A DNA stretch of 64,000 nucleotides, from assembly GCF_004114935.1 (NCBI RefSeq), contig NZ_CP022221.1, forward strand, positions 3,865,001 to 3,929,000, in the 5' to 3' direction. This document shows, piece after piece, positions 1 to 64,000 of the stretch. Position 1 is the stretch's first letter. Each line of letters starts with the position of its first letter. Below the pieces are notes generated by a model. The model worked only from the letters and a program-made list of their open reading frames with translations, was not told the DNA's origin and did not search any database. The position numbers were made by a program, and so were the translations under genes. Origin of the DNA: Bradyrhizobium zhanjiangense (lineage in GTDB: Bacteria; Pseudomonadota; Alphaproteobacteria; Rhizobiales; Xanthobacteraceae).

Positions 1-255
1 CTTGCACTCCTGGCGAGAAGCCACGTGGCGGAGGAGCTGCGTGCGGCCTCGATCGCGACGATCGCCGTGGGCGATCTTGCCGCGAACCAGGACATCGTCC
101 TTGTCACGCGTCGTGGCGGCTTTCTGAGCGCGGCCGCCGAGCGCCTGCTCGAGACCATCCGCCGCCACTATGCCGGGCTGGATGTCTCGACCACGCGGGA
201 CGCCAGAAAGCGGTCGCCGGCGCGCAAGGGAATTGCGCGCCGGCGACTCGCCTGA
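1..255 (+). CDS. LysR-family transcriptional regulator, C-terminal end (partial)
   Basis: The gene enters the window already open; 84 codons remain before the TGA at 253-255. The visible part (IVLVTRRGGFLSAAAERLLETI, then a basic Arg/Lys/Ala tail) looks like the last strand and helix of a LysR effector-binding domain. The DNA-binding domain lies outside the window, so the regulated genes and effector are unknown. The next gene is convergent and ends 5 bases downstream. Family assignment from so short a piece is moderately sure; the alternative is another periplasmic-binding-like fold. Confidence 0.55.
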   Translation, partial: LALLARSHVAEELRAASIATIAVGDLAANQDIVLVTRRGGFLSAAAERLLETIRRHYAGLDVSTTRDARKRSPARKGIARRRLA

Positions 256-260
256 ACCAG

Positions 261-584
261 TTACTTCCCGGCCTTCACCTCGGCGGCCGCCACCGCGATC
301 AGCTCGCTCATCTTGGCGCGAATCGCCTGCTCGGTGACGGCGACCTTCTTGGCGGCGAAATCGGCCATGACCTTGCGCAGGACGTCGCCATCGCCGGCCT
401 CCTCGAAATCGGCCGCGACCACCTCCTTGGCATAGGCGGTGGCGGCGTCACCGGTGATGCCGAGCTGTTCGGCCGCCCACAGGCCGAGCAGCCGGTTGCG
501 GCGGGCCTCCGCCTTGAATTTCTGCTCCTCGTCGAGGGCGAACTTCTTCTCGAAACCTTCCTCGCGCTTGTCGAACTCGCTCAT
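261..584 (-). CDS. DUF1476 / F1Fo-ATPase inhibitor zeta-subunit family
   Basis: A 107-residue, charged, helical protein starting MSEFDKREEGFEKKFALDEE, the typical opening of the DUF1476 family. In Paracoccus the founding member is the zeta subunit that binds F1 and blocks ATP hydrolysis; the same role here is inferred from family. The ATG at 584 is preferred over a TTG at 596 because the conserved N-terminus begins there. It lies convergent to the LysR fragment and divergent from purC. No membrane segment or signal peptide. Very common next to purC in Rhizobiales, so an ordinary chromosomal gene. Confidence 0.85.
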   Translation of the reverse strand: MSEFDKREEGFEKKFALDEEQKFKAEARRNRLLGLWAAEQLGITGDAATAYAKEVVAADFEEAGDGDVLRKVMADFAAKKVAVTEQAIRAKMSELIAVAAAEVKAGK

Positions 585-903
585 GCTTTGTTCCAAATCC
601 CTCTGAATGGAGTGGGAGCCTTCCGTTGCGGCGACCCGGCTGCATGCCTACATAGAGAGCAGAAATAGGCAAAACAACGGGCCGTTAAGCCGCAGGCAAG
701 ACGGTATAAGTTGGTGCCGGACGGCCGGATCGATTGTGCTTGGACAGCCAATCGGATAGGTTGCCTAAGGCTTGGTTCCCGTTCTGTTTCCAAGGATTCG
801 AGACGGGTTCCCAGCCGTTCACGGCAGCTCCGCTGTGGGTCCTAATCCTAGTCAACCGGAGCACACCAAATTCATGGATTTCAACAAAACACGGTACATC
901 CCA
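585..903. other. Intergenic region between the zeta-inhibitor gene and purC
   Basis: 319 bases between divergent genes. It must hold both promoters, but I find no -35/-10 pair good enough to name. An in-frame ATG at 873 could add ten residues to PurC. No RNA gene, repeat or conserved small ORF was recognised. Confidence 0.5.
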
Positions 904-1671
904 ATGAGCCGTCGGCGTCGCATTTATGAAGGCAAGGCAAAGGTTCTCTATGAAGGCCCGGAGCCCGGTACCCTGATCCAGCACTTCAAGGACGACGCCA
1001 CCGCATTCAATGCGAAAAAGCATCAGGTGATCGAGGGCAAGGGTGTCCTCAACAACCGGATCTCGGAGTACCTGTTTCAGCACCTCAACGACATCGGGGT
1101 GCCGACCCATTTCATCCGCCGCCTCAACATGCGCGAGCAGTTGATTCGCGAGGTCGAGATCGTGCCGCTGGAGGTGGTGGTGCGGAACGTTGCCGCCGGC
1201 TCGCTGTCGCAGCGCCTCGGCATCGAGGAGGGCACCCAGCTGCCCCGTTCGATCATCGAATTCTACTACAAGAACGACCAACTCAACGACCCCATGGTGT
1301 CGGAAGAGCACATCACCGCCTTCGGCTGGGCAACGCCGCAGGAGATCGACGACATCATGGCGCTCGCCATCCGCGTCAACGATTTCCTCACCGGCCTCTT
1401 CCTCGGCATCGGCATCCGCCTCGTCGATTTCAAGATGGAGTGCGGCCGCCTGTTCGAGAACGAGATGATGCGGATCATCGTCGCCGACGAGATCTCGCCG
1501 GACTCCTGCCGTCTGTGGGACATCAAGTCGAACGAGAAGCTCGACAAGGACCGCTTCCGCAGGGATCTCGGTGGCCTGCTCGAGGCCTATACCGAAGTCG
1601 CAAAGCGCCTCGGCATCCTCATGGAGAACGAGCGTCCGCAGGGCTCCGGCCCGGTGCTGGTGAAGAGCTGA
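904..1671 (+). CDS. purC: Phosphoribosylaminoimidazole-succinocarboxamide synthase (SAICAR synthetase)
   Basis: Catalyses ATP-dependent condensation of CAIR with aspartate in de novo purine synthesis, in the cytosol. 255 residues, normal for the bacterial short form. The N-terminus [17 protein letters not shown] carries the conserved YEGKAK nucleotide-binding loop; further on are the [12 protein letters not shown] motif (about residue 85), [19 protein letters not shown] and the [12 protein letters not shown] motif typical of the family. The ATG at 904 is chosen because the conserved start begins here; an upstream in-frame ATG at 873 is possible. purS follows after 15 bases, so the two are probably co-transcribed. 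Confidence 0.97.
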
Positions 1672-1686
1672 GAGAGGATCTTTGAC

Positions 1687-1926
1687 GTGAAGGCACGTGT
1701 CACCGTTACCCTGAAGACGGGCATCCTCGATCCGCAAGGCAAGGCCATCGAAGGCGCGCTGAAGTCGCTCGGCGTCGACGGCGTCGCCAGCGTCCGCCAG
1801 GGCAAGGTGTTCGACATCGAGCTCGCCGGCGCCGACAAGACCAAGGCGGAAGCCGTGCTGAAGGAAGCCGCTGACAAGCTGCTGGCGAACACCGTGATCG
1901 AGAATTATCGGGTCGAGATCGTCTAA
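1687..1926 (+). CDS. purS: Phosphoribosylformylglycinamidine synthase subunit PurS
   Basis: 79-residue small subunit that bridges PurL and the glutaminase PurQ in the three-part FGAM synthase of most bacteria, helping to channel ammonia. The sequence begins MKARVTVTLKTGILDPQGKA and ends NTVIENYRVEIV, both characteristic. The start is GTG at 1687 behind a GAGAGGA Shine-Dalgarno. It follows purC by 15 bases; purQ starts 1.2 kb on, after a divergent corA gene, so the complex is not encoded as one unbroken operon. Confidence 0.96.
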   Translation: MKARVTVTLKTGILDPQGKAIEGALKSLGVDGVASVRQGKVFDIELAGADKTKAEAVLKEAADKLLANTVIENYRVEIV

Positions 1927-1938
1927 CGCGCGGGCGGC

Positions 1939-2955
1939 TTACAGCCACCCTGCACGACGGAATCGCCAGTACAGCGCGCCGCATGCCGTCAGCATCACGC
2001 CGAGCAGCATGTAATAGCCGTACTCCCATTCCAGCTCCGGCATGTGCTTGAAGTTCATGCCGTAGATGCCGGCGAGTGCGGTCGGGATCGCGATGATCGC
2101 GAGCCAGGAAGCGAGCTTCTTGGACACCGCCGTCTCCTGAGCCTGGCCGACCAGCAGGCTCGCCTCGAAGGCAAAGGCCAGCACCTCGCGCATGGAATCG
2201 ATCCGCTCCTGGATGTTGCGGACGTGGTCGGTGACGTCGCGGAACAGTGGCTGCATGGCCTGCCGCACCATCGACAGCTCGTCATGCTCCAGCCGGCGGC
2301 AGACCTCCACCAGCGGTCCGATTGCGTTGCGGAGCCGCAGGAGGTCGCGGCGCAGCATATAGAGCCGCTCGATCTGCGCCTTGGTGATCGCGTGCGCGAG
2401 CACGTCGTCCTCGATCTCCTCGATCTCCTCGTGAATGCTCTCCAGCACGGGCGAGTAATTGTCGACGATGAAATCGAGAATGGCGTACAGGATGTAGTCC
2501 TCGCCGCGGGCGAGCGCCCGCGGGCAGCTTTCGCAGCGTTCGCGCACCGGTGTGTAGGATGTCGAAGCGCCGTGGCGCACCGAGACCAGATAGCCATCGC
2601 CAACGAAAATGTGCGTTTCGCCGAAGGCGATCCGGCCTTCGACCAGTTGCGCGGTGCGCGCAACGATGAACAGAGCCTCGCCGTACTGCTCGATCTTGGG
2701 CCGCTGATGGGCGTGGTTGGCGTCCTCGATCGCGAGCTCGTGCAAATCGAACTGCTTCTGCACCGCGCCGAGCAGCGCCATGTCCGGCTCGTGCAGGCCG
2801 ATCCAGACCACATGGCCGGGCTTGGCCCGCCAGCTCGAGGCCTCGCTGATGGCGATATTGGCGACGCGCCGGCCGTCGACATAGGCGCCGGCAGCGACGA
2901 CGCCCTCGGTGGGCACCGGCTCGGAGGGGGATGCGGACAGCGACGGGATATTCAT
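1939..2955 (-). CDS. corA: CorA-family magnesium/cobalt (or zinc) transporter
   Basis: A 338-residue inner-membrane protein. A long cytoplasmic N-terminal domain with charged stalk helices is followed by two C-terminal membrane segments. The signature YGMNF sits at the end of the first (LASWLAIIAIPTALAGIYGMNF), the selectivity motif of CorA channels. Between the segments the loop reads MPELEWEYG, as expected. The ATG at 2955 is preferred to one at 2973. Substrate may be Mg2+ or, as for ZntB relatives, Zn2+; sequence alone does not decide. It is inserted on the opposite strand between purS and purQ. Confidence 0.9.
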   Translation of the reverse strand: MNIPSLSASPSEPVPTEGVVAAGAYVDGRRVANIAISEASSWRAKPGHVVWIGLHEPDMALLGAVQKQFDLHELAIEDANHAHQRPKIEQYGEALFIVARTAQLVEGRIAFGETHIFVGDGYLVSVRHGASTSYTPVRERCESCPRALARGEDYILYAILDFIVDNYSPVLESIHEEIEEIEDDVLAHAITKAQIERLYMLRRDLLRLRNAIGPLVEVCRRLEHDELSMVRQAMQPLFRDVTDHVRNIQERIDSMREVLAFAFEASLLVGQAQETAVSKKLASWLAIIAIPTALAGIYGMNFKHMPELEWEYGYYMLLGVMLTACGALYWRFRRAGWL

Positions 2956-3124
2956 GGCTTCAATCCCGGGCAAATCGAGCGGTCAGACTGCGTGCGACCA
3001 GAGCCTGTGTACAAGGCCGTTTGCCGAGGCTAGCACTGGTAAAATCCCCGTCAAATGGTTATGTCTCTTGGCGAATTGGCCCCTCCGTGCCACCCCGATT
3101 CCAGCCACCGTCGGAACTTAAGCC

Positions 3125-3826
3125 ATGAAAGCCGCCATCCTCGTCTTTCCCGGAATCAATCGCGACCGCGACATGGCGCGTGCCTTGAGGCTGATCTCCG
3201 GCAGCGAGCCCGCAATGGTGTGGCACGCCGAGACCTCGCTGCCTGCCGGCACCGACCTCGTGGTGGTGCCGGGTGGCTTCTCCTATGGCGATTACCTGCG
3301 CTGCGGCGCGATTGCGGCGCGGGCGCCGGTGATGGACGCGGTGCGCGACTATGCGGCCAAGGGCGGCCTCGTGCTCGGCGTCTGCAACGGTTTCCAGATC
3401 CTCTGCGAGTCCGGCCTGTTGCCGGGCGTCCTGATGCGCAATGCGCGGCTGAAATTCATCTGCCACGACGTGCATCTGCGGGTCGAGCGTTCCGACACGC
3501 CGTTCACCCGCGGCTACAATGCCGGGCAGGTGATCCGCGTGCCCGTCGCCCACGGCGAGGGCAATTACGAGGCGGATGAAGAGACCATCAAGCGGCTCGA
3601 AGGCGAGGGGCGGGTGCTCTATCGCTACTGTTCTGCCGAGGGCGTGGTTGATGAGACCCATAACATCAACGGCGCGGCGCATTCGATCGCCGGCATCGTC
3701 AACGACAAGGGCAACGTGCTCGGCATGATGCCGCATCCTGAAAACCACGTCGAAGACATCATGGGCTGCACCGACGGCCGCGGCCTGTTCGCCGGCCTGG
3801 TCCAGCATCTGGAAAAAGCCGCGTGA
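3125..3826 (+). CDS. purQ: Phosphoribosylformylglycinamidine synthase glutaminase subunit PurQ
   Basis: 233-residue class I glutamine amidotransferase that supplies ammonia to PurL for FGAM formation. The nucleophile elbow GVCNGFQ places the catalytic Cys at residue 87, and the His/Glu pair is in MMPHPENH (about residues 204 and 206). [17 protein letters not shown] is the conserved oxyanion-side motif. It starts at ATG 3125 and ends with TGA overlapping by four bases the start of the following solute-binding gene, so translation of the two may be coupled although their functions are unrelated. Confidence 0.97.
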
Positions 3827-4797
3827 TCTCGTTCATGCTGAAGCGGTCGCTCGCCGCGCTCGCGGCGCTGTCGTTCGCGACCGTTGCGTTCGCGCAGGAT
3901 TATCCCAAACGTCCTGTTACCATGATCGTGCCGTTCGCGGCCGGCGGCACCTCGGACGTGATCGCGCGAACCGTCGCCGAGCAGATGGGCATCGCGCTCG
4001 GCCAGACCATCGTGATCGAGAACGTCGCCGGCGCCGGCGGTTCGACCGCGCTGGCACGCGCCTCTCGCGCCGAGCCCGACGGCTACACCATCGCGATCGG
4101 CAATGCCGGCACCAATGCCGCGACCTACACGATCTATCCAAAACTGCCGTTCACGCCGGACTCGTTCGTGCCGATCGCCATGGTCGCGAAGACGTTCGGC
4201 ATCATCGGCGTGCGCAAGGATTTTCCGGCGAAGGACCTGAAGGAGTTCATCGCCTACGCCAAGGCCAATCCGGGCAAGATCAATCTCGGCCATGCCGGCG
4301 TCGGCTCGTCGAACTATTTGATCTGCAAGAGCTTCGTCACCGCCGCCGGGATCGACGCGACGCTGGTCGGCTATCGCGGCGCCGCGCCCGCGCTGACCGA
4401 TGCGGTCGGCAGTCAGATCGACGGCGTCTGCGATGCGGCCGCCTCCGTCTCTCAGGCGATCAACGAGAAGCTGGTGAAGGGCCTCGTGGTCGGCTCCACC
4501 GTGCGGCTCGCGACGCTGCCGGATCTGCCGACGTCGGCCGAAGCCGGGCTGCCCGAGTTCGAGGCGCAGGGCTGGAACGGCCTGTTTGCGCCCAAGGGCA
4601 CCCCGCCGGCCGTCATCGCCAAGCTCAACGCCGCCGCGCGCACGGCGGTGGAAACCGACGCGGTGAAGAAGCGCTTTGCCGACCTCTCGACCGTTGCGCC
4701 CGACCCCGACGAGCACACGCCCGAGGTGCTGCGAAAGCTCGTGACGCGCGACGTCGAGAAGTACCGGAAGATGCTGGCGGACGACGCCAAGCAATAG
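3823..4797 (+). CDS. Bug-family (TctC-like) tripartite tricarboxylate transporter binding protein
   Basis: 324-residue periplasmic solute-binding protein. An N-terminal signal peptide ([21 protein letters not shown]) is followed by [20 protein letters not shown], the hallmark of the Bug/TctC family that binds carboxylates, amino acids or aromatic acids. The first start is GTG at 3823, sharing GTGA with the purQ stop; the ATG at 3835 gives a more usual signal peptide and may be the true start. No TctA/TctB membrane partners are nearby, which is common for the greatly expanded Bug family in Bradyrhizobium and Bordetella. Ligand unknown. Confidence 0.9.
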
Positions 4798-5054
4798 CTT
4801 CATTCGGCTGCGATTTCACGAACTTGCATCGCGTTTGAGGCGACTGACCCTCGTCGCAACGCTGGACGATCTCCAGAAGCAATGGCCGGACTTCGATTCC
4901 GCCGACGCGCATCTGCTCTACGCCCGCGCCTGAAATGGGAGGACGTGGAGTACGACCCAAATAGTCTAGCCGTGCGGGTGCGCCGCGAGATGGAAGCGGG
5001 CTTCCGGCAGCCGAACGTGGCTGCTTGATTGACGCTCGCAAAAAGCGCTTCACG

Positions 5055-6020
5055 CTATCGTAGCTTCAGCCGCTCCGCCGGCACTGTCATGGCCGCAACG
5101 CCGGCCATGACCAGCAGCAGCCCCAGCGCCAGGTTCGACGGCACGTTCTCGCCGAGCAGCAGCACGGAGAGGCCGACGCCGATCGGGATGCGCAAATAGC
5201 CTTGCGCGTTGGTGGTCAGCGTGCCGAGCCGGGCGAGGCAGACGTAGAACAGCATCAAGCCCAATGCGCTCGACACGATGCCCATGACGATGGTGGCGAT
5301 GATCGCGGTCGGCGTCGGGTGCAGCGTCCAGGGCTGATCGATGACAAGCGAGGGCGGCAGCAGGATGATGCCGCCGAACAGCAACGAGCCCGCCGCCACC
5401 ACCATCGGGTCGTAGTCGGACAGCCTGAGGCCGAAGATCGTGGCGCAGGCAAAGGAGATGGTGGCGAGCAAGATCGCGATCTCCGCGACGATCTCGCTGC
5501 CAAAGCCGCGTAGCGCATCGAGGCCGACGATGAGAATCGTGCCGGCAAGGCCCAGGATCGCGCCCGCGAGCTTGAGCAGCGTTGCCGGTTCGTGCCGTGT
5601 GATCAGCGAGGTGATGAGGAAGGCGAAGATCGGCGTCGTCGACGCCAGCACCACCGTGTTCGATGCCGGCACGTATTGCTGCGACCAGGTGATGATCAGG
5701 AAGGGGAAGGTCGAGTTGATCAATTGCTGGGTCGCGAACAGCTTCCAGGCCTTGGCGTCGGTCGGGATCGTGACGCCGCGCATCCACAGGATCGCGAACA
5801 GGAACGCGGCCGCGATCAGCGAGCGCGCCGCGATGAAGGTGATGGGCGGAATCGTGTCCAGCGCCAGCTTGGCCAGCGGATAGGTCGAGCTCCAGCAGCA
5901 GGCGAGCGCGAACAGCAACGCATAGTCGCGCCAGTTGCGCGCGCCGGTGGCGGCCATGGACGGCGACGGCGTTGATGCGGACGCCATCGCGCGACCCGCC
6001 TCAGATGTGCTCTGCGGCAC
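5055..6020 (-). CDS. EamA/DMT-superfamily exporter
   Basis: 321 residues with ten hydrophobic segments in two EamA repeats; the first begins LLFALACCWSSTYPLAKLAL with the usual W-S/G-x-x-Y/F pattern, and a second repeat starts near FACATIFGLRLSDYDPM. Probably an inner-membrane drug/metabolite exporter with unknown substrate. Two starts are plausible: GTG 6020 with AGGAA upstream, and ATG 5987 with GAGG upstream. It converges with the solute-binding gene across a 257-base gap that holds no convincing gene. Confidence 0.85.
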   Translation of the reverse strand: MPQSTSEAGRAMASASTPSPSMAATGARNWRDYALLFALACCWSSTYPLAKLALDTIPPITFIAARSLIAAAFLFAILWMRGVTIPTDAKAWKLFATQQLINSTFPFLIITWSQQYVPASNTVVLASTTPIFAFLITSLITRHEPATLLKLAGAILGLAGTILIVGLDALRGFGSEIVAEIAILLATISFACATIFGLRLSDYDPMVVAAGSLLFGGIILLPPSLVIDQPWTLHPTPTAIIATIVMGIVSSALGLMLFYVCLARLGTLTTNAQGYLRIPIGVGLSVLLLGENVPSNLALGLLLVMAGVAAMTVPAERLKLR

Positions 6021-6095
6021 CTTGTTCCTGCTCCCCGGCGCACAAGCGCTTGGTGCAACTCTGGGCGAGGGGGCGTGAAAAGGGAAGGCGTCGAG

Positions 6096-6575
6096 CTATG
6101 CGTTTGGCTGGGGCTGCGGCTTCCGCTTCATCCGCTTGATCGTGCCGGAAAAGGTGAGCAGCAGCCGCTCGCCGGACATCATCTTGCCGCGCAGGAAGAT
6201 CAGCGAGCCGCCGGCGCGGCTGACCTCGCCGGTGCATTCGATCAGCTCGCCCTCCCGCGCCGCGTCGAGGAATTCGCAGGCAAAGTTGGTCGTCACCGCC
6301 CGGCTGTCCAGGACGTGGGTGGCGATCGCGAACAGGGAGTAGTCGGCAAAGGCCATGTAGCAGCCGCCATGGACGTTGCCGGAGCCGTTGAGGTGCTTCT
6401 TTTCGACCCGGAAGGCGCTGCGGACGCCGCCGTCCGCCTCGATCCGGTGCCAGAAGGGGCCGACATGGGACTCAAAACTGTCCCGAATCCAGGTCCGCCA
6501 GCCCTTAAATTCTCCCTCGGTGGCGACATGGAGGTCGGGGCGGCGGGGAGCGGGCGCTTTGGTCAATTCGTGCAA
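6096..6575 (-). CDS. PaaI-type hot-dog thioesterase
   Basis: About 159 residues with the hot-dog core: NGSGNVHGGCYMAFADYSLFA carries the HGG-x-x-x-x-x-x-D pattern of acyl-CoA thioesterases of the PaaI/4HBT group, followed by a strand-rich C-terminal half (TNFACEFL, LIECTGEVSRAGGSLIFLRGKMM). It probably hydrolyses an acyl-CoA in the cytosol; substrate unknown. The start is uncertain: an in-frame TGA lies just upstream and no ATG is available, so TTG 6575 or an internal GTG near 6524 are the choices. Divergent from purL. Confidence 0.8.
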   Translation of the reverse strand: MHELTKAPAPRRPDLHVATEGEFKGWRTWIRDSFESHVGPFWHRIEADGGVRSAFRVEKKHLNGSGNVHGGCYMAFADYSLFAIATHVLDSRAVTTNFACEFLDAAREGELIECTGEVSRAGGSLIFLRGKMMSGERLLLTFSGTIKRMKRKPQPQPNA

Positions 6576-6759
6576 GGAAATGGGCCTTCAATTGCGGGTC
6601 TTTAGCCCTTAAATCCGATCCGTCCGCGCCGTGCAATTCCTGTTCCCGCGGGGCCCCCGCCGCAAAACGTGGGACAGCGGGAAAATGCGCCATAAAGGGC
6701 TTTTCCAAGCCCTCCGATGTTCCTAAGAACGGCCAAAGCCCGCCGAAAGCCCCGAATCC

Positions 6760-8970
<2,211 letters not shown>

Positions 8971-8987
8971 GCCGTTCCCCCGCTCTC

Positions 8988-9082
8988 CGTCATTGCGAGG
9001 AGCAAAGCGACGAAGCAATCCAGACGGTTTCCGCGGAGGGACTCTGGATTGCTTCGTCGCAAGGGGCTCCTCGCAATGACGA
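8988..9082. repeat. Large imperfect palindrome, family A (CGTCATTGCGAGG...)
   Basis: The left arm CGTCATTGCGAGGAGC...CGAAGCAATCCAG is mirrored by CTGGATTGCTTCGTCGC...CTCCTCGCAATGACG about 15 bases away, giving a 95-base hairpin. The same sequence recurs at 55731-55817, so it is a dispersed element. It lies directly after purL and could stabilise the purL transcript 3' end or help terminate it. Confidence 0.85.
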
Positions 9083-9113
9083 GTTGAGAGACCTTGGCCT
9101 CACGATAAGTCCC

Positions 9114-9149
9114 GTAGCCCGGATGGAGCGTGCGCTCCATCCGGGCTAC
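9114..9149. repeat. Perfect 17-bp-arm palindrome, family B (GTAGCCCGGATG...)
   Basis: GTAGCCCGGATGGAGCG and its exact reverse complement are separated by two bases (TG), with the right arm at 9133-9149. The core GTAGCCCGGATG recurs at 30617. It sits between the convergent purL and acyltransferase genes and would form a strong hairpin in either transcript, though no T-run follows. Confidence 0.85.
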
Positions 9150-9153
9150 TGGG

Positions 9154-10344
9154 TCACAGCACCTTCGTTGCCCCGGGGATCTGGCGCAAGGCGCGCGTTA
9201 GCGCCCAACTGAACGCGACTGTCAGCACGAACCCGATCGTCGCCTTGACGATCGCTGGCAGCTCATAATCAAACAGCCAGTATTGCAGCCAAAGCGCGAT
9301 CGGGTAGTGCACCAAAAACATGCCGTAGGCGTCCGACTGCATCGGATCGAGTAGCTTTGCTGAGCCTGATTGTCTGAACCTCTGGAAAAAGGCCAGGATT
9401 AAAAACATGATAGCCACGCTGAAGACAGCGAAGCAGATGGCATAGAGCCCCTCATACCAGTTCGGCAGCGGCGACGGATTTCCCAGTATTTCGCGCTTGA
9501 TGAAGATCAGCCCCCAGAGCAGGCAATACGGAATGATCGTCAAGACCATCCAGTCCCAGCTGACCTTCGCCATCCGGCCGTCTGCCGCGAGCAGGCCGCG
9601 ATCCATATTCGCGACGCCAATGCCGGCACCGAAAAAGAAGTAGCTCGCATAGAGCATCACACGCCCGTGCTGCACCGAGAACGGCCCGAACTCGAACCAG
9701 TTGCCTGGACCATAATACATCAGCCCGGGAACATAGAACGCTGCGGTGACGGCAAGCATGACCGCGAAGAACACGGCGGGCCGACGGCGACCGTGCAGCG
9801 AGAGGCGGTTGATCGGATCGAGCAGGGTGGGTGACAGCCGATGCAATATGCAGGCGACCACGTCGAATCCGAGCAGGACCCAAAGGAACCAGATCGGCCC
9901 GCTCGGCCACGGGCCCTTCGTGATCATATTCCACCAATATTCCGAAAAGCCGATCTCGGGATGGTGTCTGAGCGAGATGGCGTAATAGGCGAGCGGAATG
10001 ATCGTGAATGCGCAGATCACGAACGGCAGGCCAAGCCGAAGCAGGCGATCGGCCAAATAGTTCAGCGGTCCCTTGCGGGCGATGCCCGACCACGCAAACA
10101 AGCCCGACAGGAAGAAGAACATCGCCATGAAGAAGCTGTCGGTGGCGAGCACGATCATGTCGAAGCCGAAGAAGAATTTCGGGTCGGTATGACCGAAGTA
10201 AGTATAGGGGATGACGGCATGGTGCAGCAGCACCACCAGCGTCAGGAAGGTACGGGCACGATCGAGCGACAAATTGCGCGTCTTGGCCTTGGGTGCGGCA
10301 TGTGCCTCTGCGCCGATCGTCGCCGAATGTGACATCGTCATCAT
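9154..10344 (-). CDS. Acyltransferase-3 family integral membrane protein
   Basis: About 396 residues with ten or so membrane segments. The N-terminal RNLSLDRARTFLTLVVLLHHAVIPY carries the R/D...HH arrangement of acyltransferase-3 (OafB/NodX-like) enzymes, and SFFMAMFFFLSGLFAW is the next conserved segment. Family members transfer acetyl or succinyl groups to cell-surface sugars from cytoplasmic acyl-CoA; the acceptor here cannot be predicted. ATG 10344 is preferred to an upstream start at 10401. No glycan genes are adjacent. Confidence 0.85.
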   Translation of the reverse strand: MMTMSHSATIGAEAHAAPKAKTRNLSLDRARTFLTLVVLLHHAVIPYTYFGHTDPKFFFGFDMIVLATDSFFMAMFFFLSGLFAWSGIARKGPLNYLADRLLRLGLPFVICAFTIIPLAYYAISLRHHPEIGFSEYWWNMITKGPWPSGPIWFLWVLLGFDVVACILHRLSPTLLDPINRLSLHGRRRPAVFFAVMLAVTAAFYVPGLMYYGPGNWFEFGPFSVQHGRVMLYASYFFFGAGIGVANMDRGLLAADGRMAKVSWDWMVLTIIPYCLLWGLIFIKREILGNPSPLPNWYEGLYAICFAVFSVAIMFLILAFFQRFRQSGSAKLLDPMQSDAYGMFLVHYPIALWLQYWLFDYELPAIVKATIGFVLTVAFSWALTRALRQIPGATKVL

Positions 10345-10520
10345 GATTGCCCCGCGCTCCCGCCCCGGCTGGACTGTGCCGCCGGGAACCTGATTCAGCA
10401 AGGGCCGTTTGGGTCGCTCTTCAGTCCCCGGACCCCTTAGGAACCAGTTCCGCGTAACGAAGTTAGGGTTCGCGAAAAGAGCGTGAGGCCGCGAGGGGCG
10501 GCACCAATTCGGAGCTGGCG

Positions 10521-10694
10521 ATGACGATCCTGAAGTGGGCGCTGATCTTCTTACTCGTTTCGATCGTGGCCGGTGTGCTCGGCTTCACCGGCATTTCGGC
10601 CGCCTCCGCCGATATCGCCCGCTTCCTGTTCTACGTCTTCGTCGTGATCTTCCTGGTGCTGCTGATCCTGGGGCTCACGATCTTCAGGGCTTAG
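10521..10694 (+). CDS. DUF1328 small membrane protein
   Basis: A 57-residue protein, [19 protein letters not shown] to [14 protein letters not shown], with two membrane segments. It matches the DUF1328 (YtjA-like) family of small inner-membrane proteins, whose function is not known. GGAG at 10511 stands six bases before the ATG. It is transcribed away from the acyltransferase gene and followed by a repeat. Confidence 0.85.
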
Positions 10695-10710
10695 CTTAGG
10701 TTCGTGTCAG

Positions 10711-10791
10711 CACCAGACCCGGAATCTCGAGATTCTCAGGTGCGCAACTGCGCACCAGGGTTCGGTCCTGCGGACCGCCCCGGAATGACGG
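10711..10791. repeat. Dispersed GC-rich repeat, family C (ends CCCCGGAATGACG)
   Basis: An 81-base stretch containing GGAATCTCGAGATTC, GGTGCGCAACTGCGCACC and GGTCCTGCGGACC, three nested palindromes, and ending CCCCGGAATGACG. The same right end and the GTGCGCAATTG...CACC core occur at 61083-61214. It separates the DUF1328 and convergent DUF427 genes. Confidence 0.7.
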
Positions 10792-10800
10792 CATCCAAAA

Positions 10801-11160
10801 CTACCCCACTTCCTCGATCTTCACCTTGTCCGGATAGAAGGCCAGATGGCCGGAAATCTCCGTCATCGCGGGGAAGGGCGTCTCGTAGGTCCAGATCGCG
10901 TTGTCCAGCGTCTTGCCGTCGGTTTTGACGCTGTAATAGTTCGCATCGCCCTTGTACGGACAATGGGTGACGCGGTCGGTGCGCTCGAGCAGGGCCATGT
11001 TGGTGTCCTCCCGTGGCACATATTGCACCGCCGGATATTTGGCCTCCTTCAAGGTCAGCGCTTTGCTGGTCTCGGCGATCACGATGTCGCCGGCCGTGAC
11101 GCGGACGCGCCGGGGATTTTGGGTGATGGTGATGGGATGGTCGGGCCCTGGAAGCTTCAT
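10801..11160 (-). CDS. DUF427 family protein
   Basis: 119 residues, a single DUF427 beta-rich domain. The conserved features are IVIAETSKALTLKEAKYPAVQYVPREDT, then RTDRVTHCPYKGDANYYSV with its CPYKG motif, and a final AIWTYETPFPAM. The biochemical role of the family is unknown. No signal peptide, so cytosolic. It converges with the DUF1328 gene and is divergent from bolA. Confidence 0.85.
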   Translation of the reverse strand: MKLPGPDHPITITQNPRRVRVTAGDIVIAETSKALTLKEAKYPAVQYVPREDTNMALLERTDRVTHCPYKGDANYYSVKTDGKTLDNAIWTYETPFPAMTEISGHLAFYPDKVKIEEVG

Positions 11161-11334
11161 GATGTCACGCCTTTTCGATCAACCTGCCGCGCGCGGCACT
11201 TTGTCGTGCCTTCCTGTCGGGATCAGGGATATAGTGCCTGAGTGCGTGACGGTGAAGGCCGTTCACGCTAAGTTTGGCCGTGCCGGTGAGGGGACCCCGG
11301 CAAGCGATTCGAGACCAGAAGGAGCGAGACCAGA

Positions 11335-11580
11335 ATGCCCATGGACGCCCACGATATCGAGGCGATGATCAAGGCAGCAATCCCCGATGCCGAAGTGACC
11401 ATCCGAGACCTCGCCGGCGATGGCGACCACTATGCTGCGACCGTGATCTCGGAATCCTTCCGCGGCAAATCCCGCGTCCAGCAGCACCAGATCGTCTATC
11501 AGTCCCTGCGCGGCCAGATGGGCGGCGTGCTGCATGCGCTGGCGCTGCAAACCGGGGTACCCGGCGGGCCGGGCACTTGA
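11335..11580 (+). CDS. bolA: BolA family protein
   Basis: 81 residues with the class II KH-like BolA fold: IKAAIPDAEVTIRDLAGDGDHYAATVISESFRGKSRVQQHQIVYQSLRG. BolA proteins bind monothiol glutaredoxins through a shared Fe-S cluster and assist iron-sulfur trafficking. The nucleic-acid-binding H/K region is kept. Starts at ATG 11335 or 11341, with AGGAG upstream. Its expected partner grxD is encoded 3.8 kb downstream on the same strand, beyond ltrA and the opposite-strand egt genes. Confidence 0.9.
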   Translation: MPMDAHDIEAMIKAAIPDAEVTIRDLAGDGDHYAATVISESFRGKSRVQQHQIVYQSLRGQMGGVLHALALQTGVPGGPGT

Positions 11581-11619
11581 TCTGACGGGCACCTGATCCA
11601 AGCGCGACGGGGCACGAAG

Positions 11620-12801
11620 ATGGCTGCGGAGAATCCGCGCGGCGCGATGTTTCGCGTCATCGGTCCGAACCAGCACAGCCGTGTCACCAATGCCGAGCTG
11701 TTCTTCGACCTCGTCTTCGTCTTTGCCGTCACACAAGTTTCGCACACGCTGCTGCACCATTTTACGCCGCTCGGCGCGGTGCATGTCGCGGTGCTGTTTC
11801 TCGCGGTATGGTGGGTGTGGGTCTACACCGCCTGGGTCACCAACTGGCTCAATCCCGAGCTGACGCCGGTCCGCATCCTGCTGTTTGCGATGATGCTCGG
11901 CGGCCTTGTGCTGTCGACCACGATTCCGACCGCCTTCGAGGGGAGGGGTCTGTGGTTTGCGATCGCCTATGCGACCATGCAGGTGGGGCGTACCGCGTTC
12001 TGGCTGTTCGCGACCCCGCATCACCGCACCGCGGTGCGGCACAACGCGATTCGCATCCTGACCTGGCTCTCGATCTCCGCGGTGCTGTGGATCGCAGGCG
12101 GCCTCTCCGAGGGTGATACGCGGCTATGGCTGTGGATCGCGGCGGTGACCTGGGAGTACATCTCCCCGGCGGCGCGCTTCTGGGTTCCGAAGCTGGGCTT
12201 CTCGTCGGTCGAGGCCTGGGCCGTCGAAGGCGCGCACATGGCCGAGCGCTGCTCTCTGTTCGTCATCATCGCGCTCGGCGAGGCCATCGTCGTCAACGGC
12301 GCCACTTTTGCCGAGCTGACGTGGAGCGCGGACAACATCCTCGCCTTCGTCTCGGCGCTGGTCGGCGCCATCGCGATGTGGTGGGTCTATTTCCACAAGG
12401 GGGCCGAGGCCGGCTCCGAGCGCATCTCGAAGTCCACCGAATCCGGCCGGCTGGCGCGGCTCGCCTACACCTATCTGCACATGCCGATCGTCGCCGGCAT
12501 CATCCTGACCGCGGTCTCGGACGAACTGGTGCTGAAGCATCCCACCGGCCATTCCGACCTGCGGACCATCGTGAGCACGATCGGTGGTCCCTTGGTGTTC
12601 CTGGTCGGCGCCATCCTGTTCAAGCACGCGATCCGCGGCTTCCTCCAGCTCTCGCACGGCATCGGCATCATCCTGCTGCTGGTGCTGAGCTGGTTCGCGT
12701 CGGAGCTATCGCCGCTCTGGCTTTCGGTCGCAACGACCGTGATCATGATCGTCGTGGCGGTGTGGGAGTCGGTGTCGCTGGGAGCGGCAACCGAGGAGTA
12801 G
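11620..12801 (+). CDS. ltrA: Low-temperature-requirement A (LtrA) family membrane protein
   Basis: 393 residues with about eleven membrane segments. The conserved start NAELFFDLVFVFAVTQVSHTLLHH is diagnostic of LtrA, named for a Listeria gene needed for growth in the cold; molecular function is unknown. EGAHMAERCSLFVIIALGEAIV is the second conserved block with its acidic residue inside a membrane helix. It begins 39 bases after bolA on the same strand and converges with egtD ten bases downstream. Confidence 0.88.
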   Translation: MAAENPRGAMFRVIGPNQHSRVTNAELFFDLVFVFAVTQVSHTLLHHFTPLGAVHVAVLFLAVWWVWVYTAWVTNWLNPELTPVRILLFAMMLGGLVLSTTIPTAFEGRGLWFAIAYATMQVGRTAFWLFATPHHRTAVRHNAIRILTWLSISAVLWIAGGLSEGDTRLWLWIAAVTWEYISPAARFWVPKLGFSSVEAWAVEGAHMAERCSLFVIIALGEAIVVNGATFAELTWSADNILAFVSALVGAIAMWWVYFHKGAEAGSERISKSTESGRLARLAYTYLHMPIVAGIILTAVSDELVLKHPTGHSDLRTIVSTIGGPLVFLVGAILFKHAIRGFLQLSHGIGIILLLVLSWFASELSPLWLSVATTVIMIVVAVWESVSLGAATEE

Positions 12802-12811
12802 GCGCGGAGGC

Positions 12812-13783
12812 CTACTCGGCCACCTCCAGCGCGTGCACGGAGAACATCTTGGCCGCGTCTGTCCAGCTTTCGCGCACACGCCAGCCCGCGCCCTGTGCCA
12901 GTGATGCGAAACGCTCGATACTGTATTTGTAGCTGTTCTCGGTGTGGATGCTCTCGCCGGGGCGGAACGAGAAGGTCGTGCCGAGCAGACGCACGGTCTG
13001 GCTCTTCTTGCTGATCAGGTGCATCTCGATCCGGTGCCGCTCGCGGTTGTAGATCGCACGATGGGTGAAGGCGGAGAGGTCGAAATTGCCGCCGAGCTCG
13101 CGGTTGATGCGCACCAGCACATTGAGGTTGAAGCGCGCGGTGACGCCGGCGGCATCGTTGTAGGCGTCGTGCAGTACCCGCTCATCCTTCTCGAGATCGG
13201 CGCCGATGATCATCTGCGCGCCCTTACCGAGGATCTTGCGGGCGCTCTTCAAAAAGGCTTGCGCTTCCTGCGGCTCGAAATTGCCGATGGTCGAGCCCGG
13301 GAAGAAGCCGACCTTGGGCATGGATGCGACCGCCCTGGGCAGCTCGAACGGCGTGGTGAAGTCGGCGGCGACCGGATAGATGCCGAGCGCGGGAAAATCC
13401 CGCTTCAGGCCGTTTGCCTGCGCCTTCAGGAAGTCGCCGGAGATGTCGACGGGCACATAGGCCGCGAACTTGCAATGGCCCAGCAGCAGGCGGACCTTCG
13501 TCGTCGCGCCGGCGCCGAACTCGACCAGCGCCGCATGCTCCGGGATAATCTTCGCGATGTCGCTGCCGCGCTCCCTCAGGATCGCAAGCTCAGTGCGCGT
13601 CGGGTAATATTCCGGCAGGCGCGTGATCGCCTCGAACAGCTCTGACCCCGTCGCATCATAGAAATATTTCGGCGACAGCTTTTTCGGCTGCTGCGAGAGG
13701 TCCTCGATCGCCTCGCGGGCGAAGGCAGTCGTCTGCTCGTCGGGGAGATGGGCTTCGGCCAAAGCGCTGGCGTGCACATTCAT
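12812..13783 (-). CDS. egtD: L-histidine N-alpha-methyltransferase (ergothioneine biosynthesis)
   Basis: 323 residues. EgtD trimethylates histidine with SAM to hercynine, the first step of ergothioneine synthesis. LSPKYFYDATGSELFEAITRLPEYYPTRTE near the N-terminus and the SAM loop LVEFGAGATTKVRLLL are typical, as is GFFPGSTIGNFEP. ATG 13783 is used; the next gene upstream, egtB, ends 48 bases before. The pair forms an egtBD operon on the minus strand. No egtC or egtE is present, as is normal in proteobacteria where sulfur-lyase partners vary. Confidence 0.95.
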   Translation of the reverse strand: MNVHASALAEAHLPDEQTTAFAREAIEDLSQQPKKLSPKYFYDATGSELFEAITRLPEYYPTRTELAILRERGSDIAKIIPEHAALVEFGAGATTKVRLLLGHCKFAAYVPVDISGDFLKAQANGLKRDFPALGIYPVAADFTTPFELPRAVASMPKVGFFPGSTIGNFEPQEAQAFLKSARKILGKGAQMIIGADLEKDERVLHDAYNDAAGVTARFNLNVLVRINRELGGNFDLSAFTHRAIYNRERHRIEMHLISKKSQTVRLLGTTFSFRPGESIHTENSYKYSIERFASLAQGAGWRVRESWTDAAKMFSVHALEVAE

Positions 13784-13831
13784 GATACTCTCCTGAACGC
13801 GCTGTCCGGCGCGCATTTGTCGTCGGAATTT

Positions 13832-15079
13832 TTAGTCGTAGTCGGCGAGCCGCAGCCCCGTGAACTGCCAGCGGTGGTGCGGGTAGAAGAAGTTGCGATA
13901 GGTGATACGGCTGTGGCCTTCAGGGGTTGCAAGCGAGGAGCCGCGCAGCACCAGCTGGTTGACCATGAATTTGCCGTTGTATTCGCCGAGCGTGCCTTCA
14001 ACGGCGCGGTAGCCGGGGTAGGGCGCGTACGAAGAGCGGGTCCATTGCCAGACGATGCCGAAGGCATCGTTGAGCTGGCCGGCGCGCGCGGCGACCTCCC
14101 ATTCCATCTCGGTCGGCAGGTGTTTTCCAGTCCAGCGGGCGAACGCGTCCGCCTCGTAATAGCTGACGTGGCAGACCGGCGCGTTCGGATCGATCGGCTT
14201 GAGGCCGGCAAGCGTCATCACGTGCCACGCGCCATCGACCTCGCGCCAGTGGCCCGGAGCCTCCCAGCCCTCGTTGCTCACCGTGGCAAAGCCGTCCATC
14301 AGCCACAGCGTTGCGGTCCGGTAGCCGCCGTCGCGCATGAAGGCGAGCCATTCACCGTTGGTGACGAGATGGCGGGCGATCTTGACCGGGCCAACGAGGG
14401 CGCGATGCGCCGGCTTCTCGTTGTCGAAATGGAAGCTGTCGTCGACATGGCCAACGGTGTGGATGCCTTCGTTCAGAGACAGCCAATCCTCGCCGGCACG
14501 GGTCGCGGCCGGGAAGCGCCAGTCCGGATCATAGGTCGGGGAAACCGGATTCTGCGCGAAGGCGTGCAGGATGTCGGTGAACATCAATTCCTGATGCTGC
14601 TGCTCGTGATTGAGCCCGACCTCGACCAGCGGCGCGATCTCGCGCAGCTTGGCCGCGCTGGCTTCGCGGAAGAATTTGACGACGGCCGCATCGACATATC
14701 TGCGATAGGCGCCGACCTGGTCGGCGCTGGGACGGGTGATGTCGCCGCGGCGATGCCGAGCATGACGCGGGCCGGCGCTGACGTAATAGGAATTGAACAG
14801 GAATGCGAAATCGGGGTGGAAGGGCCGGTAATCAGGGCAATGTTCGCCGAGCAGGAATTGCTCCCAGAACCAGGTGGTATGCGCCCGGTGCCATTTGATC
14901 GGGCTCGCATCCGGCATGGACTGGATCTGCTGGTCCTCGGGTGAGAGTGGCGCCGCCCGGCGTTCGGTCTCGTTGCGGACGGTGAGAAACGCGTCTCCCA
15001 GCCGCTGGGCGAGCTTGCCCGGGTCGGAGGACGGTGACGAAAGCGGAGCGGGGGCCGTAGCGGAGGCTTGTTTCGTCAC
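13832..15079 (-). CDS. egtB: Ergothioneine sulfoxide synthase (EgtB)
   Basis: 415 residues: an N-terminal DinB-like helical domain and a C-terminal formylglycine-generating-enzyme-type domain. EgtB is a non-haem iron enzyme that joins hercynine to cysteine or gamma-glutamylcysteine with oxygen. The iron ligands are visible as His67 in WHRAHTTWFW and His158/His162 in NHEQQHQEL. GTG 15079 is the chosen start because GGAGAA lies six bases upstream; a longer frame reaches 15136. The C-terminal domain ends normally (HHRWQFTGLRLADYD). Confidence 0.94.
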   Translation of the reverse strand: MTKQASATAPAPLSSPSSDPGKLAQRLGDAFLTVRNETERRAAPLSPEDQQIQSMPDASPIKWHRAHTTWFWEQFLLGEHCPDYRPFHPDFAFLFNSYYVSAGPRHARHRRGDITRPSADQVGAYRRYVDAAVVKFFREASAAKLREIAPLVEVGLNHEQQHQELMFTDILHAFAQNPVSPTYDPDWRFPAATRAGEDWLSLNEGIHTVGHVDDSFHFDNEKPAHRALVGPVKIARHLVTNGEWLAFMRDGGYRTATLWLMDGFATVSNEGWEAPGHWREVDGAWHVMTLAGLKPIDPNAPVCHVSYYEADAFARWTGKHLPTEMEWEVAARAGQLNDAFGIVWQWTRSSYAPYPGYRAVEGTLGEYNGKFMVNQLVLRGSSLATPEGHSRITYRNFFYPHHRWQFTGLRLADYD

Positions 15080-15380
15080 GTTTTTCTCCAGACAGGACAA
15101 GAGAACGTTGTTGGCGCTACCCGGTTCCAAAACCAAGGTTCGTCCTAGATAGGGGCTCCGTTATGGTATGAAAGTCCTCTCCGGCGATGATATTGATGTC
15201 ATCAGCCTATGGACCGGCGGGGCTCTGACCGGCCGCCCAAGTCCAGGACGAGGGCCCTTCGCCGCCATTTTACTTTGGATGCACAACGGTTTGGGCTACA
15301 TATATGGGCAGATGTCGGGTTAGATCGGCTGAGCCGGCCCGAGACAATTGGTGGGGGCTCCGCCCCGGAAGGACATGGAA
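15080..15380. other. Intergenic region between egtB and grxD
   Basis: 301 bases between divergent genes, containing the upstream signals of both. ATTTTACTTTGG and ATATATGGGC around 15270-15307 are AT-rich relative to the surroundings and may hold the grxD promoter, but no consensus pair is clear. No RNA gene or repeat was seen. Confidence 0.4.
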
Positions 15381-15707
<327 letters not shown>

Positions 15708-15710
15708 TGC

Positions 15711-16262
15711 ATGACCCAGCTGACGCGCCGTGTCAGTGGCGCCGAGCTCGAGGTCATCGTTGCCGACATCACCACGCTCGGCGTTGACGCCATCGTCAAC
15801 GCCGCAAATTCGTCTCTCCTTGGCGGAGGCGGCGTCGATGGGGCGATCCACGACGCTGCCGGTCCCGAGCTTCTCGCCGAGTGCCGGACGCTCGGAGGAT
15901 GCCCGACCGGCGATGCCAAGATCACCAAGGGCTATCTTCTGTCTGCGCGCCATGTGATCCATGCTGTCGGCCCCGTCTGGCATGGCGGCAGCCACGGCGA
16001 GGCGAAGGCGCTGCGCTCGTGCTATCGTCGCGCGCTCGAGCTCTGTCAGGCCAATGGGCTGAACTCGCTGGCCTTCTCCGCGATCTCCACTGGCGTTTAT
16101 CGTTTCCCGGCCGGGCAGGCCGCGAAGATTGCGGTTCATACGACCATCGACACGTTGCCGGCCGCGCCCTCGGTCAGCCGTGTCATATTCTGTTGTTTCT
16201 CGGAGCGAAGCGCCGCCCTTCACATGGACGTGTTGGCGCGGTACGGCAGCCCTTGTGCGTGA
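15711..16262 (+). CDS. Macrodomain protein, O-acetyl-ADP-ribose deacetylase-like
   Basis: 183 residues, one macrodomain. ADITTLGVDAIVNAANSSLLGGGGVDGAIHDAAGPEL contains the catalytic-loop Asn and Asp of YmdB/MacroD-type enzymes, and SAISTGVYRFP is the second ADP-ribose-binding loop. Such proteins hydrolyse O-acetyl-ADP-ribose or remove mono-ADP-ribose from proteins or RNA. It starts three bases after grxD and ends 46 bases before the first serine hydrolase gene, suggesting one operon of four genes. Confidence 0.93.
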   Translation: MTQLTRRVSGAELEVIVADITTLGVDAIVNAANSSLLGGGGVDGAIHDAAGPELLAECRTLGGCPTGDAKITKGYLLSARHVIHAVGPVWHGGSHGEAKALRSCYRRALELCQANGLNSLAFSAISTGVYRFPAGQAAKIAVHTTIDTLPAAPSVSRVIFCCFSERSAALHMDVLARYGSPCA

Positions 16263-16308
16263 CGACGCGGTCAGTACACTCCGCCGGACCATGTTCCGGG
16301 GAGGGGGT

Positions 16309-17595
16309 ATGATTTCACAATCTGGACTGCGCGCGCTGGTCTGCGGCGCGCTGGTGTCGCTTGGCGCGATGTCGTCCGCGCATGCGGAGGGCACCTACGA
16401 GATTCCGGCCGGCGCGCATTTCAACCAGGACAAGCTCGCGAAGGTCAGCGAGTTCTTCAAGAACGAGGTCGCCACCGGCAAGATCGCCGGCGCCACCGTG
16501 CTGATCAAGCAGCACGGCAAGCCGGTCTACCACGAAGCCTTCGGCGTGCAGGACGTGGTCAGCAAGGCGCCCATCACCGACAAGACGATCTTCCGCCTGT
16601 TCTCGATGACCAAGGCGATCACCTCCGTGGTCGCGATGCGATTGATCGAGGATGGCAAGGTCAAGTTAGATGATCCCGTCTCGAAATACATCCCGTCCTT
16701 CGCCAATGTGAAGGTCGGCGTCGAGAAGAAGGCGGAGGACGGCACCAAGTCGCTCGAACTGGTGCCGCCCAACCGGCCGATGACCGTGCTCGACCTGATG
16801 CGTCACACCTCTGGTATCACCTATGGGTTCTATGGCGACAGCCTGGTGCGCAAAGCCTATCGCGAGGCCAATATCTATGCCGGCGATTTCGACCTTGCAG
16901 AGTTCGCCGAGCGGATCGCAAAACTGCCGCTGCACAATCAGCCGGGTGCGCTTTGGCAATATGGCCATTCCACCGACGTGCTGGCGCGTGTGATGGAGAT
17001 TGCGGCCGGCAAGCCGCTGATCGACATCATGCGGGAAAAGCTGCTCGACCCGCTCGGCATGGTCGATACCGGCTTCTTCGTTACGGCACCCGAGAAGCAG
17101 AAGCTCCTGGCGCAGCCGGTGCCGAACGACAGCGATTTCCGGGTCGGCCGAATCAACGATCCGACCACCGTCAAGAAAATCCAATTCGCCAGCGGCGGCA
17201 TGGTGACGACCATGGCCGACTATGAGCGCTTTGCGCAGATGCTCCTCAACGGCGGCAGCCTCAACGGCAAGACCATCCTCAAGCCCGAGACATTCAAGCT
17301 GATGGTGACCGATCAGGTCGGCCCGAAATCGGGCGTCGACCGCGACTATTTCTACTTCCCCGGTGACGGTTTTGGCTTCGGCCTCGGCCTCGCAGTCCGC
17401 ACCGATCCCGGCAATGCCAAGCCGCCGCCACCCGGCGATCTCGGCGAATTGAAGTGGGACGGTGCCTCCGGCTGCTATTTCGTGATCGACCCCAAGCAGG
17501 ACATGTTCTTCGTCCTCCTGGAGCAGACTCCTACCGAGCGCCAGCGGGTGCAACGGACATTGAAGCAGTTGGTCTATGAAGCCATGGAGAAGTGA
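16309..17595 (+). CDS. Beta-lactamase-family (class C-like) serine hydrolase, first copy
   Basis: 428 residues. A signal peptide (ending ASSAHAEGTYE-like, residues 1-27) exports it to the periplasm. The SxxK nucleophile is Ser99-Met-Thr-Lys102 in FRLFSMTKAITS, and the second motif is Y-G-H in QYGHSTDVLARV rather than the Y-A-N of AmpC. The family includes esterases, D-aminopeptidases and penicillin-binding relatives; activity cannot be fixed by sequence. The ATG at 16309 has GAGGGG close upstream; ATG 16291 is a possible earlier start. The gene overlaps nothing but is followed at once by a paralogue. Confidence 0.88.
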   Translation: MISQSGLRALVCGALVSLGAMSSAHAEGTYEIPAGAHFNQDKLAKVSEFFKNEVATGKIAGATVLIKQHGKPVYHEAFGVQDVVSKAPITDKTIFRLFSMTKAITSVVAMRLIEDGKVKLDDPVSKYIPSFANVKVGVEKKAEDGTKSLELVPPNRPMTVLDLMRHTSGITYGFYGDSLVRKAYREANIYAGDFDLAEFAERIAKLPLHNQPGALWQYGHSTDVLARVMEIAAGKPLIDIMREKLLDPLGMVDTGFFVTAPEKQKLLAQPVPNDSDFRVGRINDPTTVKKIQFASGGMVTTMADYERFAQMLLNGGSLNGKTILKPETFKLMVTDQVGPKSGVDRDYFYFPGDGFGFGLGLAVRTDPGNAKPPPPGDLGELKWDGASGCYFVIDPKQDMFFVLLEQTPTERQRVQRTLKQLVYEAMEK

Positions 17596-17596
17596 T

Positions 17597-18856
17597 GTGC
17601 GCGGGCGCCGCGCGCTGATCGCGGCGCTCGTTGTTCTGTTTGGCGTGGTCGGTGCGCGTGCGGGCTCCGAGCGCGCTGCGCACAAATTCTCGCCTGAAGG
17701 CCTCGCAAAGGTCTCCGACTACATCCGGAACGAGATCGCCACCGGTAAGATTCCCGGCGCCATCCTGCTGCTCCAGCAGCACGGCAAGCCAGTTTATTAC
17801 GAGAATTTCGGCGTCCGTGACGTCGCGACCGAGATCTCGATGAGCGCGGACACGATCTTCCGCCTCTATTCGATGTCGAAGCCGATCACCTCGGTCATGG
17901 CGATGATGCTGGTCGAGGAGGGCAAGCTTTCGCTCGACGATCCCGTCTCGAAATACATTCCGGCCTTCGCCAAGATGAAGGTCGGCGTCGAGACGAAGGC
18001 CGAGGACGGCAAGGTCGCGCTGGTGCTGGAAGCGCAGAATCGTCCCGTCACGATCAAGGATCTGCTGCGCCACACCTCGGGTCTGCCTTATGGCTATCAT
18101 GGTGGCGGCATGGTGCGCGAGCTCTATGCCGAGGCCAATCTGTTCCAAAGCAATCTCAGCAATGCCGACTTCGTCGCGAAGATCACCACGCTGCCGCTGG
18201 TCGAGCAGCCGGGCACCGCGTGGGATTACGGCTTTTCCACCGACGTGCTCGGCCGCGTCGTCGAGGTCGCTTCCGGCAAGACGCTGCTCCAGTTCGAGAA
18301 GGAGCGGCTGCTCGATCCGCTCGGCATGACCGAGACCGCGTTCTTCGTCGCCGATCCCGCCAAATTTCCGCGCGTTGCCGAGCCGATGCCGGAGGACCGC
18401 AACATCAACCCGACCACGCCGGTTCGCGACATCAGGCGGCCGTCGAAGTGGGAATCGGGCGGCGGCGGCATGGTCGGCACGATCGGCGACTACGCCCGTT
18501 TCGCGCAGATGCTGCTGAATGGCGGCATCTACGAGGGACGGCGTTATCTCAAGCCCGAGACCATCGCGCTGATGGCGTCCGATCATATCGGACCTGAGAC
18601 GAAGATCGCGCGCGACCAGAACTATTATCCGGGCGACAGCTCCGGCTTCGGCCTCGGCTTTGCCGTACGCACCGCGGTGCCGCCGGGTACGGCGTGGCCG
18701 CTTGGCGAGTATCGCTGGGACGGCGTCGGCGGCACCTTCTTCTTCATCGATCCCGAAGACGATCTGTTCGGGATCTTCATGGTGCAGACCCCCTCACAGC
18801 GCGGCCGGATCCAGCTGGCGCTGAAGACGCTGATCTATCAGGCGATGGGGCGGTGA
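17597..18856 (+). CDS. Beta-lactamase-family (class C-like) serine hydrolase, second copy
   Basis: 419 residues, closely similar along its length to the preceding gene (shared stretches LDDPVSKYIP, LLRHTSG, YARFAQMLLNGG, GFGLGLAVRT-like). Signal peptide at residues 1-23; nucleophile Ser92-x-x-Lys95 in RLYSMSKPITS; second motif Y-G-F in DYGFSTDVL. GTG 17597 lies one base past the upstream stop with GGAGAA in the end of the upstream gene, so translation is likely coupled; an ATG at 17576 overlapping the upstream gene is the alternative. A tandem duplication that has diverged. Confidence 0.88.
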   Translation: MRGRRALIAALVVLFGVVGARAGSERAAHKFSPEGLAKVSDYIRNEIATGKIPGAILLLQQHGKPVYYENFGVRDVATEISMSADTIFRLYSMSKPITSVMAMMLVEEGKLSLDDPVSKYIPAFAKMKVGVETKAEDGKVALVLEAQNRPVTIKDLLRHTSGLPYGYHGGGMVRELYAEANLFQSNLSNADFVAKITTLPLVEQPGTAWDYGFSTDVLGRVVEVASGKTLLQFEKERLLDPLGMTETAFFVADPAKFPRVAEPMPEDRNINPTTPVRDIRRPSKWESGGGGMVGTIGDYARFAQMLLNGGIYEGRRYLKPETIALMASDHIGPETKIARDQNYYPGDSSGFGLGFAVRTAVPPGTAWPLGEYRWDGVGGTFFFIDPEDDLFGIFMVQTPSQRGRIQLALKTLIYQAMGR

Positions 18857-18888
18857 GCTCGACCATTACGCCCCTCGGGCTACCTGAC

Positions 18889-19956
18889 TTACGCTCCGCG
18901 CACGATCTCGCGCACGTATCCGATCGTCTCCTCGATCTGGCTCGCATTGACGTCGAGATGGGTGCAGGCGCGGATGCGGCCGTCCATCATCGCAAGCGTC
19001 ACGCCGCGCTGGCGTAGCGCTGCGACCATCTTGTCGCCGGGAATGCCGGCGCCGTCGGGCTTGAAGAATACCAGATTGGTCTCGGGCTCCTGCACCTCGA
19101 TGCCAGAAATCTGCGACAGCCCGCGGGCGAGCGCGCGCGCATTGGCGTGGTCGTCGGCAAGGCGCTCGACGTGATGGTCGAGGGCGTAGATGCAGGCCGC
19201 GGCGCAGATGCCGGCCTGCCGCATCGAGCCGCCGAGGCGCTGCTTCCATTGCCACACCGCGTCGATGAAGGCGCGTGAGCCCGCAAGCACGCCGCCGATC
19301 GGCGCCCCGAGGCCCTTGGAGAAGTCGATCCAGGCCGAATCCCATCCAGCGGTCATGTCGCGCGGCGAGATTCCGCTCGCCACGGTGGCGTTGAGTAGGC
19401 GCGCGCCGTCCATGTGGGTGATGAGGCCATGCTGCTTCGCGATCGCGACGATCTCGTCCAGCGCCGCCTTCTTCCAGATCGTGCCGCCGCCGATATTGGC
19501 GGTCTGCTCGACGCTGACGACGGTTTGCGGCGGCTGGTAGCGCGTGCGCGGATGCAGCGCCCTGCGCAATGTGTCGGGCGTGAACTGGCCGTCGGCGCCC
19601 TTCAGCTGCGTGACCTGGAAGCCGCCGATCGCCGCATGCGCGCCGCCTTCGCGGGCGATGATGTGCGCGGTCTCGTGGGCGAGGATCTCGTCGCCGGGAC
19701 GGCAATGCACCAGCGTCGCGGTGACGTTGCACATCGTGCCAGAGGGCATGTACACCGCGGCTTCCTTGCCGAGCAGATCGGCCACGCGCTCGCACAGCGC
19801 GTTCACCGTCGGATCGTCGCCGACCTGCTCGTCGCCGACCTCCGCCCGCGCCATCGCCTCGCGCATCGCAGCGGTTGGCTTCGTCTGCGTGTCCGAGAGC
19901 AGATTGATGCGCACCGGCGGCGCCTTGGGATCGACGGGGGGAGGGGTGTAGAGCAT
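18889..19956 (-). CDS. Low-specificity L-threonine aldolase
   Basis: 355-residue PLP enzyme that cleaves L-threonine or L-allo-threonine to glycine and acetaldehyde. The N-terminal INLLSDTQTKPTAAMREAMARAEVGDEQVGDDPTV is the usual family start, and the PLP lysine is in DFSKGLGAPIGG. HMDGARLLNA gives the Asp that holds the pyridine ring. ATG 19956 is chosen with GGGAG nine bases upstream. It converges with the second serine hydrolase gene. No regulator nearby. Confidence 0.92.
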   Translation of the reverse strand: MLYTPPPVDPKAPPVRINLLSDTQTKPTAAMREAMARAEVGDEQVGDDPTVNALCERVADLLGKEAAVYMPSGTMCNVTATLVHCRPGDEILAHETAHIIAREGGAHAAIGGFQVTQLKGADGQFTPDTLRRALHPRTRYQPPQTVVSVEQTANIGGGTIWKKAALDEIVAIAKQHGLITHMDGARLLNATVASGISPRDMTAGWDSAWIDFSKGLGAPIGGVLAGSRAFIDAVWQWKQRLGGSMRQAGICAAACIYALDHHVERLADDHANARALARGLSQISGIEVQEPETNLVFFKPDGAGIPGDKMVAALRQRGVTLAMMDGRIRACTHLDVNASQIEETIGYVREIVRGA

Positions 19957-19992
19957 CAACTTGCTCCCTGAGGGATTGGCATTCGCTCGCGG

Positions 19993-20277
19993 TTAGCGAG
20001 TTCTAGATGGACGCCGGGCGGCGTGACGAAACCGCATAATAACGATTTCTGTCTCGGTCACACGATAATCGATCAGATAAGGATAAGGGTTGACCGGCAC
20101 GCGACGGACGGATGCACGAGTGGTCTGGCGCCCTGCATAAGGATGGTCCTGAAGCAGCGCGATAAGCGCGACAATGCGGTCGCGGACGCGGCCTGCTCCC
20201 TGGGGCGAGCGCGCTTCGATATAGGTCAGGGCCACGTCGATCTGGGCAAGCGCTCGCTTCGTGTAACGGACCTTCAC
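19993..20277 (-). CDS. parE: ParE/RelE-family toxin
   Basis: 94 residues. VRYTKRALAQIDVALTYIEARSPQGAGRVRDRI and the C-terminal VNPYPYLIDYRVTETEIVIMRFRHAARR match the RelE/ParE toxin fold, including the final R-H-A-x-R pattern of ParE members, which inhibit gyrase in tested cases. GTG 20277 overlaps the antitoxin stop by four bases (GTGA), the usual arrangement of a type II toxin-antitoxin pair. Activity is inferred. Confidence 0.85.
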   Translation of the reverse strand: MKVRYTKRALAQIDVALTYIEARSPQGAGRVRDRIVALIALLQDHPYAGRQTTRASVRRVPVNPYPYLIDYRVTETEIVIMRFRHAARRPSRTR

Positions 20278-20501
20278 AGCCCGTGCTTGGCCCACATCAC
20301 GCGAACTTCATCGGCGCTAGCCAGCTCACCGCGGGCGATTTCAGCTTCGGCCTCGGCGAGATCCGCCTCTTCCGCCGCCGTCAGCTGGATCGGAGGCTGA
20401 TCGACTCCGGCGAGTTCAAGCAGCGCTCGCGCCAACTCATCCTGCTCTGAATCGGGCAGGCCGGAAACCTTGCTAAAGGCCTCTTCCAGAAGACGCGTCA
20501 T
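20274..20501 (-). CDS. Antitoxin of the ParE-type pair
   Basis: 75 residues starting MTRLLEEAFSKVSGLPDSEQDELARALLELAG, an acidic helical protein similar to small addiction-module antitoxins. The C-terminal part (AEEADLAEAEAEIARGELASADEVRVMW) is the region expected to wrap the toxin. There is no obvious ribbon-helix-helix motif, so it may lack autorepression or use a different DNA-binding mode. ATG 20501 is chosen. It directly precedes and overlaps the toxin gene. Confidence 0.75.
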   Translation of the reverse strand: MTRLLEEAFSKVSGLPDSEQDELARALLELAGVDQPPIQLTAAEEADLAEAEAEIARGELASADEVRVMWAKHGL

Positions 20502-20568
20502 GATCAACTCCGTTAGTGCAAGCATAGCACGGATAGGATGAGACAGGGGAGTGGCGGCCTGAAACGAA

Positions 20569-20593
20569 AAAGGCCCCGGAAACCGGGGCCTTT
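20569..20593 (-). terminator. Rho-independent terminator of rpsD
   Basis: Read on the minus strand: AAAGGCCCCGG, loop TTT, CCGGGGCCTTT, then further Ts (TTTTTCG). Eleven base pairs, GC-rich, with a T-run, starting 23 bases after the rpsD stop. A textbook intrinsic terminator. Confidence 0.9.
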
Positions 20594-20615
20594 GAACGTC
20601 GATCTGCCGAAACGA

Positions 20616-21233
20616 TCAGCGCGAATAGAATTCGACGACCAGATGCGGCTCCATCTGCACCGGGAACGGCACGTCGGAGAGGCCGGGGATGCGCGCATAC
20701 TTCGCAATCATCTTGCCATGGTCGACTTCGAGATAGTCGGGAACATCGCGCTCGGGGAGCTGGCTGGCTTCGAGCACGTGAGCGAGTTGCTTGGAGGCTT
20801 CCTTGACCTCGATCACGTCGCCGACCTTGAGCTGGTAGCTCGAGATGTTGACCTTGCGGCCGTTGACCTTGACGTGGCCGTGGTTGATGAACTGACGCGC
20901 GGCGAAGATGGTGGAGACGAACTTGGCGCGGTACACGACCGCGTCGAGACGGCGCTCGAGCAGGCCGATCAGGTTCTCGCCGGTGTCACCCTTGAGGCGG
21001 CTCGCCTCGACATAGATGCCGTGGAACTGACGCTCGCTGATGTTGGCGTAATAGCCCTTCAGCTTCTGCTTGGCGCGCAGCTGCACGCCGAAATCGGAGA
21101 GCTTGCCCTTGCGGCGCTGGCCGTGCTGGCCGGGGCCGTATTCCCTGCGGTTCACGGGGCTCTTCGGGCGGCCCCAGATGTTCTGGCCCATACGGCGATC
21201 GATCTTGTACTTCGCCTCACTACGCTTAGTCAT
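20616..21233 (-). CDS. rpsD: 30S ribosomal protein S4
   Basis: 205 residues, a primary 16S rRNA-binding protein that nucleates the body of the 30S subunit. The N-terminus [21 protein letters not shown], the [19 protein letters not shown] block and the S4 RNA-binding domain ([31 protein letters not shown]) are intact. ATG 21233 has GAAGAGGA upstream. It is a lone gene, as usual in Rhizobiales, with its own promoter and terminator. Confidence 0.98.
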
Positions 21234-21352
21234 CGCGTCCTCTTCGGTTGCATGGTTTGAGGAAACGCGCCCTCCTGTGTGACGGGCTAGGCCCGGCACC
21301 GACAGGTCCGATCCCCAAAGCTTAAGGACAGGACCACGGGTCGCGAAACGCT

Positions 21353-21376
21353 TCGCGGGCCGAAATCGGCCCGCGA
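21353..21376 (-). promoter_or_regulatory. Near-terminal hairpin in the rpsD leader
   Basis: TCGCGGGCCGA and its exact reverse complement flank two adenines, giving an 11-bp stem about 120 bases before the rpsD start. It would lie close to the 5' end of the transcript predicted from the adjacent promoter. It could be a stabilising leader hairpin or part of an S4 autoregulatory site; the latter is only a suggestion. Confidence 0.5.
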
Positions 21377-21384
21377 GCAGGCGG

Positions 21385-21414
21385 CTTTTAGGGGAGTTTG
21401 GGGTTCGCTGTCAA
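21385..21414 (-). promoter_or_regulatory. Probable sigma-70-type promoter of rpsD
   Basis: On the minus strand TTGACA (21414-21409, perfect -35) is followed 18 bases later by TAAAAG (21390-21385). Position, strand and -35 quality suit the housekeeping sigma factor. The -10 matches four of six consensus bases. Confidence 0.45.
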
Positions 21415-21431
21415 TGCGAATGCCCCCGGAA

Positions 21432-22199
21432 TCAGGTCCTTACTGCCCGGATGGGCTTGGCGCCGGCTGCCCGCAATTCGGCAGCGATTTCAGTGTTGAG
21501 GACCTGTTCCAGCCGGGTCAGGACCCGGGCGATCGGGGCGGCATCCGTCACCCGGTGGTCCCAGCGGATCACGACATGGATGGTCTGGTCCGCCTCGACC
21601 ACCCCATAGCTGATGACGAAGGGGCCCGGCGTGATGGGGTGGAGCTCGCCGCCGCCATAGGCGGCCACCGAGCTTACCGCGAAGCTGCCGAACCAGTTGC
21701 CGCGCTGCCGGCCGAAATTCAGCCCCACCGCCCAGGACAGGCGCCGCAGCGGCAGGGGCAGGCGGGTCGCCCGCATGATCTTGCGGAACATCGGGACGTC
21801 CTCGACCGGCGCCGTCTTGGCGCGCCGGATCTCGGCGTCGATCTGGCCCAATGGCAGGGCTTCCGGGGCCGAAATCCGCTGCGGCATCACGCATTCCTCG
21901 CCCCGTTCTACCCGGGCGATGGCGACCAGCGCCACGCTCTTCGGCAGCTCATAGAGCGACGGCCAGGGCCATTTGGCATAGACGGTCCGCAGGATCGGCT
22001 CGTCTTTGGCGACCAGGGCAAAGGCCTTGACGAACATCGCCGCCCAGCCGGCAGGCGCCATCGCGCCGGCGCGGGATTCGAGCAGGGGGCGAATATCAAG
22101 CGAACGGGAGAGCGAGACGAAGGGCACGCCCATCGAGGCGCGCATGAGGTCGCAAATCAGGCGGCGTCGCAGCGAGATGGTCTTGGGCGTCCCGCGCAT
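21432..22199 (-). CDS. E2-like (2-oxoacid dehydrogenase acyltransferase fold) protein without lipoyl domain
   Basis: 255 residues. The fold resembles the catalytic domain of dihydrolipoamide acyltransferases and chloramphenicol acetyltransferase: N-terminal RRRLICDLMRASMGVPFVSLSRSLDI and near the C-terminus VVIRWDHRVTDAAPIARVL, which keeps the catalytic His and the Asp of the HxxxD motif although the usual DG is DA. No lipoyl domain or E1/E3-binding segment precedes it and no dehydrogenase genes are near, so it is not an ordinary E2. Acceptor and donor unknown. Confidence 0.7.
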   Translation of the reverse strand: MRGTPKTISLRRRLICDLMRASMGVPFVSLSRSLDIRPLLESRAGAMAPAGWAAMFVKAFALVAKDEPILRTVYAKWPWPSLYELPKSVALVAIARVERGEECVMPQRISAPEALPLGQIDAEIRRAKTAPVEDVPMFRKIMRATRLPLPLRRLSWAVGLNFGRQRGNWFGSFAVSSVAAYGGGELHPITPGPFVISYGVVEADQTIHVVIRWDHRVTDAAPIARVLTRLEQVLNTEIAAELRAAGAKPIRAVRT

Positions 22200-22506
22200 T
22201 GGTCTCCGGTTCCCGCAGATTAAAATATGTGCAGCGAGCGGGTCATCCGCTCGCCGCGTGATCTAGCACGAACCAACCCGCTTGGGCTCGGTCGGTTCGT
22301 CGCATGAGGGGCGCCGGCGAGGCCAGCGGATTGGCTTTGTTGAAAACGTAAATTACTAGTATTTTCAGAGGCTTGCTGCTATATGTTTTGGCGTCGTGCA
22401 CGGGCATCTGCCGGGACCCGGTAGGAATCGCCGGCCTTCAGATGCTTGTGGGCCGCCGACTCCCCTAGCAGCGCCCCGGTTCCCGGCAAGGCCGAGATCG
22501 GCTTGT
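22200..22506. other. Intergenic region between the E2-like gene and the HpaI-type aldolase gene
   Basis: 307 bases with both flanking genes on the minus strand. It contains GCGAGCGG-GTCAT-CCGCTCGC (hairpin near 22235) and an AT-rich island with TGAAAA (22341) mirrored by TTTTCA (22362). The island may be the promoter or operator region of the E2-like gene. No convincing coding frame was found. Confidence 0.4.
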
Positions 22507-23280
22507 TCAGCGCCTGGTCCCTTCGAACGCCGCCATGATGCCACGCTGGAACAGCGACCAGTCGAAGCCGAGCGCGATCGCCCGGTAGCCACGGTCGATC
22601 AGGGCGTTGGCCTGGTCGGCGGTGCGCGCCACGCCCCCGATCGGCACGCCGCTTCTGAGGATGCCGGCTTCCGCGCGGGCGACCAGCTCAAGCAGCTCCG
22701 GATCGTCCATCTGACCACGCTTGTTGATGGAGGTGGCGAGATCGCCGGGGCCGATCACTGCGACGTCGATGCCCGGTGTCGCCATGATCTCGTCGATGCG
22801 ATTGACGGCGTCGACATGCTCGATGGTGATCATGCAGATCATCTCGTCGTCGGCGCTGGCCATGTAGTCCGGCATCGACTGGCCCCAGCGGAACGGCGCG
22901 TGGAAGGGACCCCAGAGCCGATCGCCGCGCGGCGGATAGCGCACGCTGCGCACCGCTTTCTCGGCGTCGTCGCGGTTGGTGATCATCGGGAAATTGATGC
23001 CGAAGGCACCGATGTCCATCGGTGCTTTCGCAAGCCATGGCTCGTTCGCGGCGATCCGAACCAGTGGCGTGCATGGCGTGCCCGTGGTCGCGGCGATCAT
23101 CGCATGTGCTTCGGTCAATCCAATCGGCCCATGTTCGAGATCGACGATGATCCAGTCGAGCGAGCGCGCCATGATCTGCACCATCTGCACGCTCGGGATC
23201 GTCGCGATCGCGCCGAAGGCGGGGCGCCCCTCGCGCCAGAGCCGGCGGAGACGGTTGAGTGGTGTGGAGGGGACCGACAT
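22507..23280 (-). CDS. HpcH/HpaI-family class II aldolase
   Basis: 257 residues, TIM-barrel family of 2-oxo-acid aldolases related to HpaI, GarL and 2-dehydro-3-deoxyglucarate aldolase. FGAIATIPSVQMVQIMARSLDWIIVDLEHGPIGL contains the DxEHGP motif; MICMITIEHVDAVNRIDEI carries the metal-binding Glu; GINFPMI and GPGDLATS are further family motifs. The physiological substrate is unknown. ATG 23280 is used since the region upstream to 23394 is not family-like. murI ends 61 bases before. Confidence 0.85.
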   Translation of the reverse strand: MSVPSTPLNRLRRLWREGRPAFGAIATIPSVQMVQIMARSLDWIIVDLEHGPIGLTEAHAMIAATTGTPCTPLVRIAANEPWLAKAPMDIGAFGINFPMITNRDDAEKAVRSVRYPPRGDRLWGPFHAPFRWGQSMPDYMASADDEMICMITIEHVDAVNRIDEIMATPGIDVAVIGPGDLATSINKRGQMDDPELLELVARAEAGILRSGVPIGGVARTADQANALIDRGYRAIALGFDWSLFQRGIMAAFEGTRR

Positions 23281-23341
23281 GGGAAGGCCTGCGGCAAGGT
23301 GACGACGGCAAAGCCTAGCAGCGCGCCGTTGCCGCGCAAAG

Positions 23342-24139
23342 TCAGGCCAGGGCGCGGCCGCCGAAGAACGGTGTAAGCATCGCCGAAAGGCCATGCACGC
23401 GGTTCGAGGTGAAGATCATCTCGGCGCCTGACTGCGCAATGCCGCCGATCCGCGGGCCAAGCAGATCCGAGACGCGGCGGGCGATCGCGGGCGCGGGGTC
23501 GATCCACTCGACCGGCCAGGGCGCCAGCCGTTTCAGCCGTTCGAGCAGAAGCGGATAATGCGTGCAGGCGAGCACCACCGTGTCGGTGCGCGATGTCGCA
23601 TCCCCGGCGTCGCCGACGAAACAGGGTGCGAGTTCGGCGAGGATGGCCTCGTCGCTGATCGCAGCGCCGCTGAGCTCGGCTTCAGCCAGCGAGGCAAGCT
23701 CGGGTGAGCCGACCAGAGTCACCTCGCATCCCTGCGCGAAGTCGCGGATCAGAGCTTTGGTATATTCCCGCTTTACTGTGCCCTTGGTGCCGAGCACCGA
23801 GACGCGGCGGGTCTTCGACTGCGCGCAGGCCGGCTTGATCGCCGGCACCGTGCCGACGAAGGGTACGGAATAGGCGGCGCGCAAGTGAGACAGGACCAGG
23901 GTGGATGCCGTGTTGCAGGCGATGACGATGAGGTCGGGATCATGCGTACCGATCAATTCACCCATCAACGGCACCACGCGGGCGATGATCTCGTCCTCGC
24001 CATGGTGGCCGTAGGGGAAGAAGGCGTCGTCGGCGACATAGACGTAATGCGCGTCCGGGCGTGCGGCGACGACCTCACGGAGCACCGTGAGTCCGCCAAG
24101 GCCGGAATCGAACACCAGGATGGTCGGGGAGTTGGTCAC
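23342..24139 (-). CDS. murI: Glutamate racemase
   Basis: 265 residues. Makes D-glutamate for peptidoglycan from L-glutamate. Both catalytic cysteines are visible: VIACNTASTLVLSHLR and VVLACTHYPLLLERL, and the N-terminal FDSGLGGLTVLREV carries the conserved Asp/Ser. The start is GTG 24139 (VTNSPTILVF). It is a single essential gene upstream of the HpaI-type aldolase on the same strand. Confidence 0.96.
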   Translation of the reverse strand: MTNSPTILVFDSGLGGLTVLREVVAARPDAHYVYVADDAFFPYGHHGEDEIIARVVPLMGELIGTHDPDLIVIACNTASTLVLSHLRAAYSVPFVGTVPAIKPACAQSKTRRVSVLGTKGTVKREYTKALIRDFAQGCEVTLVGSPELASLAEAELSGAAISDEAILAELAPCFVGDAGDATSRTDTVVLACTHYPLLLERLKRLAPWPVEWIDPAPAIARRVSDLLGPRIGGIAQSGAEMIFTSNRVHGLSAMLTPFFGGRALA

Positions 24140-24325
24140 GTCATTACCTTAAGGCGCCATGGTTACCATTCGGTTTTTAGGGCGGTTTTGCGGCGGGACC
24201 GCCCCAGCGCCAATCTGGAAGGGTCGAATGCGCTGCGGACGGGACATATCCGCAAAATTGCGCGGAGCCATCGTGTCCTAGACTGGCCGCAACGCCTTTG
24301 GCGTTGCGGCGTGGAGGCGGGGCGG

Positions 24326-25132
24326 TCACGCGATCCTGTTCGTGGCGGCCGCCCGCTCCGTGGCGAGCTGCTTCTGCAGGCGATCGATGTTTTGCAAGAG
24401 GCGCTGGCTGGTCAGCACCAGGAAGTAATAACCGAACTGCGGATCCTGGAAATAAATCTCGAGCAGCCGGTCATAGGTGATCGTCAGCACCTGTCCGTCT
24501 TCGATGCACTCGATCGTTCCGGTGCGCCGGTTGTCCGGCGTGAGAAAGCCGAGCTCTCCCATGAGAGTTCCCGGCCCGATCTCGACATTGATCTCCTTGA
24601 CCAGGAATTTTCCGGTGACCGTGAGGAGCATCTCATTGGCGGGGTCGCCCAGCCTGAACAGCGTGTCGCCATGGCGATATTTGCGCTCGGTCATGAACGG
24701 CTTGAGCCATTCGATCGACATGTCGCCTTCGGCCGCATGGCGCGCCTTCTTGACCAGCTTGAGCATCTGCCGCAGCCGCAGGGCGTTGATCGGCAGCAAC
24801 AGAAGATACAGGAGGAACGTCGAGACGTTGGCGGAGAGCGCGCCGAAAACGGCGAACAACGCGCAGCCGATCATGTTGGCGACGCGCAGCGGCACCATCG
24901 TCCGCATCAAGAGGGTGGCGACGAAGAAGACGGCGCCGACCGCGGCGAACAGATTGGCCAACGTGATGTTGTGGACGAAGATCTCCAGCAGCCGGTTGAA
25001 GATCGCGTCGTAGGTGACGTTGTTTGGATCGAGGCCCATCTGGACCAGGATCTTCGCGATCCTGAGGTTGTCCGTTGCCGCATCGAGAATGCGGTCGAGG
25101 ATCGAGGAAACGTCTGCGCTGCCGGACGGCAT
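24326..25132 (-). CDS. Membrane protein with cyclic-nucleotide-binding domain
   Basis: 268 residues. An N-terminal part with three hydrophobic segments (LANLFAAVGAVFFVATLLM, VANMIGCALFAVFGAL, FLLYLLLLPINAL) is followed by a cNMP-type jelly roll (HGDTLFRLGDPANEMLLTVTGKFLVKEINVEIGPGTLMGELGFL) and a C-terminal helix. GELGF replaces the FGE-x-A phosphate-binding cassette, and the usual Arg that holds the cyclic phosphate is not obvious. The layout recalls eukaryotic Popeye proteins. Signal and partner unknown. ATG 25132. Confidence 0.8.
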   Translation of the reverse strand: MPSGSADVSSILDRILDAATDNLRIAKILVQMGLDPNNVTYDAIFNRLLEIFVHNITLANLFAAVGAVFFVATLLMRTMVPLRVANMIGCALFAVFGALSANVSTFLLYLLLLPINALRLRQMLKLVKKARHAAEGDMSIEWLKPFMTERKYRHGDTLFRLGDPANEMLLTVTGKFLVKEINVEIGPGTLMGELGFLTPDNRRTGTIECIEDGQVLTITYDRLLEIYFQDPQFGYYFLVLTSQRLLQNIDRLQKQLATERAAATNRIA

Positions 25133-25370
25133 GGTACTAACCCCGCGTAAGGCCTTCAGTCCTGCTCGGTATTCGTATAGCCGAAATCGAATGACGGCCG
25201 CCTGAAATGAAGCCTTTGGCCATCATGCCGCAAGAGGCAAATTTTAGCTTGATCGGGCGTTTCGGCAATTGCCCCTTTGGTTGTGCGTCGGCCCGCAACG
25301 CGGCCGTGATTCGGGGCGACTTCAGCGTCGCGGATGGGCCCGACGCCGCGGGGGCCGCCCGATCTCCGCC

Positions 25371-26444
25371 TTAGGGCTTGGCGGCGGGTTGCACGACCTG
25401 CTGCTCGACGAGGCCAAGACGTCCGGGCAGCGAGCCTGCGCGCAGCAGCATGGCGACGCTGTTGGCCTCTTCCAGGGTGAAGTTGCCGGAGATCTGGCCT
25501 GAGCCGCCGGTGATGGGCTCGCGGATCACGGGAGCGGCGATCACCTTGTCGTCGAGCACAATGGCAAAGGGCTTTCCGATGTTCTCTGCGGTGATGCGGG
25601 CGAAGCGCCGCGTGCCGCGGCCGTTGAAGCGGAACGAGGCGATCGGCTCGTTCGTGTCGCTCGTAAATCCGGGTCCCGCATAGCCGATGTCGTCGCCGTC
25701 GAGCGCGCTGTCCTTGGCAACGAGATAAGAAAGCCTGTCCTTGAAGCCGAGCAGGACTTCCGTGCCAGTGGGCGGCGTGACGGATCGCGCCTGCTCCGGC
25801 GGCATCGAGAGATCGATCAGGCGGAAGCTGACCCGCACCTTCTTGGCGAAGATTGTGGTGATGCGCTCGGGCTCCATCGCGCCCGGCAGGAAGATGCGGA
25901 TGCGGTCCGTTCCCTCGGGCTGGACGCTGACGAGTGTGATGCCGGCGTCCTTAAGGCGCTGCTCGATCATAGCGATGGAATCTTCGACGAGATCGTGCAG
26001 CCGTGCGGCGGATGCGGCGTCGGTCGGCGCAAGCCTGATCAGTCCGTCGCCGGCGTCGGTCGCGGTGAGCGCGTGCGTGGGCAATCCCTCCGCCGCCGAG
26101 GCCAGCTTGCGTGTGAGCTGTTCGCGACCTTTGGCGTCCGCAATCTTCACTTCGACGCCGCCGTCGCTGATCGCAAGTCCGGAGAAGGCGATCCGCCCCT
26201 CGCGCAGAATCTTGTAGGCGTCGTCGCGCAGATCCGTGACGACCGCCTCCCGTAAGCCATCGGTGTCCACCTTGTAGATGATGCGGGATCCGCCCAGCTT
26301 CTCCATCTTGTCGGCGACGAAAGCCGCGACCTTGGTGCGCATCTTGTCGAATTGAGTGTCGGCCAACGCCACGCGAGGCAGCACGATCGCCATGGCGAGT
26401 CCGACGAGCAGGCTTGTGATGCGGTTCCGCAGATGCGTAGGCAT
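25371..26444 (-). CDS. SecD-like periplasmic (P1 head) protein without channel domain
   Basis: 357 residues. A signal peptide (residues 1-28, ending RVALAD) is followed by the SecD periplasmic domain: RIAFSGLAISDGGVEVKIADAKGREQL, RLKDAGITLVSVQPEGTDRIRIFLPG and the P1-head end GSGQISGNFTLEEANSVAMLLRAGSLPG. It stops about 14 residues later (VEQQVVQPAAKP), exactly where SecD would enter its five C-terminal membrane segments. So it cannot form the SecDF channel itself. It may be a soluble periplasmic homologue. ATG 26444 starts the signal peptide. Confidence 0.8.
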   Translation of the reverse strand: MPTHLRNRITSLLVGLAMAIVLPRVALADTQFDKMRTKVAAFVADKMEKLGGSRIIYKVDTDGLREAVVTDLRDDAYKILREGRIAFSGLAISDGGVEVKIADAKGREQLTRKLASAAEGLPTHALTATDAGDGLIRLAPTDAASAARLHDLVEDSIAMIEQRLKDAGITLVSVQPEGTDRIRIFLPGAMEPERITTIFAKKVRVSFRLIDLSMPPEQARSVTPPTGTEVLLGFKDRLSYLVAKDSALDGDDIGYAGPGFTSDTNEPIASFRFNGRGTRRFARITAENIGKPFAIVLDDKVIAAPVIREPITGGSGQISGNFTLEEANSVAMLLRAGSLPGRLGLVEQQVVQPAAKP

Positions 26445-26694
26445 GATCACCTCAAGTCTTGCGGCAGGACGCTGGCGGGGAGGCCGGCGCCAGTTTCTTG
26501 GTCCCCGGATCGGGTGTGGAGGTTCAATTTCGGTCTGGATTGAGGCGGAGCGCCGCGGCCGGTAGGCGATGGACGAACGCCAAATCATCCATCATTGTGT
26601 TCCCGCTCGACCGGCAAATCGGTCGAGGCCTCGCCGAACCAAAATGTCAAAAGACAGGGGGCGGGGACATGCATCTGAGGGAGGACGAAATTCC

Positions 26695-28602
26695 ATGGCG
26701 GGCATCCATGCGCTCGATCGGCTCATCGGCAACGACTATCCGGATTTCTTGACGGACGCCGACGTCCGGGCCTTCGAGCAGATTCCTTATGCCGATCGCG
26801 TCGCGGCCGAGAGCACCTATGACGCGATCAGGCTGGGTGCAGCGCGCAACCCCGACGGCGCGGCGATCCAGTTTCTGCAAAACGCCGATCCCGCCGACAC
26901 GCCGGTCGTGGTCACGTATCGCGATTTCATCGCGCGCGTCACGCAGGCCGCCAACATGTTTCACGCGTTGGGAGCGGAGAAGGGCGACGTCATCAGCTTC
27001 ATGCTGCCGCTCGTGCCGGATGCCTTCGTGACGCTGTTCGGCGCCGAAGCCGCGGGCATCGCCAATCCCGTCAACCCGCTGCTCGAGCCGCACCAGATCG
27101 CGGAGATCTTGGAGGCCGCGAACACGAAAATCCTGGTGGCGCTCGGGCCGATGCCCGGCACCGACATCTGGCAGAAGGTCGAGCAGATCCGCCCGCAACT
27201 GAAGCATCTCAAGGCCATCGTGCAGGTGTTCGGCGGCGGCGATCCCGCCAACGGCATCTTCGCCTTCGGCGACCTGATCAAGCAGCAGCCGTCGGACCGG
27301 CTTGTCAGCGGGCGCAAGATTTCGGGTGCCGACATCGCCGCCTATTTCCACACCGGCGGCACCACCGGCACGCCGAAGCTGGTGCGGCACACCCATGCCA
27401 ACCAGGTCTATCAGGCCTGGGCGCTCAATCTGCTGCTGAAGGCGAAGCCTGGCTCCAATCTGCTGTTCGGCATGCCGCTGTTTCACGTCGGCGGATCGTT
27501 GACGCAAGTGCTGCTGACGCTGTCGAGCGGCGGCTCGCTGGTCGTGCTGTCGCCGAGCGGCTGGCGCAATCCGAATGCGGTGAAGAACATCTGGCAGCTG
27601 GTCGAACGCTACAGGCCCGACGCGCTGTCGAGCGTGCCGACGGTGCTCGCCGCTACGCTGGCGGTACCGCCAGGCAACGCCGACATCTCCAGCTTGAAAT
27701 ATGCCGCCGGCGGCGGCTCGGCGATTCCCGTCGCCGTGGGCTCGGCGATCCAGGACAAGCTCAAGCTGCCGGTGATCGAGGTCTACGGCATGACCGAGAC
27801 CTCGAGCGTGCACACCCTGGCCTATCCGTCGCGGCCGATCCGGCTCGGCTCGGTCGGCCTTCCCATGCCTTACGCGCGCGTGCGCATCGTGCAACTCGAT
27901 GCCAATGGCCGCCTGATCCGCGACTGTGCGCCCGACGAGATCGGTGTCGTCATCATGGCCGGGCCGGGCGTGTTCGGCGGCTATCTCAACGACGAGCACA
28001 ACAAGGGCGCCTTCGTCGACGAGGTCTGGGTCAATTCTGGCGATCTCGGCCGGCTCGATGCCGACGGCTATCTCTGGATCACCGGCCGCGCCAAGGACCT
28101 CGTGATCCGCGGCGGCCACAACATCGATCCGGCGCCGATCGAGGAGATCATGTTCAGACATCCCGCCGTCGGCTTCGCCGCGGTGGTCGGCCAGCCCGAC
28201 GCCTATGCTGGCGAACTGCCGGTGGGCTATGTGCAGTTGAAGCCGGGCGCGAGCGTCGAGCCGGGCGAGCTCGAAACGTGGGTGCGCGAGCGCACGCCGG
28301 AGCGCGCCGCCGTGCCGGTGCAGGTGATTCCGATCAATCCGATGCCGGTGACGGGCGTCGGCAAGGTGTTCAAGCCGCAGTTGCGTTGGGACGCGGCGGA
28401 GCGCGTGTTCACTAAGGTGCTGGCGCCGATCGTCGCGCGCGGCATCGATTGCAAGGTGAAGGTCGGCGCGCATGGCAGCCACGGCTCGATCGCCACCGTG
28501 ACGCTTGCGGGCCTGCCACCGGATCAGCGCGAGGTGGTCGCGAACGAGGTGCATGCGCTGCTTGCACCGTTCGTGATGCGCCACGAGGTGGTGCACATGT
28601 AG
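26695..28602 (+). CDS. Acyl-CoA synthetase (AMP-forming)
   Basis: 635 residues of the ANL adenylate-forming superfamily. The P-loop AYFHTGGTTGTPKLVRHTH, the A5 motif EVYGMTETSS, the A7 motif VNSGDLGRLDADGYLWITGRAKD and A8 VIRGGHNIDPAPIEE are all present. It activates a carboxylic acid to an acyl-CoA through an adenylate; chain length or aromatic preference is unknown. The C-terminus continues about 60 residues beyond the usual end and the A10 lysine appears as TGVGKVFKPQL. ATG 26695 has GGAGGA upstream. It is divergent from the SecD-like gene. Confidence 0.92.
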   Translation: MAGIHALDRLIGNDYPDFLTDADVRAFEQIPYADRVAAESTYDAIRLGAARNPDGAAIQFLQNADPADTPVVVTYRDFIARVTQAANMFHALGAEKGDVISFMLPLVPDAFVTLFGAEAAGIANPVNPLLEPHQIAEILEAANTKILVALGPMPGTDIWQKVEQIRPQLKHLKAIVQVFGGGDPANGIFAFGDLIKQQPSDRLVSGRKISGADIAAYFHTGGTTGTPKLVRHTHANQVYQAWALNLLLKAKPGSNLLFGMPLFHVGGSLTQVLLTLSSGGSLVVLSPSGWRNPNAVKNIWQLVERYRPDALSSVPTVLAATLAVPPGNADISSLKYAAGGGSAIPVAVGSAIQDKLKLPVIEVYGMTETSSVHTLAYPSRPIRLGSVGLPMPYARVRIVQLDANGRLIRDCAPDEIGVVIMAGPGVFGGYLNDEHNKGAFVDEVWVNSGDLGRLDADGYLWITGRAKDLVIRGGHNIDPAPIEEIMFRHPAVGFAAVVGQPDAYAGELPVGYVQLKPGASVEPGELETWVRERTPERAAVPVQVIPINPMPVTGVGKVFKPQLRWDAAERVFTKVLAPIVARGIDCKVKVGAHGSHGSIATVTLAGLPPDQREVVANEVHALLAPFVMRHEVVHM

Positions 28603-28770
28603 CGGACCCCGATAGACGGCTTCGGCGTCAGTCCGAAAGCAGGGCGACGCTGCGCCGCATTATCCATATCCCCCATCAGGGCGTCTTATGTGATGGGCAT
28701 CACATAGGAAGAATTAGCAATCAGCGATGCTTCCGAATAGTCTCGTGGAATTGCATCCGGGGGGACGCAA

Positions 28771-30492
28771 GTGATTCCGTTTCGGCTATTTGCTTTGTTG
28801 ATAGTTGCGATGGGCCTTACCTGCGGATCGGCGCATGCCGACCGGCGGGTGGCGCTCGTGATCGGCAATTCCGCCTACAAGAGCGCGCCGAAGCTCGGCA
28901 ATCCCGTCAACGATGCCACCCTGGTCGGCGGCATGTTCAAGAAGGCCGGCTTCGATTCCGTGGACGTCAGGCTGGATCTCAGCGCCAGCGAGATGCGGCG
29001 CATGCTGCGCGAATTCGCCGGCAGGTCGCGCGACGCGGACATGGCGGTGATCTATTACGCCGGTCACGGCATCGAGCTCGACGGCAACAACTATCTCATT
29101 CCGACCGATGCCACGCTGGAGACGGACGGCGACGTTCTCGACGAGACCATTCCGGTCGAGCGTGCGCTGTTCGCGGTCGAGCCGGCCAAGCAGCTGCGCC
29201 TGATCATTCTCGACGCCTGTCGCGACAATCCATTCGCGAAGACGATGAAGCGCACGCTGGCCTCGCGCGCGATCGGACGCGGCCTGGCCAAGGTCGAGCC
29301 GACCAGCCCGAACACGATGATTGCCTTCGCGGCCAAGGCTGGGTCGACCGCATCGGACGGCGATGCCAGAAACAGCCCGTTCGCCACGGCACTGGTCGAG
29401 CACCTGCCGAAGCCGGGACTCGATCTGCGCAAGGCCTTCGGCTTCGTCCGCGACGACGTGCTGAAGGCGACCGGCTACAAGCAGGAGCCCTATGTCTACG
29501 GCTCGCTCGGCGGCGACGACGTGCCCCTCGTCGTGAGACCTGCGGCAACCGGTCCCCAAGCCAACCCGCAGGAGGCCATTCGCAGGGATTACGAGCTCGC
29601 GCTCCAGCTCGCGACACGCGACGGCTGGGAAGCGTTTCTGGCGCAATATCCCGATGGCTTCTATGCCAACCTCGCCAAGGGCCAGCTGAACAAGATCGGC
29701 GCCGAAGAGACGCGTGCTGCAGCCGAACAAAAGGCCCGGGCGGCCGAGCAGGAAAAGGCAAGGCTCGTTGCCGAGCGCGCCCAGAAGGCCGAGCAGGAGA
29801 AGGTCGCCGCGGCCGCCAAAGCCGCTGAAGATGCGCGCATCGCCGCGGAGAAGCAAAAGCAGATCGAGCAGGCGAAGGCTGAAGCGGCCGAACGCGAGAA
29901 GGCGGCGGAGGCGGCGGCCGCGAAGGCGCTGGCCGAGAAACAGGCCATGGAAATGGCGGCGGCCGAGGCCGCGGCGAAGCAGGCCGCAGACAAGCAGGCG
30001 GCCGACGCCGAGAGCAAGAAGGTCGCTGCGCTGTCGCCCCCGTCCGCCCCGCAACCTGGCGATCTTGCTAAATCAGTCCAGCTCGAGCTGCGACGCGTTG
30101 GTTGCATGAAGGCTGAGCCGACCGGCGAGTGGAGCGAAACCGCGCAACGGTCGCTGTCACTGTTCAACAGATACGCCGGCACGAAATTCGACGCGAAGCT
30201 TGCGAATACTGATGTGCTCGATGCCCTGAAGACCAAGTCGGACGCATTTGCCCGCTGGTCTGCGACCATGGCTTCAGGGCCGACGGCGATGCCTGCACGA
30301 AGATTGTCTGTCGCCCTGGCTACCGCGTCAGCGACGACAATGAATGCGAGAAGATCCAGGAGAAGAAGCCGGTCGCGACGCGCGAGGACTCGCGGAAGCG
30401 GGACGCAGATCGGAAGGCAACCGAAGCTGCGCCGTCCAAGCCGGAGGCGAGTGGGCAGATGGTCTGCAACAATGCCGGCTGCCGCCCGGTAG
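28771..30492 (+). pseudogene. Caspase-family (peptidase C14-like) protein, frameshifted near its C-terminus
   Basis: Starts at GTG 28771 with a signal peptide (MIPFRLFALLIVAMGLTCGS). The caspase-like domain has both catalytic residues, His in VIYYAGHGIEL and Cys in IILDACRDNPF. A TPR-like helical segment (DGWEAFLAQYPDGFYANLAKGQL) and a long Ala/Glu/Lys coiled coil (about residues 310-425) follow, then a GEWSETAQRSLSLFNR segment. After about 30240 the frame turns into Arg/Ser-rich low-complexity sequence, while frame +2 reads RICPLVCDHGFRADGDACTK and runs to a stop at 30587. One missing base explains both; sequencing error cannot be excluded. I call it a pseudogene only because the native C-terminus is lost; the protease domain is intact. 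Confidence 0.75.
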
Positions 30493-30587
30493 GGCGCGGA
30501 TGCCGGCTTGTTCAGCATTCGGGTGCGATAGGTGCGGGCACCGGCTATGGGACGTCCACGGTCGGAACCAAGGAAGTCTGCAATTAA
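30243..30587 (+). other. Out-of-frame cysteine-rich C-terminus of the caspase-family gene
   Basis: Frame +2 from about 30243 encodes RICPLVCDHGFRADGDACTK, then KIVCRPGYRVSDDNECEK, a charged linker and MVCNNAGCRPVGRGC, ending KEVCN and TAA at 30585-30587. The five- and four-cysteine clusters look like disulfide-rich ends of related Bradyrhizobium proteins. Adding one C in the GAC-GC junction restores a continuous reading frame from 28771. Confidence 0.75.
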
Positions 30588-30616
30588 GCGCCGTGCGGTT
30601 CACGATGTCGGGCATT

Positions 30617-30712
30617 GTAGCCCGGATGAGCGCAGCGACATCCGGGGCAGTGCCGCAATCTGACGAGACTTGTCCCGGGTGTCGCTTCCGCTCACCCGGG
30701 CCACAAGCTTTG
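30617..30712. repeat. Dispersed palindromic repeat, family B
   Basis: GTAGCCCGGATGAGCG is followed by ACATCCGGG, then GTCCCGGGTG and CACCCGGGCCAC further on, forming two stacked hairpins. The left end matches the palindrome at 9114. It occupies the 3' ends of the convergent caspase-family and M20 genes. Confidence 0.75.
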
Positions 30713-30717
30713 GTCAG

Positions 30718-31887
30718 CTACGCCGGCATCCGCGTCTCGATCAGGCGCACCCAGAACGAGGCGCCGTGGCCGAGGATGTTGTCGTTGAAGACATAGGCCG
30801 GGTGGTGGCACTCGTTGCCGTCACCCATGCCGACCAGCACCATGGCGCCGGGACGCGCTTCGAGCATGAAGGAGAAATCCTCGGCGCCCATCATCGGAAC
30901 GAACTTGTCGTTGACGCGATCAGTGCCGACGATGTCGCGGGCGACGTCGGCGGCAAGGCCGGCCTCGCGCGCATGGTTCATCGTCACGGGATACATCCGC
31001 GTGTACTTGGTCTCGGCCGAGCCGCCATAGGCGCGCGCGACGCTGTCGGCGACCTCGCCTATGCGGCGCTCGACGAGATCGCGGACTTCAGGATCGAGCG
31101 TGCGCACGGTGCCGGCGAGCTCGGCGACTTCAGGGATGATGTTGAAGGCGGTGCCGGCGTGGAACTGGGTGATCGAGATAACGGCCGATTTGAGCGGGTC
31201 GACATTGCGCGAGACGATCGACTGAAGCGCATTGACGATTTGCGATCCGATCAGGACGCTATCGACCGATTTGTGCGGGCCGGCGCCGGCATGGCCGCCC
31301 TTGCCATTAACGATGATCTGGATGTTGTCGGAGGAGGCGAGCATCGCGCCGGGAGTGGTTGCGAAATGGCCTTCGGGCAGGCCCGGCATGTTGTGCATGC
31401 CGTAGACCTCCTGGATGTTCCAGCGCGTCATCAGCCCGTCCTCGACCATGGCCTTGCCACCGCCGCCGCCTTCCTCGGCGGGCTGGAAGATCATGATCGC
31501 CGTACCGTCGAAATTGCGCGTCTCGGCGAGATATTTGGCCGCGCCGAGCAGCATCGCGGTGTGACCGTCATGGCCGCAGGCGTGCATCTTGCCGGGCACT
31601 TTTGAGGTGTAAGGTACGCCTGACGTCTCCATGATCGGCAGCGCGTCCATATCGGCGCGGAGGCCAATGGTCTTGCCGGAGGCGGACTTGCGGCCGCGGA
31701 TCACGCCGACCACGCCGGTGCGGCCGATGCCCGTCACCACCTCGTCACAGCCGAACTCGCGCAGCTTGTCGGCGACGATGCCGGCGGTGCGGTGGACTTC
31801 GTAGAGCAGCTCGGGGTTCTCGTGGAAGTCATGGCGCCAGGCGGCCATTTCGTCGGACAGGGCGGCAACGCGATTGACGATGGGCAT
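30718..31887 (-). CDS. M20-family amidohydrolase (hippurate hydrolase-like)
   Basis: 389 residues. A cytosolic metal-dependent amidase that removes N-acyl groups from amino acids or related compounds. The M20 metal ligands are seen in MHACGHDGHTAMLLG (His-x-x-Cys-x-His-Asp) and PAEEGGGGGKAMVEDGL, with MGAEDFSFMLEARPG near the end. ATG 31887 begins MPIVNRVAALSDEMAAWRHD. Separated from purB by a dispersed repeat; not obviously in an operon. Confidence 0.93.
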   Translation of the reverse strand: MPIVNRVAALSDEMAAWRHDFHENPELLYEVHRTAGIVADKLREFGCDEVVTGIGRTGVVGVIRGRKSASGKTIGLRADMDALPIMETSGVPYTSKVPGKMHACGHDGHTAMLLGAAKYLAETRNFDGTAIMIFQPAEEGGGGGKAMVEDGLMTRWNIQEVYGMHNMPGLPEGHFATTPGAMLASSDNIQIIVNGKGGHAGAGPHKSVDSVLIGSQIVNALQSIVSRNVDPLKSAVISITQFHAGTAFNIIPEVAELAGTVRTLDPEVRDLVERRIGEVADSVARAYGGSAETKYTRMYPVTMNHAREAGLAADVARDIVGTDRVNDKFVPMMGAEDFSFMLEARPGAMVLVGMGDGNECHHPAYVFNDNILGHGASFWVRLIETRMPA

Positions 31888-31920
31888 GGAGGATCCGTTC
31901 TTGTTGTCGTTCGTAGTTCG

Positions 31921-32006
31921 AGGGTGGGTTAGCTCCGCGGACGCGAAAGAGGTGGGTTACGCCCAGCGGACTGCGCTTCGCGCAGGCCGCAAAGCTAACC
32001 CACCCT
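31921..32006. repeat. Dispersed inverted repeat, family D (AGGGTGGGTTAGCT)
   Basis: AGGGTGGGTTAGCT (31921-31934) is repeated in reverse complement at 31993-32006, with GGTGGGTTAC copied once more in the loop and CGTAG beyond the arms. It lies between the tandem purB and M20 genes, where it may protect or end the purB transcript. Confidence 0.8.
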
Positions 32007-32012
32007 ACGATC

Positions 32013-33320
32013 CTACGCTTCGCCGAACACGCGCTTAAAGATCGTATCGACGTGCTTGAGGTGATAGCCGAGGTCGAACTGCTCCTCGATCTCGGCATCG
32101 CTGAGATATTTCTTCACCTCAGTGTCCTTCTTCAGGAGCTGAAGGAAATCGCCTTCGCCGCGCCAGACCGGCATCGCGTTGCGCTGCACGAGCTTGTAGG
32201 CGTCCTCGCGACTGGCGCCCTTCTGCGTCAAAGCCAGCAGCACGCGCTGGGAGTGCACGAGGCCGCCGAGGCGGTCGAGGTTCTTCTGCATGTTGGCGGG
32301 GTACACCAGCAGCTTGTCGATCAGGCCGGCGAGGCGCACCAGCGCGAAGTCGAGGGTCACCGTCGCGTCCGGGCCCATCATGCGCTCGGCGGAAGAGTGC
32401 GAGATGTCGCGTTCGTGCCAGAGCACGACGTTCTCCAGCGCCGGCGTCACATAGGCCCGCACCATGCGGGAGAGACCGGTGAGGTTTTCCGAGAGCACCG
32501 GATTGCGCTTGTGCGGCATCGCCGAAGAGCCCTTCTGTCCCTCCGAAAAGAATTCTTCGGCCTCCAGCACCTCGGTGCGCTGCATGTGGCGGATCTCCAC
32601 CGCGATGCGTTCGATCGAGGAGGCGATCACGCCAAGTGTCGAGAAATACATCGCGTGGCGATCGCGCGGGATCACCTGCGTCGAGATCGGCTCCGGCACG
32701 AGGCCCATGGCCTTGGCGACGTGCGCTTCGACGCGCGGGTCGATCTGCGCGAATGTGCCGACGGCGCCGGAGATGGCGCAGGTCGCGACCTCCTTGCGCG
32801 CCGCAATCAGACGCTCCTTGGCGCGCGAGAATTCGGCATAGGCATAGGCGAGCTTGAGGCCGAAGGTGACGGGCTCGGCATGGATGCCGTGGCTGCGGCC
32901 GATGGTTGGCGTCATCTTGTGCTCGAAGGCGCGCTTCTTCAGGGCGGCCAGCACCTTGTCGAGGTCGGCGAGCAGCAGGTCGGCGGCGCGGGTGAGTTGG
33001 ACGTTGAGGCAGGTGTCGAGCACGTCGGAGGAGGTCATGCCCTGGTGCACGAAACGTGCCTCGGGGCCGACGATCTCGGCGAGGTGGGTGAGGAAGGCGA
33101 TGACGTCGTGCTTGGTCTCGCGCTCGATCTCGTCGATGCGGGCGACGTCGAACGTGGCGTCCTTGGCCTTGGCCCAGACGGTCTTGGCGGCCTCCTTGGG
33201 GATGGTGCCAAGCTCGGCGAGCGCGTCCGCCGCATGCGCCTCGATCTCGAACCAGATCTTGAACCGGGTCTGCGGCTCCCAGATCGAGGCCATTTCCGGG
33301 CGGGTATAGCGGGGGATCAT
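32013..33320 (-). CDS. purB: Adenylosuccinate lyase
   Basis: 435 residues. Catalyses two fumarate eliminations in purine synthesis (SAICAR to AICAR, adenylosuccinate to AMP). It starts MIPRYTRPEMASIWEPQTRFKIW, typical for the family. VHQGMTSSDVLDTC holds the conserved Ser/Asp, and the catalytic flexible loop is SSAMPHKRNPVLSE. ATG 33320 is preferred; the long upstream frame to 33521 is not family sequence. Its separation from purCSQL by over 23 kb is ordinary. Confidence 0.97.
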   Translation of the reverse strand: MIPRYTRPEMASIWEPQTRFKIWFEIEAHAADALAELGTIPKEAAKTVWAKAKDATFDVARIDEIERETKHDVIAFLTHLAEIVGPEARFVHQGMTSSDVLDTCLNVQLTRAADLLLADLDKVLAALKKRAFEHKMTPTIGRSHGIHAEPVTFGLKLAYAYAEFSRAKERLIAARKEVATCAISGAVGTFAQIDPRVEAHVAKAMGLVPEPISTQVIPRDRHAMYFSTLGVIASSIERIAVEIRHMQRTEVLEAEEFFSEGQKGSSAMPHKRNPVLSENLTGLSRMVRAYVTPALENVVLWHERDISHSSAERMMGPDATVTLDFALVRLAGLIDKLLVYPANMQKNLDRLGGLVHSQRVLLALTQKGASREDAYKLVQRNAMPVWRGEGDFLQLLKKDTEVKKYLSDAEIEEQFDLGYHLKHVDTIFKRVFGEA

Positions 33321-33693
33321 CTGACGGCTCCAAGAGGTGGGCGGGACGCCCCTGGGGATGCTAGGGGCGTGGGCTCCGGCCAAAATGCTTTTTACGCCGC
33401 GATTTAGCAGAGCGGGGAGGGCGAAACAAACGATCGGGCTCAGGGAGCGGGGTACGAGGGCAACTATCCACCGGTCGGGCGGGGCGAGCCTGCGCCGGAG
33501 CAAAAATTGGCTGTCAATCACGGATCATTGACTGACAGATATTGAAATCTGTCAGCGAGACGTGTATATCCGTAACCGGACGCTCCGATTGGGCGTCCCG
33601 CGACAAGCCCCGGGGAGCCCGACATCCGAAACAAGCTCGGATCGGAGGGCGGATTGAAGAACGGGGACCGCGGACGAATGGAGACTTAAGACA
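33321..33693. other. Intergenic region upstream of purB and of the TetR unit
   Basis: 373 bases between divergent units. Apart from a 24-base palindrome at 33532-33555 (listed separately), it contains TCAAT (33514) mirrored by ATTGA (33527). Both regions presumably hold promoters; I could not fix -35/-10 elements with confidence. Confidence 0.45.
33532..33555. promoter_or_regulatory. Operator-like palindrome upstream of the TetR unit
   Basis: CTGACAGAT and ATCTGTCAG are perfect 9-base arms around the AT-rich spacer ATTGAA. Size and symmetry suit a TetR-family dimer; the TetR gene begins 330 bases downstream on the same side. Binding by that regulator is inference. Confidence 0.5.
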
Positions 33694-33795
33694 ATGACGA
33701 CCGAAATCCTCAATTTCACCGGCGTGATTGGGCATTGGCTCAATTTGCTGGTGGCGCGCCAGATCGCGGCGCAGGCTGCAAAACTGCCTCATTAA
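33694..33795 (+). CDS. Short ORF, hypothetical 33-residue protein
   Basis: MTTEILNFTGVIGHWLNLLV then ARQIAAQAAKLPH. GGAG lies ten bases before the ATG. It is too short for homology reasoning; one amphipathic or weakly hydrophobic helix is likely. It sits 90 bases ahead of the TetR gene on the same strand and could be a leader peptide. Real expression is uncertain. Confidence 0.4.
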   Translation: MTTEILNFTGVIGHWLNLLVARQIAAQAAKLPH

Positions 33796-33885
33796 GGCAT
33801 AGGCTTTCCGAACGACCGGCCAGGGCGCTTCGGAAGCGGTCCTACTGCCGGGTAACTGAACCCTGAACGGGAACATGGTGCTGGC

Positions 33886-34473
33886 ATGAACGAAGCTGTT
33901 GTCTTGACGCCGGAGCGGATCCTCGAAGTCACCGAGGACGTGCTCAGGCGCTTCGGACTTGCCAAGGCCACGGTGGTCGACGTTGCCCGTGCGCTCGATG
34001 TGAGCCACGGCAGCGTCTATCGTCATTTCCCGAGCAAGGCCTCGCTGCGCGAGGCCGTTGCCAAACGCTGGCTCGACCGCATCGACTCACCGTTGCGCGC
34101 GATCGCCGGGGAGCAGGGCCCCGCGCCTGACAGGCTGGATCGCTGGTTGCGCACGCTGTTCGCCGCCAAGCGTTCGCGCGTGCTCGACGACCCCGAGATG
34201 TTCCAGACTTATCTGACGCTGGCGCGCGAGGCCTGTGCGGCCGTCAAGTGTCACAAGGACACCATGATCGACCAGATCGCGGCGATCCTGACCGACGGCG
34301 TCAAGCAGGGCGTATTCGAGGTGGAGGACGTCAAGACCACCGCGCGCGCCATCTTCGATGCCACCGTCCGCTTCCACCATCCGGCCCATGCCGACGAGTG
34401 GAAGGATGCCGATCTCTCCGCGCGCGTCGATGCGACGCTGGCGCTGCTGCTGCGTGGGCTGAAGGCGGCCTAA
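33886..34473 (+). CDS. TetR/AcrR-family transcriptional regulator
   Basis: 195 residues. The N-terminal helix-turn-helix reads TVVDVARALDVSHGSVYRHFPSKASLREAV (about residues 27-56), clearly TetR-type. The C-terminal helical domain resembles that of the TetR_C regulators with KRSRVLDDPEMFQTYLTLAREA. Probably an autorepressing or local repressor; effector unknown. ATG 33886. No adjacent efflux or enzyme gene in the same orientation identifies its target. Confidence 0.93.
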   Translation: MNEAVVLTPERILEVTEDVLRRFGLAKATVVDVARALDVSHGSVYRHFPSKASLREAVAKRWLDRIDSPLRAIAGEQGPAPDRLDRWLRTLFAAKRSRVLDDPEMFQTYLTLAREACAAVKCHKDTMIDQIAAILTDGVKQGVFEVEDVKTTARAIFDATVRFHHPAHADEWKDADLSARVDATLALLLRGLKAA

Positions 34474-34507
34474 AGCCGCACGATCCCTTCAAAAGCGGTA
34501 CGGCTAA

Positions 34508-34813
34508 TCAACCTCTCGCCTTGTGGAGCAGGGGGTCGTCGCGAAGCGAGGGCGAGGAAGCCTGATGTCTTCGCGTGTGGAAAGCAGGGTCGGACGAGGG
34601 CACGACCGGCAGACTCTCCGGATATGCATTGACCGCGATTTCGACGACGTCCTTCGACCGCTTTCGAAGACGGTAGAATGTGAGTTCCTGATCGAGCATT
34701 GGGCAGCGGAAGTGGACGACGGCGGTGTCCGGTAGGCGGCAAAGCTCGTCAATGAGTTCGCCTACTGTGATGATCGGGGGATGGTCGACTGTTTTGTGAT
34801 GACCCTTACTCAT
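34508..34813 (-). CDS. Hypothetical protein, 101 residues
   Basis: Not recognised. MSKGHHKTVDHPPIITVGEL starts the protein; the first 65 residues look folded (VGELIDELCRLPDTAVVHFRCP, LTFYRLRKRSKDVVEIAVNA), while the end is Ser/His/Arg-rich and probably disordered. The start is well supported: GAAGGAGTAACGG precedes the ATG at 34813. It converges with the TetR gene 34 bases away. No membrane segment or signal peptide. Confidence 0.65.
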   Translation of the reverse strand: MSKGHHKTVDHPPIITVGELIDELCRLPDTAVVHFRCPMLDQELTFYRLRKRSKDVVEIAVNAYPESLPVVPSSDPAFHTRRHQASSPSLRDDPLLHKARG

Positions 34814-34923
34814 GACCGTTACTCCTTCACTCCGTTGCTAACCGAAACTGAACGGTCTCCGTTCCATTCCGCTTGGCACATTGAGAAGGTTCACAGGACT
34901 GAAGCGATGCGGCAGCCCTGCTG

Positions 34924-35577
34924 CTAGATCCTCGTCAACCCGCACGACGCCGCAAGCCGTACGAGTTGCGCGTCCGTGCGCGCGCCCGTCTTCGACTTGA
35001 TCAGATAGTGATAGTTCTGCACCGTCTTCACACTGAGGTTGAGATGCGCTGCGATCTGCTCGGTGGTGGCGCCGCCGGCGAACTGCCGCAGGATCTCGAT
35101 CTCACGCTCGCCCAGTTGATCCAGCGCCGAGCCGGTCGGCGACAGGCTGTCCTCGGCTAAAATATGCGCGATGTCGTCGCTCATCGCACGCTCGCCGCGC
35201 GCTACGCTGCGGATCGCATTCACGACAGCCGACGGCTCACTGCTCTTGGTGACGAAGCCAGAGGCGCCGGCGCTGAAGGCGGCTTTCACCAGCACGGCTT
35301 CGTTGTGCATGGTGAAGACGAGAATGCGCGCCCGCGGGCTGCGCGCACGGATGTTGCGGATCGCCTCCAGCCCGCTCGCGCCGGGCATCGAGATATCAAG
35401 CACGACGACATCGGGATCGTGCGCCTTGAAGGCACCATAGGCGTCCGCGGCGTTGTCGGCTTCCGCCACGACGCGAAGATCGCCCTGGCTTTCCAGCACG
35501 CGCCGGTAGCCTTGCCGCACGATCGGGTGGTCGTCGACCAGCAGCACGGAGATTCCTGTTGCCGCGACCTCGCTCAT
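34924..35577 (-). CDS. NarL/FixJ-family response regulator
   Basis: 217 residues. The receiver domain begins ISVLLVDDHPIVRQGYRRVLES with the acidic pair; the phospho-acceptor is in VVVLDISMPGASGLE, and TMHN/T and FVTKSS give the switch Thr and Lys. The C-terminal LuxR helix-turn-helix is LGEREIEILRQFAGGATTEQIAAHLNLSVKTVQNYHYLIKSKTG. ATG 35577 lies eight bases past the stop of the histidine kinase gene, so the two form an operon and a cognate pair. Confidence 0.94.
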   Translation of the reverse strand: MSEVAATGISVLLVDDHPIVRQGYRRVLESQGDLRVVAEADNAADAYGAFKAHDPDVVVLDISMPGASGLEAIRNIRARSPRARILVFTMHNEAVLVKAAFSAGASGFVTKSSEPSAVVNAIRSVARGERAMSDDIAHILAEDSLSPTGSALDQLGEREIEILRQFAGGATTEQIAAHLNLSVKTVQNYHYLIKSKTGARTDAQLVRLAASCGLTRI

Positions 35578-35584
35578 CTCGGCC

Positions 35585-36955
35585 TCACGCGGCGAGCGGG
35601 ATGGTGGCGGCCACGCTGAGGCCGCGGGTCGCGGGCAGGATCGACAGCGATCCACCGGCGGCCGCAACACGTTCGCGGATGCCGGTGAGGCCGAAACCGG
35701 CCGATTGCGCGACGCGCTCCGCATCGCCGCCGCCGTCGTCCTCGACACGGATCAGGAGCGCGTCGTCCTCGCCGGCTTGGCGCTCGATGCGCAACGAGAT
35801 CTCGCGCGCCGAGCCGTGACGCAGGGCATTGGTCAGGCATTCCTGCGCCACGCGATAGGCGGTGGTGGCCGCCGGGCCGCTGATGTCGGTGAGATCGCCC
35901 CTGAGGTCGAGCTGGATCGTCGGCCGCGCCGCGCTTTGCGAACGCCAGCTGTCGACGAGATTGACGAGACAGGCCTCGAGCCCAAGCTCCTCGGGCAGCG
36001 GATTGCGCAGCCGCTTCAAGGCGTCACGCAGCGAGGCCATCAGGTGATGGGTGGCCTGCGAGATCATGCGCGCATCCTGCGCGATGCCGTTGTCTTTGCT
36101 TTCCTTCGCGCTCGCCGTCTCGATGGTGTTGGCGAAGGCGAGGATGGCCGATAGATTTTGTCCGAATTCGTCGTGGAGCTCGCGGGCGAGCGCGCGGCGT
36201 TCGTCGTCTCGGATCTCGATCAGCCGCCGTGTCAGCGCCGCGCGCTGCTCGGTCGCTTCCTCCAGCCGGCCGCCGAGCGCATCGACGGCGCTACCGATCA
36301 TCGCAAGCTCCATCGAACGGAAGCGCGGCAGCTTCGTACGATACTGGCCGCGCGCCATGCGCTGCAAGGCGGTGACGATGGTGCGTGCCGGCGCCAGCGC
36401 GTGCGCGATCGCGAGCGAAGCCAGCAGAGCGATTGCCGCCGCCATCAGCAGAGCAACGTCGATCACGTTGAGGATGTACTCCCAGGCGAGCGAGATTGCG
36501 GCGGCGGCGTCCGGCGTCGCAACCACCGTGCCGGCGGCTGCCGCGCGGGGACTGACAGGCCGCACCACCTCGGCGTGGCTGCCGAGGAAGGTCGGCACGA
36601 TCGATGCGAACCAGCGCGGCGGTGTCTTGCCGATGCCTTGGCTCTGGCCGCAGAGCGGCTTCTCGAACGCCGCGGCTGGCTGGAACTCGACGCAGACGCC
36701 GGGCGAGATCAGCTTCATCGTCTCCAGCGTGCGCCAATCCGGAATCGGCAAGAGATGCTCGCGGGCTCTGCTGCTGCGCAGCAAGAGCTCACGCCAGTAC
36801 AGCGCCTGAAGCGCCTGCGCGACCCGCTGCGCGGAGGCCGCCGTCGCCCGGTCGACGCTGCGGTAGGCGTCGAACGTGGCCCACACCGTCGCCGCTCCCA
36901 GGCACAGCGCCACAATGAGCAGCAGACGGGCGACGAGCTGAAGCACGAGGCGCAT
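35585..36955 (-). CDS. NarX/DegS-type sensor histidine kinase
   Basis: 456 residues. An N-terminal membrane helix (LVARLLLIVALCLGAAT), a periplasmic sensor region of roughly 140 residues (with LISPGVCVEF and FEKPLCGQ, two cysteines that could form a disulfide), a second membrane helix (VALLMAAAIALLASLAIAH), a HAMP-like linker, the HisKA_3 box RRALARELHDEFGQNLSAI and an HATPase domain (AQECLTNALRHG, GFGLTGIRERVAAAGG). ATG 36955 is chosen before the first helix. Phosphorylates the regulator encoded next; stimulus unknown. Confidence 0.92.
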   Translation of the reverse strand: MRLVLQLVARLLLIVALCLGAATVWATFDAYRSVDRATAASAQRVAQALQALYWRELLLRSSRAREHLLPIPDWRTLETMKLISPGVCVEFQPAAAFEKPLCGQSQGIGKTPPRWFASIVPTFLGSHAEVVRPVSPRAAAAGTVVATPDAAAAISLAWEYILNVIDVALLMAAAIALLASLAIAHALAPARTIVTALQRMARGQYRTKLPRFRSMELAMIGSAVDALGGRLEEATEQRAALTRRLIEIRDDERRALARELHDEFGQNLSAILAFANTIETASAKESKDNGIAQDARMISQATHHLMASLRDALKRLRNPLPEELGLEACLVNLVDSWRSQSAARPTIQLDLRGDLTDISGPAATTAYRVAQECLTNALRHGSAREISLRIERQAGEDDALLIRVEDDGGGDAERVAQSAGFGLTGIRERVAAAGGSLSILPATRGLSVAATIPLAA

Positions 36956-37167
36956 GCGATCACCCCCAACGTTTGGTAAGCTCAGCCTAACAACGCCGCC
37001 GCGCCTTGCCAATTGCGGGGAACGGCAGGATGGCAGCTCGGGCAAATTTCCCAAGCCGGATTGGGCATGAGTCTTTGGACCTGGCGCGGCGGCTTTGATC
37101 TAATCGGGCAAGAATCTTTCTCGGCCAATCGTCGCAGCCAATCGGCGCAAGTCAGGAGCAGTGCAGC

Positions 37168-37938
37168 ATGAGTTCTATGACGATTGGACCGATCGCGGGC
37201 CAAGCTGCCGACCCATCCGAGCGCAGCGCACTGCTGTTCTGGATGATCTTCACCGGGCTCTCGGTCTTCGCCGTCGTGCTCTTGTGGCGCTTCGGCCTGA
37301 TCCACCTGATGCTGACCTCCGACCGCACCTACATTTCGAGCGTGATCGCGGTGCTTTATGTCGTCACCTGCGGCCACTGCTTCCTGCGGACGCGGGCGAT
37401 CGCCCGTGAGGGCGCAGCGGCACGGCGCTGCCGGGCGGTGCTGTCGGCCGTCGGCGGCAGCAAGGCGCTGGATGCAGGGGCGACGGCGCTGCCGCGGGGC
37501 CTCGTGCGCGATCACATCGAGAGCCTCGTGACCAAGGCCGCCGCGCAAGGCTACCGGCCGGTCGACCAGACGCTGCTGCTGCGGACGCTGGCCGACCGGC
37601 TGCGCGGCTCCAACGGCTTCGGCGCTTTCGTCTCGGACACGCTGATGAAGCTCGGCCTGCTCGGCACCATCATCGGCTTCATCATCATGCTGGCGCCGAT
37701 CGCGGGCCTGGATGCCGCCGACAAGACCGCGATGCGCTCCTCGATGGGGCTGATGAGCGACGGCATGGCGGTGGCGATGTACACGACGTTGGCGGGCCTC
37801 GTCGGCTCGATCCTGGTCCGCATCCAGTACTACATGCTGGATGCGGCGACCCAGCGGGTGTTCTCGGATGCGGTGGTGCTGACCGAGACCTATGTGACCC
37901 CGGTCCTGGAGCGCAGGGGATCTGGGACGCCGTCATGA
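37168..37938 (+). CDS. TolQ/ExbB/MotA-like proton channel protein
   Basis: 256 residues, three membrane segments. LLFWMIFTGLSVFAVVLLW near the start, then LGLLGTIIGFIIMLAPI and DGMAVAMYTTLAGLVGSILVR, which match the conserved TM2/TM3 of ExbB and TolQ, including the Thr in the TM3 TTLAGL. Such proteins, with a partner bearing one membrane span, use the proton gradient to do work in the envelope. ATG 37168 has AGGAG upstream. The next two genes overlap and encode single-span proteins that would be its partners. Confidence 0.85.
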   Translation: MSSMTIGPIAGQAADPSERSALLFWMIFTGLSVFAVVLLWRFGLIHLMLTSDRTYISSVIAVLYVVTCGHCFLRTRAIAREGAAARRCRAVLSAVGGSKALDAGATALPRGLVRDHIESLVTKAAAQGYRPVDQTLLLRTLADRLRGSNGFGAFVSDTLMKLGLLGTIIGFIIMLAPIAGLDAADKTAMRSSMGLMSDGMAVAMYTTLAGLVGSILVRIQYYMLDAATQRVFSDAVVLTETYVTPVLERRGSGTPS

Positions 37939-38621
37939 TGGATGATTTCGGTCTCTATCCGCGCGAGGAGGCGTTCGATCCGCTCGGCGTGATGCTGTTC
38001 AAGGCGCTCCAGGTGATCGCGTTCCTGTTCTTTCTGGCATTGCTTGCGGTCTCGCCGGATGCCAAGGACGGCAAGATCGATTCCAAGGCCGAGTTTATGA
38101 TCACGCTGGACTGGCCGGACAATCACCCCGACGATCTCGACCTGTTCGTGCAGGACCCTGCCGGCAACATCGCCTGGTACCGCCACCGCGAGGCCGGCTT
38201 CCTCACGCTGGACCGCGACGATCGCGGCGGCGCCAATGACTTCATCATCGTCGCCGGCAAGAAGATCGCCTCGCCCATCCGCGAGGAGATCGTCACCGTG
38301 CGCGGCATCCTCGCCGGCGAATACACCGTCAATGTCTCGCATTTCGTCGCGACGACCGGCGAGCCCGTGACGGCCAATGTGAAGGTGCAGAAGCTCAATC
38401 CGACCGCGCAGGTGATCTTCGACAACAAGTTTACGCTCGACCACACCGGCGACGAGAAGACCGCAGTCCGGTTCCGGCTCGATGCCGAGGGCAAGGTGGT
38501 CAATGTGGATCAGCGGCCGAAGTCGCTGCTGGAGACGTTTCGCAGCAGTTGGCGCAACGGCGGCGATGTCGATCCCAAGACCGGTGTGAGCAAGAACGCT
38601 GTGAGGGTGCGCCGTGATTAG
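37935..38621 (+). CDS. Single-span protein with beta-rich periplasmic domain, putative ExbD-like partner
   Basis: 228 residues, family not recognised. One membrane segment (about residues 17-40, PLGVMLFKALQVIAFLFFLALL) has an Asp just before it in FDPLGV, reminiscent of the proton-carrying Asp of ExbD/MotB. The periplasmic part contains LDWPDNHPDDLDLFVQDPAG and ILAGEYTVNVSHFV, resembling the beta-sandwich of DUF2135-like proteins, ending with a helical region. The ATG overlaps the upstream stop by four bases, so translation is coupled. Function inferred from position only. Confidence 0.7.
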   Translation: MMDDFGLYPREEAFDPLGVMLFKALQVIAFLFFLALLAVSPDAKDGKIDSKAEFMITLDWPDNHPDDLDLFVQDPAGNIAWYRHREAGFLTLDRDDRGGANDFIIVAGKKIASPIREEIVTVRGILAGEYTVNVSHFVATTGEPVTANVKVQKLNPTAQVIFDNKFTLDHTGDEKTAVRFRLDAEGKVVNVDQRPKSLLETFRSSWRNGGDVDPKTGVSKNAVRVRRD

Positions 38622-39219
38622 CCTGCAGACGGTCATCCTCTCGCTGTCGGTCGCCTACGCCGTCGTAGGCGCGCTGCTGCTGGTCGTTCTGGTCTATGCG
38701 CGGCTGCACTGGTCCCTGAAGGCGGTCGCGGTGGTCGTGACCAGCGCCTTCTATGTCGTCAGCTTCACCGAGATGCGCGGGCTGCTCGGCTGGGCCAGCT
38801 CCGACCGGATGCCGGCCGCCTTCAAGCTGCTCCAGGCCCGCATCGTCGAGCCGCATTCGCTGGAGGGCGATCCCGGCTCGATCTATCTCTGGGTCGAGGC
38901 GCTGGACGAAGACAATCGCCCGAGCGGCATTCCGCGGGCGTTCCGGGTGCCTTATGACGACAGGCTGGCCGACAAGACCCATGCGGCGCAGAACGAGATC
39001 GCGGCCGGGCATCCGCAGGGCGGGCGCGCCGCCGATTTCGGCGGCGGTGACGGCAGCCTGATCGACATGGTGCGGGAATATGTGACGCCGAAGACGATCC
39101 TGGAGACCAGTGGCGGCGATTCCTCGACCGGCGAGTTCAATGCCCCGCCGGCCGGCGCGCAAAGCGCTGTGTTCACGCCGCTGCCGCCGCCCCGGATGCC
39201 GCCAAAGGACGAGCAATAG
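38614..39219 (+). CDS. Single-span membrane protein of the TolQ-like operon
   Basis: 201 residues, not recognised. GTG 38614 overlaps the previous gene by eight bases. Hydrophobic segments LQTVILSLSVAYAVVGALLL and AVAVVVTSAFYVVSFTEM are followed by a soluble region with IYLWVEALDEDNRPSGIPRAFRVPY and a Pro-rich end (FTPLPPPRMPPKDEQ). IYLWVEALD has some resemblance to a beta-sandwich of the preceding protein. It probably works in the same envelope complex. Two membrane segments are possible rather than one. Confidence 0.65.
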   Translation: MISLQTVILSLSVAYAVVGALLLVVLVYARLHWSLKAVAVVVTSAFYVVSFTEMRGLLGWASSDRMPAAFKLLQARIVEPHSLEGDPGSIYLWVEALDEDNRPSGIPRAFRVPYDDRLADKTHAAQNEIAAGHPQGGRAADFGGGDGSLIDMVREYVTPKTILETSGGDSSTGEFNAPPAGAQSAVFTPLPPPRMPPKDEQ

Positions 39220-39286
39220 GCCCTTCACCATCGCGGCAGCGACCCGCTGGAAAACCGACCCGCGCCGGCGCATGTTCTTGACGTCC

Positions 39287-39323
39287 CTCAATTTGGCCTT
39301 ATCGGCTTCCGATAAGATTTGAG
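39287..39323. promoter_or_regulatory. Nested hairpin upstream of the phosphoesterase-kinase unit
   Basis: CTTATCGG and CCGATAAG (39298-39316, three-base loop) lie inside CTCAA and TTGAG (39287-39323). It stands just before the GGAGG of the phosphoesterase gene. TTGACG at 39278 may be a -35 element. It could be an operator or an RNA hairpin affecting translation. Confidence 0.45.
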
Positions 39324-39335
39324 GGTGGAGGGTAC

Positions 39336-40076
39336 GTGCTCCTAGCTGTCTTCTCGGATATCCACGGCAACCGGCAGGCGTTCGAGGCGTGCCTGAAGAT
39401 CGCCCGTGCGAAGGGCGCGGAGCGCTTCGTCCTGCTCGGTGATTTCGTCGGCTATGGCGCCGATCCGGAATGGGTCGTGGACACAGCGATGGAGCTCGTC
39501 GCCGGCGGCGCCATTGCCGTGCGCGGCAATCACGACCAGGCGGTCAATTCCTCGGCCGAGACCATGAATGTCGAGGCGCAGGTCGCGATCGAATGGACCC
39601 GCGGCCGGCTCGATAGCGCGCAGCGGCGGTTCCTGGCCGAATTGCCGATGCTGGTGGAGGACGACGGCCGTCTGTTCGTGCATTCGGAAGCCTCCAGCCC
39701 GCAGCGCTGGCACTATGTCCGATCAACGGCCGATGCCGCCAAGAGCCTGATATCGACGCCCGCCCACGTCACCTTCTGCGGCCACATCCACAGGCCGGCG
39801 CTCTATTCGATGTCGGTGACGGCGAAGATGACGAGCTTTGTGCCGAAGACCGACGTGTCCGTGCAGCTCTTGCGCGGGCGGCAATGGCTTGCCGTGCTCG
39901 GTTCGGTCGGCCAGCCCCGCGACGGCGATCCATCCGCGGCCTTCGTGCTGTTCGACACGGTTTCGTGCCAGATCACCTATTGCCGCGCGCCCTACGATAT
40001 CGAGACGGCCGCAAACCGGATCCGCGAGAACGGCCTGCCGCATTGGCTGGCCGACCGCCTCTCGCAGGGGCGCTGA
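39336..40076 (+). CDS. Calcineurin-like metallophosphoesterase
   Basis: 246 residues with all five metallophosphoesterase motifs: FSDIHGN, VLLGDFVGYGADPEW, RGNHDQAV, FVHSEA and FCGHIHRPA. The size suits a YfcE/MJ0936-like phosphodiesterase or a protein phosphatase; neither can be chosen by sequence. GTG 39336 has GGAGG upstream. Five bases separate it from a Ser/Thr kinase gene, so a kinase-phosphatase pair is possible. It follows the TolQ-like operon by 116 bases. Confidence 0.9.
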   Translation: MLLAVFSDIHGNRQAFEACLKIARAKGAERFVLLGDFVGYGADPEWVVDTAMELVAGGAIAVRGNHDQAVNSSAETMNVEAQVAIEWTRGRLDSAQRRFLAELPMLVEDDGRLFVHSEASSPQRWHYVRSTADAAKSLISTPAHVTFCGHIHRPALYSMSVTAKMTSFVPKTDVSVQLLRGRQWLAVLGSVGQPRDGDPSAAFVLFDTVSCQITYCRAPYDIETAANRIRENGLPHWLADRLSQGR

Positions 40077-40081
40077 CGGCG

Positions 40082-41521
40082 ATGCCGAAACCGCTGGTCA
40101 AATCAGGCGCTGTGATCGACGGCTTCACCATCGGCGAGTGCGTGCATGCTGGCGGAATGGCGACGCTGTGGACCGTCACCCATCCCGGCATCGATGTGCC
40201 CATGCTGATGAAGATCCCGCGGGTGTCGGAGGGCGAGGATCCCGCCGCGATCGTCTCTTTCGAGATGGAGATGATGATCCTGCCGCGGCTCGCAGGGCCG
40301 CACGTGCCGGCCTGTTTCGGCACCGGGGATTTCGCGCACCAGGCCTATGTCGTGATCGAGCGCATCGTCGGCACGACGCTCTACAAGCGGCTGCCGGACC
40401 TGCCGCTGCCCTATGACGAGGCGCGGCAACTCGTGGCGAAGATTGCGACCGCGCTCGCCGACCTGCACCGGCAGAACGTGATCCATCACGACATCAAGCC
40501 AAGCAGCATCATGTTCCGCGAGAGCGGCGAGGCCGTGCTGATCGATTACGGCCTGTCGCACCACAACCATCTGCCTGATTTGTTGCAGGAAGAATTTCGC
40601 CTGCCTTACGGGACCGCGCCTTACATGGCCCCCGAGCGGCTGCTTGGTGTTCGTGACGATCCGCGCAGTGACCTGTTCTCGCTCGGCGTGCTGCTCTATT
40701 TCTTCACTACGGGCGAGCGTCCGTTCGGCGAGGGTGAGACGTTGCGCGCGATGCGGCGCCGGCTGTGGCGCGATCCCTATCCGCCGCGCGCATTGCGCGC
40801 TGACTATCCGCCCTGGCTCCAGGAGGTGGTGCTGCGCTGCCTCGAGATCGAGCCGGTGTGGCGCTATCCAACGGCATCACAGCTCGCCTTCGACCTCACC
40901 CATCCGGATCAGGTCAAGCTCACCGCGCGCGCGGAACGGCTGAAGCGTGATTCCCTGGGCATCGCGTGGCGGCGCCGCTTCAATCAGGGCGTCATGCAGC
41001 CACGGGCGAAGTCGGATGTCGCGGCGCAGATCGCGTCGAGCCCAATTCTTGCGGTGGCGCTCGACACGGTGGAGGGCGCACCGGAGCTGAACGAAGCGCT
41101 CCGCGTGACGACCGCGCGCATCCTCGCCACACTGCCCTCGGCGCGGCTTGCCTGCCTCAACGTGCTCAAGCTCAACCGCATCGCGATCGACCGGACGCTC
41201 GACGAGCAGGGCTCCAACAAGCATATCGACCGCCTGGTCGCGCTCCGGCATTGGGCGACGCCCCTCAAGCTGGATGAGAGCCGGCTGTCGGTTCATGTGC
41301 TGGAAGCCGTCGATCCCGCCGCTGCGATCCTGGAGTTCGCCGCGGTCAATCATCTCGACCACGTCATCATCGGGGCACGGCAGAGCTCGTTCCGCCGTAC
41401 GCTGCTCGGCAGCGTCTCGGCCAAGGTGGCCTCGGAAGCAGCCTGCACCGTCACCGTGGTGCGGCCGCCGCGAATGGCGGGGGATGCAGCCGAAGCGGAT
41501 GCCGGCGAGGCGGCCGGATAG
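40082..41521 (+). CDS. Ser/Thr protein kinase fused to a universal-stress-like domain
   Basis: 479 residues. Kinase core: glycine-rich loop GECVHAGGMATLW, invariant Lys44 (MLMKIPR), catalytic loop HHDIKPSSIMF (Asp137, Lys139), metal-binding Asp155 as DYG, then YMAPERLLG. Two departures: HHD for HRD, and Ser142 where Asn normally binds magnesium. After about residue 345 a UspA-like domain ends HVIIGARQSSFRRTLLGSVS, akin to the ATP-binding loop of universal stress proteins. ATG 40082. Partner and substrates unknown; phosphoesterase and TolQ-like genes precede it. Confidence 0.85.
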   Translation: MPKPLVKSGAVIDGFTIGECVHAGGMATLWTVTHPGIDVPMLMKIPRVSEGEDPAAIVSFEMEMMILPRLAGPHVPACFGTGDFAHQAYVVIERIVGTTLYKRLPDLPLPYDEARQLVAKIATALADLHRQNVIHHDIKPSSIMFRESGEAVLIDYGLSHHNHLPDLLQEEFRLPYGTAPYMAPERLLGVRDDPRSDLFSLGVLLYFFTTGERPFGEGETLRAMRRRLWRDPYPPRALRADYPPWLQEVVLRCLEIEPVWRYPTASQLAFDLTHPDQVKLTARAERLKRDSLGIAWRRRFNQGVMQPRAKSDVAAQIASSPILAVALDTVEGAPELNEALRVTTARILATLPSARLACLNVLKLNRIAIDRTLDEQGSNKHIDRLVALRHWATPLKLDESRLSVHVLEAVDPAAAILEFAAVNHLDHVIIGARQSSFRRTLLGSVSAKVASEAACTVTVVRPPRMAGDAAEADAGEAAG

Positions 41522-41543
41522 GGCTGCGCCTCCGAACGGCGGA

Positions 41544-41735
41544 TCAGGCCGCGTGGACGGTGTGAGCAGCGCGCTTACGGCGGATGGGCCAGGAGAATTG
41601 CGGGCCGGGCTCGCCGTGATCCGCACTGCCGCCAAAATACTGGATGATCTCGCGGCAGGGCTCGCAGTTGAACAGGTTGCGCGACGCGGACGCCTTCGTC
41701 ATTTCCTTCAGGCAGTTCGGGCAGTGCGGCTTCAT
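41544..41735 (-). CDS. Small protein with two CxxC motifs (zinc-ribbon-like)
   Basis: 63 residues starting MKPHCPNCLKEMTKASASRN, with CPNC at 5-8 and CEPC about 20 residues on, then YFGGSADHGEPG and a basic tail. Two CxxC pairs suggest a zinc ribbon. The Shine-Dalgarno is weak. It may be the last of three short same-strand genes. Not identified. Confidence 0.55.
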   Translation of the reverse strand: MKPHCPNCLKEMTKASASRNLFNCEPCREIIQYFGGSADHGEPGPQFSWPIRRKRAAHTVHAA

Positions 41736-41760
41736 GGTGGGCGGTCCGGAAAAGGAAATC

Positions 41761-41940
41761 TCAGTGTCGGCGCTGCGAGGAGAACGAATGGTCGAGGTCC
41801 GAATTGTCAGGCCAGGCATCGTTGTCCAGCGTGCCGTCGGCGCGTTCGAGGCGGCCGAACAAGTCATCGAGGCTCAGATGCGGGCGACGCGGGATCCGGC
41901 ACCTGCGCTTCGGCTGGCGCTTCACGAGTGCGATCTGCAT
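41761..41940 (-). CDS. Short basic ORF, hypothetical
   Basis: 59 residues, MQIALVKRQPKRRCRIPRRP then HLSLDDLFGRLERADGTLDND and a polar end. It starts five bases after the preceding 47-residue ORF, suggesting coupling. No family recognised; the strong basic start and acidic end look like a real small protein, but no Shine-Dalgarno is evident. Confidence 0.35.
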   Translation of the reverse strand: MQIALVKRQPKRRCRIPRRPHLSLDDLFGRLERADGTLDNDAWPDNSDLDHSFSSQRRH

Positions 41941-41945
41941 CGCGC

Positions 41946-42089
41946 TCAGTCCCGGTGACGATGAAGCGGGATGATGCGGGCCGAAGTTGGGGCCTTCACC
42001 GGTCGCGCCACGTAGAGGCTGCGAGCTGCAATCGCCGCATTGAATCCGAACCACAACGCTACGCCAGTCCAAACCAGGGTCGTCGTCAT
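41946..42089 (-). CDS. Short membrane ORF, hypothetical
   Basis: 47 residues, MTTTLVWTGVALWFGFNAAI then AARSLYVARPVKAPTSARIIP. One hydrophobic helix (residues 4-22) followed by a basic end. GGGAG stands seven bases before the ATG, good support for translation. First of three tiny genes. Function unknown. Confidence 0.45.
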   Translation of the reverse strand: MTTTLVWTGVALWFGFNAAIAARSLYVARPVKAPTSARIIPLHRHRD

Positions 42090-42241
42090 GATGTGCTCCC
42101 GTCAAAAGCAGGCAGGAGTCACTTGCGGTGATTTGCGCGAATCAGTGAAGTCCGGATGAGTACGGATCAAGATTGCAGTTTCTAGGCATTGCGCGCTGCA
42201 ACACCGCTAAGATCCGCAGGTTTGCGGGCTCCCGATCCAGC

Positions 42242-42943
42242 TCAAATCGCTTCGCCGCGCGCCCCTAGCGCCGCGTTGCGGATGGCCGCGATGTTGGTCT
42301 TGTAGGCCTCCTGCGTGCCGCCCCTGAACACGGAGGTGCCAGCGACGAAGGCGTTGGCGCCCGCCGCCGCGAGCGCGCCGGCAACGTCAGGGCCGATACC
42401 GCCGTCGACCTCGATGTCGATCGGGCGTCCCGCAGTCATCGCGCGGATGTCACGGATCTTGCCGATCGCGGAGGGGATGAAGGTCTGGCCGCCGAAGCCG
42501 GGATTGACCGACATCACCAGCACGAGGTCGACCAGGTCGAGCACGTATTCGAGCGCGCTGATCGGCGTGCCCGGGTTGAGCGAGACGCCGGCCTTCTTGC
42601 CGAGCGCGCGGATGGCCTGGAGCGAACGGTGCAGATGTGGACCTGCCTCCGCATGGACGGTGATGTGGTCGCACCCGGCTTTCGCAAAGGCCTCGAGATA
42701 GGGGTCGCAGGGCGAGATCATCAGATGCGCGTCGAAGATCTTCTTCGTGTGCGGGCGCATCGCCTTGATGACATCAGGACCGTAGGAGATGTTGGGAACG
42801 AAGTGTCCATCCATCACGTCGAGATGGATCCAGTCGGCGCCGGCGGCATCCACCGCGCGCACCTCCTCGCCGAGCTTGGAGAAATCCGAGGCCAGGATCG
42901 AGGGTGCTATGGCCAGGGGGCGGGGGGCGAAGGCTTGGGTCAT
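42242..42943 (-). CDS. rpe: Ribulose-phosphate 3-epimerase
   Basis: 233-residue TIM-barrel enzyme of the pentose phosphate and Calvin cycles, interconverting D-ribulose 5-phosphate and D-xylulose 5-phosphate. The conserved stretches are [32 protein letters not shown] (metal His and Asp), [15 protein letters not shown] and [15 protein letters not shown] 42943 is used; the upstream frame to 42991 is not family-like. It stands alone, with no cbb genes nearby. Confidence 0.96.
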
Positions 42944-43225
42944 GGCGCGGTTTCCGGTGGCGGCCGAAACAAGAATGGCCTCGCCTAACATGGGCCTCCG
43001 CAGCGGGCAATGCAGGGGGAAGCTGCTTCCTGTGGGCGGAAATTTCTGCCGCGACCGGCACGAATTGCCGGTGTTCCCGGACCGTGCAAGGCGCAGCGAA
43101 GGCGGATTTCATTGAGCTTTTCACGCTGGCACGACGCTTGCTGACGTCTCTTTCTGGCGTCATCTCTTGCTGACGTCGTCTTCGGAACATTGGCCGCGGC
43201 ATGCCGCATCGGTTGGAGTTGTGCA

Positions 43226-44035
43226 ATGTTGTTCGCCCTCGGTGCCGTAGGCAGTGCGCTCGACGTGATCCAGTCGCTGACGAGCTCGAAATCGTCATCG
43301 GCAACGCAGAAGACGGGATCTTCCCAAGGCGCAACCAATCCATTCGCGATCGACAGCGGCAGCAGCAGCACGACCAGCGGCGCGACCTCGTCGATCAATT
43401 CGGGCAGGTATCCGCAGATATCGCCCGAAACGATGAATGCGTTGTTCGCGGCGCAAAGCCAGTCGACCGACGGCGCGAGCGGGGCGACCAGCTCGACCTC
43501 GTCGAGTTCGGCGTCCTCGACCTCGAAGGACCGGGAGGCGGCGCTGAAGGATCTGTTCTCGCAGATCGATGCGGATGGCGACGGCAAGATCACCAAGTCC
43601 GAGTTCGAGGATGCGCTGGGCGCCGGCGGCACCAATCTGGCGCAGGCCGACGACGTGTTCTCGAAGATGGATGCGAACTCGGATGACAGCATCAGCCTGG
43701 ATGAGATGTCGAAGGCGCTGACGAGCGGCCATGGCCGCCATCACGCGCAAGGCGCCGGCGGATCGGGCGATGCGTCGGGCGGCGGATCGGAGTCTTCGTC
43801 GAAGGCAAGCAGGGGGTCGACCTCGACGACGACGACCAATGCCGACGGCTCGACCACCACCACCGTCACCTATGCCGACGGTTTCAAGATGTCGACGACT
43901 GTGCCTGGCGCGTCCAGCTCTTCAAGCGCGAATGGTGGCGGCAATTCGCCCTATGATTGGTTCGGGCAGATGATGCAGCGTCAGGCGCAGGCTGTGTCCG
44001 CGACCGCGTCCTCTTCGATGTCGATGAGCGTGTGA
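43226..44035 (+). CDS. EF-hand protein with Ser/Thr-rich flanks
   Basis: 269 residues. Two consecutive EF-hand loops: DADGDGKITKSE (115-126), canonical, and DANSDDSISLDE (149-160), in which position 6 is Asp in place of Gly. The pair sits in helical surroundings (EAALKDLFSQI, LAQADDVFSKM). Both sides are low-complexity Ser/Thr/Gly-rich, the C-terminal part with TTTTNADGSTTTTVTYADG. A calcium-binding protein of unknown role; export is possible but no clear signal peptide. ATG 43226 follows GGAG. Confidence 0.85.
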   Translation: MLFALGAVGSALDVIQSLTSSKSSSATQKTGSSQGATNPFAIDSGSSSTTSGATSSINSGRYPQISPETMNALFAAQSQSTDGASGATSSTSSSSASSTSKDREAALKDLFSQIDADGDGKITKSEFEDALGAGGTNLAQADDVFSKMDANSDDSISLDEMSKALTSGHGRHHAQGAGGSGDASGGGSESSSKASRGSTSTTTTNADGSTTTTVTYADGFKMSTTVPGASSSSSANGGGNSPYDWFGQMMQRQAQAVSATASSSMSMSV

Positions 44036-44260
44036 TCAGGATCCGGCGCGTCCGGAGTATTCACGCGTGATCTCGTGACAGGCATAGCGGTCACGGATGT
44101 GCTGGTTGAAGAACGTTCCCTTTGAGCGCGCATCCTTGAACGCGGCAACGACCTCGGCCGGAACGTCCTCGTAGACATACAGGCGACCGCTGACGAAAGT
44201 CACCTTCAGCTCGCGCATATCGGGCGCATAGCGAAAGAAGCGGATCACGGAAGACGGCAT
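44036..44260 (-). CDS. KTSC-domain protein
   Basis: 74 residues. MPSSVIRFFRYAPDMRELKV, then RLYVYEDVPAEVVAAFKDARSKGTFFNQHIRDRYACHEI, is a KTSC domain, named after the KTSC domain of lysyl-tRNA synthetases and found alone in many proteobacteria; molecular role unknown. ATG 44260 starts the domain. It converges with the EF-hand gene, the two stop codons being adjacent. Confidence 0.85.
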   Translation of the reverse strand: MPSSVIRFFRYAPDMRELKVTFVSGRLYVYEDVPAEVVAAFKDARSKGTFFNQHIRDRYACHEITREYSGRAGS

Positions 44261-44357
44261 GACGGTGCACCTTAGCCCGTCAGGCAAACGCGGCATCCGC
44301 CAATTCGTTGCTAAAGCATGACGAGATGAAGCTCGATAGCTGCAACAGGGAGGTGGG

Positions 44358-44479
44358 CTCCCTCTCCCGCTTGCGGGAGAGGGTTGGGGAGAGGGTGCTT
44401 CCGCAATGGGACAATCGCCTAGTGGAGAGAGCCCTCACCCGGCGCTTCGCGCCGACCTCTCCGCAAGCGGGAGAGGTGA
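44358..44479. repeat. Dispersed palindromic repeat, family E (CTCCCGCTTGCGGGAG)
   Basis: CCCTCTCCCGCTTGCGGGAGAGGG and, about 90 bases on, CGGCGCTTCGCGCCG and CTCTCCGCAAGCGGGAGAG make one large hairpin with smaller ones inside. The sequence type is common in alphaproteobacterial intergenic DNA. It lies between the KTSC and P1-peptidase genes, both on the minus strand. Confidence 0.8.
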
Positions 44480-44521
44480 GCGGCCCGCGGCAATCGATTC
44501 AACCTAATTTCCGTTTCGCTT

Positions 44522-45523
44522 CTAGCCAAACCGATCCCTCCAAGCCGGCTGGGCGCCCGCGAACGGCAAGGCCGACGCGCTGTAGACGCCACGCGCGATC
44601 GCGCGTGCGACCACGTTGGCAGCGATCGTGCCAAGCTCGGTGAGGCCGACCAGCGGCTCGATCGGCTTCGCGCACGTCGCGGCGGCGAACAGCACGTCGC
44701 CGTCGGTCGGCGCGTGCACCGGATAGATCGCGCGGGCAAAACCGGTATGCGCGATCATCGCCAGCCGCTTGGCCTGGGGTTTGGTCAGCACCGCATCAGT
44801 GACGATGGCGCCGATAGTGGTGTTTTCGCGCGCGCTCGCCGCGGGACCGCCCTTGATGCGCATGCGGAGCATGTCGTCGGTGAATCTGTCCGGCAGCCCG
44901 CGTCCGCCGAATTCGCCGTCCACCTCGAACGGCGCCGCCCAGAACCACGGTCCGTCGCCGACGGTGACGCTGCCCACCGCGTTGACGGCGACGATCGCCG
45001 CGACCTTGACGCCATCGGGCGTCACCGCCGAGGCCGAGCCGAGCCCGCCTTTGAACGTCGCGGTGGTGGCACCGAGGCCGGCGCCGACGCTGCCGAGCGC
45101 GAAGTCCGTGCCGGCGGCGGCTGCTGCTGCCGCGGCGTAGCCGAGGTCACGATAGGGCGAGAAGCGTCCCCAGGCCTTGTCGCCACCATTGAGGAGGTCG
45201 AACAGGATCGCGCCCGGCACGATCGGGATCAGCGCTTCGCGAACCCGGAAGCCGCGACCCTGCTCGGCGAGCCAGGCCTGCACGCCGCCGCCGGTATCGA
45301 GGCCAAAGGCGGAGCCGCCCGACAGCGCGATGGCGTCGACGCGCTCGACGGTGTTGGCAAGATCGAGCAATGCGTCCTCGCGCGTGCCGGGTCCGCCGCC
45401 GCGAACGTCTATGGCGGCGACCGCCGGAGAATCGAAGACAACCGCGGTCGCGCCCGAGCCGACTTTTGCGTCTTCGGCATGGCCGACGCGGACGCCGGCG
45501 ATGTCGGTGAGGAGATTTTTCAA
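44522..45523 (-). CDS. P1-family aminopeptidase/amidase (DmpA-like)
   Basis: 333 residues of the DmpA/P1 family, an Ntn-type fold that self-cleaves to expose its nucleophile. Conserved blocks are ITDIAGVRVGHAED-like start, ALSGGSAFGLDTGGGVQAWL and ARENTTIGAIVTDA (about 231-242), where the nucleophile is expected at Thr235 or 236 rather than the Ser of DmpA. Members release N-terminal D- or L-amino acids or hydrolyse beta-peptides. The start is TTG 45523 with GAGG five bases upstream. Ends 60 bases short of the hybrid kinase gene, same strand. Confidence 0.9.
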   Translation of the reverse strand: MKNLLTDIAGVRVGHAEDAKVGSGATAVVFDSPAVAAIDVRGGGPGTREDALLDLANTVERVDAIALSGGSAFGLDTGGGVQAWLAEQGRGFRVREALIPIVPGAILFDLLNGGDKAWGRFSPYRDLGYAAAAAAAAGTDFALGSVGAGLGATTATFKGGLGSASAVTPDGVKVAAIVAVNAVGSVTVGDGPWFWAAPFEVDGEFGGRGLPDRFTDDMLRMRIKGGPAASARENTTIGAIVTDAVLTKPQAKRLAMIAHTGFARAIYPVHAPTDGDVLFAAATCAKPIEPLVGLTELGTIAANVVARAIARGVYSASALPFAGAQPAWRDRFG

Positions 45524-45581
45524 ACTGGCCTCGTGAGCTGAGAGGAGTTCGCACCTGCGATAGCGCAGAGACGTCGCAGGC

Positions 45582-48419
45582 TCAACTGGCGAGGGCCGTC
45601 CTGAGCATCTTGGCGAGCTCGGACTTGCGGTAGGGCTTGGCCAGCAGCAGCACGCCGGAATCCAGCCGGCCGTGATGGACGATGGCGTTCTCGGTGTAGC
45701 CCGAGGTGAACAGCGTCTTCAGGTCGGGGCGGCGCTTGTGCGCTTCGTCAGCAAGCTGGCGGCCGTTCATGTTGCCGGGCATGATGATGTCGGTGAAGAG
45801 CAGGTCAATGGTCTTGTCGCTGTCGATGATGGTGAGGGCCTCGGCGCCGTTGGCGGCCTCGAGCGCGGTATAGCCGAGGCTCTTGACCTGCGTCACAACA
45901 TATTGCCGCACCAGCGCGTCATCCTCGACGATCAGGATCTTCTCGTTGCCGCCGGCGATGGGCGCATTCTGGAGCGCTTCGAACTCGGTCTCCTGCACCC
46001 CGGTCGAGCGCGGCAGGTAGATCTTCACGCTCGTGCCGTGGCCTTCCTCGCTGTAGATCTTGATGTGGCCGCCAGACTGCTTGACGAAGCCGAACACCAT
46101 GCTCAAGCCCAGGCCGGTGCCCTTGCCGACCTCCTTGGTGGTGAAGAAAGGATCGAACACACGGTCGATCAGGTCCGCCGGAATTCCGCTGCCGGTGTCG
46201 CTGACTGCAATCATCACGTAGCTGCCGGCGACCATGTCAGGGTTCATGCTGGCATAGCCATCGTCGAGGAAGATGTTGCGCGTCTCCAGCACCAAGGTGC
46301 CGCCGTCGGGCATGGCGTCGCGCGCGTTCAATGCCAGATTGAGGATCGCGGTGGAGAGCTGGCCCGGGTCGACCAGTGTCGGCCAGGCATCCTCGGTGAG
46401 CTGCGGCACGATCGTGATCTGCTCGCCGAGCGTGGGATGCAACAGCTTGGCGGCTTCGAGCACCAATGCGTTGACGTCGATCTCGCGCGGCTGCAGCGGC
46501 TGCTTGCGCGCGAAGGCAAGCAGGTGCTTGGTCAGCTGCGCGCCCCGCTCGGCGGCATCGTCGATCAACTTGGTGATGGCGGCAAGTTCGGGCCGGTCGG
46601 CGACGGCGTCGCTGAGAATGCCGATCGTGCCCGTGATGACGGTCAGCACGTTGTTGAAGTCGTGGGCGACGCCGCCGGTCAACTGGCCGATGGAGTCCAT
46701 TTTCTGGACCTGCCGGAGCTGGGCTTCGGCGGCCTGCTTGTCGGTGAGGTCGCGGCCGATGAAGAAGTGGCGCTTCACCGGCTCCGACCAGGTGCCCATC
46801 CAGTTCAGCGTGACTTCGTGACCGTCGTAATGATAGTAGCGCGCCTCGAAACTGCGCTTGACCGCGCCGCGCCGGGCCGCGCGCATCTCGCTCCGCGTGT
46901 TCTCGAGATCGTCGGGATGGATGAACTCGGTCGCGCTGTGCCCGACCATGTCCTCAGGGCTGTAGCCGAGGATGTTCTTCACGCTCGGGCTGATCTGGAC
47001 GAAATTGCCATAGCCGTCAGTGACCAGGATCAGGTCCTGCGATGTCTCGAAAATGCGCTGGCGTTCTTCGGTCTCGCGGCGCAGCTTTTCTCTCGCCTGC
47101 TTCTCTTCGGTAATGTCATGCGCGATCTTGGAGGCGCCGATGATCTCGCCATGATCTGTGCGCAAAGGGGAGACATTCAGGACAACGTCGAGCGGGCGTC
47201 CGTCTTTCCGGATGCGGATCGTCTCGTGCTGCGCGATCGACTCGTTGCTGGCGATCCGGTTGAGGATGCTCCTGACTTCGCCCTTGAGATCCGGCGGCAC
47301 GATGATGTCGATCGGCTTGCCGATCGCCTCCGCAGCGGAATAGCCGAACAGATGTTCGGCGGCCTTGTTCCAGCCGGTGATGATGCCGTCGAGCGTTTTC
47401 GTGATGATGGCGTCGTTGGAGGACTCGACCACCGCGCCATACAGGGCGAGACGCTTGCCGTAATAGTCGCGTTCCGAAGCCGATTGCTGGCGCAACCTGC
47501 CGACGAGGCCCACCGTATGCGCCTGAAGGCGGACATTCTCGATGAGGAGCACCGCGAGCACGAAGGTCGCCGCGCCGAGCCCATAGAGCCGGCCGGCATA
47601 GAAGCCCAGATCGAAGCGTGCGACGTTGACGATCGCCGACAGCGCGATGTCGAACAGCCAGGCGCACATGACGACCATGAGCCAGACGTCGATCACCGAA
47701 TGCGGCCTGCGGAACCAGAGCGAGACGAGCGCGGCAAAGCTCAGCGACCACACGAAGGACACGACACCGATCATTGTCGGCGTGTAGCGGCCGTCGCGCA
47801 GCAGGACCGGCAACAGATCGTGCTGCACGGTGACGATCCAAGTGAAGACCGCCATCGCGGCGATGATGCCGAGCACGCTGGCGCAGATCGCCCTCCTCGT
47901 CGCAGTCCGAACCCGCGGGCCTCCGTCCTTTTCCTTCAGCCAGGCATAGCCCAGCACGCATAGCGGGAAGACGCCGTGCCAGATCATGTAGAGCCAGACC
48001 GTGGTCTGCCGGCCCGCGCCGAAGAGCCCGGTCGGTGTGAACAGGCCGGGGAAGGTGAGGGCATGGACCAACGCCGCTGCGGCGGTGAAGAGATAACCGG
48101 TCGCGAGCCACAGCAACGCACGGGTCCGCAAGACTGCAAATTGCGACAGCAGCAGCACTGCCGTGACGATGTCGCTCACCGCGAGCGCCGATTGATAACT
48201 CGCCACGAAGGCGGGGACGGGCAGGAGCGGGGTACCCGCGAAGGGCACGGCCGCCGCGAACAAGATCGAGGACACGCCGACAATCGTCAATGCCGCGCTG
48301 CGGTCGGTCGAGGTGGCCGGCAGGGTCGAAAGAAATGTGCTTCGGTCGATCGGTGTAGGCACGTCCACCTCTCGCGGGTCGGTCTTGAGCAGGTCAGCTT
48401 TGAGCAGGGTTTTGAGCAT
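45582..48419 (-). CDS. Hybrid sensor histidine kinase with MASE4-like membrane domain, two PAS and REC
   Basis: 945 residues. The N-terminal 310 residues have about eight membrane segments and match a MASE4-type sensor (SYQSALAVSDIVTAVLLLSQF, LVHALTFPGLF). Two PAS domains follow (SSNDAIITKTLDGIITGWN and ILVTDGYGNFVQISPS), then the H-box GGVAHDFNNVLTVI, HATPase motifs (LNLALNARDAMPDGG, DTGSGIP, GTGLGLSMV) and a receiver with the acceptor in LLFTDIIMPGNMNG. It is divergent from a single-domain receiver gene, a plausible phosphorelay partner. ATG 48419. Confidence 0.92.
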   Translation of the reverse strand: MLKTLLKADLLKTDPREVDVPTPIDRSTFLSTLPATSTDRSAALTIVGVSSILFAAAVPFAGTPLLPVPAFVASYQSALAVSDIVTAVLLLSQFAVLRTRALLWLATGYLFTAAAALVHALTFPGLFTPTGLFGAGRQTTVWLYMIWHGVFPLCVLGYAWLKEKDGGPRVRTATRRAICASVLGIIAAMAVFTWIVTVQHDLLPVLLRDGRYTPTMIGVVSFVWSLSFAALVSLWFRRPHSVIDVWLMVVMCAWLFDIALSAIVNVARFDLGFYAGRLYGLGAATFVLAVLLIENVRLQAHTVGLVGRLRQQSASERDYYGKRLALYGAVVESSNDAIITKTLDGIITGWNKAAEHLFGYSAAEAIGKPIDIIVPPDLKGEVRSILNRIASNESIAQHETIRIRKDGRPLDVVLNVSPLRTDHGEIIGASKIAHDITEEKQAREKLRRETEERQRIFETSQDLILVTDGYGNFVQISPSVKNILGYSPEDMVGHSATEFIHPDDLENTRSEMRAARRGAVKRSFEARYYHYDGHEVTLNWMGTWSEPVKRHFFIGRDLTDKQAAEAQLRQVQKMDSIGQLTGGVAHDFNNVLTVITGTIGILSDAVADRPELAAITKLIDDAAERGAQLTKHLLAFARKQPLQPREIDVNALVLEAAKLLHPTLGEQITIVPQLTEDAWPTLVDPGQLSTAILNLALNARDAMPDGGTLVLETRNIFLDDGYASMNPDMVAGSYVMIAVSDTGSGIPADLIDRVFDPFFTTKEVGKGTGLGLSMVFGFVKQSGGHIKIYSEEGHGTSVKIYLPRSTGVQETEFEALQNAPIAGGNEKILIVEDDALVRQYVVTQVKSLGYTALEAANGAEALTIIDSDKTIDLLFTDIIMPGNMNGRQLADEAHKRRPDLKTLFTSGYTENAIVHHGRLDSGVLLLAKPYRKSELAKMLRTALAS

Positions 48420-48654
48420 CTCCGCTTCGTCTCATTCGGCCGTCAGCCTCGTTCATGGTAGCGAGTTCTGGCGCGCATCGTGAACGGAACCGGTGACGAC
48501 TCAACCGAAGGTTACAGATTACTTAATTTCGGCGGGAACGCGGTATAGGACGGGTAAGATGCGCTTTTACTGGGTGGTGTCATAATGCCCCTCCGTCCCG
48601 GCGGGTTCCAGGTTTGAATCAGCGATTTTGATCTCAATATCGGAAGTTGTCCCC

Positions 48655-49038
48655 ATGCCTCGCGTTCTGATCATCGACGACCAGAAGGACGTCCGCGCGA
48701 TGGTCGCGATCGTGCTTCGGGTCAATCGTTTCGAGGTCGTAGAGGCTGAAAGCGGTGCGGCCGGGCTGAAAGCCTTCGCGGAAAGCTCGTTTGACGCGGC
48801 GATCGTCGACATCTTCCTCGGTGATACCAGCGGCGTCGACGTTATCGCGACCCTGCGTGAGCGCGCGCCTGCGCTGCCCGTCGTTGCGGTGTCCGGGATG
48901 ACGACCCTCGATTTCATGGAATCGCCTCACCTCGCCGACGTGGTCTGCCTGCAAAAGCCGTTTCGGCCGAATGATCTCCTGCAAGCCCCGCGAAAGGCCC
49001 AGGCCGCGGCCGGCGGCGAGCTGCCGGCAGCCGTCTGA
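48655..49038 (+). CDS. Single-domain response regulator
   Basis: 127 residues, only a receiver domain: VLIIDDQKDVRAMVAIVL, acceptor Asp in AAIVDIFLGDTSG, VVAVSGMTT with the switch Ser, and CLQKPFRPND with the Lys. No output domain, so it acts as a phosphate shuttle or binds a partner. ATG 48655 with GGAAG upstream. Divergent from the large hybrid kinase across 235 bases. Confidence 0.88.
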   Translation: MPRVLIIDDQKDVRAMVAIVLRVNRFEVVEAESGAAGLKAFAESSFDAAIVDIFLGDTSGVDVIATLRERAPALPVVAVSGMTTLDFMESPHLADVVCLQKPFRPNDLLQAPRKAQAAAGGELPAAV

Positions 49039-49055
49039 CCTCACGCAAGAAGAAA

Positions 49056-49077
49056 CGCCCCGGGGCAAGCCGGGGCG
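49056..49077 (-). terminator. Probable terminator of livK
   Basis: CGCCCCGG and CCGGGGCG surround a six-base loop. Read on the minus strand the stem is followed by TTTCTTCTT, a T-rich tract. It lies 38 bases beyond the livK stop and also after the response regulator gene on the other strand, where no T-run follows. Confidence 0.6.
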
Positions 49078-49114
49078 TGGTGGTGATTGGTCGGTCTGAG
49101 GCCACGCCAGCGGG

Positions 49115-50233
49115 CTAGGTGCCGCTGCCGGCGATCTCGGAGTAGCCGCCCTTGGCATCCCATTTGTAGACGACGTAGTCGATCTGCTTGATGTCGCCCT
49201 TGGCGTCATACTCGATCGGGCCGATCACGGTGTCCCACTTGCCGGCCTTCATCGCCGCCATGACCTTCTTGGGGTCGGTGGTGCCGGCCTTCTTGGCGGC
49301 CTGCGACCAGACCTGCATCGCCGCGTAGGTGTAGAGCGTGTAGCCCTCGGGATCGATGCCCTTGGCCTTGAAGGCCTCGACGATCTTCTTCGCCGTCGGC
49401 TTGTTGCGCGGATCGGGGCCGAAGGTGAACAGGGTGCCTTCGCCGGCCGGACCGGTGATGGAGGCGTACTCCTTGTCGGCGAGCGCGTCGCCGGCCATCA
49501 GCACGGTCTTGAGGCCCTGATCGCGCATCTGACGCAGGATCAGGCCGCTCTCCTGATGATAGCCGCCGACATAGACGAGGTCGATGTTGTCACGCTTCAG
49601 GCGCGAGACGATCGCGTTGAAGTCCTTGTCGCCCTTGTTGTAGGACTCGTACATCTTCTCGGTGATGCCGGCCTTGTTGAGCGCTTTCTTGGTCTCATCG
49701 GCAAGACCCTTGCCGTACGTGGTCTTGTCGTTGAGGATCGCGATGTTCTTGCCCTTGAAGTTCTTGGCGATGTACTGCGCCGCGATCAGGCCCTGCTGAT
49801 CGTCGCGGCCGCAGACGCGCGCCACGTTCCAGAGCTTGCGCTCGGTGAACAGCGGGTTAGTCGAGGCGGGCGTGATCTGGAGCACGTTGCCGTCGGCATA
49901 GGCTTCAGAGGCGGGGATCGACGACGACGAGCAATAGTGCCCGGCCACGAACGGGATTTTCGCGCCGGCGATCTTCTCAGCGATCGAGCGCGCCTGCTTC
50001 GGATCGCAAGCGTCGTCCTCGACGGATAGCGCCAGCTTCTTGCCGTTGACGCCGCCGGCGGCGTTGATGTCGGTCACGGCCATCTCGGCGCCGTTCTTCA
50101 TCTGGCGGCCGAAGGCGGACTCGCCGCCGGTCATCGGGCCAGCGACTGCGACGCTGACATCCTGCGCGAATGCCGCGCTCGACAGCGCGAGCGATGCGCC
50201 GAATGCCAGACCGATGAGCTTCAGTGATTTCAT
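49115..50233 (-). CDS. livK: Branched-chain amino-acid-type ABC transporter substrate-binding protein
   Basis: 372 residues. Signal peptide MKSLKLIGLAFGASLALSSA, cleaved near AFAQD. Mature protein is a type I periplasmic-binding fold: VSVAVAGPMTGGESAFGRQMKNGAEMAVTDIN, SSSSIPASEAYADGNV and INKTTYGKGLADET-like motifs fit LivJ/LivK. The ligand could be Leu/Ile/Val or another amino or aromatic acid, as is usual for this large family. ATG 50233 follows GAGG. Last gene of the liv operon. Confidence 0.95.
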   Translation of the reverse strand: MKSLKLIGLAFGASLALSSAAFAQDVSVAVAGPMTGGESAFGRQMKNGAEMAVTDINAAGGVNGKKLALSVEDDACDPKQARSIAEKIAGAKIPFVAGHYCSSSSIPASEAYADGNVLQITPASTNPLFTERKLWNVARVCGRDDQQGLIAAQYIAKNFKGKNIAILNDKTTYGKGLADETKKALNKAGITEKMYESYNKGDKDFNAIVSRLKRDNIDLVYVGGYHQESGLILRQMRDQGLKTVLMAGDALADKEYASITGPAGEGTLFTFGPDPRNKPTAKKIVEAFKAKGIDPEGYTLYTYAAMQVWSQAAKKAGTTDPKKVMAAMKAGKWDTVIGPIEYDAKGDIKQIDYVVYKWDAKGGYSEIAGSGT

Positions 50234-50404
50234 GAGATACCTCGCGGGTGGTCGCCTGTGGGAGTTGCCGGGATTGCCCGGTCCAAACCGGTCCCATTCT
50301 CGAATGAAATTGCCGAGAAGTCACCGGCAAAATACGGGCGTGGGCGGAGATATCTCGCCACATTGGGCCGCACGTGGTTCGCCCATAGTCGCCCTTGGGG
50401 GGCG

Positions 50405-51148
50405 TCAGCCGTGCCGGCCGCCTTCCAGATAGGCGGCGCGAATCTCGGGGCGCTGCAACAACTCGGCGCCGGTCCCCGCCAGCGTGATCAGACCATTGAC
50501 CATGACATAGCCGCGATGGGCAAGCTTGAGGGCATGGTTGGCGTTCTGCTCGACGATCAGGACGGTCAGGCCGTCCTGCCGGTTCAGGGTGCGGATCGCA
50601 TCGAAAATCTGGCGGGCGATCAGCGGTGCCAGCCCGAGCGAGGGCTCGTCCAGCAGGAGCAGGCGGGGACGGCTCATCAGGGCGCGGCCAATTGCCAGCA
50701 TCTGCTGCTCGCCGCCGGACAGGGTTCCACCGCGCTGGGCAAAGCGTTCCTTCAGCCGCGGAAACAGCGTGAACACGCGCTGGAGCGTCGCCTCGCGCTC
50801 CGCATCGGTGCATCCGGTGGCATCCGCCCCCATCTGGAGGTTTTCCGCAACGCTCATGCGCGGGAAGATGCGGCGGCCTTCTGGCGATTGCGCGATGCGC
50901 AAATGCGCAATCTCGTGGGTGGGAACGTCGGTGATGTCGCGACCTTCGTACAGGATCTGGCCGGCGCGGGCGCGCGGCTTGCCGAAGATCGTCATCATCA
51001 GCGTCGACTTGCCGGCGCCATTGGCGCCGATCAGGGCAACGATCTCGCCGGCATTGATCTCGACATCGACGCCCTTCAGCGCCTCGATCTTGCCGTAGGC
51101 GGCACGAAGACCGTGGATCGCGAGCAGGGGAGTGGGGGCCGACGTCAC
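50405..51148 (-). CDS. livF: ABC transporter ATP-binding protein LivF
   Basis: 247 residues. Walker A GANGAGKSTLMMTIF, signature LSGGEQQMLAIGRALMS, Walker B LLLLDEPSLGLAPL and H-loop VLIVEQN. It powers uptake by the LivHM membrane pair together with LivG. The start overlaps the livG stop by four bases, so the genes are translationally coupled. Confidence 0.95.
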   Translation of the reverse strand: MTSAPTPLLAIHGLRAAYGKIEALKGVDVEINAGEIVALIGANGAGKSTLMMTIFGKPRARAGQILYEGRDITDVPTHEIAHLRIAQSPEGRRIFPRMSVAENLQMGADATGCTDAEREATLQRVFTLFPRLKERFAQRGGTLSGGEQQMLAIGRALMSRPRLLLLDEPSLGLAPLIARQIFDAIRTLNRQDGLTVLIVEQNANHALKLAHRGYVMVNGLITLAGTGAELLQRPEIRAAYLEGGRHG

Positions 51149-51978
51149 GTCCCGCTCTCCATCACGGCCACGGCCTCGTCCTCGTCGGCGCCGAGATAGG
51201 CGGCGATCACCTTGGGGTCGTCACGGACTTCGCGCGGGGATCCTTCCGCGATCTTGACGCCATGGTCCATCACCACGATGTGGTCGGAGATCTGCATCAC
51301 GACCGACATGTCGTGCTCGATCAGCAGGATCGAGGTGCCGAGCTCGTCGCGGATCGAGAGCAGGAGTTCGCCCAAGGCGGCGCTCTCGCGCGCGTTGAGG
51401 CCGGCCGCGGGTTCGTCCAGGCACAACAGCGCGGGCTCGGTGCACATGGCGCGCGCGATCTCGAGCCGGCGCTGATCGCCATAGGCGAAATTGCCGGCAG
51501 CGTCGTCGGCGCGGTCGAGCAGATTGACCCGCCTGAGCCAGTCGGTGGCGAGATCGATCGCGCGCTTTTCGGCGTCGCGGTAGGCGGGGACGCCGAGGAG
51601 ACCGAGGAGGGTGAAGCCGGAGGCGCGCATCAATGGGTTGTGCTGCGCCACCATCAGGTTCTCCAGCGCGGTCATGCCGGGAAACAGGCGGATGTTCTGG
51701 AAGGTGCGCGCGACCTTGGCCTGCTTGGCGATGCGGAAATCGTTCAGCCGCTCCAGCGCGATGACCTTGCCGTCGTCATGCTTCAGGCGAATGGTGCCGC
51801 CGCTCGGCTTGTAGAAGCCGGTGATGCAGTTGAAGACGGTGGTCTTGCCGGCGCCGTTCGGTCCGATCAGTGCGGTGATCTTCTTCCGCTCAGCCGAGAG
51901 CGACAGGTCCTGCACGGCGACGATGCCGCCAAAGCGCATGGTGAGCCGGTCGACGCTGAGAATCTTGTCGCCGCTCAT
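51145..51978 (-). CDS. livG: ABC transporter ATP-binding protein LivG
   Basis: 277 residues. Walker A GPNGAGKTTVFNCITGF, signature-like FAYGDQRRLEIARAMCT (DQRR form typical of LivG), Walker B ALLCLDEPAAGLNARES and H-loop ILLIEHDMSVV. ATG 51978 overlaps the livM stop by four bases. Second ATPase of the same transporter as LivF. Confidence 0.95.
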   Translation of the reverse strand: MSGDKILSVDRLTMRFGGIVAVQDLSLSAERKKITALIGPNGAGKTTVFNCITGFYKPSGGTIRLKHDDGKVIALERLNDFRIAKQAKVARTFQNIRLFPGMTALENLMVAQHNPLMRASGFTLLGLLGVPAYRDAEKRAIDLATDWLRRVNLLDRADDAAGNFAYGDQRRLEIARAMCTEPALLCLDEPAAGLNARESAALGELLLSIRDELGTSILLIEHDMSVVMQISDHIVVMDHGVKIAEGSPREVRDDPKVIAAYLGADEDEAVAVMESGT

Positions 51979-53294
51979 CCGTGCCCTTCCTTGACGAGGT
52001 CGGAGGAGATCGCCTGCGCTTTGGTCAGATACACGGTGGGGGAGCGGTGGCCGATCAGGCCGCGCGGCCGCCAGATCATGATCAGCACCATCGCCATGCC
52101 GAACACCAGCATGCGATAGGTTTCGAGGCCGCGGAACAGCTCGAAGCCGCCAATCATGGCGAGCGCTGCAAGCGCGACGCCGAGCTGCGAACCCATGCCG
52201 CCGAGCACGACGATGGCGAGCACCAGCGCCGATTCCTGGAAGGTGAAGGATTCCGGGCTGATGAAGCCCTGGCGCGTGGCGAAGAACGCGCCGGCGAAGC
52301 CGCCGAACATGGCGCCCGTCGCAAACGCCGTGAGCTTGGTGGTCGTGGTGTTGATGCCGAGCGCGCGGCAGGCGACCTCGTCCTCGCGCAAGGCCTCCCA
52401 GGCTCGTCCGATCGGCAGGCGGCGCAGGCGGATCGTCACCCAGTTGGTCAGGAGCGCAAGCGCCAGGATCAGGTAGAACAGGAAGATGATGCGGTGGGTC
52501 GCCGAATACTCGATGCCGAGCCTGGCGGCGAGCCCCTCATCGCTGTTGTCGAGCGGGATGCCGAAGAAGGTGGGACGCGGAATGCCGCTGACGCCGTTGG
52601 GACCGCCGGTGAGCTGCTGCCAGTTGATGATGACGAGGCGGATGATCTCGCCGAAGGCGAGCGTCACGATGGCGAGATAGTCGCCGCGCAGACGCAGCAC
52701 GGGGAAGCCGAGCAGCACGCCCCAGAATGCGGCGAGGATGCCGGCGAGCGGCAGGCAGATCCAGAACGACCAGCCGAAATTGGTGGCGAGCAGCCCGTAG
52801 GAATAGGCCCCGACGGCATAGAAGGCGACGTAGCCGAGATCGAGCAGGCCGGCGAGGCCGACCACGACGTTCAACCCCCAGCCCAGCATGACATAGGTGA
52901 GCACGAGGATCGCGAGGTCGAGGATGTAGCGCTGGTCATAGAAGAAGACAGGTACCAGCAGCGTGAAGATCAGGAGCGCCGGCGCGAGAAAGCGGCCGAT
53001 GAAGGACACACCGCTCTGCACCGCAGGCGGCACCAGCTTCTCGCCGCCATTGGGACCGATCCATTGCCGCACCAGCTCGATCAAGATCGAGCCGCCGAAC
53101 ACGATGGCGACGAGGGAGGCGAGCTCACCGAAGCGCGTCCAGTAGGTGAGCTGGCCGGAAGAGCCCGCCTCGGTGCGGATACCGACCATCAGCGAGAACA
53201 GCACCAGCGCGACCAGCGCGTTGATGACGGCTGTCTTCAGGAGGGAGAGGATGCCCGTTGCGGATCTGGCCGTCATGGTCGAGGGAGCTGTCAC
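51975..53294 (-). CDS. livM: ABC transporter permease LivM
   Basis: 439 residues, about ten membrane segments. VVVGLAGLLDLGYVAFYAVGAYSYGLL and AFGEIIRLVIINWQQLTGGPNGVSGIP are the family motifs of LivM. An N-terminal extension with an extra hydrophobic segment is typical of the alphaproteobacterial form. The start is uncertain: GTG 53294 or ATG 53276, neither with a clear Shine-Dalgarno. Six bases after livH. Confidence 0.94.
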   Translation of the reverse strand: MTAPSTMTARSATGILSLLKTAVINALVALVLFSLMVGIRTEAGSSGQLTYWTRFGELASLVAIVFGGSILIELVRQWIGPNGGEKLVPPAVQSGVSFIGRFLAPALLIFTLLVPVFFYDQRYILDLAILVLTYVMLGWGLNVVVGLAGLLDLGYVAFYAVGAYSYGLLATNFGWSFWICLPLAGILAAFWGVLLGFPVLRLRGDYLAIVTLAFGEIIRLVIINWQQLTGGPNGVSGIPRPTFFGIPLDNSDEGLAARLGIEYSATHRIIFLFYLILALALLTNWVTIRLRRLPIGRAWEALREDEVACRALGINTTTTKLTAFATGAMFGGFAGAFFATRQGFISPESFTFQESALVLAIVVLGGMGSQLGVALAALAMIGGFELFRGLETYRMLVFGMAMVLIMIWRPRGLIGHRSPTVYLTKAQAISSDLVKEGHG

Positions 53295-53300
53295 GCGGCG

Positions 53301-54218
53301 TCAGACTTTTTCGACTTCGGGACGGCCGAGCAGGCCGGTCGGCATGAAGATCAGCACGACAATCAGGATCGAGAACGCCGCGACATCCTTGTACTCGACC
53401 GAGAAATAGGCCGACCAGAACGTTTCGATCAGACCGATCGCAAGCCCGCCGAGCATGGCGCCGGGCAGCGAGCCGATGCCGCCGAGCACGGCTGCGGTGA
53501 AGGCCTTGATCCCGGCGACGAAGCCCATGAAGAAATCGACCAGGCCATAATAGAGCAGGTACATCAGGCCCGCGACCGCGGCGAGCGCGGCGCCGATCAC
53601 GAAGGTCATGGAGATGGTGCGGTCGACGTTGACGCCGAGCAGCGCCGCCATGGTCTGGTCCTGTTCGCAGGCGCGCATGTCGCGCCCGAGCCGGGTGCGC
53701 GAGACCAGCCAGGTGAAGATCGCCAGCAGCACGATGGTGGTAATGACCACCATGATCTGGATGTTGGAAAGCTGGATCACGAAGCCGTCCGGGCTCTCAT
53801 GCAGCGTGTAGCCGCCGGTGATGAAGGGCGGGATCGGCTTGACGCGGGCACCTTGCGTAACTTGCGAGTAGTTGGTCAGCACGAACGACATGCCAATCGC
53901 CGACAGCATCGGAGCGAGGCGGAAGGAATGGCGCAGCGGCCGGTAAGCGATACGCTCGATGGTCCAGCCATAGAGCGCGGTGATCGCCATCGAAACCAAG
54001 AGAACCACGAGCAGGATCACCGGGATTGCGGTGAGGCCGAACGAGATCAGGATCAGGAAGGTGATCAGCGCAATGAAGCCGCCGATCATGAAGATGTCAC
54101 CATGGGCGAAGTTGATCATGCCGACGATGCCGTAGACCATCGTGTAGCCGATCGCGATCAGGCCGTAGATCGAGCCCAGGACGAGACCGTTGATGAGCTG
54201 CTGGGCGAAATAATCCAT
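53301..54218 (-). CDS. livH: ABC transporter permease LivH
   Basis: 305 residues with eight or so membrane segments. GLVLGSIYGLIAIGYTMVYGIVGMINFAHGDIFMIGGF is the N-terminal LivH signature, and AFTAAVLGGIGSLPGAMLGGLAIGLIE the C-terminal one. ATG 54218 begins MDYFAQQLING. First gene of the five-gene liv operon. Confidence 0.96.
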   Translation of the reverse strand: MDYFAQQLINGLVLGSIYGLIAIGYTMVYGIVGMINFAHGDIFMIGGFIALITFLILISFGLTAIPVILLVVLLVSMAITALYGWTIERIAYRPLRHSFRLAPMLSAIGMSFVLTNYSQVTQGARVKPIPPFITGGYTLHESPDGFVIQLSNIQIMVVITTIVLLAIFTWLVSRTRLGRDMRACEQDQTMAALLGVNVDRTISMTFVIGAALAAVAGLMYLLYYGLVDFFMGFVAGIKAFTAAVLGGIGSLPGAMLGGLAIGLIETFWSAYFSVEYKDVAAFSILIVVLIFMPTGLLGRPEVEKV

Positions 54219-54391
54219 GCGCTGCCGTTTACCAAACCTGACGCGGCTCAAAGGGAGAGAGAGTTCTCAAGTTTCTTCTCGGGCCCCGGCAGCCCTTGAG
54301 CGTTCTTCCGGTTTTTGTAACAGGAGGGAACTGGCGGCTGCAACTGGCCAGATCCCGACATCAAGGCTTGTACAGAGGTCATTTTCACCTT

Positions 54392-54417
54392 CGGTTCCCA
54401 CGAACAGTGAGGAACCG
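54392..54417. promoter_or_regulatory. Hairpin between the liv operon and the Gln-rich gene
   Basis: CGGTTCC and GGAACCG flank a 12-base loop (7-bp stem). It lies in the 269-base divergent region that must contain the promoters of livH and the Gln-rich gene. It could be an operator half-site pair or an RNA hairpin. No further evidence. Confidence 0.35.
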
Positions 54418-54487
54418 GGTTCCTGGGCAACCAAAATGGAGGGCGGCCGTTGTCTCGCCTCTGTCGTCCAACAAGGGAGTTCCCCGA

Positions 54488-54649
54488 ATGACGAAGCAAC
54501 AGAACCAGAATCCGGGTCAGCAGAATCAGAACCCCGGCCAGCGCACCCCTCAGCAGCAGCAGGGCGGCGGGCAGAAACCCGGACAGCAACAGCAGGATCC
54601 GATGCGCCAGGGCGACCGGCCCGGTCAGCAACAGGGTCAGGACAAGTAA
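54488..54649 (+). CDS. Gln-rich, low-complexity 53-residue protein
   Basis: MTKQQNQNPGQQNQNPGQRT then a Gln/Gly/Pro-rich sequence ending DKstop. About two fifths of the residues are Gln, with QNQNPGQ repeated twice. It must be disordered, with no membrane or hydrophobic core. GGGAG precedes the ATG by nine bases and a strong terminator follows 26 bases after the stop, so it is a complete unit of its own. No family recognised; a stress hydrophilin-like role is a guess. Confidence 0.75.
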   Translation: MTKQQNQNPGQQNQNPGQRTPQQQQGGGQKPGQQQQDPMRQGDRPGQQQGQDK

Positions 54650-54674
54650 TTTGGGAGCCCAGGCGTGAGAATAG

Positions 54675-54703
54675 GGGCCCTGCCGTAAGGCGGGGCCTTT
54701 TTA
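54675..54703 (+). terminator. Rho-independent terminator of the Gln-rich gene
   Basis: GGCCCTGCC, loop GTAA, GGCGGGGCC (9-bp stem with one G-U pair) and then TTTTTATT. It ends the short transcript carrying the Gln-rich ORF. Confidence 0.85.
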
Positions 54704-54837
54704 TTGCGGCGCCCCGGTCCACCGGGCAGTTAAGGTAAACAAAGGGTTTAAATTGCCGTCACAGTCCGATGCGAGTTAGCTCCGGCAAAGCCGCTGCCTT
54801 CCGTTGAGGGCCTTCGGCAAACCAAGCGGGAAGCGGC

Positions 54838-55362
54838 ATGTTCAGGAATTGGCGGATCGGCTCGGTCAACGGCGCGCTGCTGGCGGCCTATTTCATCTCG
54901 GCCTGGACCCTCGTCGCCTTCAGCATCATGGTGGCACCGGTGCACGGCCTCTATGAGCGGCCGAGCGTCGCGGTCGCGCTGTTCCTCAGCGACCATCTCG
55001 AGATGACGGGAATGAGCACGGTGCGGGCCGCCTGGCTGCTGGCCCTGGGCCGACTGACCGTCGTGGCGTTCTTCGTGATCTATCTCGCGCTGCTCTGGAT
55101 CCCCCGCACGCGGAAGAATGGCGGCAGCGACGAGGCGCTCGGCATTGCCCTGGCGATCGGCAGCCTGATCTCGTTTGCCAGCATGGTGATGGCCTCGAAG
55201 GTCGGCGAGATGGCCGCGCTCCGGCTGCACGCCACCGAGCTCTTGCTCTTGCTCGGTGCCGCCATCGTAGTGGTGATCGAGAAGCCGGCGACGGCGCCAA
55301 AGACCGTCGAGACCGCCGCACCGCTAGGTCTTGAGCAGGCCGAGCTCCTGCACAATCGCTGA
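54838..55362 (+). CDS. Hypothetical four-span membrane protein
   Basis: 174 residues, family not recognised. Four membrane segments: NGALLAAYFISAWTLVAFSI, LLALGRLTVVAFFVIYLALLW, ALGIALAIGSLISFASMVM and LLLLLGAAIVVVIE. GGGAAG lies upstream of ATG 54838. Its 3' end runs 39 bases into the opposite-strand pcaC gene, a small convergent overlap. Function unknown. Confidence 0.7.
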   Translation: MFRNWRIGSVNGALLAAYFISAWTLVAFSIMVAPVHGLYERPSVAVALFLSDHLEMTGMSTVRAAWLLALGRLTVVAFFVIYLALLWIPRTRKNGGSDEALGIALAIGSLISFASMVMASKVGEMAALRLHATELLLLLGAAIVVVIEKPATAPKTVETAAPLGLEQAELLHNR

Positions 55363-55716
55363 GGCTTCCTTCACGGCGTGGTTCGCCGCCGGGACGCCGC
55401 AATAGATCGCCTGCTGCAGCAGGATTTCCTTGATGTCGTCGGGCGTGAAGCCGCCCTCGGCAAGCGCGGCGCGCACATGCAGGCGGAATTCGTCCCATTG
55501 CCCGAGCGCGACCATGGTGCCGATCACCAGCACCCGCCGCGTGCGCTCGTCGAAATGCGGCCGCGTCCATATCTCGCCCCAGGCATAGCGGGTGATCAGG
55601 TCCTGGAAGTCGGTGTTGAACGCGTTGCGGCCCGCGATCGACTTGTCGACCCAGGCGTTGCCCAGCACCTTTCGGCGCACATTCATGCCGGCATCGCGGC
55701 GGTTCTGGTCGTCCAT
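55324..55716 (-). CDS. pcaC: 4-carboxymuconolactone decarboxylase
   Basis: 130 residues. Decarboxylates gamma-carboxymuconolactone to beta-ketoadipate enol-lactone in protocatechuate breakdown. YAWGEIWTRPHFDERTRRVLVIGTMVALGQWDEFRLHVRAAL and the C-terminal LLQQAIYCGVPAANHAVKEA are characteristic AhpD-like CMD sequences, with the Cys and His. ATG 55716 starts the conserved region; the repeat at 55731 lies in front. pcaD and pcaB precede it on the same strand. Confidence 0.94.
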   Translation of the reverse strand: MDDQNRRDAGMNVRRKVLGNAWVDKSIAGRNAFNTDFQDLITRYAWGEIWTRPHFDERTRRVLVIGTMVALGQWDEFRLHVRAALAEGGFTPDDIKEILLQQAIYCGVPAANHAVKEASAIVQELGLLKT

Positions 55717-55730
55717 TGTGTTTCCTCCTT

Positions 55731-55817
55731 CGTCATTGCGAGCGTAGCGAAGCAATCCAGAAATGCGTCCGCGGAGACAGTCTGGATTGCTTCGTCGCTA
55801 CGCTCCTCGCAATGACG
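55731..55817. repeat. Large imperfect palindrome, family A, inside the pca operon
   Basis: CGTCATTGCGAGCGTAGCGAAGCAATCCAG mirrors CTGGATTGCTTCGTCGCTACGCTCCTCGCAATGACG across a short loop. It is a second copy of the 8988 element. It stands between the pcaD stop (55828) and pcaC start (55716), so it would lie within any pcaBDC transcript. Confidence 0.85.
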
Positions 55818-55827
55818 CGTTGTGAGA

Positions 55828-56610
55828 TCAGCGCTGTGTCAAGAACCCCACCACCGCGTCCGTAAACGCGTGCGGCTGTTCGACGTTGGAAATGTGGGCG
55901 GCGTCGATGATGGTCATGCTGGCGCCGGGAACGTTCGAGCGGATCAGTTCGGCTGCCGAGATCGGCGTCGCCATGTCGTGGCGGCCGGCGATCACCAGTG
56001 TCGGGCTCTTGATCTTGGGAAGCAGCGCGCGCTGGTCCAGCGTCGACAGCGCCTCGCAGCAGGCGAGATAGCCCTTGACGGGGGAGGCGAGCAGCATCGA
56101 CTTCATTCTGGCGGTGATCTCCGGCTCGCGCTCGCGGAAGTCCTGGGTCAGCCAGCCCGCGATCACGGCATCCGCGACCGCCGCGATGCCGCCCTTCTTC
56201 ACGGCGTCGATGCGCTCCAGCCATTTAGTCGGCTCGGCATAATAGCAGGAGGTGTTGGCGAGGACGATCTTGCCGAAGCGTTCCGGCGCGTTGGCGCCCA
56301 GCCATTGCCCGACCATGCCACCCATTGACAGGCCGCACCAATGCACCTTCTCGATGTTGAGATCGTCGAGGATCGCGAGCACGTCGCGGCCGAAGCGCTC
56401 CATCGTGTAGGGACCGGGCGGCACGTTCGATTTGCCGTGGCCGCGGCGGTCGTAGCGGATGACGCGGAACACCTGCGTCAGCGCCTTCATCTGCGGCTCC
56501 CACATTTGCAGCGTGCAGCCGAGCGAGTTGGAGAGCATCAAGGTCGGTCCGCCGTCGCGGCCCTCGACGGAGACGTTGAGCAGGCATCCGTCGGCATCGA
56601 TCATGGGCAT
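55828..56610 (-). CDS. pcaD: 3-oxoadipate enol-lactonase
   Basis: 260-residue alpha/beta-hydrolase that opens beta-ketoadipate enol-lactone to beta-ketoadipate. The nucleophile elbow is GLSMGGMVGQW, with Ser in G-x-S-x-G; LVIAGRHDMATP holds the acid residue and DAAHISNVEQP the His. LSNSLGCTLQMWEPQM gives the oxyanion region. ATG 56610 follows GGAG. Thirty-seven bases after pcaB. Confidence 0.93.
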   Translation of the reverse strand: MPMIDADGCLLNVSVEGRDGGPTLMLSNSLGCTLQMWEPQMKALTQVFRVIRYDRRGHGKSNVPPGPYTMERFGRDVLAILDDLNIEKVHWCGLSMGGMVGQWLGANAPERFGKIVLANTSCYYAEPTKWLERIDAVKKGGIAAVADAVIAGWLTQDFREREPEITARMKSMLLASPVKGYLACCEALSTLDQRALLPKIKSPTLVIAGRHDMATPISAAELIRSNVPGASMTIIDAAHISNVEQPHAFTDAVVGFLTQR

Positions 56611-56647
56611 GCGGCGTCTCCGTCGTATTTGGTCGTAATTGCGGTTC

Positions 56648-58003
56648 TTATTCGCGGTCCAGGCTGTCGAGCAGCCGGTCGATCAGGGCTTGGGAAGCTC
56701 CTTGATAGGCCATCGGCTCGAACAATGCCGCAATTTTTTCCGGCGGCAGATGAGCAGTGACTAGCGAAACAGCCGACAGCACCTCGCGCAGATGCTTCTT
56801 CTCGGCGACCGCGCGCTTGCTGGCGGCTTCGACGAGATGATGCGCATCGCTCTTGCCGATCTTCTCTGCCAGCGCAAAGGTGACCGCTTCCGCCATGATC
56901 AGGCCATGCGTCGCATCGAGATTGCTGCGCATGCGCGCGGCGTCGACGTCGAGGCCTTCGGCGATGTCGACGATGGCGGCAAGCGCCCCCGAGGTGACCA
57001 GCATCAATTGCGGCAGCGTCGGCCACTCCGCATGCCAGGGGCCGGCACTGCGCTCATGATCCTGCACCTGCGCGGCCAAAATCGTCGCGGCGAGCTGCGG
57101 GGCCATGGTCGCAGCGCCGAGAGCGCTTGCGGCGGCAACCGGGTTGCGCTTGTGCGGCATGGTCGAGGAGCCGCCGCGGCCTTCACCGGCAGGCTCGAAC
57201 GCTTCGGCGACATCGGTCTGCATCAGCAGCGAGACGTCGCGCGCGATCTTGCCGCAGCTGCCGGCGAGAATTGCAAAGCAGGAGGCGGCTTCCGCGATGC
57301 GGTCGCGATGGGTGTGCCAGGGCGCCTCAGGCAGCGGCAGGTTCAGCTCCTCCGCCAGCCGCTCGGCGACCGCGAGTCCCTTGTCGCCGAGGGCTGCGAG
57401 GGTGCCGGCGGCGCCGCCGAATTGTAGCGCGAGACCCTCGCGGGAGAGCCGCCTGAGGCGGCAGCGGGCGCGGGCAAGGCTTGCAGCGTATTCGGCGGCC
57501 TTCAACCCGAACGGCATCGGCAGCGCGTGCTGGAGCCAGGTCCGCGCTACCATCGCGGTGGCGCGATGGGCTCGCGCCAGCGCGGCAAAACCCTTGATGG
57601 CGCGGCTGAGGTCGGTGTCCAGCGCATCGATGCCAGCGCGCAGCGTGAGCATGGTTGCGGTATCGATGACGTCCTGGCTGGTCGCGCCCCAATGCACGTA
57701 ACGCGCGGCTTCCGCATCGGCCTTGCCGACATTGGCGGTCAGCGCCTTGACCAGGGGAATCGCGAGATTGCCTGATCGCGTTGCCGCCTCGGCCAGGGCT
57801 GCCATATCAAAGGCATCAGCCTTGCAGGCAGATGCGATCGGCCCCAGCGCGGATGCGGGAATCACAGCTGTGGCGGCCTCGGCCCGTGCCAGGGCTGCCT
57901 CGAAATCGAGCATGTTCTGAAGGGTCGACCGGTCGTCGCAGACCGCGCGCATGGCTGCGCTCGACAGCATCGGCGCGAGCAGGGGGGAGAGGGAAGTGCT
58001 CAT
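56648..58003 (-). CDS. pcaB: 3-carboxy-cis,cis-muconate cycloisomerase
   Basis: 451 residues of the fumarase/aspartase superfamily. Lactonises beta-carboxymuconate to gamma-carboxymuconolactone. HWGATSQDVIDTATML and the signature GGSSTMPHKRNPVAAA are clear; the C-terminal region beyond residue 340 is the PcaB-specific domain. ATG 58003. First gene of pcaBDC; pcaGH and a PcaQ/PcaR-type regulator are not in the window. Confidence 0.95.
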   Translation of the reverse strand: MSTSLSPLLAPMLSSAAMRAVCDDRSTLQNMLDFEAALARAEAATAVIPASALGPIASACKADAFDMAALAEAATRSGNLAIPLVKALTANVGKADAEAARYVHWGATSQDVIDTATMLTLRAGIDALDTDLSRAIKGFAALARAHRATAMVARTWLQHALPMPFGLKAAEYAASLARARCRLRRLSREGLALQFGGAAGTLAALGDKGLAVAERLAEELNLPLPEAPWHTHRDRIAEAASCFAILAGSCGKIARDVSLLMQTDVAEAFEPAGEGRGGSSTMPHKRNPVAAASALGAATMAPQLAATILAAQVQDHERSAGPWHAEWPTLPQLMLVTSGALAAIVDIAEGLDVDAARMRSNLDATHGLIMAEAVTFALAEKIGKSDAHHLVEAASKRAVAEKKHLREVLSAVSLVTAHLPPEKIAALFEPMAYQGASQALIDRLLDSLDRE

Positions 58004-58172
58004 ATTGTGCGGGACCTAACCACCATGGCCCGCCTGTGCCAATCCCAAACTATCGGCGCAAGCTTTTTGCAGTTGCGAATATGCATTGCACGGGACCGGA
58101 GGCCGCCCTTTCCTTTACGTCCTCCGTGCGTTACTTGAACAGCATTATAGTTGTGCGATCCGGGAGGCACCC

Positions 58173-58619
58173 ATGGCCATGACGATGAACGGCGAAGTCC
58201 AGCTTGCGGCGTCGCGCGAGGCCGTGTGGGACAAGCTCAACGATCCCGAAGTGCTGAAGGCCTGCATTCCCGGCTGCGAGGAGCTGGAGAAAACTGACGA
58301 CGGCGGCTTTCGCGCAACGGCGAAAATGAAGGTCGGCCCGGTATCCGCGCGCTTCAGGGGCAAAGTCATGCTGTCCGATCTCGACCCGCCCAATGGCTAC
58401 AAAATCTCTGGTGAGGGTGAGGGCGGGGTGGCCGGCTTCGCCAAAGGCGGCGCGGCCGTCAAGCTCGCGGAGAAGGACGGCGGCACGCTGCTCTCCTACG
58501 ACGTCGAGGCGCAGATCGGCGGCAAGTTGGCGCAGCTCGGCCAGCGCCTGATCAACGGCGCTGCCAAGAAGCTGGCCGACGAATTTTTCGCGAACTTCGC
58601 CAAGGCGGTACAGGGCTGA
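58173..58619 (+). CDS. coxG: CO dehydrogenase subunit G (SRPBCC family)
   Basis: 148 residues, a START-like SRPBCC domain. MAMTMNGEVQLAASREAVWD begins the CoxG family sequence; ADGDPE-like loop appears as KLNDPEVLKACIPGCEELE, followed by GKVMLSDLDPPNGYKI. CoxG has been linked to membrane recruitment of molybdenum CO dehydrogenase. ATG 58173 has GGGAGG. It leads the gene cluster, divergent from pcaB. Confidence 0.9.
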   Translation: MAMTMNGEVQLAASREAVWDKLNDPEVLKACIPGCEELEKTDDGGFRATAKMKVGPVSARFRGKVMLSDLDPPNGYKISGEGEGGVAGFAKGGAAVKLAEKDGGTLLSYDVEAQIGGKLAQLGQRLINGAAKKLADEFFANFAKAVQG

Positions 58620-58754
58620 AGGCTATCGCCTTTCGGCATGGCGCCTTGCGTCCGGGGTGATGTTGCCCCCGGGCATAATGGCCCATATGATGGGTTGGAA
58701 TAATTATAAGAACCGCTTCGATGGGACCCGTCGGGGCGCTGATAGAGAGTGCTT

Positions 58755-59240
<486 letters not shown>

Positions 59241-59273
59241 ACCGCGCGCGCACTCCGCGATCAGGACACACCC

Positions 59274-60080
59274 ATGTACGAATTCAAATATCATCGCCCT
59301 GGGACCGTTCGCCAGGCGGCCAATCTCCTGGTGAAGAACGAAGACGCCAAGGTGATCGCCGGCGGCCACACGCTGATCCCCGTCATGAAGCAGCGTCTCG
59401 CCAACCCGCCGCATCTGGTCGACCTCTCTCACATCGAGGGGCTCGACACGATCGAGATGAAGGGCCGCTCGCTGGTGATCGGCGCCACCGCCAAGCACGC
59501 CGAGGTCGCGGCCTCCGCCGTCGTCGGCGAGGCGATCCCGGCGCTCGCCAGCCTTGCCGGCGGAATCGGCGATCCCGCCGTGCGTCACAAGGGCACGATT
59601 GGCGGCTCGCTCGCCAACAACGATCCAACCGCAGATTATCCGGCCGCGGTGCTCGCGTTAGGGGCCACCATCGTCACCAACAAGCGCCGCCTCAAGGCCG
59701 AGGAGTATTTCCAGGGCCTGTTCTCGACCGCGCTGGAAGCTGACGAGATCATCACCAAGGTGATGTTTCCGCTGCCGAAGAAGGCGGCCTACATCAAATT
59801 CCGCAACCAAGCCTCGCGCTATGCGCTGGTCGGCGTGTTCGTGGCGCGGCGTCCGTCGGATGTACGCGTCGCCGTCACCGGTGCGGGCTCCGAAGGCGTG
59901 TTCCGCGTCACCGCGTTCGAGGAGGCCCTGAAGAAGCGCTTCTCGGCGAAGGCGCTTGACGGCATTGCGGTGCCGGCGGAAGGCCTCAACAGCGACATCC
60001 ACGGCAGCGCCGAATACCGCGCGCATCTCATTGGCGTGCTGACGCGCCGCGCCGTCGATGCCGCCAATGCCAAGGGATGA
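59274..60080 (+). CDS. coxM: Medium FAD-binding subunit of CO-dehydrogenase-type hydroxylase
   Basis: 268 residues. FAD motifs VIAGGHTLIPVMKQRLANP and KGTIGGSLANNDPTADYPAAVLALGA match the CoxM/xanthine-dehydrogenase medium subunit. It receives electrons from the small subunit and passes them to the respiratory chain. Start MYEFKYHRPGTVRQAANLL is typical. Followed 62 bases on by a MoxR ATPase gene. Confidence 0.95.
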   Translation: MYEFKYHRPGTVRQAANLLVKNEDAKVIAGGHTLIPVMKQRLANPPHLVDLSHIEGLDTIEMKGRSLVIGATAKHAEVAASAVVGEAIPALASLAGGIGDPAVRHKGTIGGSLANNDPTADYPAAVLALGATIVTNKRRLKAEEYFQGLFSTALEADEIITKVMFPLPKKAAYIKFRNQASRYALVGVFVARRPSDVRVAVTGAGSEGVFRVTAFEEALKKRFSAKALDGIAVPAEGLNSDIHGSAEYRAHLIGVLTRRAVDAANAKG

Positions 60081-60142
60081 GCTGACCTCATCCCTCGGCC
60101 CAAATCTGTCCCCGGTGAGGGCGTAGCGAGACTGGCTTTTTC

Positions 60143-61066
<924 letters not shown>

Positions 61067-61082
61067 CGCGCGTTAATTGAGT

Positions 61083-61214
61083 TCGTCGTTCCGGGGCGCG
61101 CGTAGCGCGAGCTACGGTGCGCAATTGCCCACCTGAGAATCCATCGGGCCGCAGAGTCGGTGGATGAATGGAGTCCGGGCTCGCGCCAAAGAGGGCGCGC
61201 CCCGGAATGACGAG
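61083..61214. repeat. Dispersed GC-rich repeat, family C
   Basis: Begins CGTCGTTCCGGGGCGCG and ends CGCGCCCCGGAATGACG, in inverted orientation, with GTGCGCAATTGCCCACC and CTGAGAATCC inside. The right end equals that at 10791. It fills the space between coxD and coxE. Confidence 0.75.
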
Positions 61215-61229
61215 GGGATGGATACGACC

Positions 61230-62432
61230 ATGGCCATCAATCACCTTGCCCCGGAGCAAACCGAGCAGTTCGCCGACAACATCGTCGGCTTTGCCCGCGC
61301 GCTGCGTGCAGCTGGCATGCCGGTCGGACCGGGCGCCGCCATCGACGCCATGAGCGCGCTCCAGGTGATCGACATCGGCAGTCGCGCCGATGTCTTCACC
61401 ACGCTCGAGGCGATCTTCGTCAAGCGCCACGAGCATGCGCTGATCTTCAAGCAGGCTTTCAACCTGTTCTTCCGCGCCTCGGAAGAATGGAAGCACATGC
61501 TGGATTCGGTGCCGCTGCCGGAGCAGGCCAGGAAGAAGCCGCAGGCAGGCTCCCGCCGTGTGCAGGAGGCGATGTCGCAGCCGCGGATGACGGAGACGCC
61601 GCAGCACCAGGAGCAGGATCTGCGCCTGTCGGTCTCCGACAAGGAGATCCTGCAGAAGAAGGACTTTGCGCAGATGAGCGCGGCTGAAATCGCCGAGGCG
61701 CTCCGCGCCGTCGAGCGGATGCACCTGCCGCAAGCCGAGCTCCTGACGCGCCGGCAACGACCCGATCCGCGCGGCCTGCGGCTCGACCTGCGCCGCACGC
61801 TGCGCGCATCTTTACGAACCGGCGGCGACATCATCGACATCCATCGCCTTGGACGTATCGAGAAGCCCGCGCCGATCGTCGCGCTGCTCGATATCTCGGG
61901 CTCGATGAGCGAATATACCCGCCTTTTCCTGCATTTCCTGCATGCCATCACCGATGCGCGCAAGCGCGTCTCGGTGTTTCTGTTCGGTACCCGGCTGACC
62001 AACGTCACCCGCGCCCTGCGCCAGCGCGACCCCGACGAGGCGCTGGCAAGCTGCTCGGCCTCGGTCGAGGACTGGGCCGGCGGCACGCGGATCTCGGCCT
62101 CGCTGCACAACTTCAACAAATTGTGGGCACGGCGCGTGCTGAGCCAGGGCGCCATCGTGCTGCTGATCTCCGACGGGCTGGAGCGGGAGGCCGATTCCAA
62201 GCTGGCCTTCGAGATGGACCGGCTGCACCGCTCCTGCCGGCGGCTGATCTGGCTGAACCCGCTGCTCCGGTTCGGCGGCTTCGAGGCCAAGGCGCAGGGC
62301 ATCAAAATGATGCTGCCCCACGTTGACGAATTCCGCCCGGTACATAATTTGAGTTCGATCCAGGAGCTGATCACCACGCTCTCCCGGCCGCTGCCGCCGC
62401 ATCACCGCAGCCTGATCCGCTCCGCAGCTTGA
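61230..62432 (+). CDS. coxE: VWA-domain protein CoxE
   Basis: 400 residues. An N-terminal helical region ends with a VWA domain holding the MIDAS metal site DISGSMSEYTRLFLHF and, later, VLLISDGLER. Partner of CoxD in maturation of CO dehydrogenase-type enzymes. MIDAS Asp-x-Ser-x-Ser is intact. ATG 61230 or 61218 are possible starts; GAGGGG just upstream suits 61230 better. The dispersed repeat ends 15 bases upstream. Confidence 0.93.
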   Translation: MAINHLAPEQTEQFADNIVGFARALRAAGMPVGPGAAIDAMSALQVIDIGSRADVFTTLEAIFVKRHEHALIFKQAFNLFFRASEEWKHMLDSVPLPEQARKKPQAGSRRVQEAMSQPRMTETPQHQEQDLRLSVSDKEILQKKDFAQMSAAEIAEALRAVERMHLPQAELLTRRQRPDPRGLRLDLRRTLRASLRTGGDIIDIHRLGRIEKPAPIVALLDISGSMSEYTRLFLHFLHAITDARKRVSVFLFGTRLTNVTRALRQRDPDEALASCSASVEDWAGGTRISASLHNFNKLWARRVLSQGAIVLLISDGLEREADSKLAFEMDRLHRSCRRLIWLNPLLRFGGFEAKAQGIKMMLPHVDEFRPVHNLSSIQELITTLSRPLPPHHRSLIRSAA

Positions 62433-62442
62433 GAGGCCAGCC

Positions 62443-62766
62443 ATGCTCGATCGCGACGAGGATATTCTGAAGGCAGCGGAGGACTGGCAAAAGGCCGGCC
62501 GTGGCGTTGCGCTCGCCACTGTGGTGGAGACCTGGGGCTCGGCGCCGCGCCCGGCGGGCTCGAGCCTCGTCATCAACGACGAGGGCACGTTCTTAGGCTC
62601 CGTCTCCGGCGGTTGCGTCGAGGGCGCCGTGGTCACCGAGGCCATGGACGTGATCGAGAGCGGCAAGCCCAAGATGCTGGAGTTTGGCGTTGCTGACGAG
62701 ACCGCCTGGAATGTCGGGCTGTCCTGCGGCGGCACCATCCGCGTCTTCGTCGAGAAGGTGGGTTAG
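62443..62766 (+). CDS. XdhC/CoxI-type N-terminal domain protein
   Basis: 107 residues. VALATVVETWGSAPRPAGSSLVINDEGTFLGSVSGGCVEGAVV and SCGGTIRVFVEKV are the N-terminal half of XdhC/CoxI proteins. Those bind molybdopterin cofactor and insert it, after sulfuration, into xanthine dehydrogenase-type enzymes. The C-terminal Rossmann half is encoded by the next gene, two bases on. Confidence 0.9.
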   Translation: MLDRDEDILKAAEDWQKAGRGVALATVVETWGSAPRPAGSSLVINDEGTFLGSVSGGCVEGAVVTEAMDVIESGKPKMLEFGVADETAWNVGLSCGGTIRVFVEKVG

Positions 62767-62768
62767 TC

Positions 62769-63470
62769 GTGAAGTTCGCGATCCTGCACGAACTCAACGC
62801 CGAGCGCGCCGCGCGCCGGCCGGTGATTCTGGTGACGGACACCGAGAGCGGCGAGCAGCGCTTGGTGAAAGCCAAGGACTTTGCCAAAGATCCGCTGCAC
62901 GCAGAACTCGACAAGCAGCTTCGTATGGGCAAGAGCGCCAATGTCGAGGCCGGCGGCAAGAAGCTGTTCCTCAACGTATACGCGCCGACCGCAAAACTCG
63001 TCATCGTCGGCGCGGTGCATATCAGCCAGGCCTTGGCGCCGCTGGCACGCTCGCTCGGCTACGACGTCACGGTCGTCGATCCCCGCACGGCCTTTGCGAG
63101 CCCCGAGCGCTTCCCCGACATTCCGCTCGTCGCGGAATGGCCTGACACGGCGCTGCCGTCGCTCAATGTCGATGCTTACACCGCTTTCGTCGCGGTAACG
63201 CACGATCCCAAGATCGACGATCCCGCGCTGCTGCACGCCTTCGAGCGCAACTGCTTCTACATCGGCGCGCTCGGCTCGCGGAAGACACATGCGAAGCGCG
63301 GCGACCGGCTGCGGGCGCAGGGCGCCAAGGAGAGCGACATCGCGCGCATTCACGCGCCCATTGGCCTTGCGATCGGCGCGGTTTCTCCGGCCGAGATCGC
63401 GGTGGCGATCATGGCCGAGATCACGGCGGTGCTGCGGCTGCCTCCAAAACAAAAAGAAGAAGCGGCATGA
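62769..63470 (+). CDS. XdhC-type C-terminal (Rossmann) domain protein
   Basis: 233 residues starting GTG 62769. KLVIVGAVHISQALAPLARSLGYDVTVVDPR is the XdhC-C Rossmann nucleotide site, and FYIGALGSRKTHAKRGDRL with HAPIGLAIGAVSPAEIAVAIMAEI its C-terminal signature. Works with the preceding small protein in molybdenum-cofactor delivery. Its stop overlaps the next start by four bases. Confidence 0.9.
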   Translation: MKFAILHELNAERAARRPVILVTDTESGEQRLVKAKDFAKDPLHAELDKQLRMGKSANVEAGGKKLFLNVYAPTAKLVIVGAVHISQALAPLARSLGYDVTVVDPRTAFASPERFPDIPLVAEWPDTALPSLNVDAYTAFVAVTHDPKIDDPALLHAFERNCFYIGALGSRKTHAKRGDRLRAQGAKESDIARIHAPIGLAIGAVSPAEIAVAIMAEITAVLRLPPKQKEEAA

Positions 63471-64000
63471 AGTTCGGCCCGGCGAGCCCCAAGGATGCGA
63501 TCGGCGGGGTGACCGTTCACACCCTGCGCCAGGGACCGCTGGTGCTCAAGAAAGGCACGACGATCGGCCCCGCCGAGGTCGAGGCGCTGGAGCGCGCTGG
63601 GATCAAGGACATCGTGGTCGTGCGCATGGAGGCTGGCGACGTCTCCGAGGACGTTGCGGCCGCCAGCATCGCGCTTGCCGTCGGCGGCGAGGGCATCCAT
63701 GTCGAGCGCGCCTTCACCGGCCGCGCCAATCTGTTCGCCGCGCGGGCGGGCGTGCTGGTGATCGACCGCGCCGCGGTCGATCGCATCAACAATGTCGACG
63801 AGGCCATCACCTTTGCCACGCTCGCCGCCTACAAGCCGGTGGTCGAGGGCGAGATGGTCGGCACCGTCAAGATCATCCCGTTCGGCGTCGAAGAGGGTTT
63901 GCGCGATGCCGCGGTCAAGGCGGCCGGCAAGGACGTGCTCAGAGTAGCGCCTTATGTGGTCAAGCGTGTCGGGGTGGTTTCGACGCTGCTGCCGGGCCTG
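63467..64000 (+). CDS. Molybdopterin-binding protein (MoeA/MobA-like), N-terminal part
   Basis: The ATG at 63467 overlaps the preceding stop (ATGA). 178 codons are visible and the gene leaves the window open. MKFGPASPKDAIGGVTVHTL, KKGTTIGPAEVEALERAGIKDIVVVR and VIDRAAVDRINNVDEAITFATL fit the MoeA-like molybdopterin-binding domain that in Rhizobiales is fused to a MobA-type nucleotidyltransferase. It presumably completes the cofactor for the cox enzyme. Confidence 0.8.
   Translation, partial: MKFGPASPKDAIGGVTVHTLRQGPLVLKKGTTIGPAEVEALERAGIKDIVVVRMEAGDVSEDVAAASIALAVGGEGIHVERAFTGRANLFAARAGVLVIDRAAVDRINNVDEAITFATLAAYKPVVEGEMVGTVKIIPFGVEEGLRDAAVKAAGKDVLRVAPYVVKRVGVVSTLLPGL

Follow-up and report, generated by a model that had tools for sequence, protein, structure and literature searches.

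We find that three adjacent genes, here designated A, B and C, in a 64,000-nucleotide stretch of the Bradyrhizobium zhanjiangense genome (the window) are a genuine unit, and that this unit co-occurs with PQQ-dependent dehydrogenases that oxidise methanol or other alcohols. A is a channel subunit of the MotA/TolQ/ExbB family, which together with B and C would form a membrane complex that is of the flagellar-stator/TolQ type, has a partner protein of a new kind and is not described in the literature searched. We propose, with about even confidence, that this stator-type complex serves PQQ-dependent alcohol oxidation, in a manner that we infer below.

The ORF coordinates confirm the preliminary description of five genes on one strand (+), with its two overlaps and two gaps: A (37168-37938; 253-256 residues, with an alternative in-frame ATG at 37177) overlaps B (37935-38621) by 4 bases, B overlaps C (38614-39219, GTG start) by 8 bases, and 116 bases further on lies M (39336-40076, GTG start), a calcineurin-like metallophosphoesterase (PF12850), which is followed after 5 bases by K (40082-41521), a Ser/Thr kinase-Usp fusion. 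The proposed ExbB/TolQ/MotA channel family also holds for A, which matches Pfam MotA_ExbB (PF01618) at 35.1 bits against a cut-off of 22.9 and contains about four hydrophobic segments by reading of the sequence. Two motifs, G-L-x-G-T-x-x-G-F and G-M-x-x-A-x-x-T-T, are conserved, with G163, G167 and T204 (numbered from the 37177 start) invariant in all 107 aligned A sequences and T164 retained in 103 of them. We take these Gly/Thr positions to be the pore residues of the family, in two pore-lining helices; the last helix of A presumably lies closer to MotA than to ExbB, as judged by reading.

The genome collection searched contains at least 495 relatives. A survey of 80 named alpha-, beta- and gammaproteobacterial loci finds A in all 80 and C in all but one (79). 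Of the 75 named loci in which A and B are both called, 72 have no more than 50 bases between the end of A and B (median 3 bases; the two genes overlap in 23), and in 64 of 72 the start of C lies no more than 100 bases from B; spacing this tight across the named loci shows that the arrangement is not a matter of chance. Within the genus of the window, 85 of 98 genomes carry B.

B takes the position normally held by ExbD, TolR or MotB. It consists of one transmembrane helix (residues 16-38) followed by a predicted TerD-like β-sandwich (approximately residues 51-206), a soluble domain that is probably periplasmic. For C, two transmembrane helices are predicted, together with a small β domain and a tail of low confidence in which a Pro close to the end is conserved. 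The claim that two unrecognised proteins replace the usual partners is borne out, as a Pfam search finds no match to B or C up to E = 1 and the ExbD/TolR profile (PF02472) finds none at B; the genome of the window does contain two PF02472 matches, at 5.84 and 8.68 Mb, each about 0.2 kb from another ExbB-type gene, and neither is therefore an obvious partner of A. The TerD-like fold comes from structure prediction, and the likeness to TerD is structural only: a Foldseek search returns nothing significant, the five best rows of a second look include chains not titled TerD, and the TerD profile PF02342 matches in none of 21 genomes, that of the window included. Thirteen residues of the soluble domain are identical in 146 of 146 B sequences, and the invariant acidic residues D67, D69, D95, D96, E118 and E174 are suggestive, and only suggestive, of metal (Ca2+) binding. 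DUF2135 (PF09906) gives a sub-threshold match in 6 of 14 B homologues (best E 0.051), and 2 of the 120 B homologues listed carry the JGI name YfaP, a member of the DUF2135 family.

These features set the trio apart from the systems that it most resembles. Like A, the channel subunits of the MotA/MotB and PomA/PomB stators belong to PF01618; MotB carries an OmpA-type peptidoglycan-binding domain, whereas B has the predicted TerD-like domain, C is added, and an Asp is lost in the clade of the window. TolQ/TolR and ExbB/ExbD share with the trio a channel and a single-span partner in one operon, and most B homologues have at the start of the helix the P-x-x-D motif that ExbD has there, but B lacks PF02472, its soluble domain is of another kind, C is added and the unit includes no TonB or TolA. 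When A is compared with NCBIfam and PADLOC models, ZorA of the Zorya system scores best, but far below the cut-offs (18.7 bits against 500, and 16.4 against 100); A is also much shorter than ZorA, and no other Zorya protein is matched among the five genes. TerD itself is a soluble protein, whereas B is membrane-anchored, paired with a channel and without a sequence-level Pfam match, and the YfaP/DUF2135 likeness of some B homologues stays below cut-off in a family for which we know of no stator-type helix. The trio also lies in or near several XoxF/PQQ clusters, which links it to the XoxF/Mxa and lut lanthanide systems; the passages of the lanthanide literature searched make no mention of a channel of this kind. 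A further paper mentions ordinary exbB/exbD genes.

A change in the B helix bears on how such a complex might work. The ExbD-like Asp is present in 99 of 146 B sequences and is replaced by Val or Ala in the remaining 47, all of which have Lys four positions later, a residue found there in none of the 99 Asp-bearing sequences. The B protein of the window lacks this ion-carrying Asp from its transmembrane helix and has Val instead (codons 19-23, V-M-L-F-K, at 37989-38003, + strand), as do all 41 sequences aligned from the genus; on the tree, Asp loss with Lys gain maps to two separate changes, one in the clade of the window and one in a single gammaproteobacterium. With the usual residue gone, coupling in the window version, if kept, needs another residue, and could use Asp15, one turn earlier, or Lys23. 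The uniform Val of the genus might instead mark a degenerate, non-conducting remnant in which B and C act only as scaffold or sensor. We consider this very unlikely, given the 13 invariant residues in the soluble domain of B, the intact Gly/Thr motifs of A, the retention of B in most genomes of the genus, and the Lys gain that accompanies Asp loss in both lineages, which resembles retuning.

The association with PQQ enzymes emerges from overlapping, and thus not independent, samples at the level of order, phylum and genus. In the order sample (n = 347), all 31 genomes with a type-I B (defined by E <1e-40) have a TIGR03075 match at E 9e-130 or better, and judged by the curated cut-off, 29 of these 31 carriers pass, vs 91 of 316 other genomes. 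A PQQ dehydrogenase is found in 11 of 11 type-I carriers of the phylum sample (n = 319), 8 of them from the family of the window, vs 62 of 308 others; overall, 120 of 347 order genomes and 73 of 319 phylum genomes are over the cut-off. The same holds for 50 of 53 genomes, namely those behind 50 of the 80 named loci and 3 of the phylum sample, the other three having partial matches. In the genus, all 85 B carriers have a match and the sole genome of 98 without one also lacks B, a co-occurrence that is not significant (Fisher p = 0.13); since the genomes are related, Fisher values overstate significance in any case. The co-occurrence runs one way, as type-I ABC is absent from 91 of the 120 over-cut-off order genomes and from 12 of the 97 genus genomes with a PQQ dehydrogenase, and the PQQ enzyme thus does not require ABC. 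Relatives of type II are found in phages and also in genomes that have no over-cut-off PQQ dehydrogenase.

Clustering on the chromosome is partial. Of the 80 named loci, 20 have PQQ/XoxF markers, assigned by NCBIfam above cut-off, near ABC, as do 6 of the 17 type-I loci of the order and 4 of the 15 loci fetched from the genus; PQQ-cluster genes flank the trio in Alpha-, Beta- and Gammaproteobacteria. The fetched flanks of the other 60 named loci contain no such marker, and in many order genomes the dehydrogenase genes among the matches listed are on other contigs or far from ABC. The genome of the window shows no clustering either: the nearest XoxF-type TIGR03075 match among those listed is at 3.28 Mb and B at 3.90 Mb, approximately 0.62 Mb apart. 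Neighbourhoods differ between clades: 29 named loci have an L,D-transpeptidase-like gene upstream, and 19 have a vWA-like gene downstream (names by sequence reading); in gammaproteobacteria these two kinds of neighbour stand in place of PQQ genes.

Such clade-dependent neighbourhoods, the 60 marker-free loci and the envelope functions of the relatives TolQR and ExbBD are all consistent with a general envelope stator complex, engaged in cell-wall or outer-membrane upkeep or in energising a transporter, with the PQQ association arising from common lifestyle and ancestry. We regard this as a possible reading, though a somewhat doubtful one: it leaves the dehydrogenase matches in every type-I carrier of the order and phylum samples, set against about a third or less of genomes over cut-off overall, and the PQQ-cluster genes beside ABC in three proteobacterial classes, to shared background. 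In the PQQ-directed model that we put forward, A, B and C would assemble in the inner membrane into a single stator-like complex of the MotA/TolQ/ExbB kind, in which A is a multi-helix channel enclosing the single helix of B, B carries its TerD-like, acidic and perhaps metal-binding domain into the periplasm, and C serves as the third dedicated subunit in the membrane. This complex would support periplasmic alcohol oxidation by XoxF/ExaF-type dehydrogenases, with ion flow through A-B moving or clamping the periplasmic B domain, which may then affect how these enzymes mature or are loaded with metal, or their supply chain. A bolder and unlikely version has a PMF-driven machine with a TerD-like head that rotates or swings, binds Ca2+ or lanthanide ions and delivers them to, or strips them from, periplasmic PQQ alcohol dehydrogenases, the rhizobia having switched from Asp- to Lys-based coupling, a change that arose twice, with altered ion use or direction.

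M and K are a separate module beside the trio. Both are clear family members (M, Metallophos_2, 71.4 bits; K, Pkinase, 96.4 bits, and Usp, 50.9 bits; Pfam), and in the genus M is present in 90 of 98 genomes; in 81 of the 84 genomes with both genes, no more than 60 bases separate K from M. The preliminary description had suggested that the kinase-phosphatase pair could control the motor, an idea to be refuted by regular occurrence of the first three genes without the pair. Outside the genus, ABC does regularly occur without M and K, and such control finds no support as a general rule. M is absent from all 80 named loci and, in the order, from all 17 type-I and all 8 type-II loci; no K of at least 40% identity turns up in any of these sets, and one of the 80 named loci has a weak K match (25%). 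Within the genus, 50 of the 83 genomes with both B and M have M on the same strand, downstream of B and no more than 1.5 kb away, so that a link between M-K and ABC peculiar to this genus may exist. Regulation of the motor through phosphorylation by this pair nevertheless seems highly improbable, considering the lack of M, and of K at 40% identity or above, in the named loci, the 6 of 98 genus genomes that have M-K without B and the 6 that have B without K (thresholds E 1e-30 for M and 1e-60 for K), the location of B and M on different contigs in at most 7 of 83 (an upper bound, since some genomes are fragmented), and the 116-base gap between C and M in the window. A likely regulator is a divergent sensor histidine kinase (HisKA_3/HATPase by Pfam; 35585-36955, - strand), whose partner is a LuxR-type response regulator (Response_reg and GerE by Pfam; 34924-35577, - strand). 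This histidine kinase, at 38% identity or more, accompanies 43 ABC stretches that come from 39 genomes, 36 of them in the genus and three outside it, and within the genus it is conserved next to most of the ABC loci that are linked to the kinase; in the three outside genomes, identities are 46-48% for the histidine kinase and 54-61% for the response regulator.

Stator-type motors comprise the flagellar, Tol, Ton, Zor and gliding systems; to our knowledge they are few, and every addition has uncovered a further way of using the proton-motive force. ABC is present in hundreds of proteobacterial genomes with a partner architecture of its own, and the twice-arisen loss of a supposedly essential Asp, together with the gain of a Lys, makes the question of ion coupling directly testable. 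The trio points to alcohol oxidation dependent on lanthanides and calcium, a process whose accessory functions are still being charted, and if the PMF-driven, metal-handling version were true, ABC would be the first motor of the stator type devoted to the handling of metallo-cofactors.

We find that five genes lie on the plus strand in one block. They encode a channel subunit of the MotA/TolQ/ExbB family (A, 37168-37938; 35.1 bits against a Pfam cut-off of 22.9), a single-helix partner (B, 37935-38621), a third membrane protein (C, 38614-39219), a calcineurin-like metallophosphoesterase (M, 39336-40076; Pfam) and a protein that joins a Ser/Thr kinase to a universal-stress (Usp) domain (K, 40082-41521; Pfam). 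A overlaps B by 4 bases and B overlaps C by 8, with gaps of 116 bases between C and M and 5 between M and K, all as in the preliminary description. Its reading of A as a known channel subunit and of B and C as partners without a recognised family also holds, neither B nor C matching any Pfam model up to E = 1. The genome is a single contig of 9.34 Mb, and the nearest named homologues of its B are from Bradyrhizobium. Elsewhere in the window, the gene list shows a 560-residue open reading frame (28810-30492) whose start resembles a caspase-type peptidase.

The trio ABC is real and widespread, and in the genus M and K form a conserved pair of their own. Of 98 Bradyrhizobium genomes surveyed at E thresholds of 1e-3 (B), 1e-30 (M) and 1e-60 (K), 78 hold B, M and K, six M and K without B, five B and M without K, and one each B and K, B alone or M alone, while six hold none. 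M and K occur together in 84 of the 98, within 60 bases of each other in 81 of those 84; the 83 genomes with both B and M have them at most 1.5 kb apart in 50 cases, 1.8-9.8 kb apart in 26 and on different contigs in seven. Among named loci (the best 80 of at least 495 relatives from named GTDB genomes), all 80 have A and 79 have C, none has M, and K is represented only by one weak match of 25% identity; the 25 further loci taken from the order outside the genus contain no M, nor a K at 40% identity or more. Spacing is tight or overlapping: the distance from the end of A to B is 50 bases or less in 72 of 75 loci, and that from B to the start of C is 100 bases or less in 64 of 72. Beyond the genus, then, the trio travels without M-K, and ABC and M-K are two modules. 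ABC stay together in other genomes, as the proposed check asked of all five genes, and outside the genus M-K do not stay with them; control of the motor by M-K, as earlier proposed, is not upheld as a general rule, since ABC regularly occurs without the pair outside the genus, the observation named beforehand as refuting it.

Kinase-linked ABC is more often accompanied by a divergent two-component system (34924-36955). In 43 fetched ABC stretches, representing 39 different genomes of which three lie outside the genus (46-48% identity), its histidine kinase is present with 38% identity or more; at that threshold it was not found in the XoxF-linked Bradyrhizobium loci L082-L085, nor in L088, L090, L058 and L060.

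An unexpected change affects the ion-coupling residue of B. An ExbD-like Asp opens the helix in 99 of 146 B sequences (e.g., D-P-F-T-D-L-L-F-N), with Asn at +4 in 92 of these and Lys in none; in the other 47 (41 from the genus, five from near relatives and one from a gammaproteobacterium, L165), Val or Ala replaces Asp and Lys occupies +4. A tree of 111 B sequences requires two events, forced by well-supported branches, and the L165 protein sits among Asp-type sequences (nearest 69% identity, versus 47% to any Val-type). Asp is thus lost, and Lys gained, together and in two lineages. B of the window belongs to the Val/Lys kind, which makes ion coupling in the textbook way impossible there.

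ABC co-occurs with PQQ alcohol dehydrogenases (TIGR03075, XoxF/ExaF-type). In a sample of 347 genomes of the order, 37 encode a B relative, 31 of type I (E below 1e-40) and six of the diverged type II only. All 31 type-I genomes match TIGR03075 at E 9e-130 or better, and 29 exceed its curated cut-off versus 91 of 316 other genomes (Fisher p = 9e-13, uncorrected for kinship), G252 and G276 being placed below it from their E-values; none of the six type-II-only genomes exceeds it. In a phylum sample of 319, B occurs in 12 genomes, and the dehydrogenase accompanies all 11 of type I, eight of which belong to the window's family, versus 62 of the remaining 308, the one type-II genome included (p = 5e-8). 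A set of 53 genomes combines the sources of 50 named loci (of 80) with three genomes from the phylum sample; 50 of the 53 exceed the cut-off and three give partial matches. Within the genus, the dehydrogenase is present in 85 of 85 B carriers and 12 of 13 non-carriers (p = 0.13); the single genome without a match also lacks B.

Physical linkage to PQQ/XoxF genes is frequent, not general: markers, several of them queries derived from these same ABC loci, were found within the flanks fetched for 20 named loci out of 80, for 6 of the 17 type-I order loci and for 4 of the 15 genus loci. In L084 the end of a XoxF gene is about 2.3 kb away from C and a methanol-related cytochrome lies on its far side, and L082 carries a SoxYZ-like carrier, a relay hydrolase and a MoxJ-like gene on the A side. 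Among the matches listed, a XoxF-type gene lies about 3 kb from B in G012 and G085, 7-31 kb away in G134, G208, G213, G429, G310, G456, G642 and G656, about 0.62 Mb away in the window's genome, and far away or on other contigs in the remaining order genomes. Separately, type-II ABC of G296 (L066, 3896-9259) adjoins genes that read as PQQ dehydrogenase-like, cytochrome-like and vWA-like; this genome also has a type-I ABC at another site (L065).

Type-II B relatives also occur in rhizobial phages and prophage-like stretches (L076, 8584-9722; L081, 8603-9669; L101, where 6016-6552 is p040 of Rhizobium phage 16-3; viral loci L182-L261). Such a relative is encoded in six phage records, which count phage 16-3 twice, and in 84 stretches of viral contigs; at least 42 of the 80 viral loci retained (L182-L261) also have an A-like frame on the same strand, and the phage-borne pair is stator-like. 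A small membrane-anchored Sel1-repeat-like protein, possibly a fourth ABC subunit, is encoded directly 5' of A in eight order loci (L064, L067-L070, L073-L075) and, among the 80 named loci (best 80 of at least 495 relatives), lies closely upstream of A in seven; none is seen in the window. In gammaproteobacterial loci, by our reading of the sequences, two genes recur beside ABC, one L,D-transpeptidase-like and upstream (29 loci), the other vWA-like and downstream (19 loci), as exemplified by L116 (8094-8732) and L123 (4017-5441).

Within the literature searched, ABC is undescribed: passages of lanthanide papers mention TonB-dependent uptake (PMC7391723, PMC12628762) and ordinary exbB/exbD (PMC10848612), with no mention of the trio in the passages of these three, and PMC11996626, PMC9291206 and PMC12482762 gave no passage matching the terms used. 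From the anatomy of the proteins and their genomic company, we infer a stator-type complex made of a channel, a single-span partner whose soluble head is acidic, and a third membrane subunit. Its periplasmic target would be PQQ-dependent alcohol oxidation, perhaps the Ca2+ or lanthanide involved. PQQ-dependent alcohol oxidation is a new lead for the role that ABC may play.
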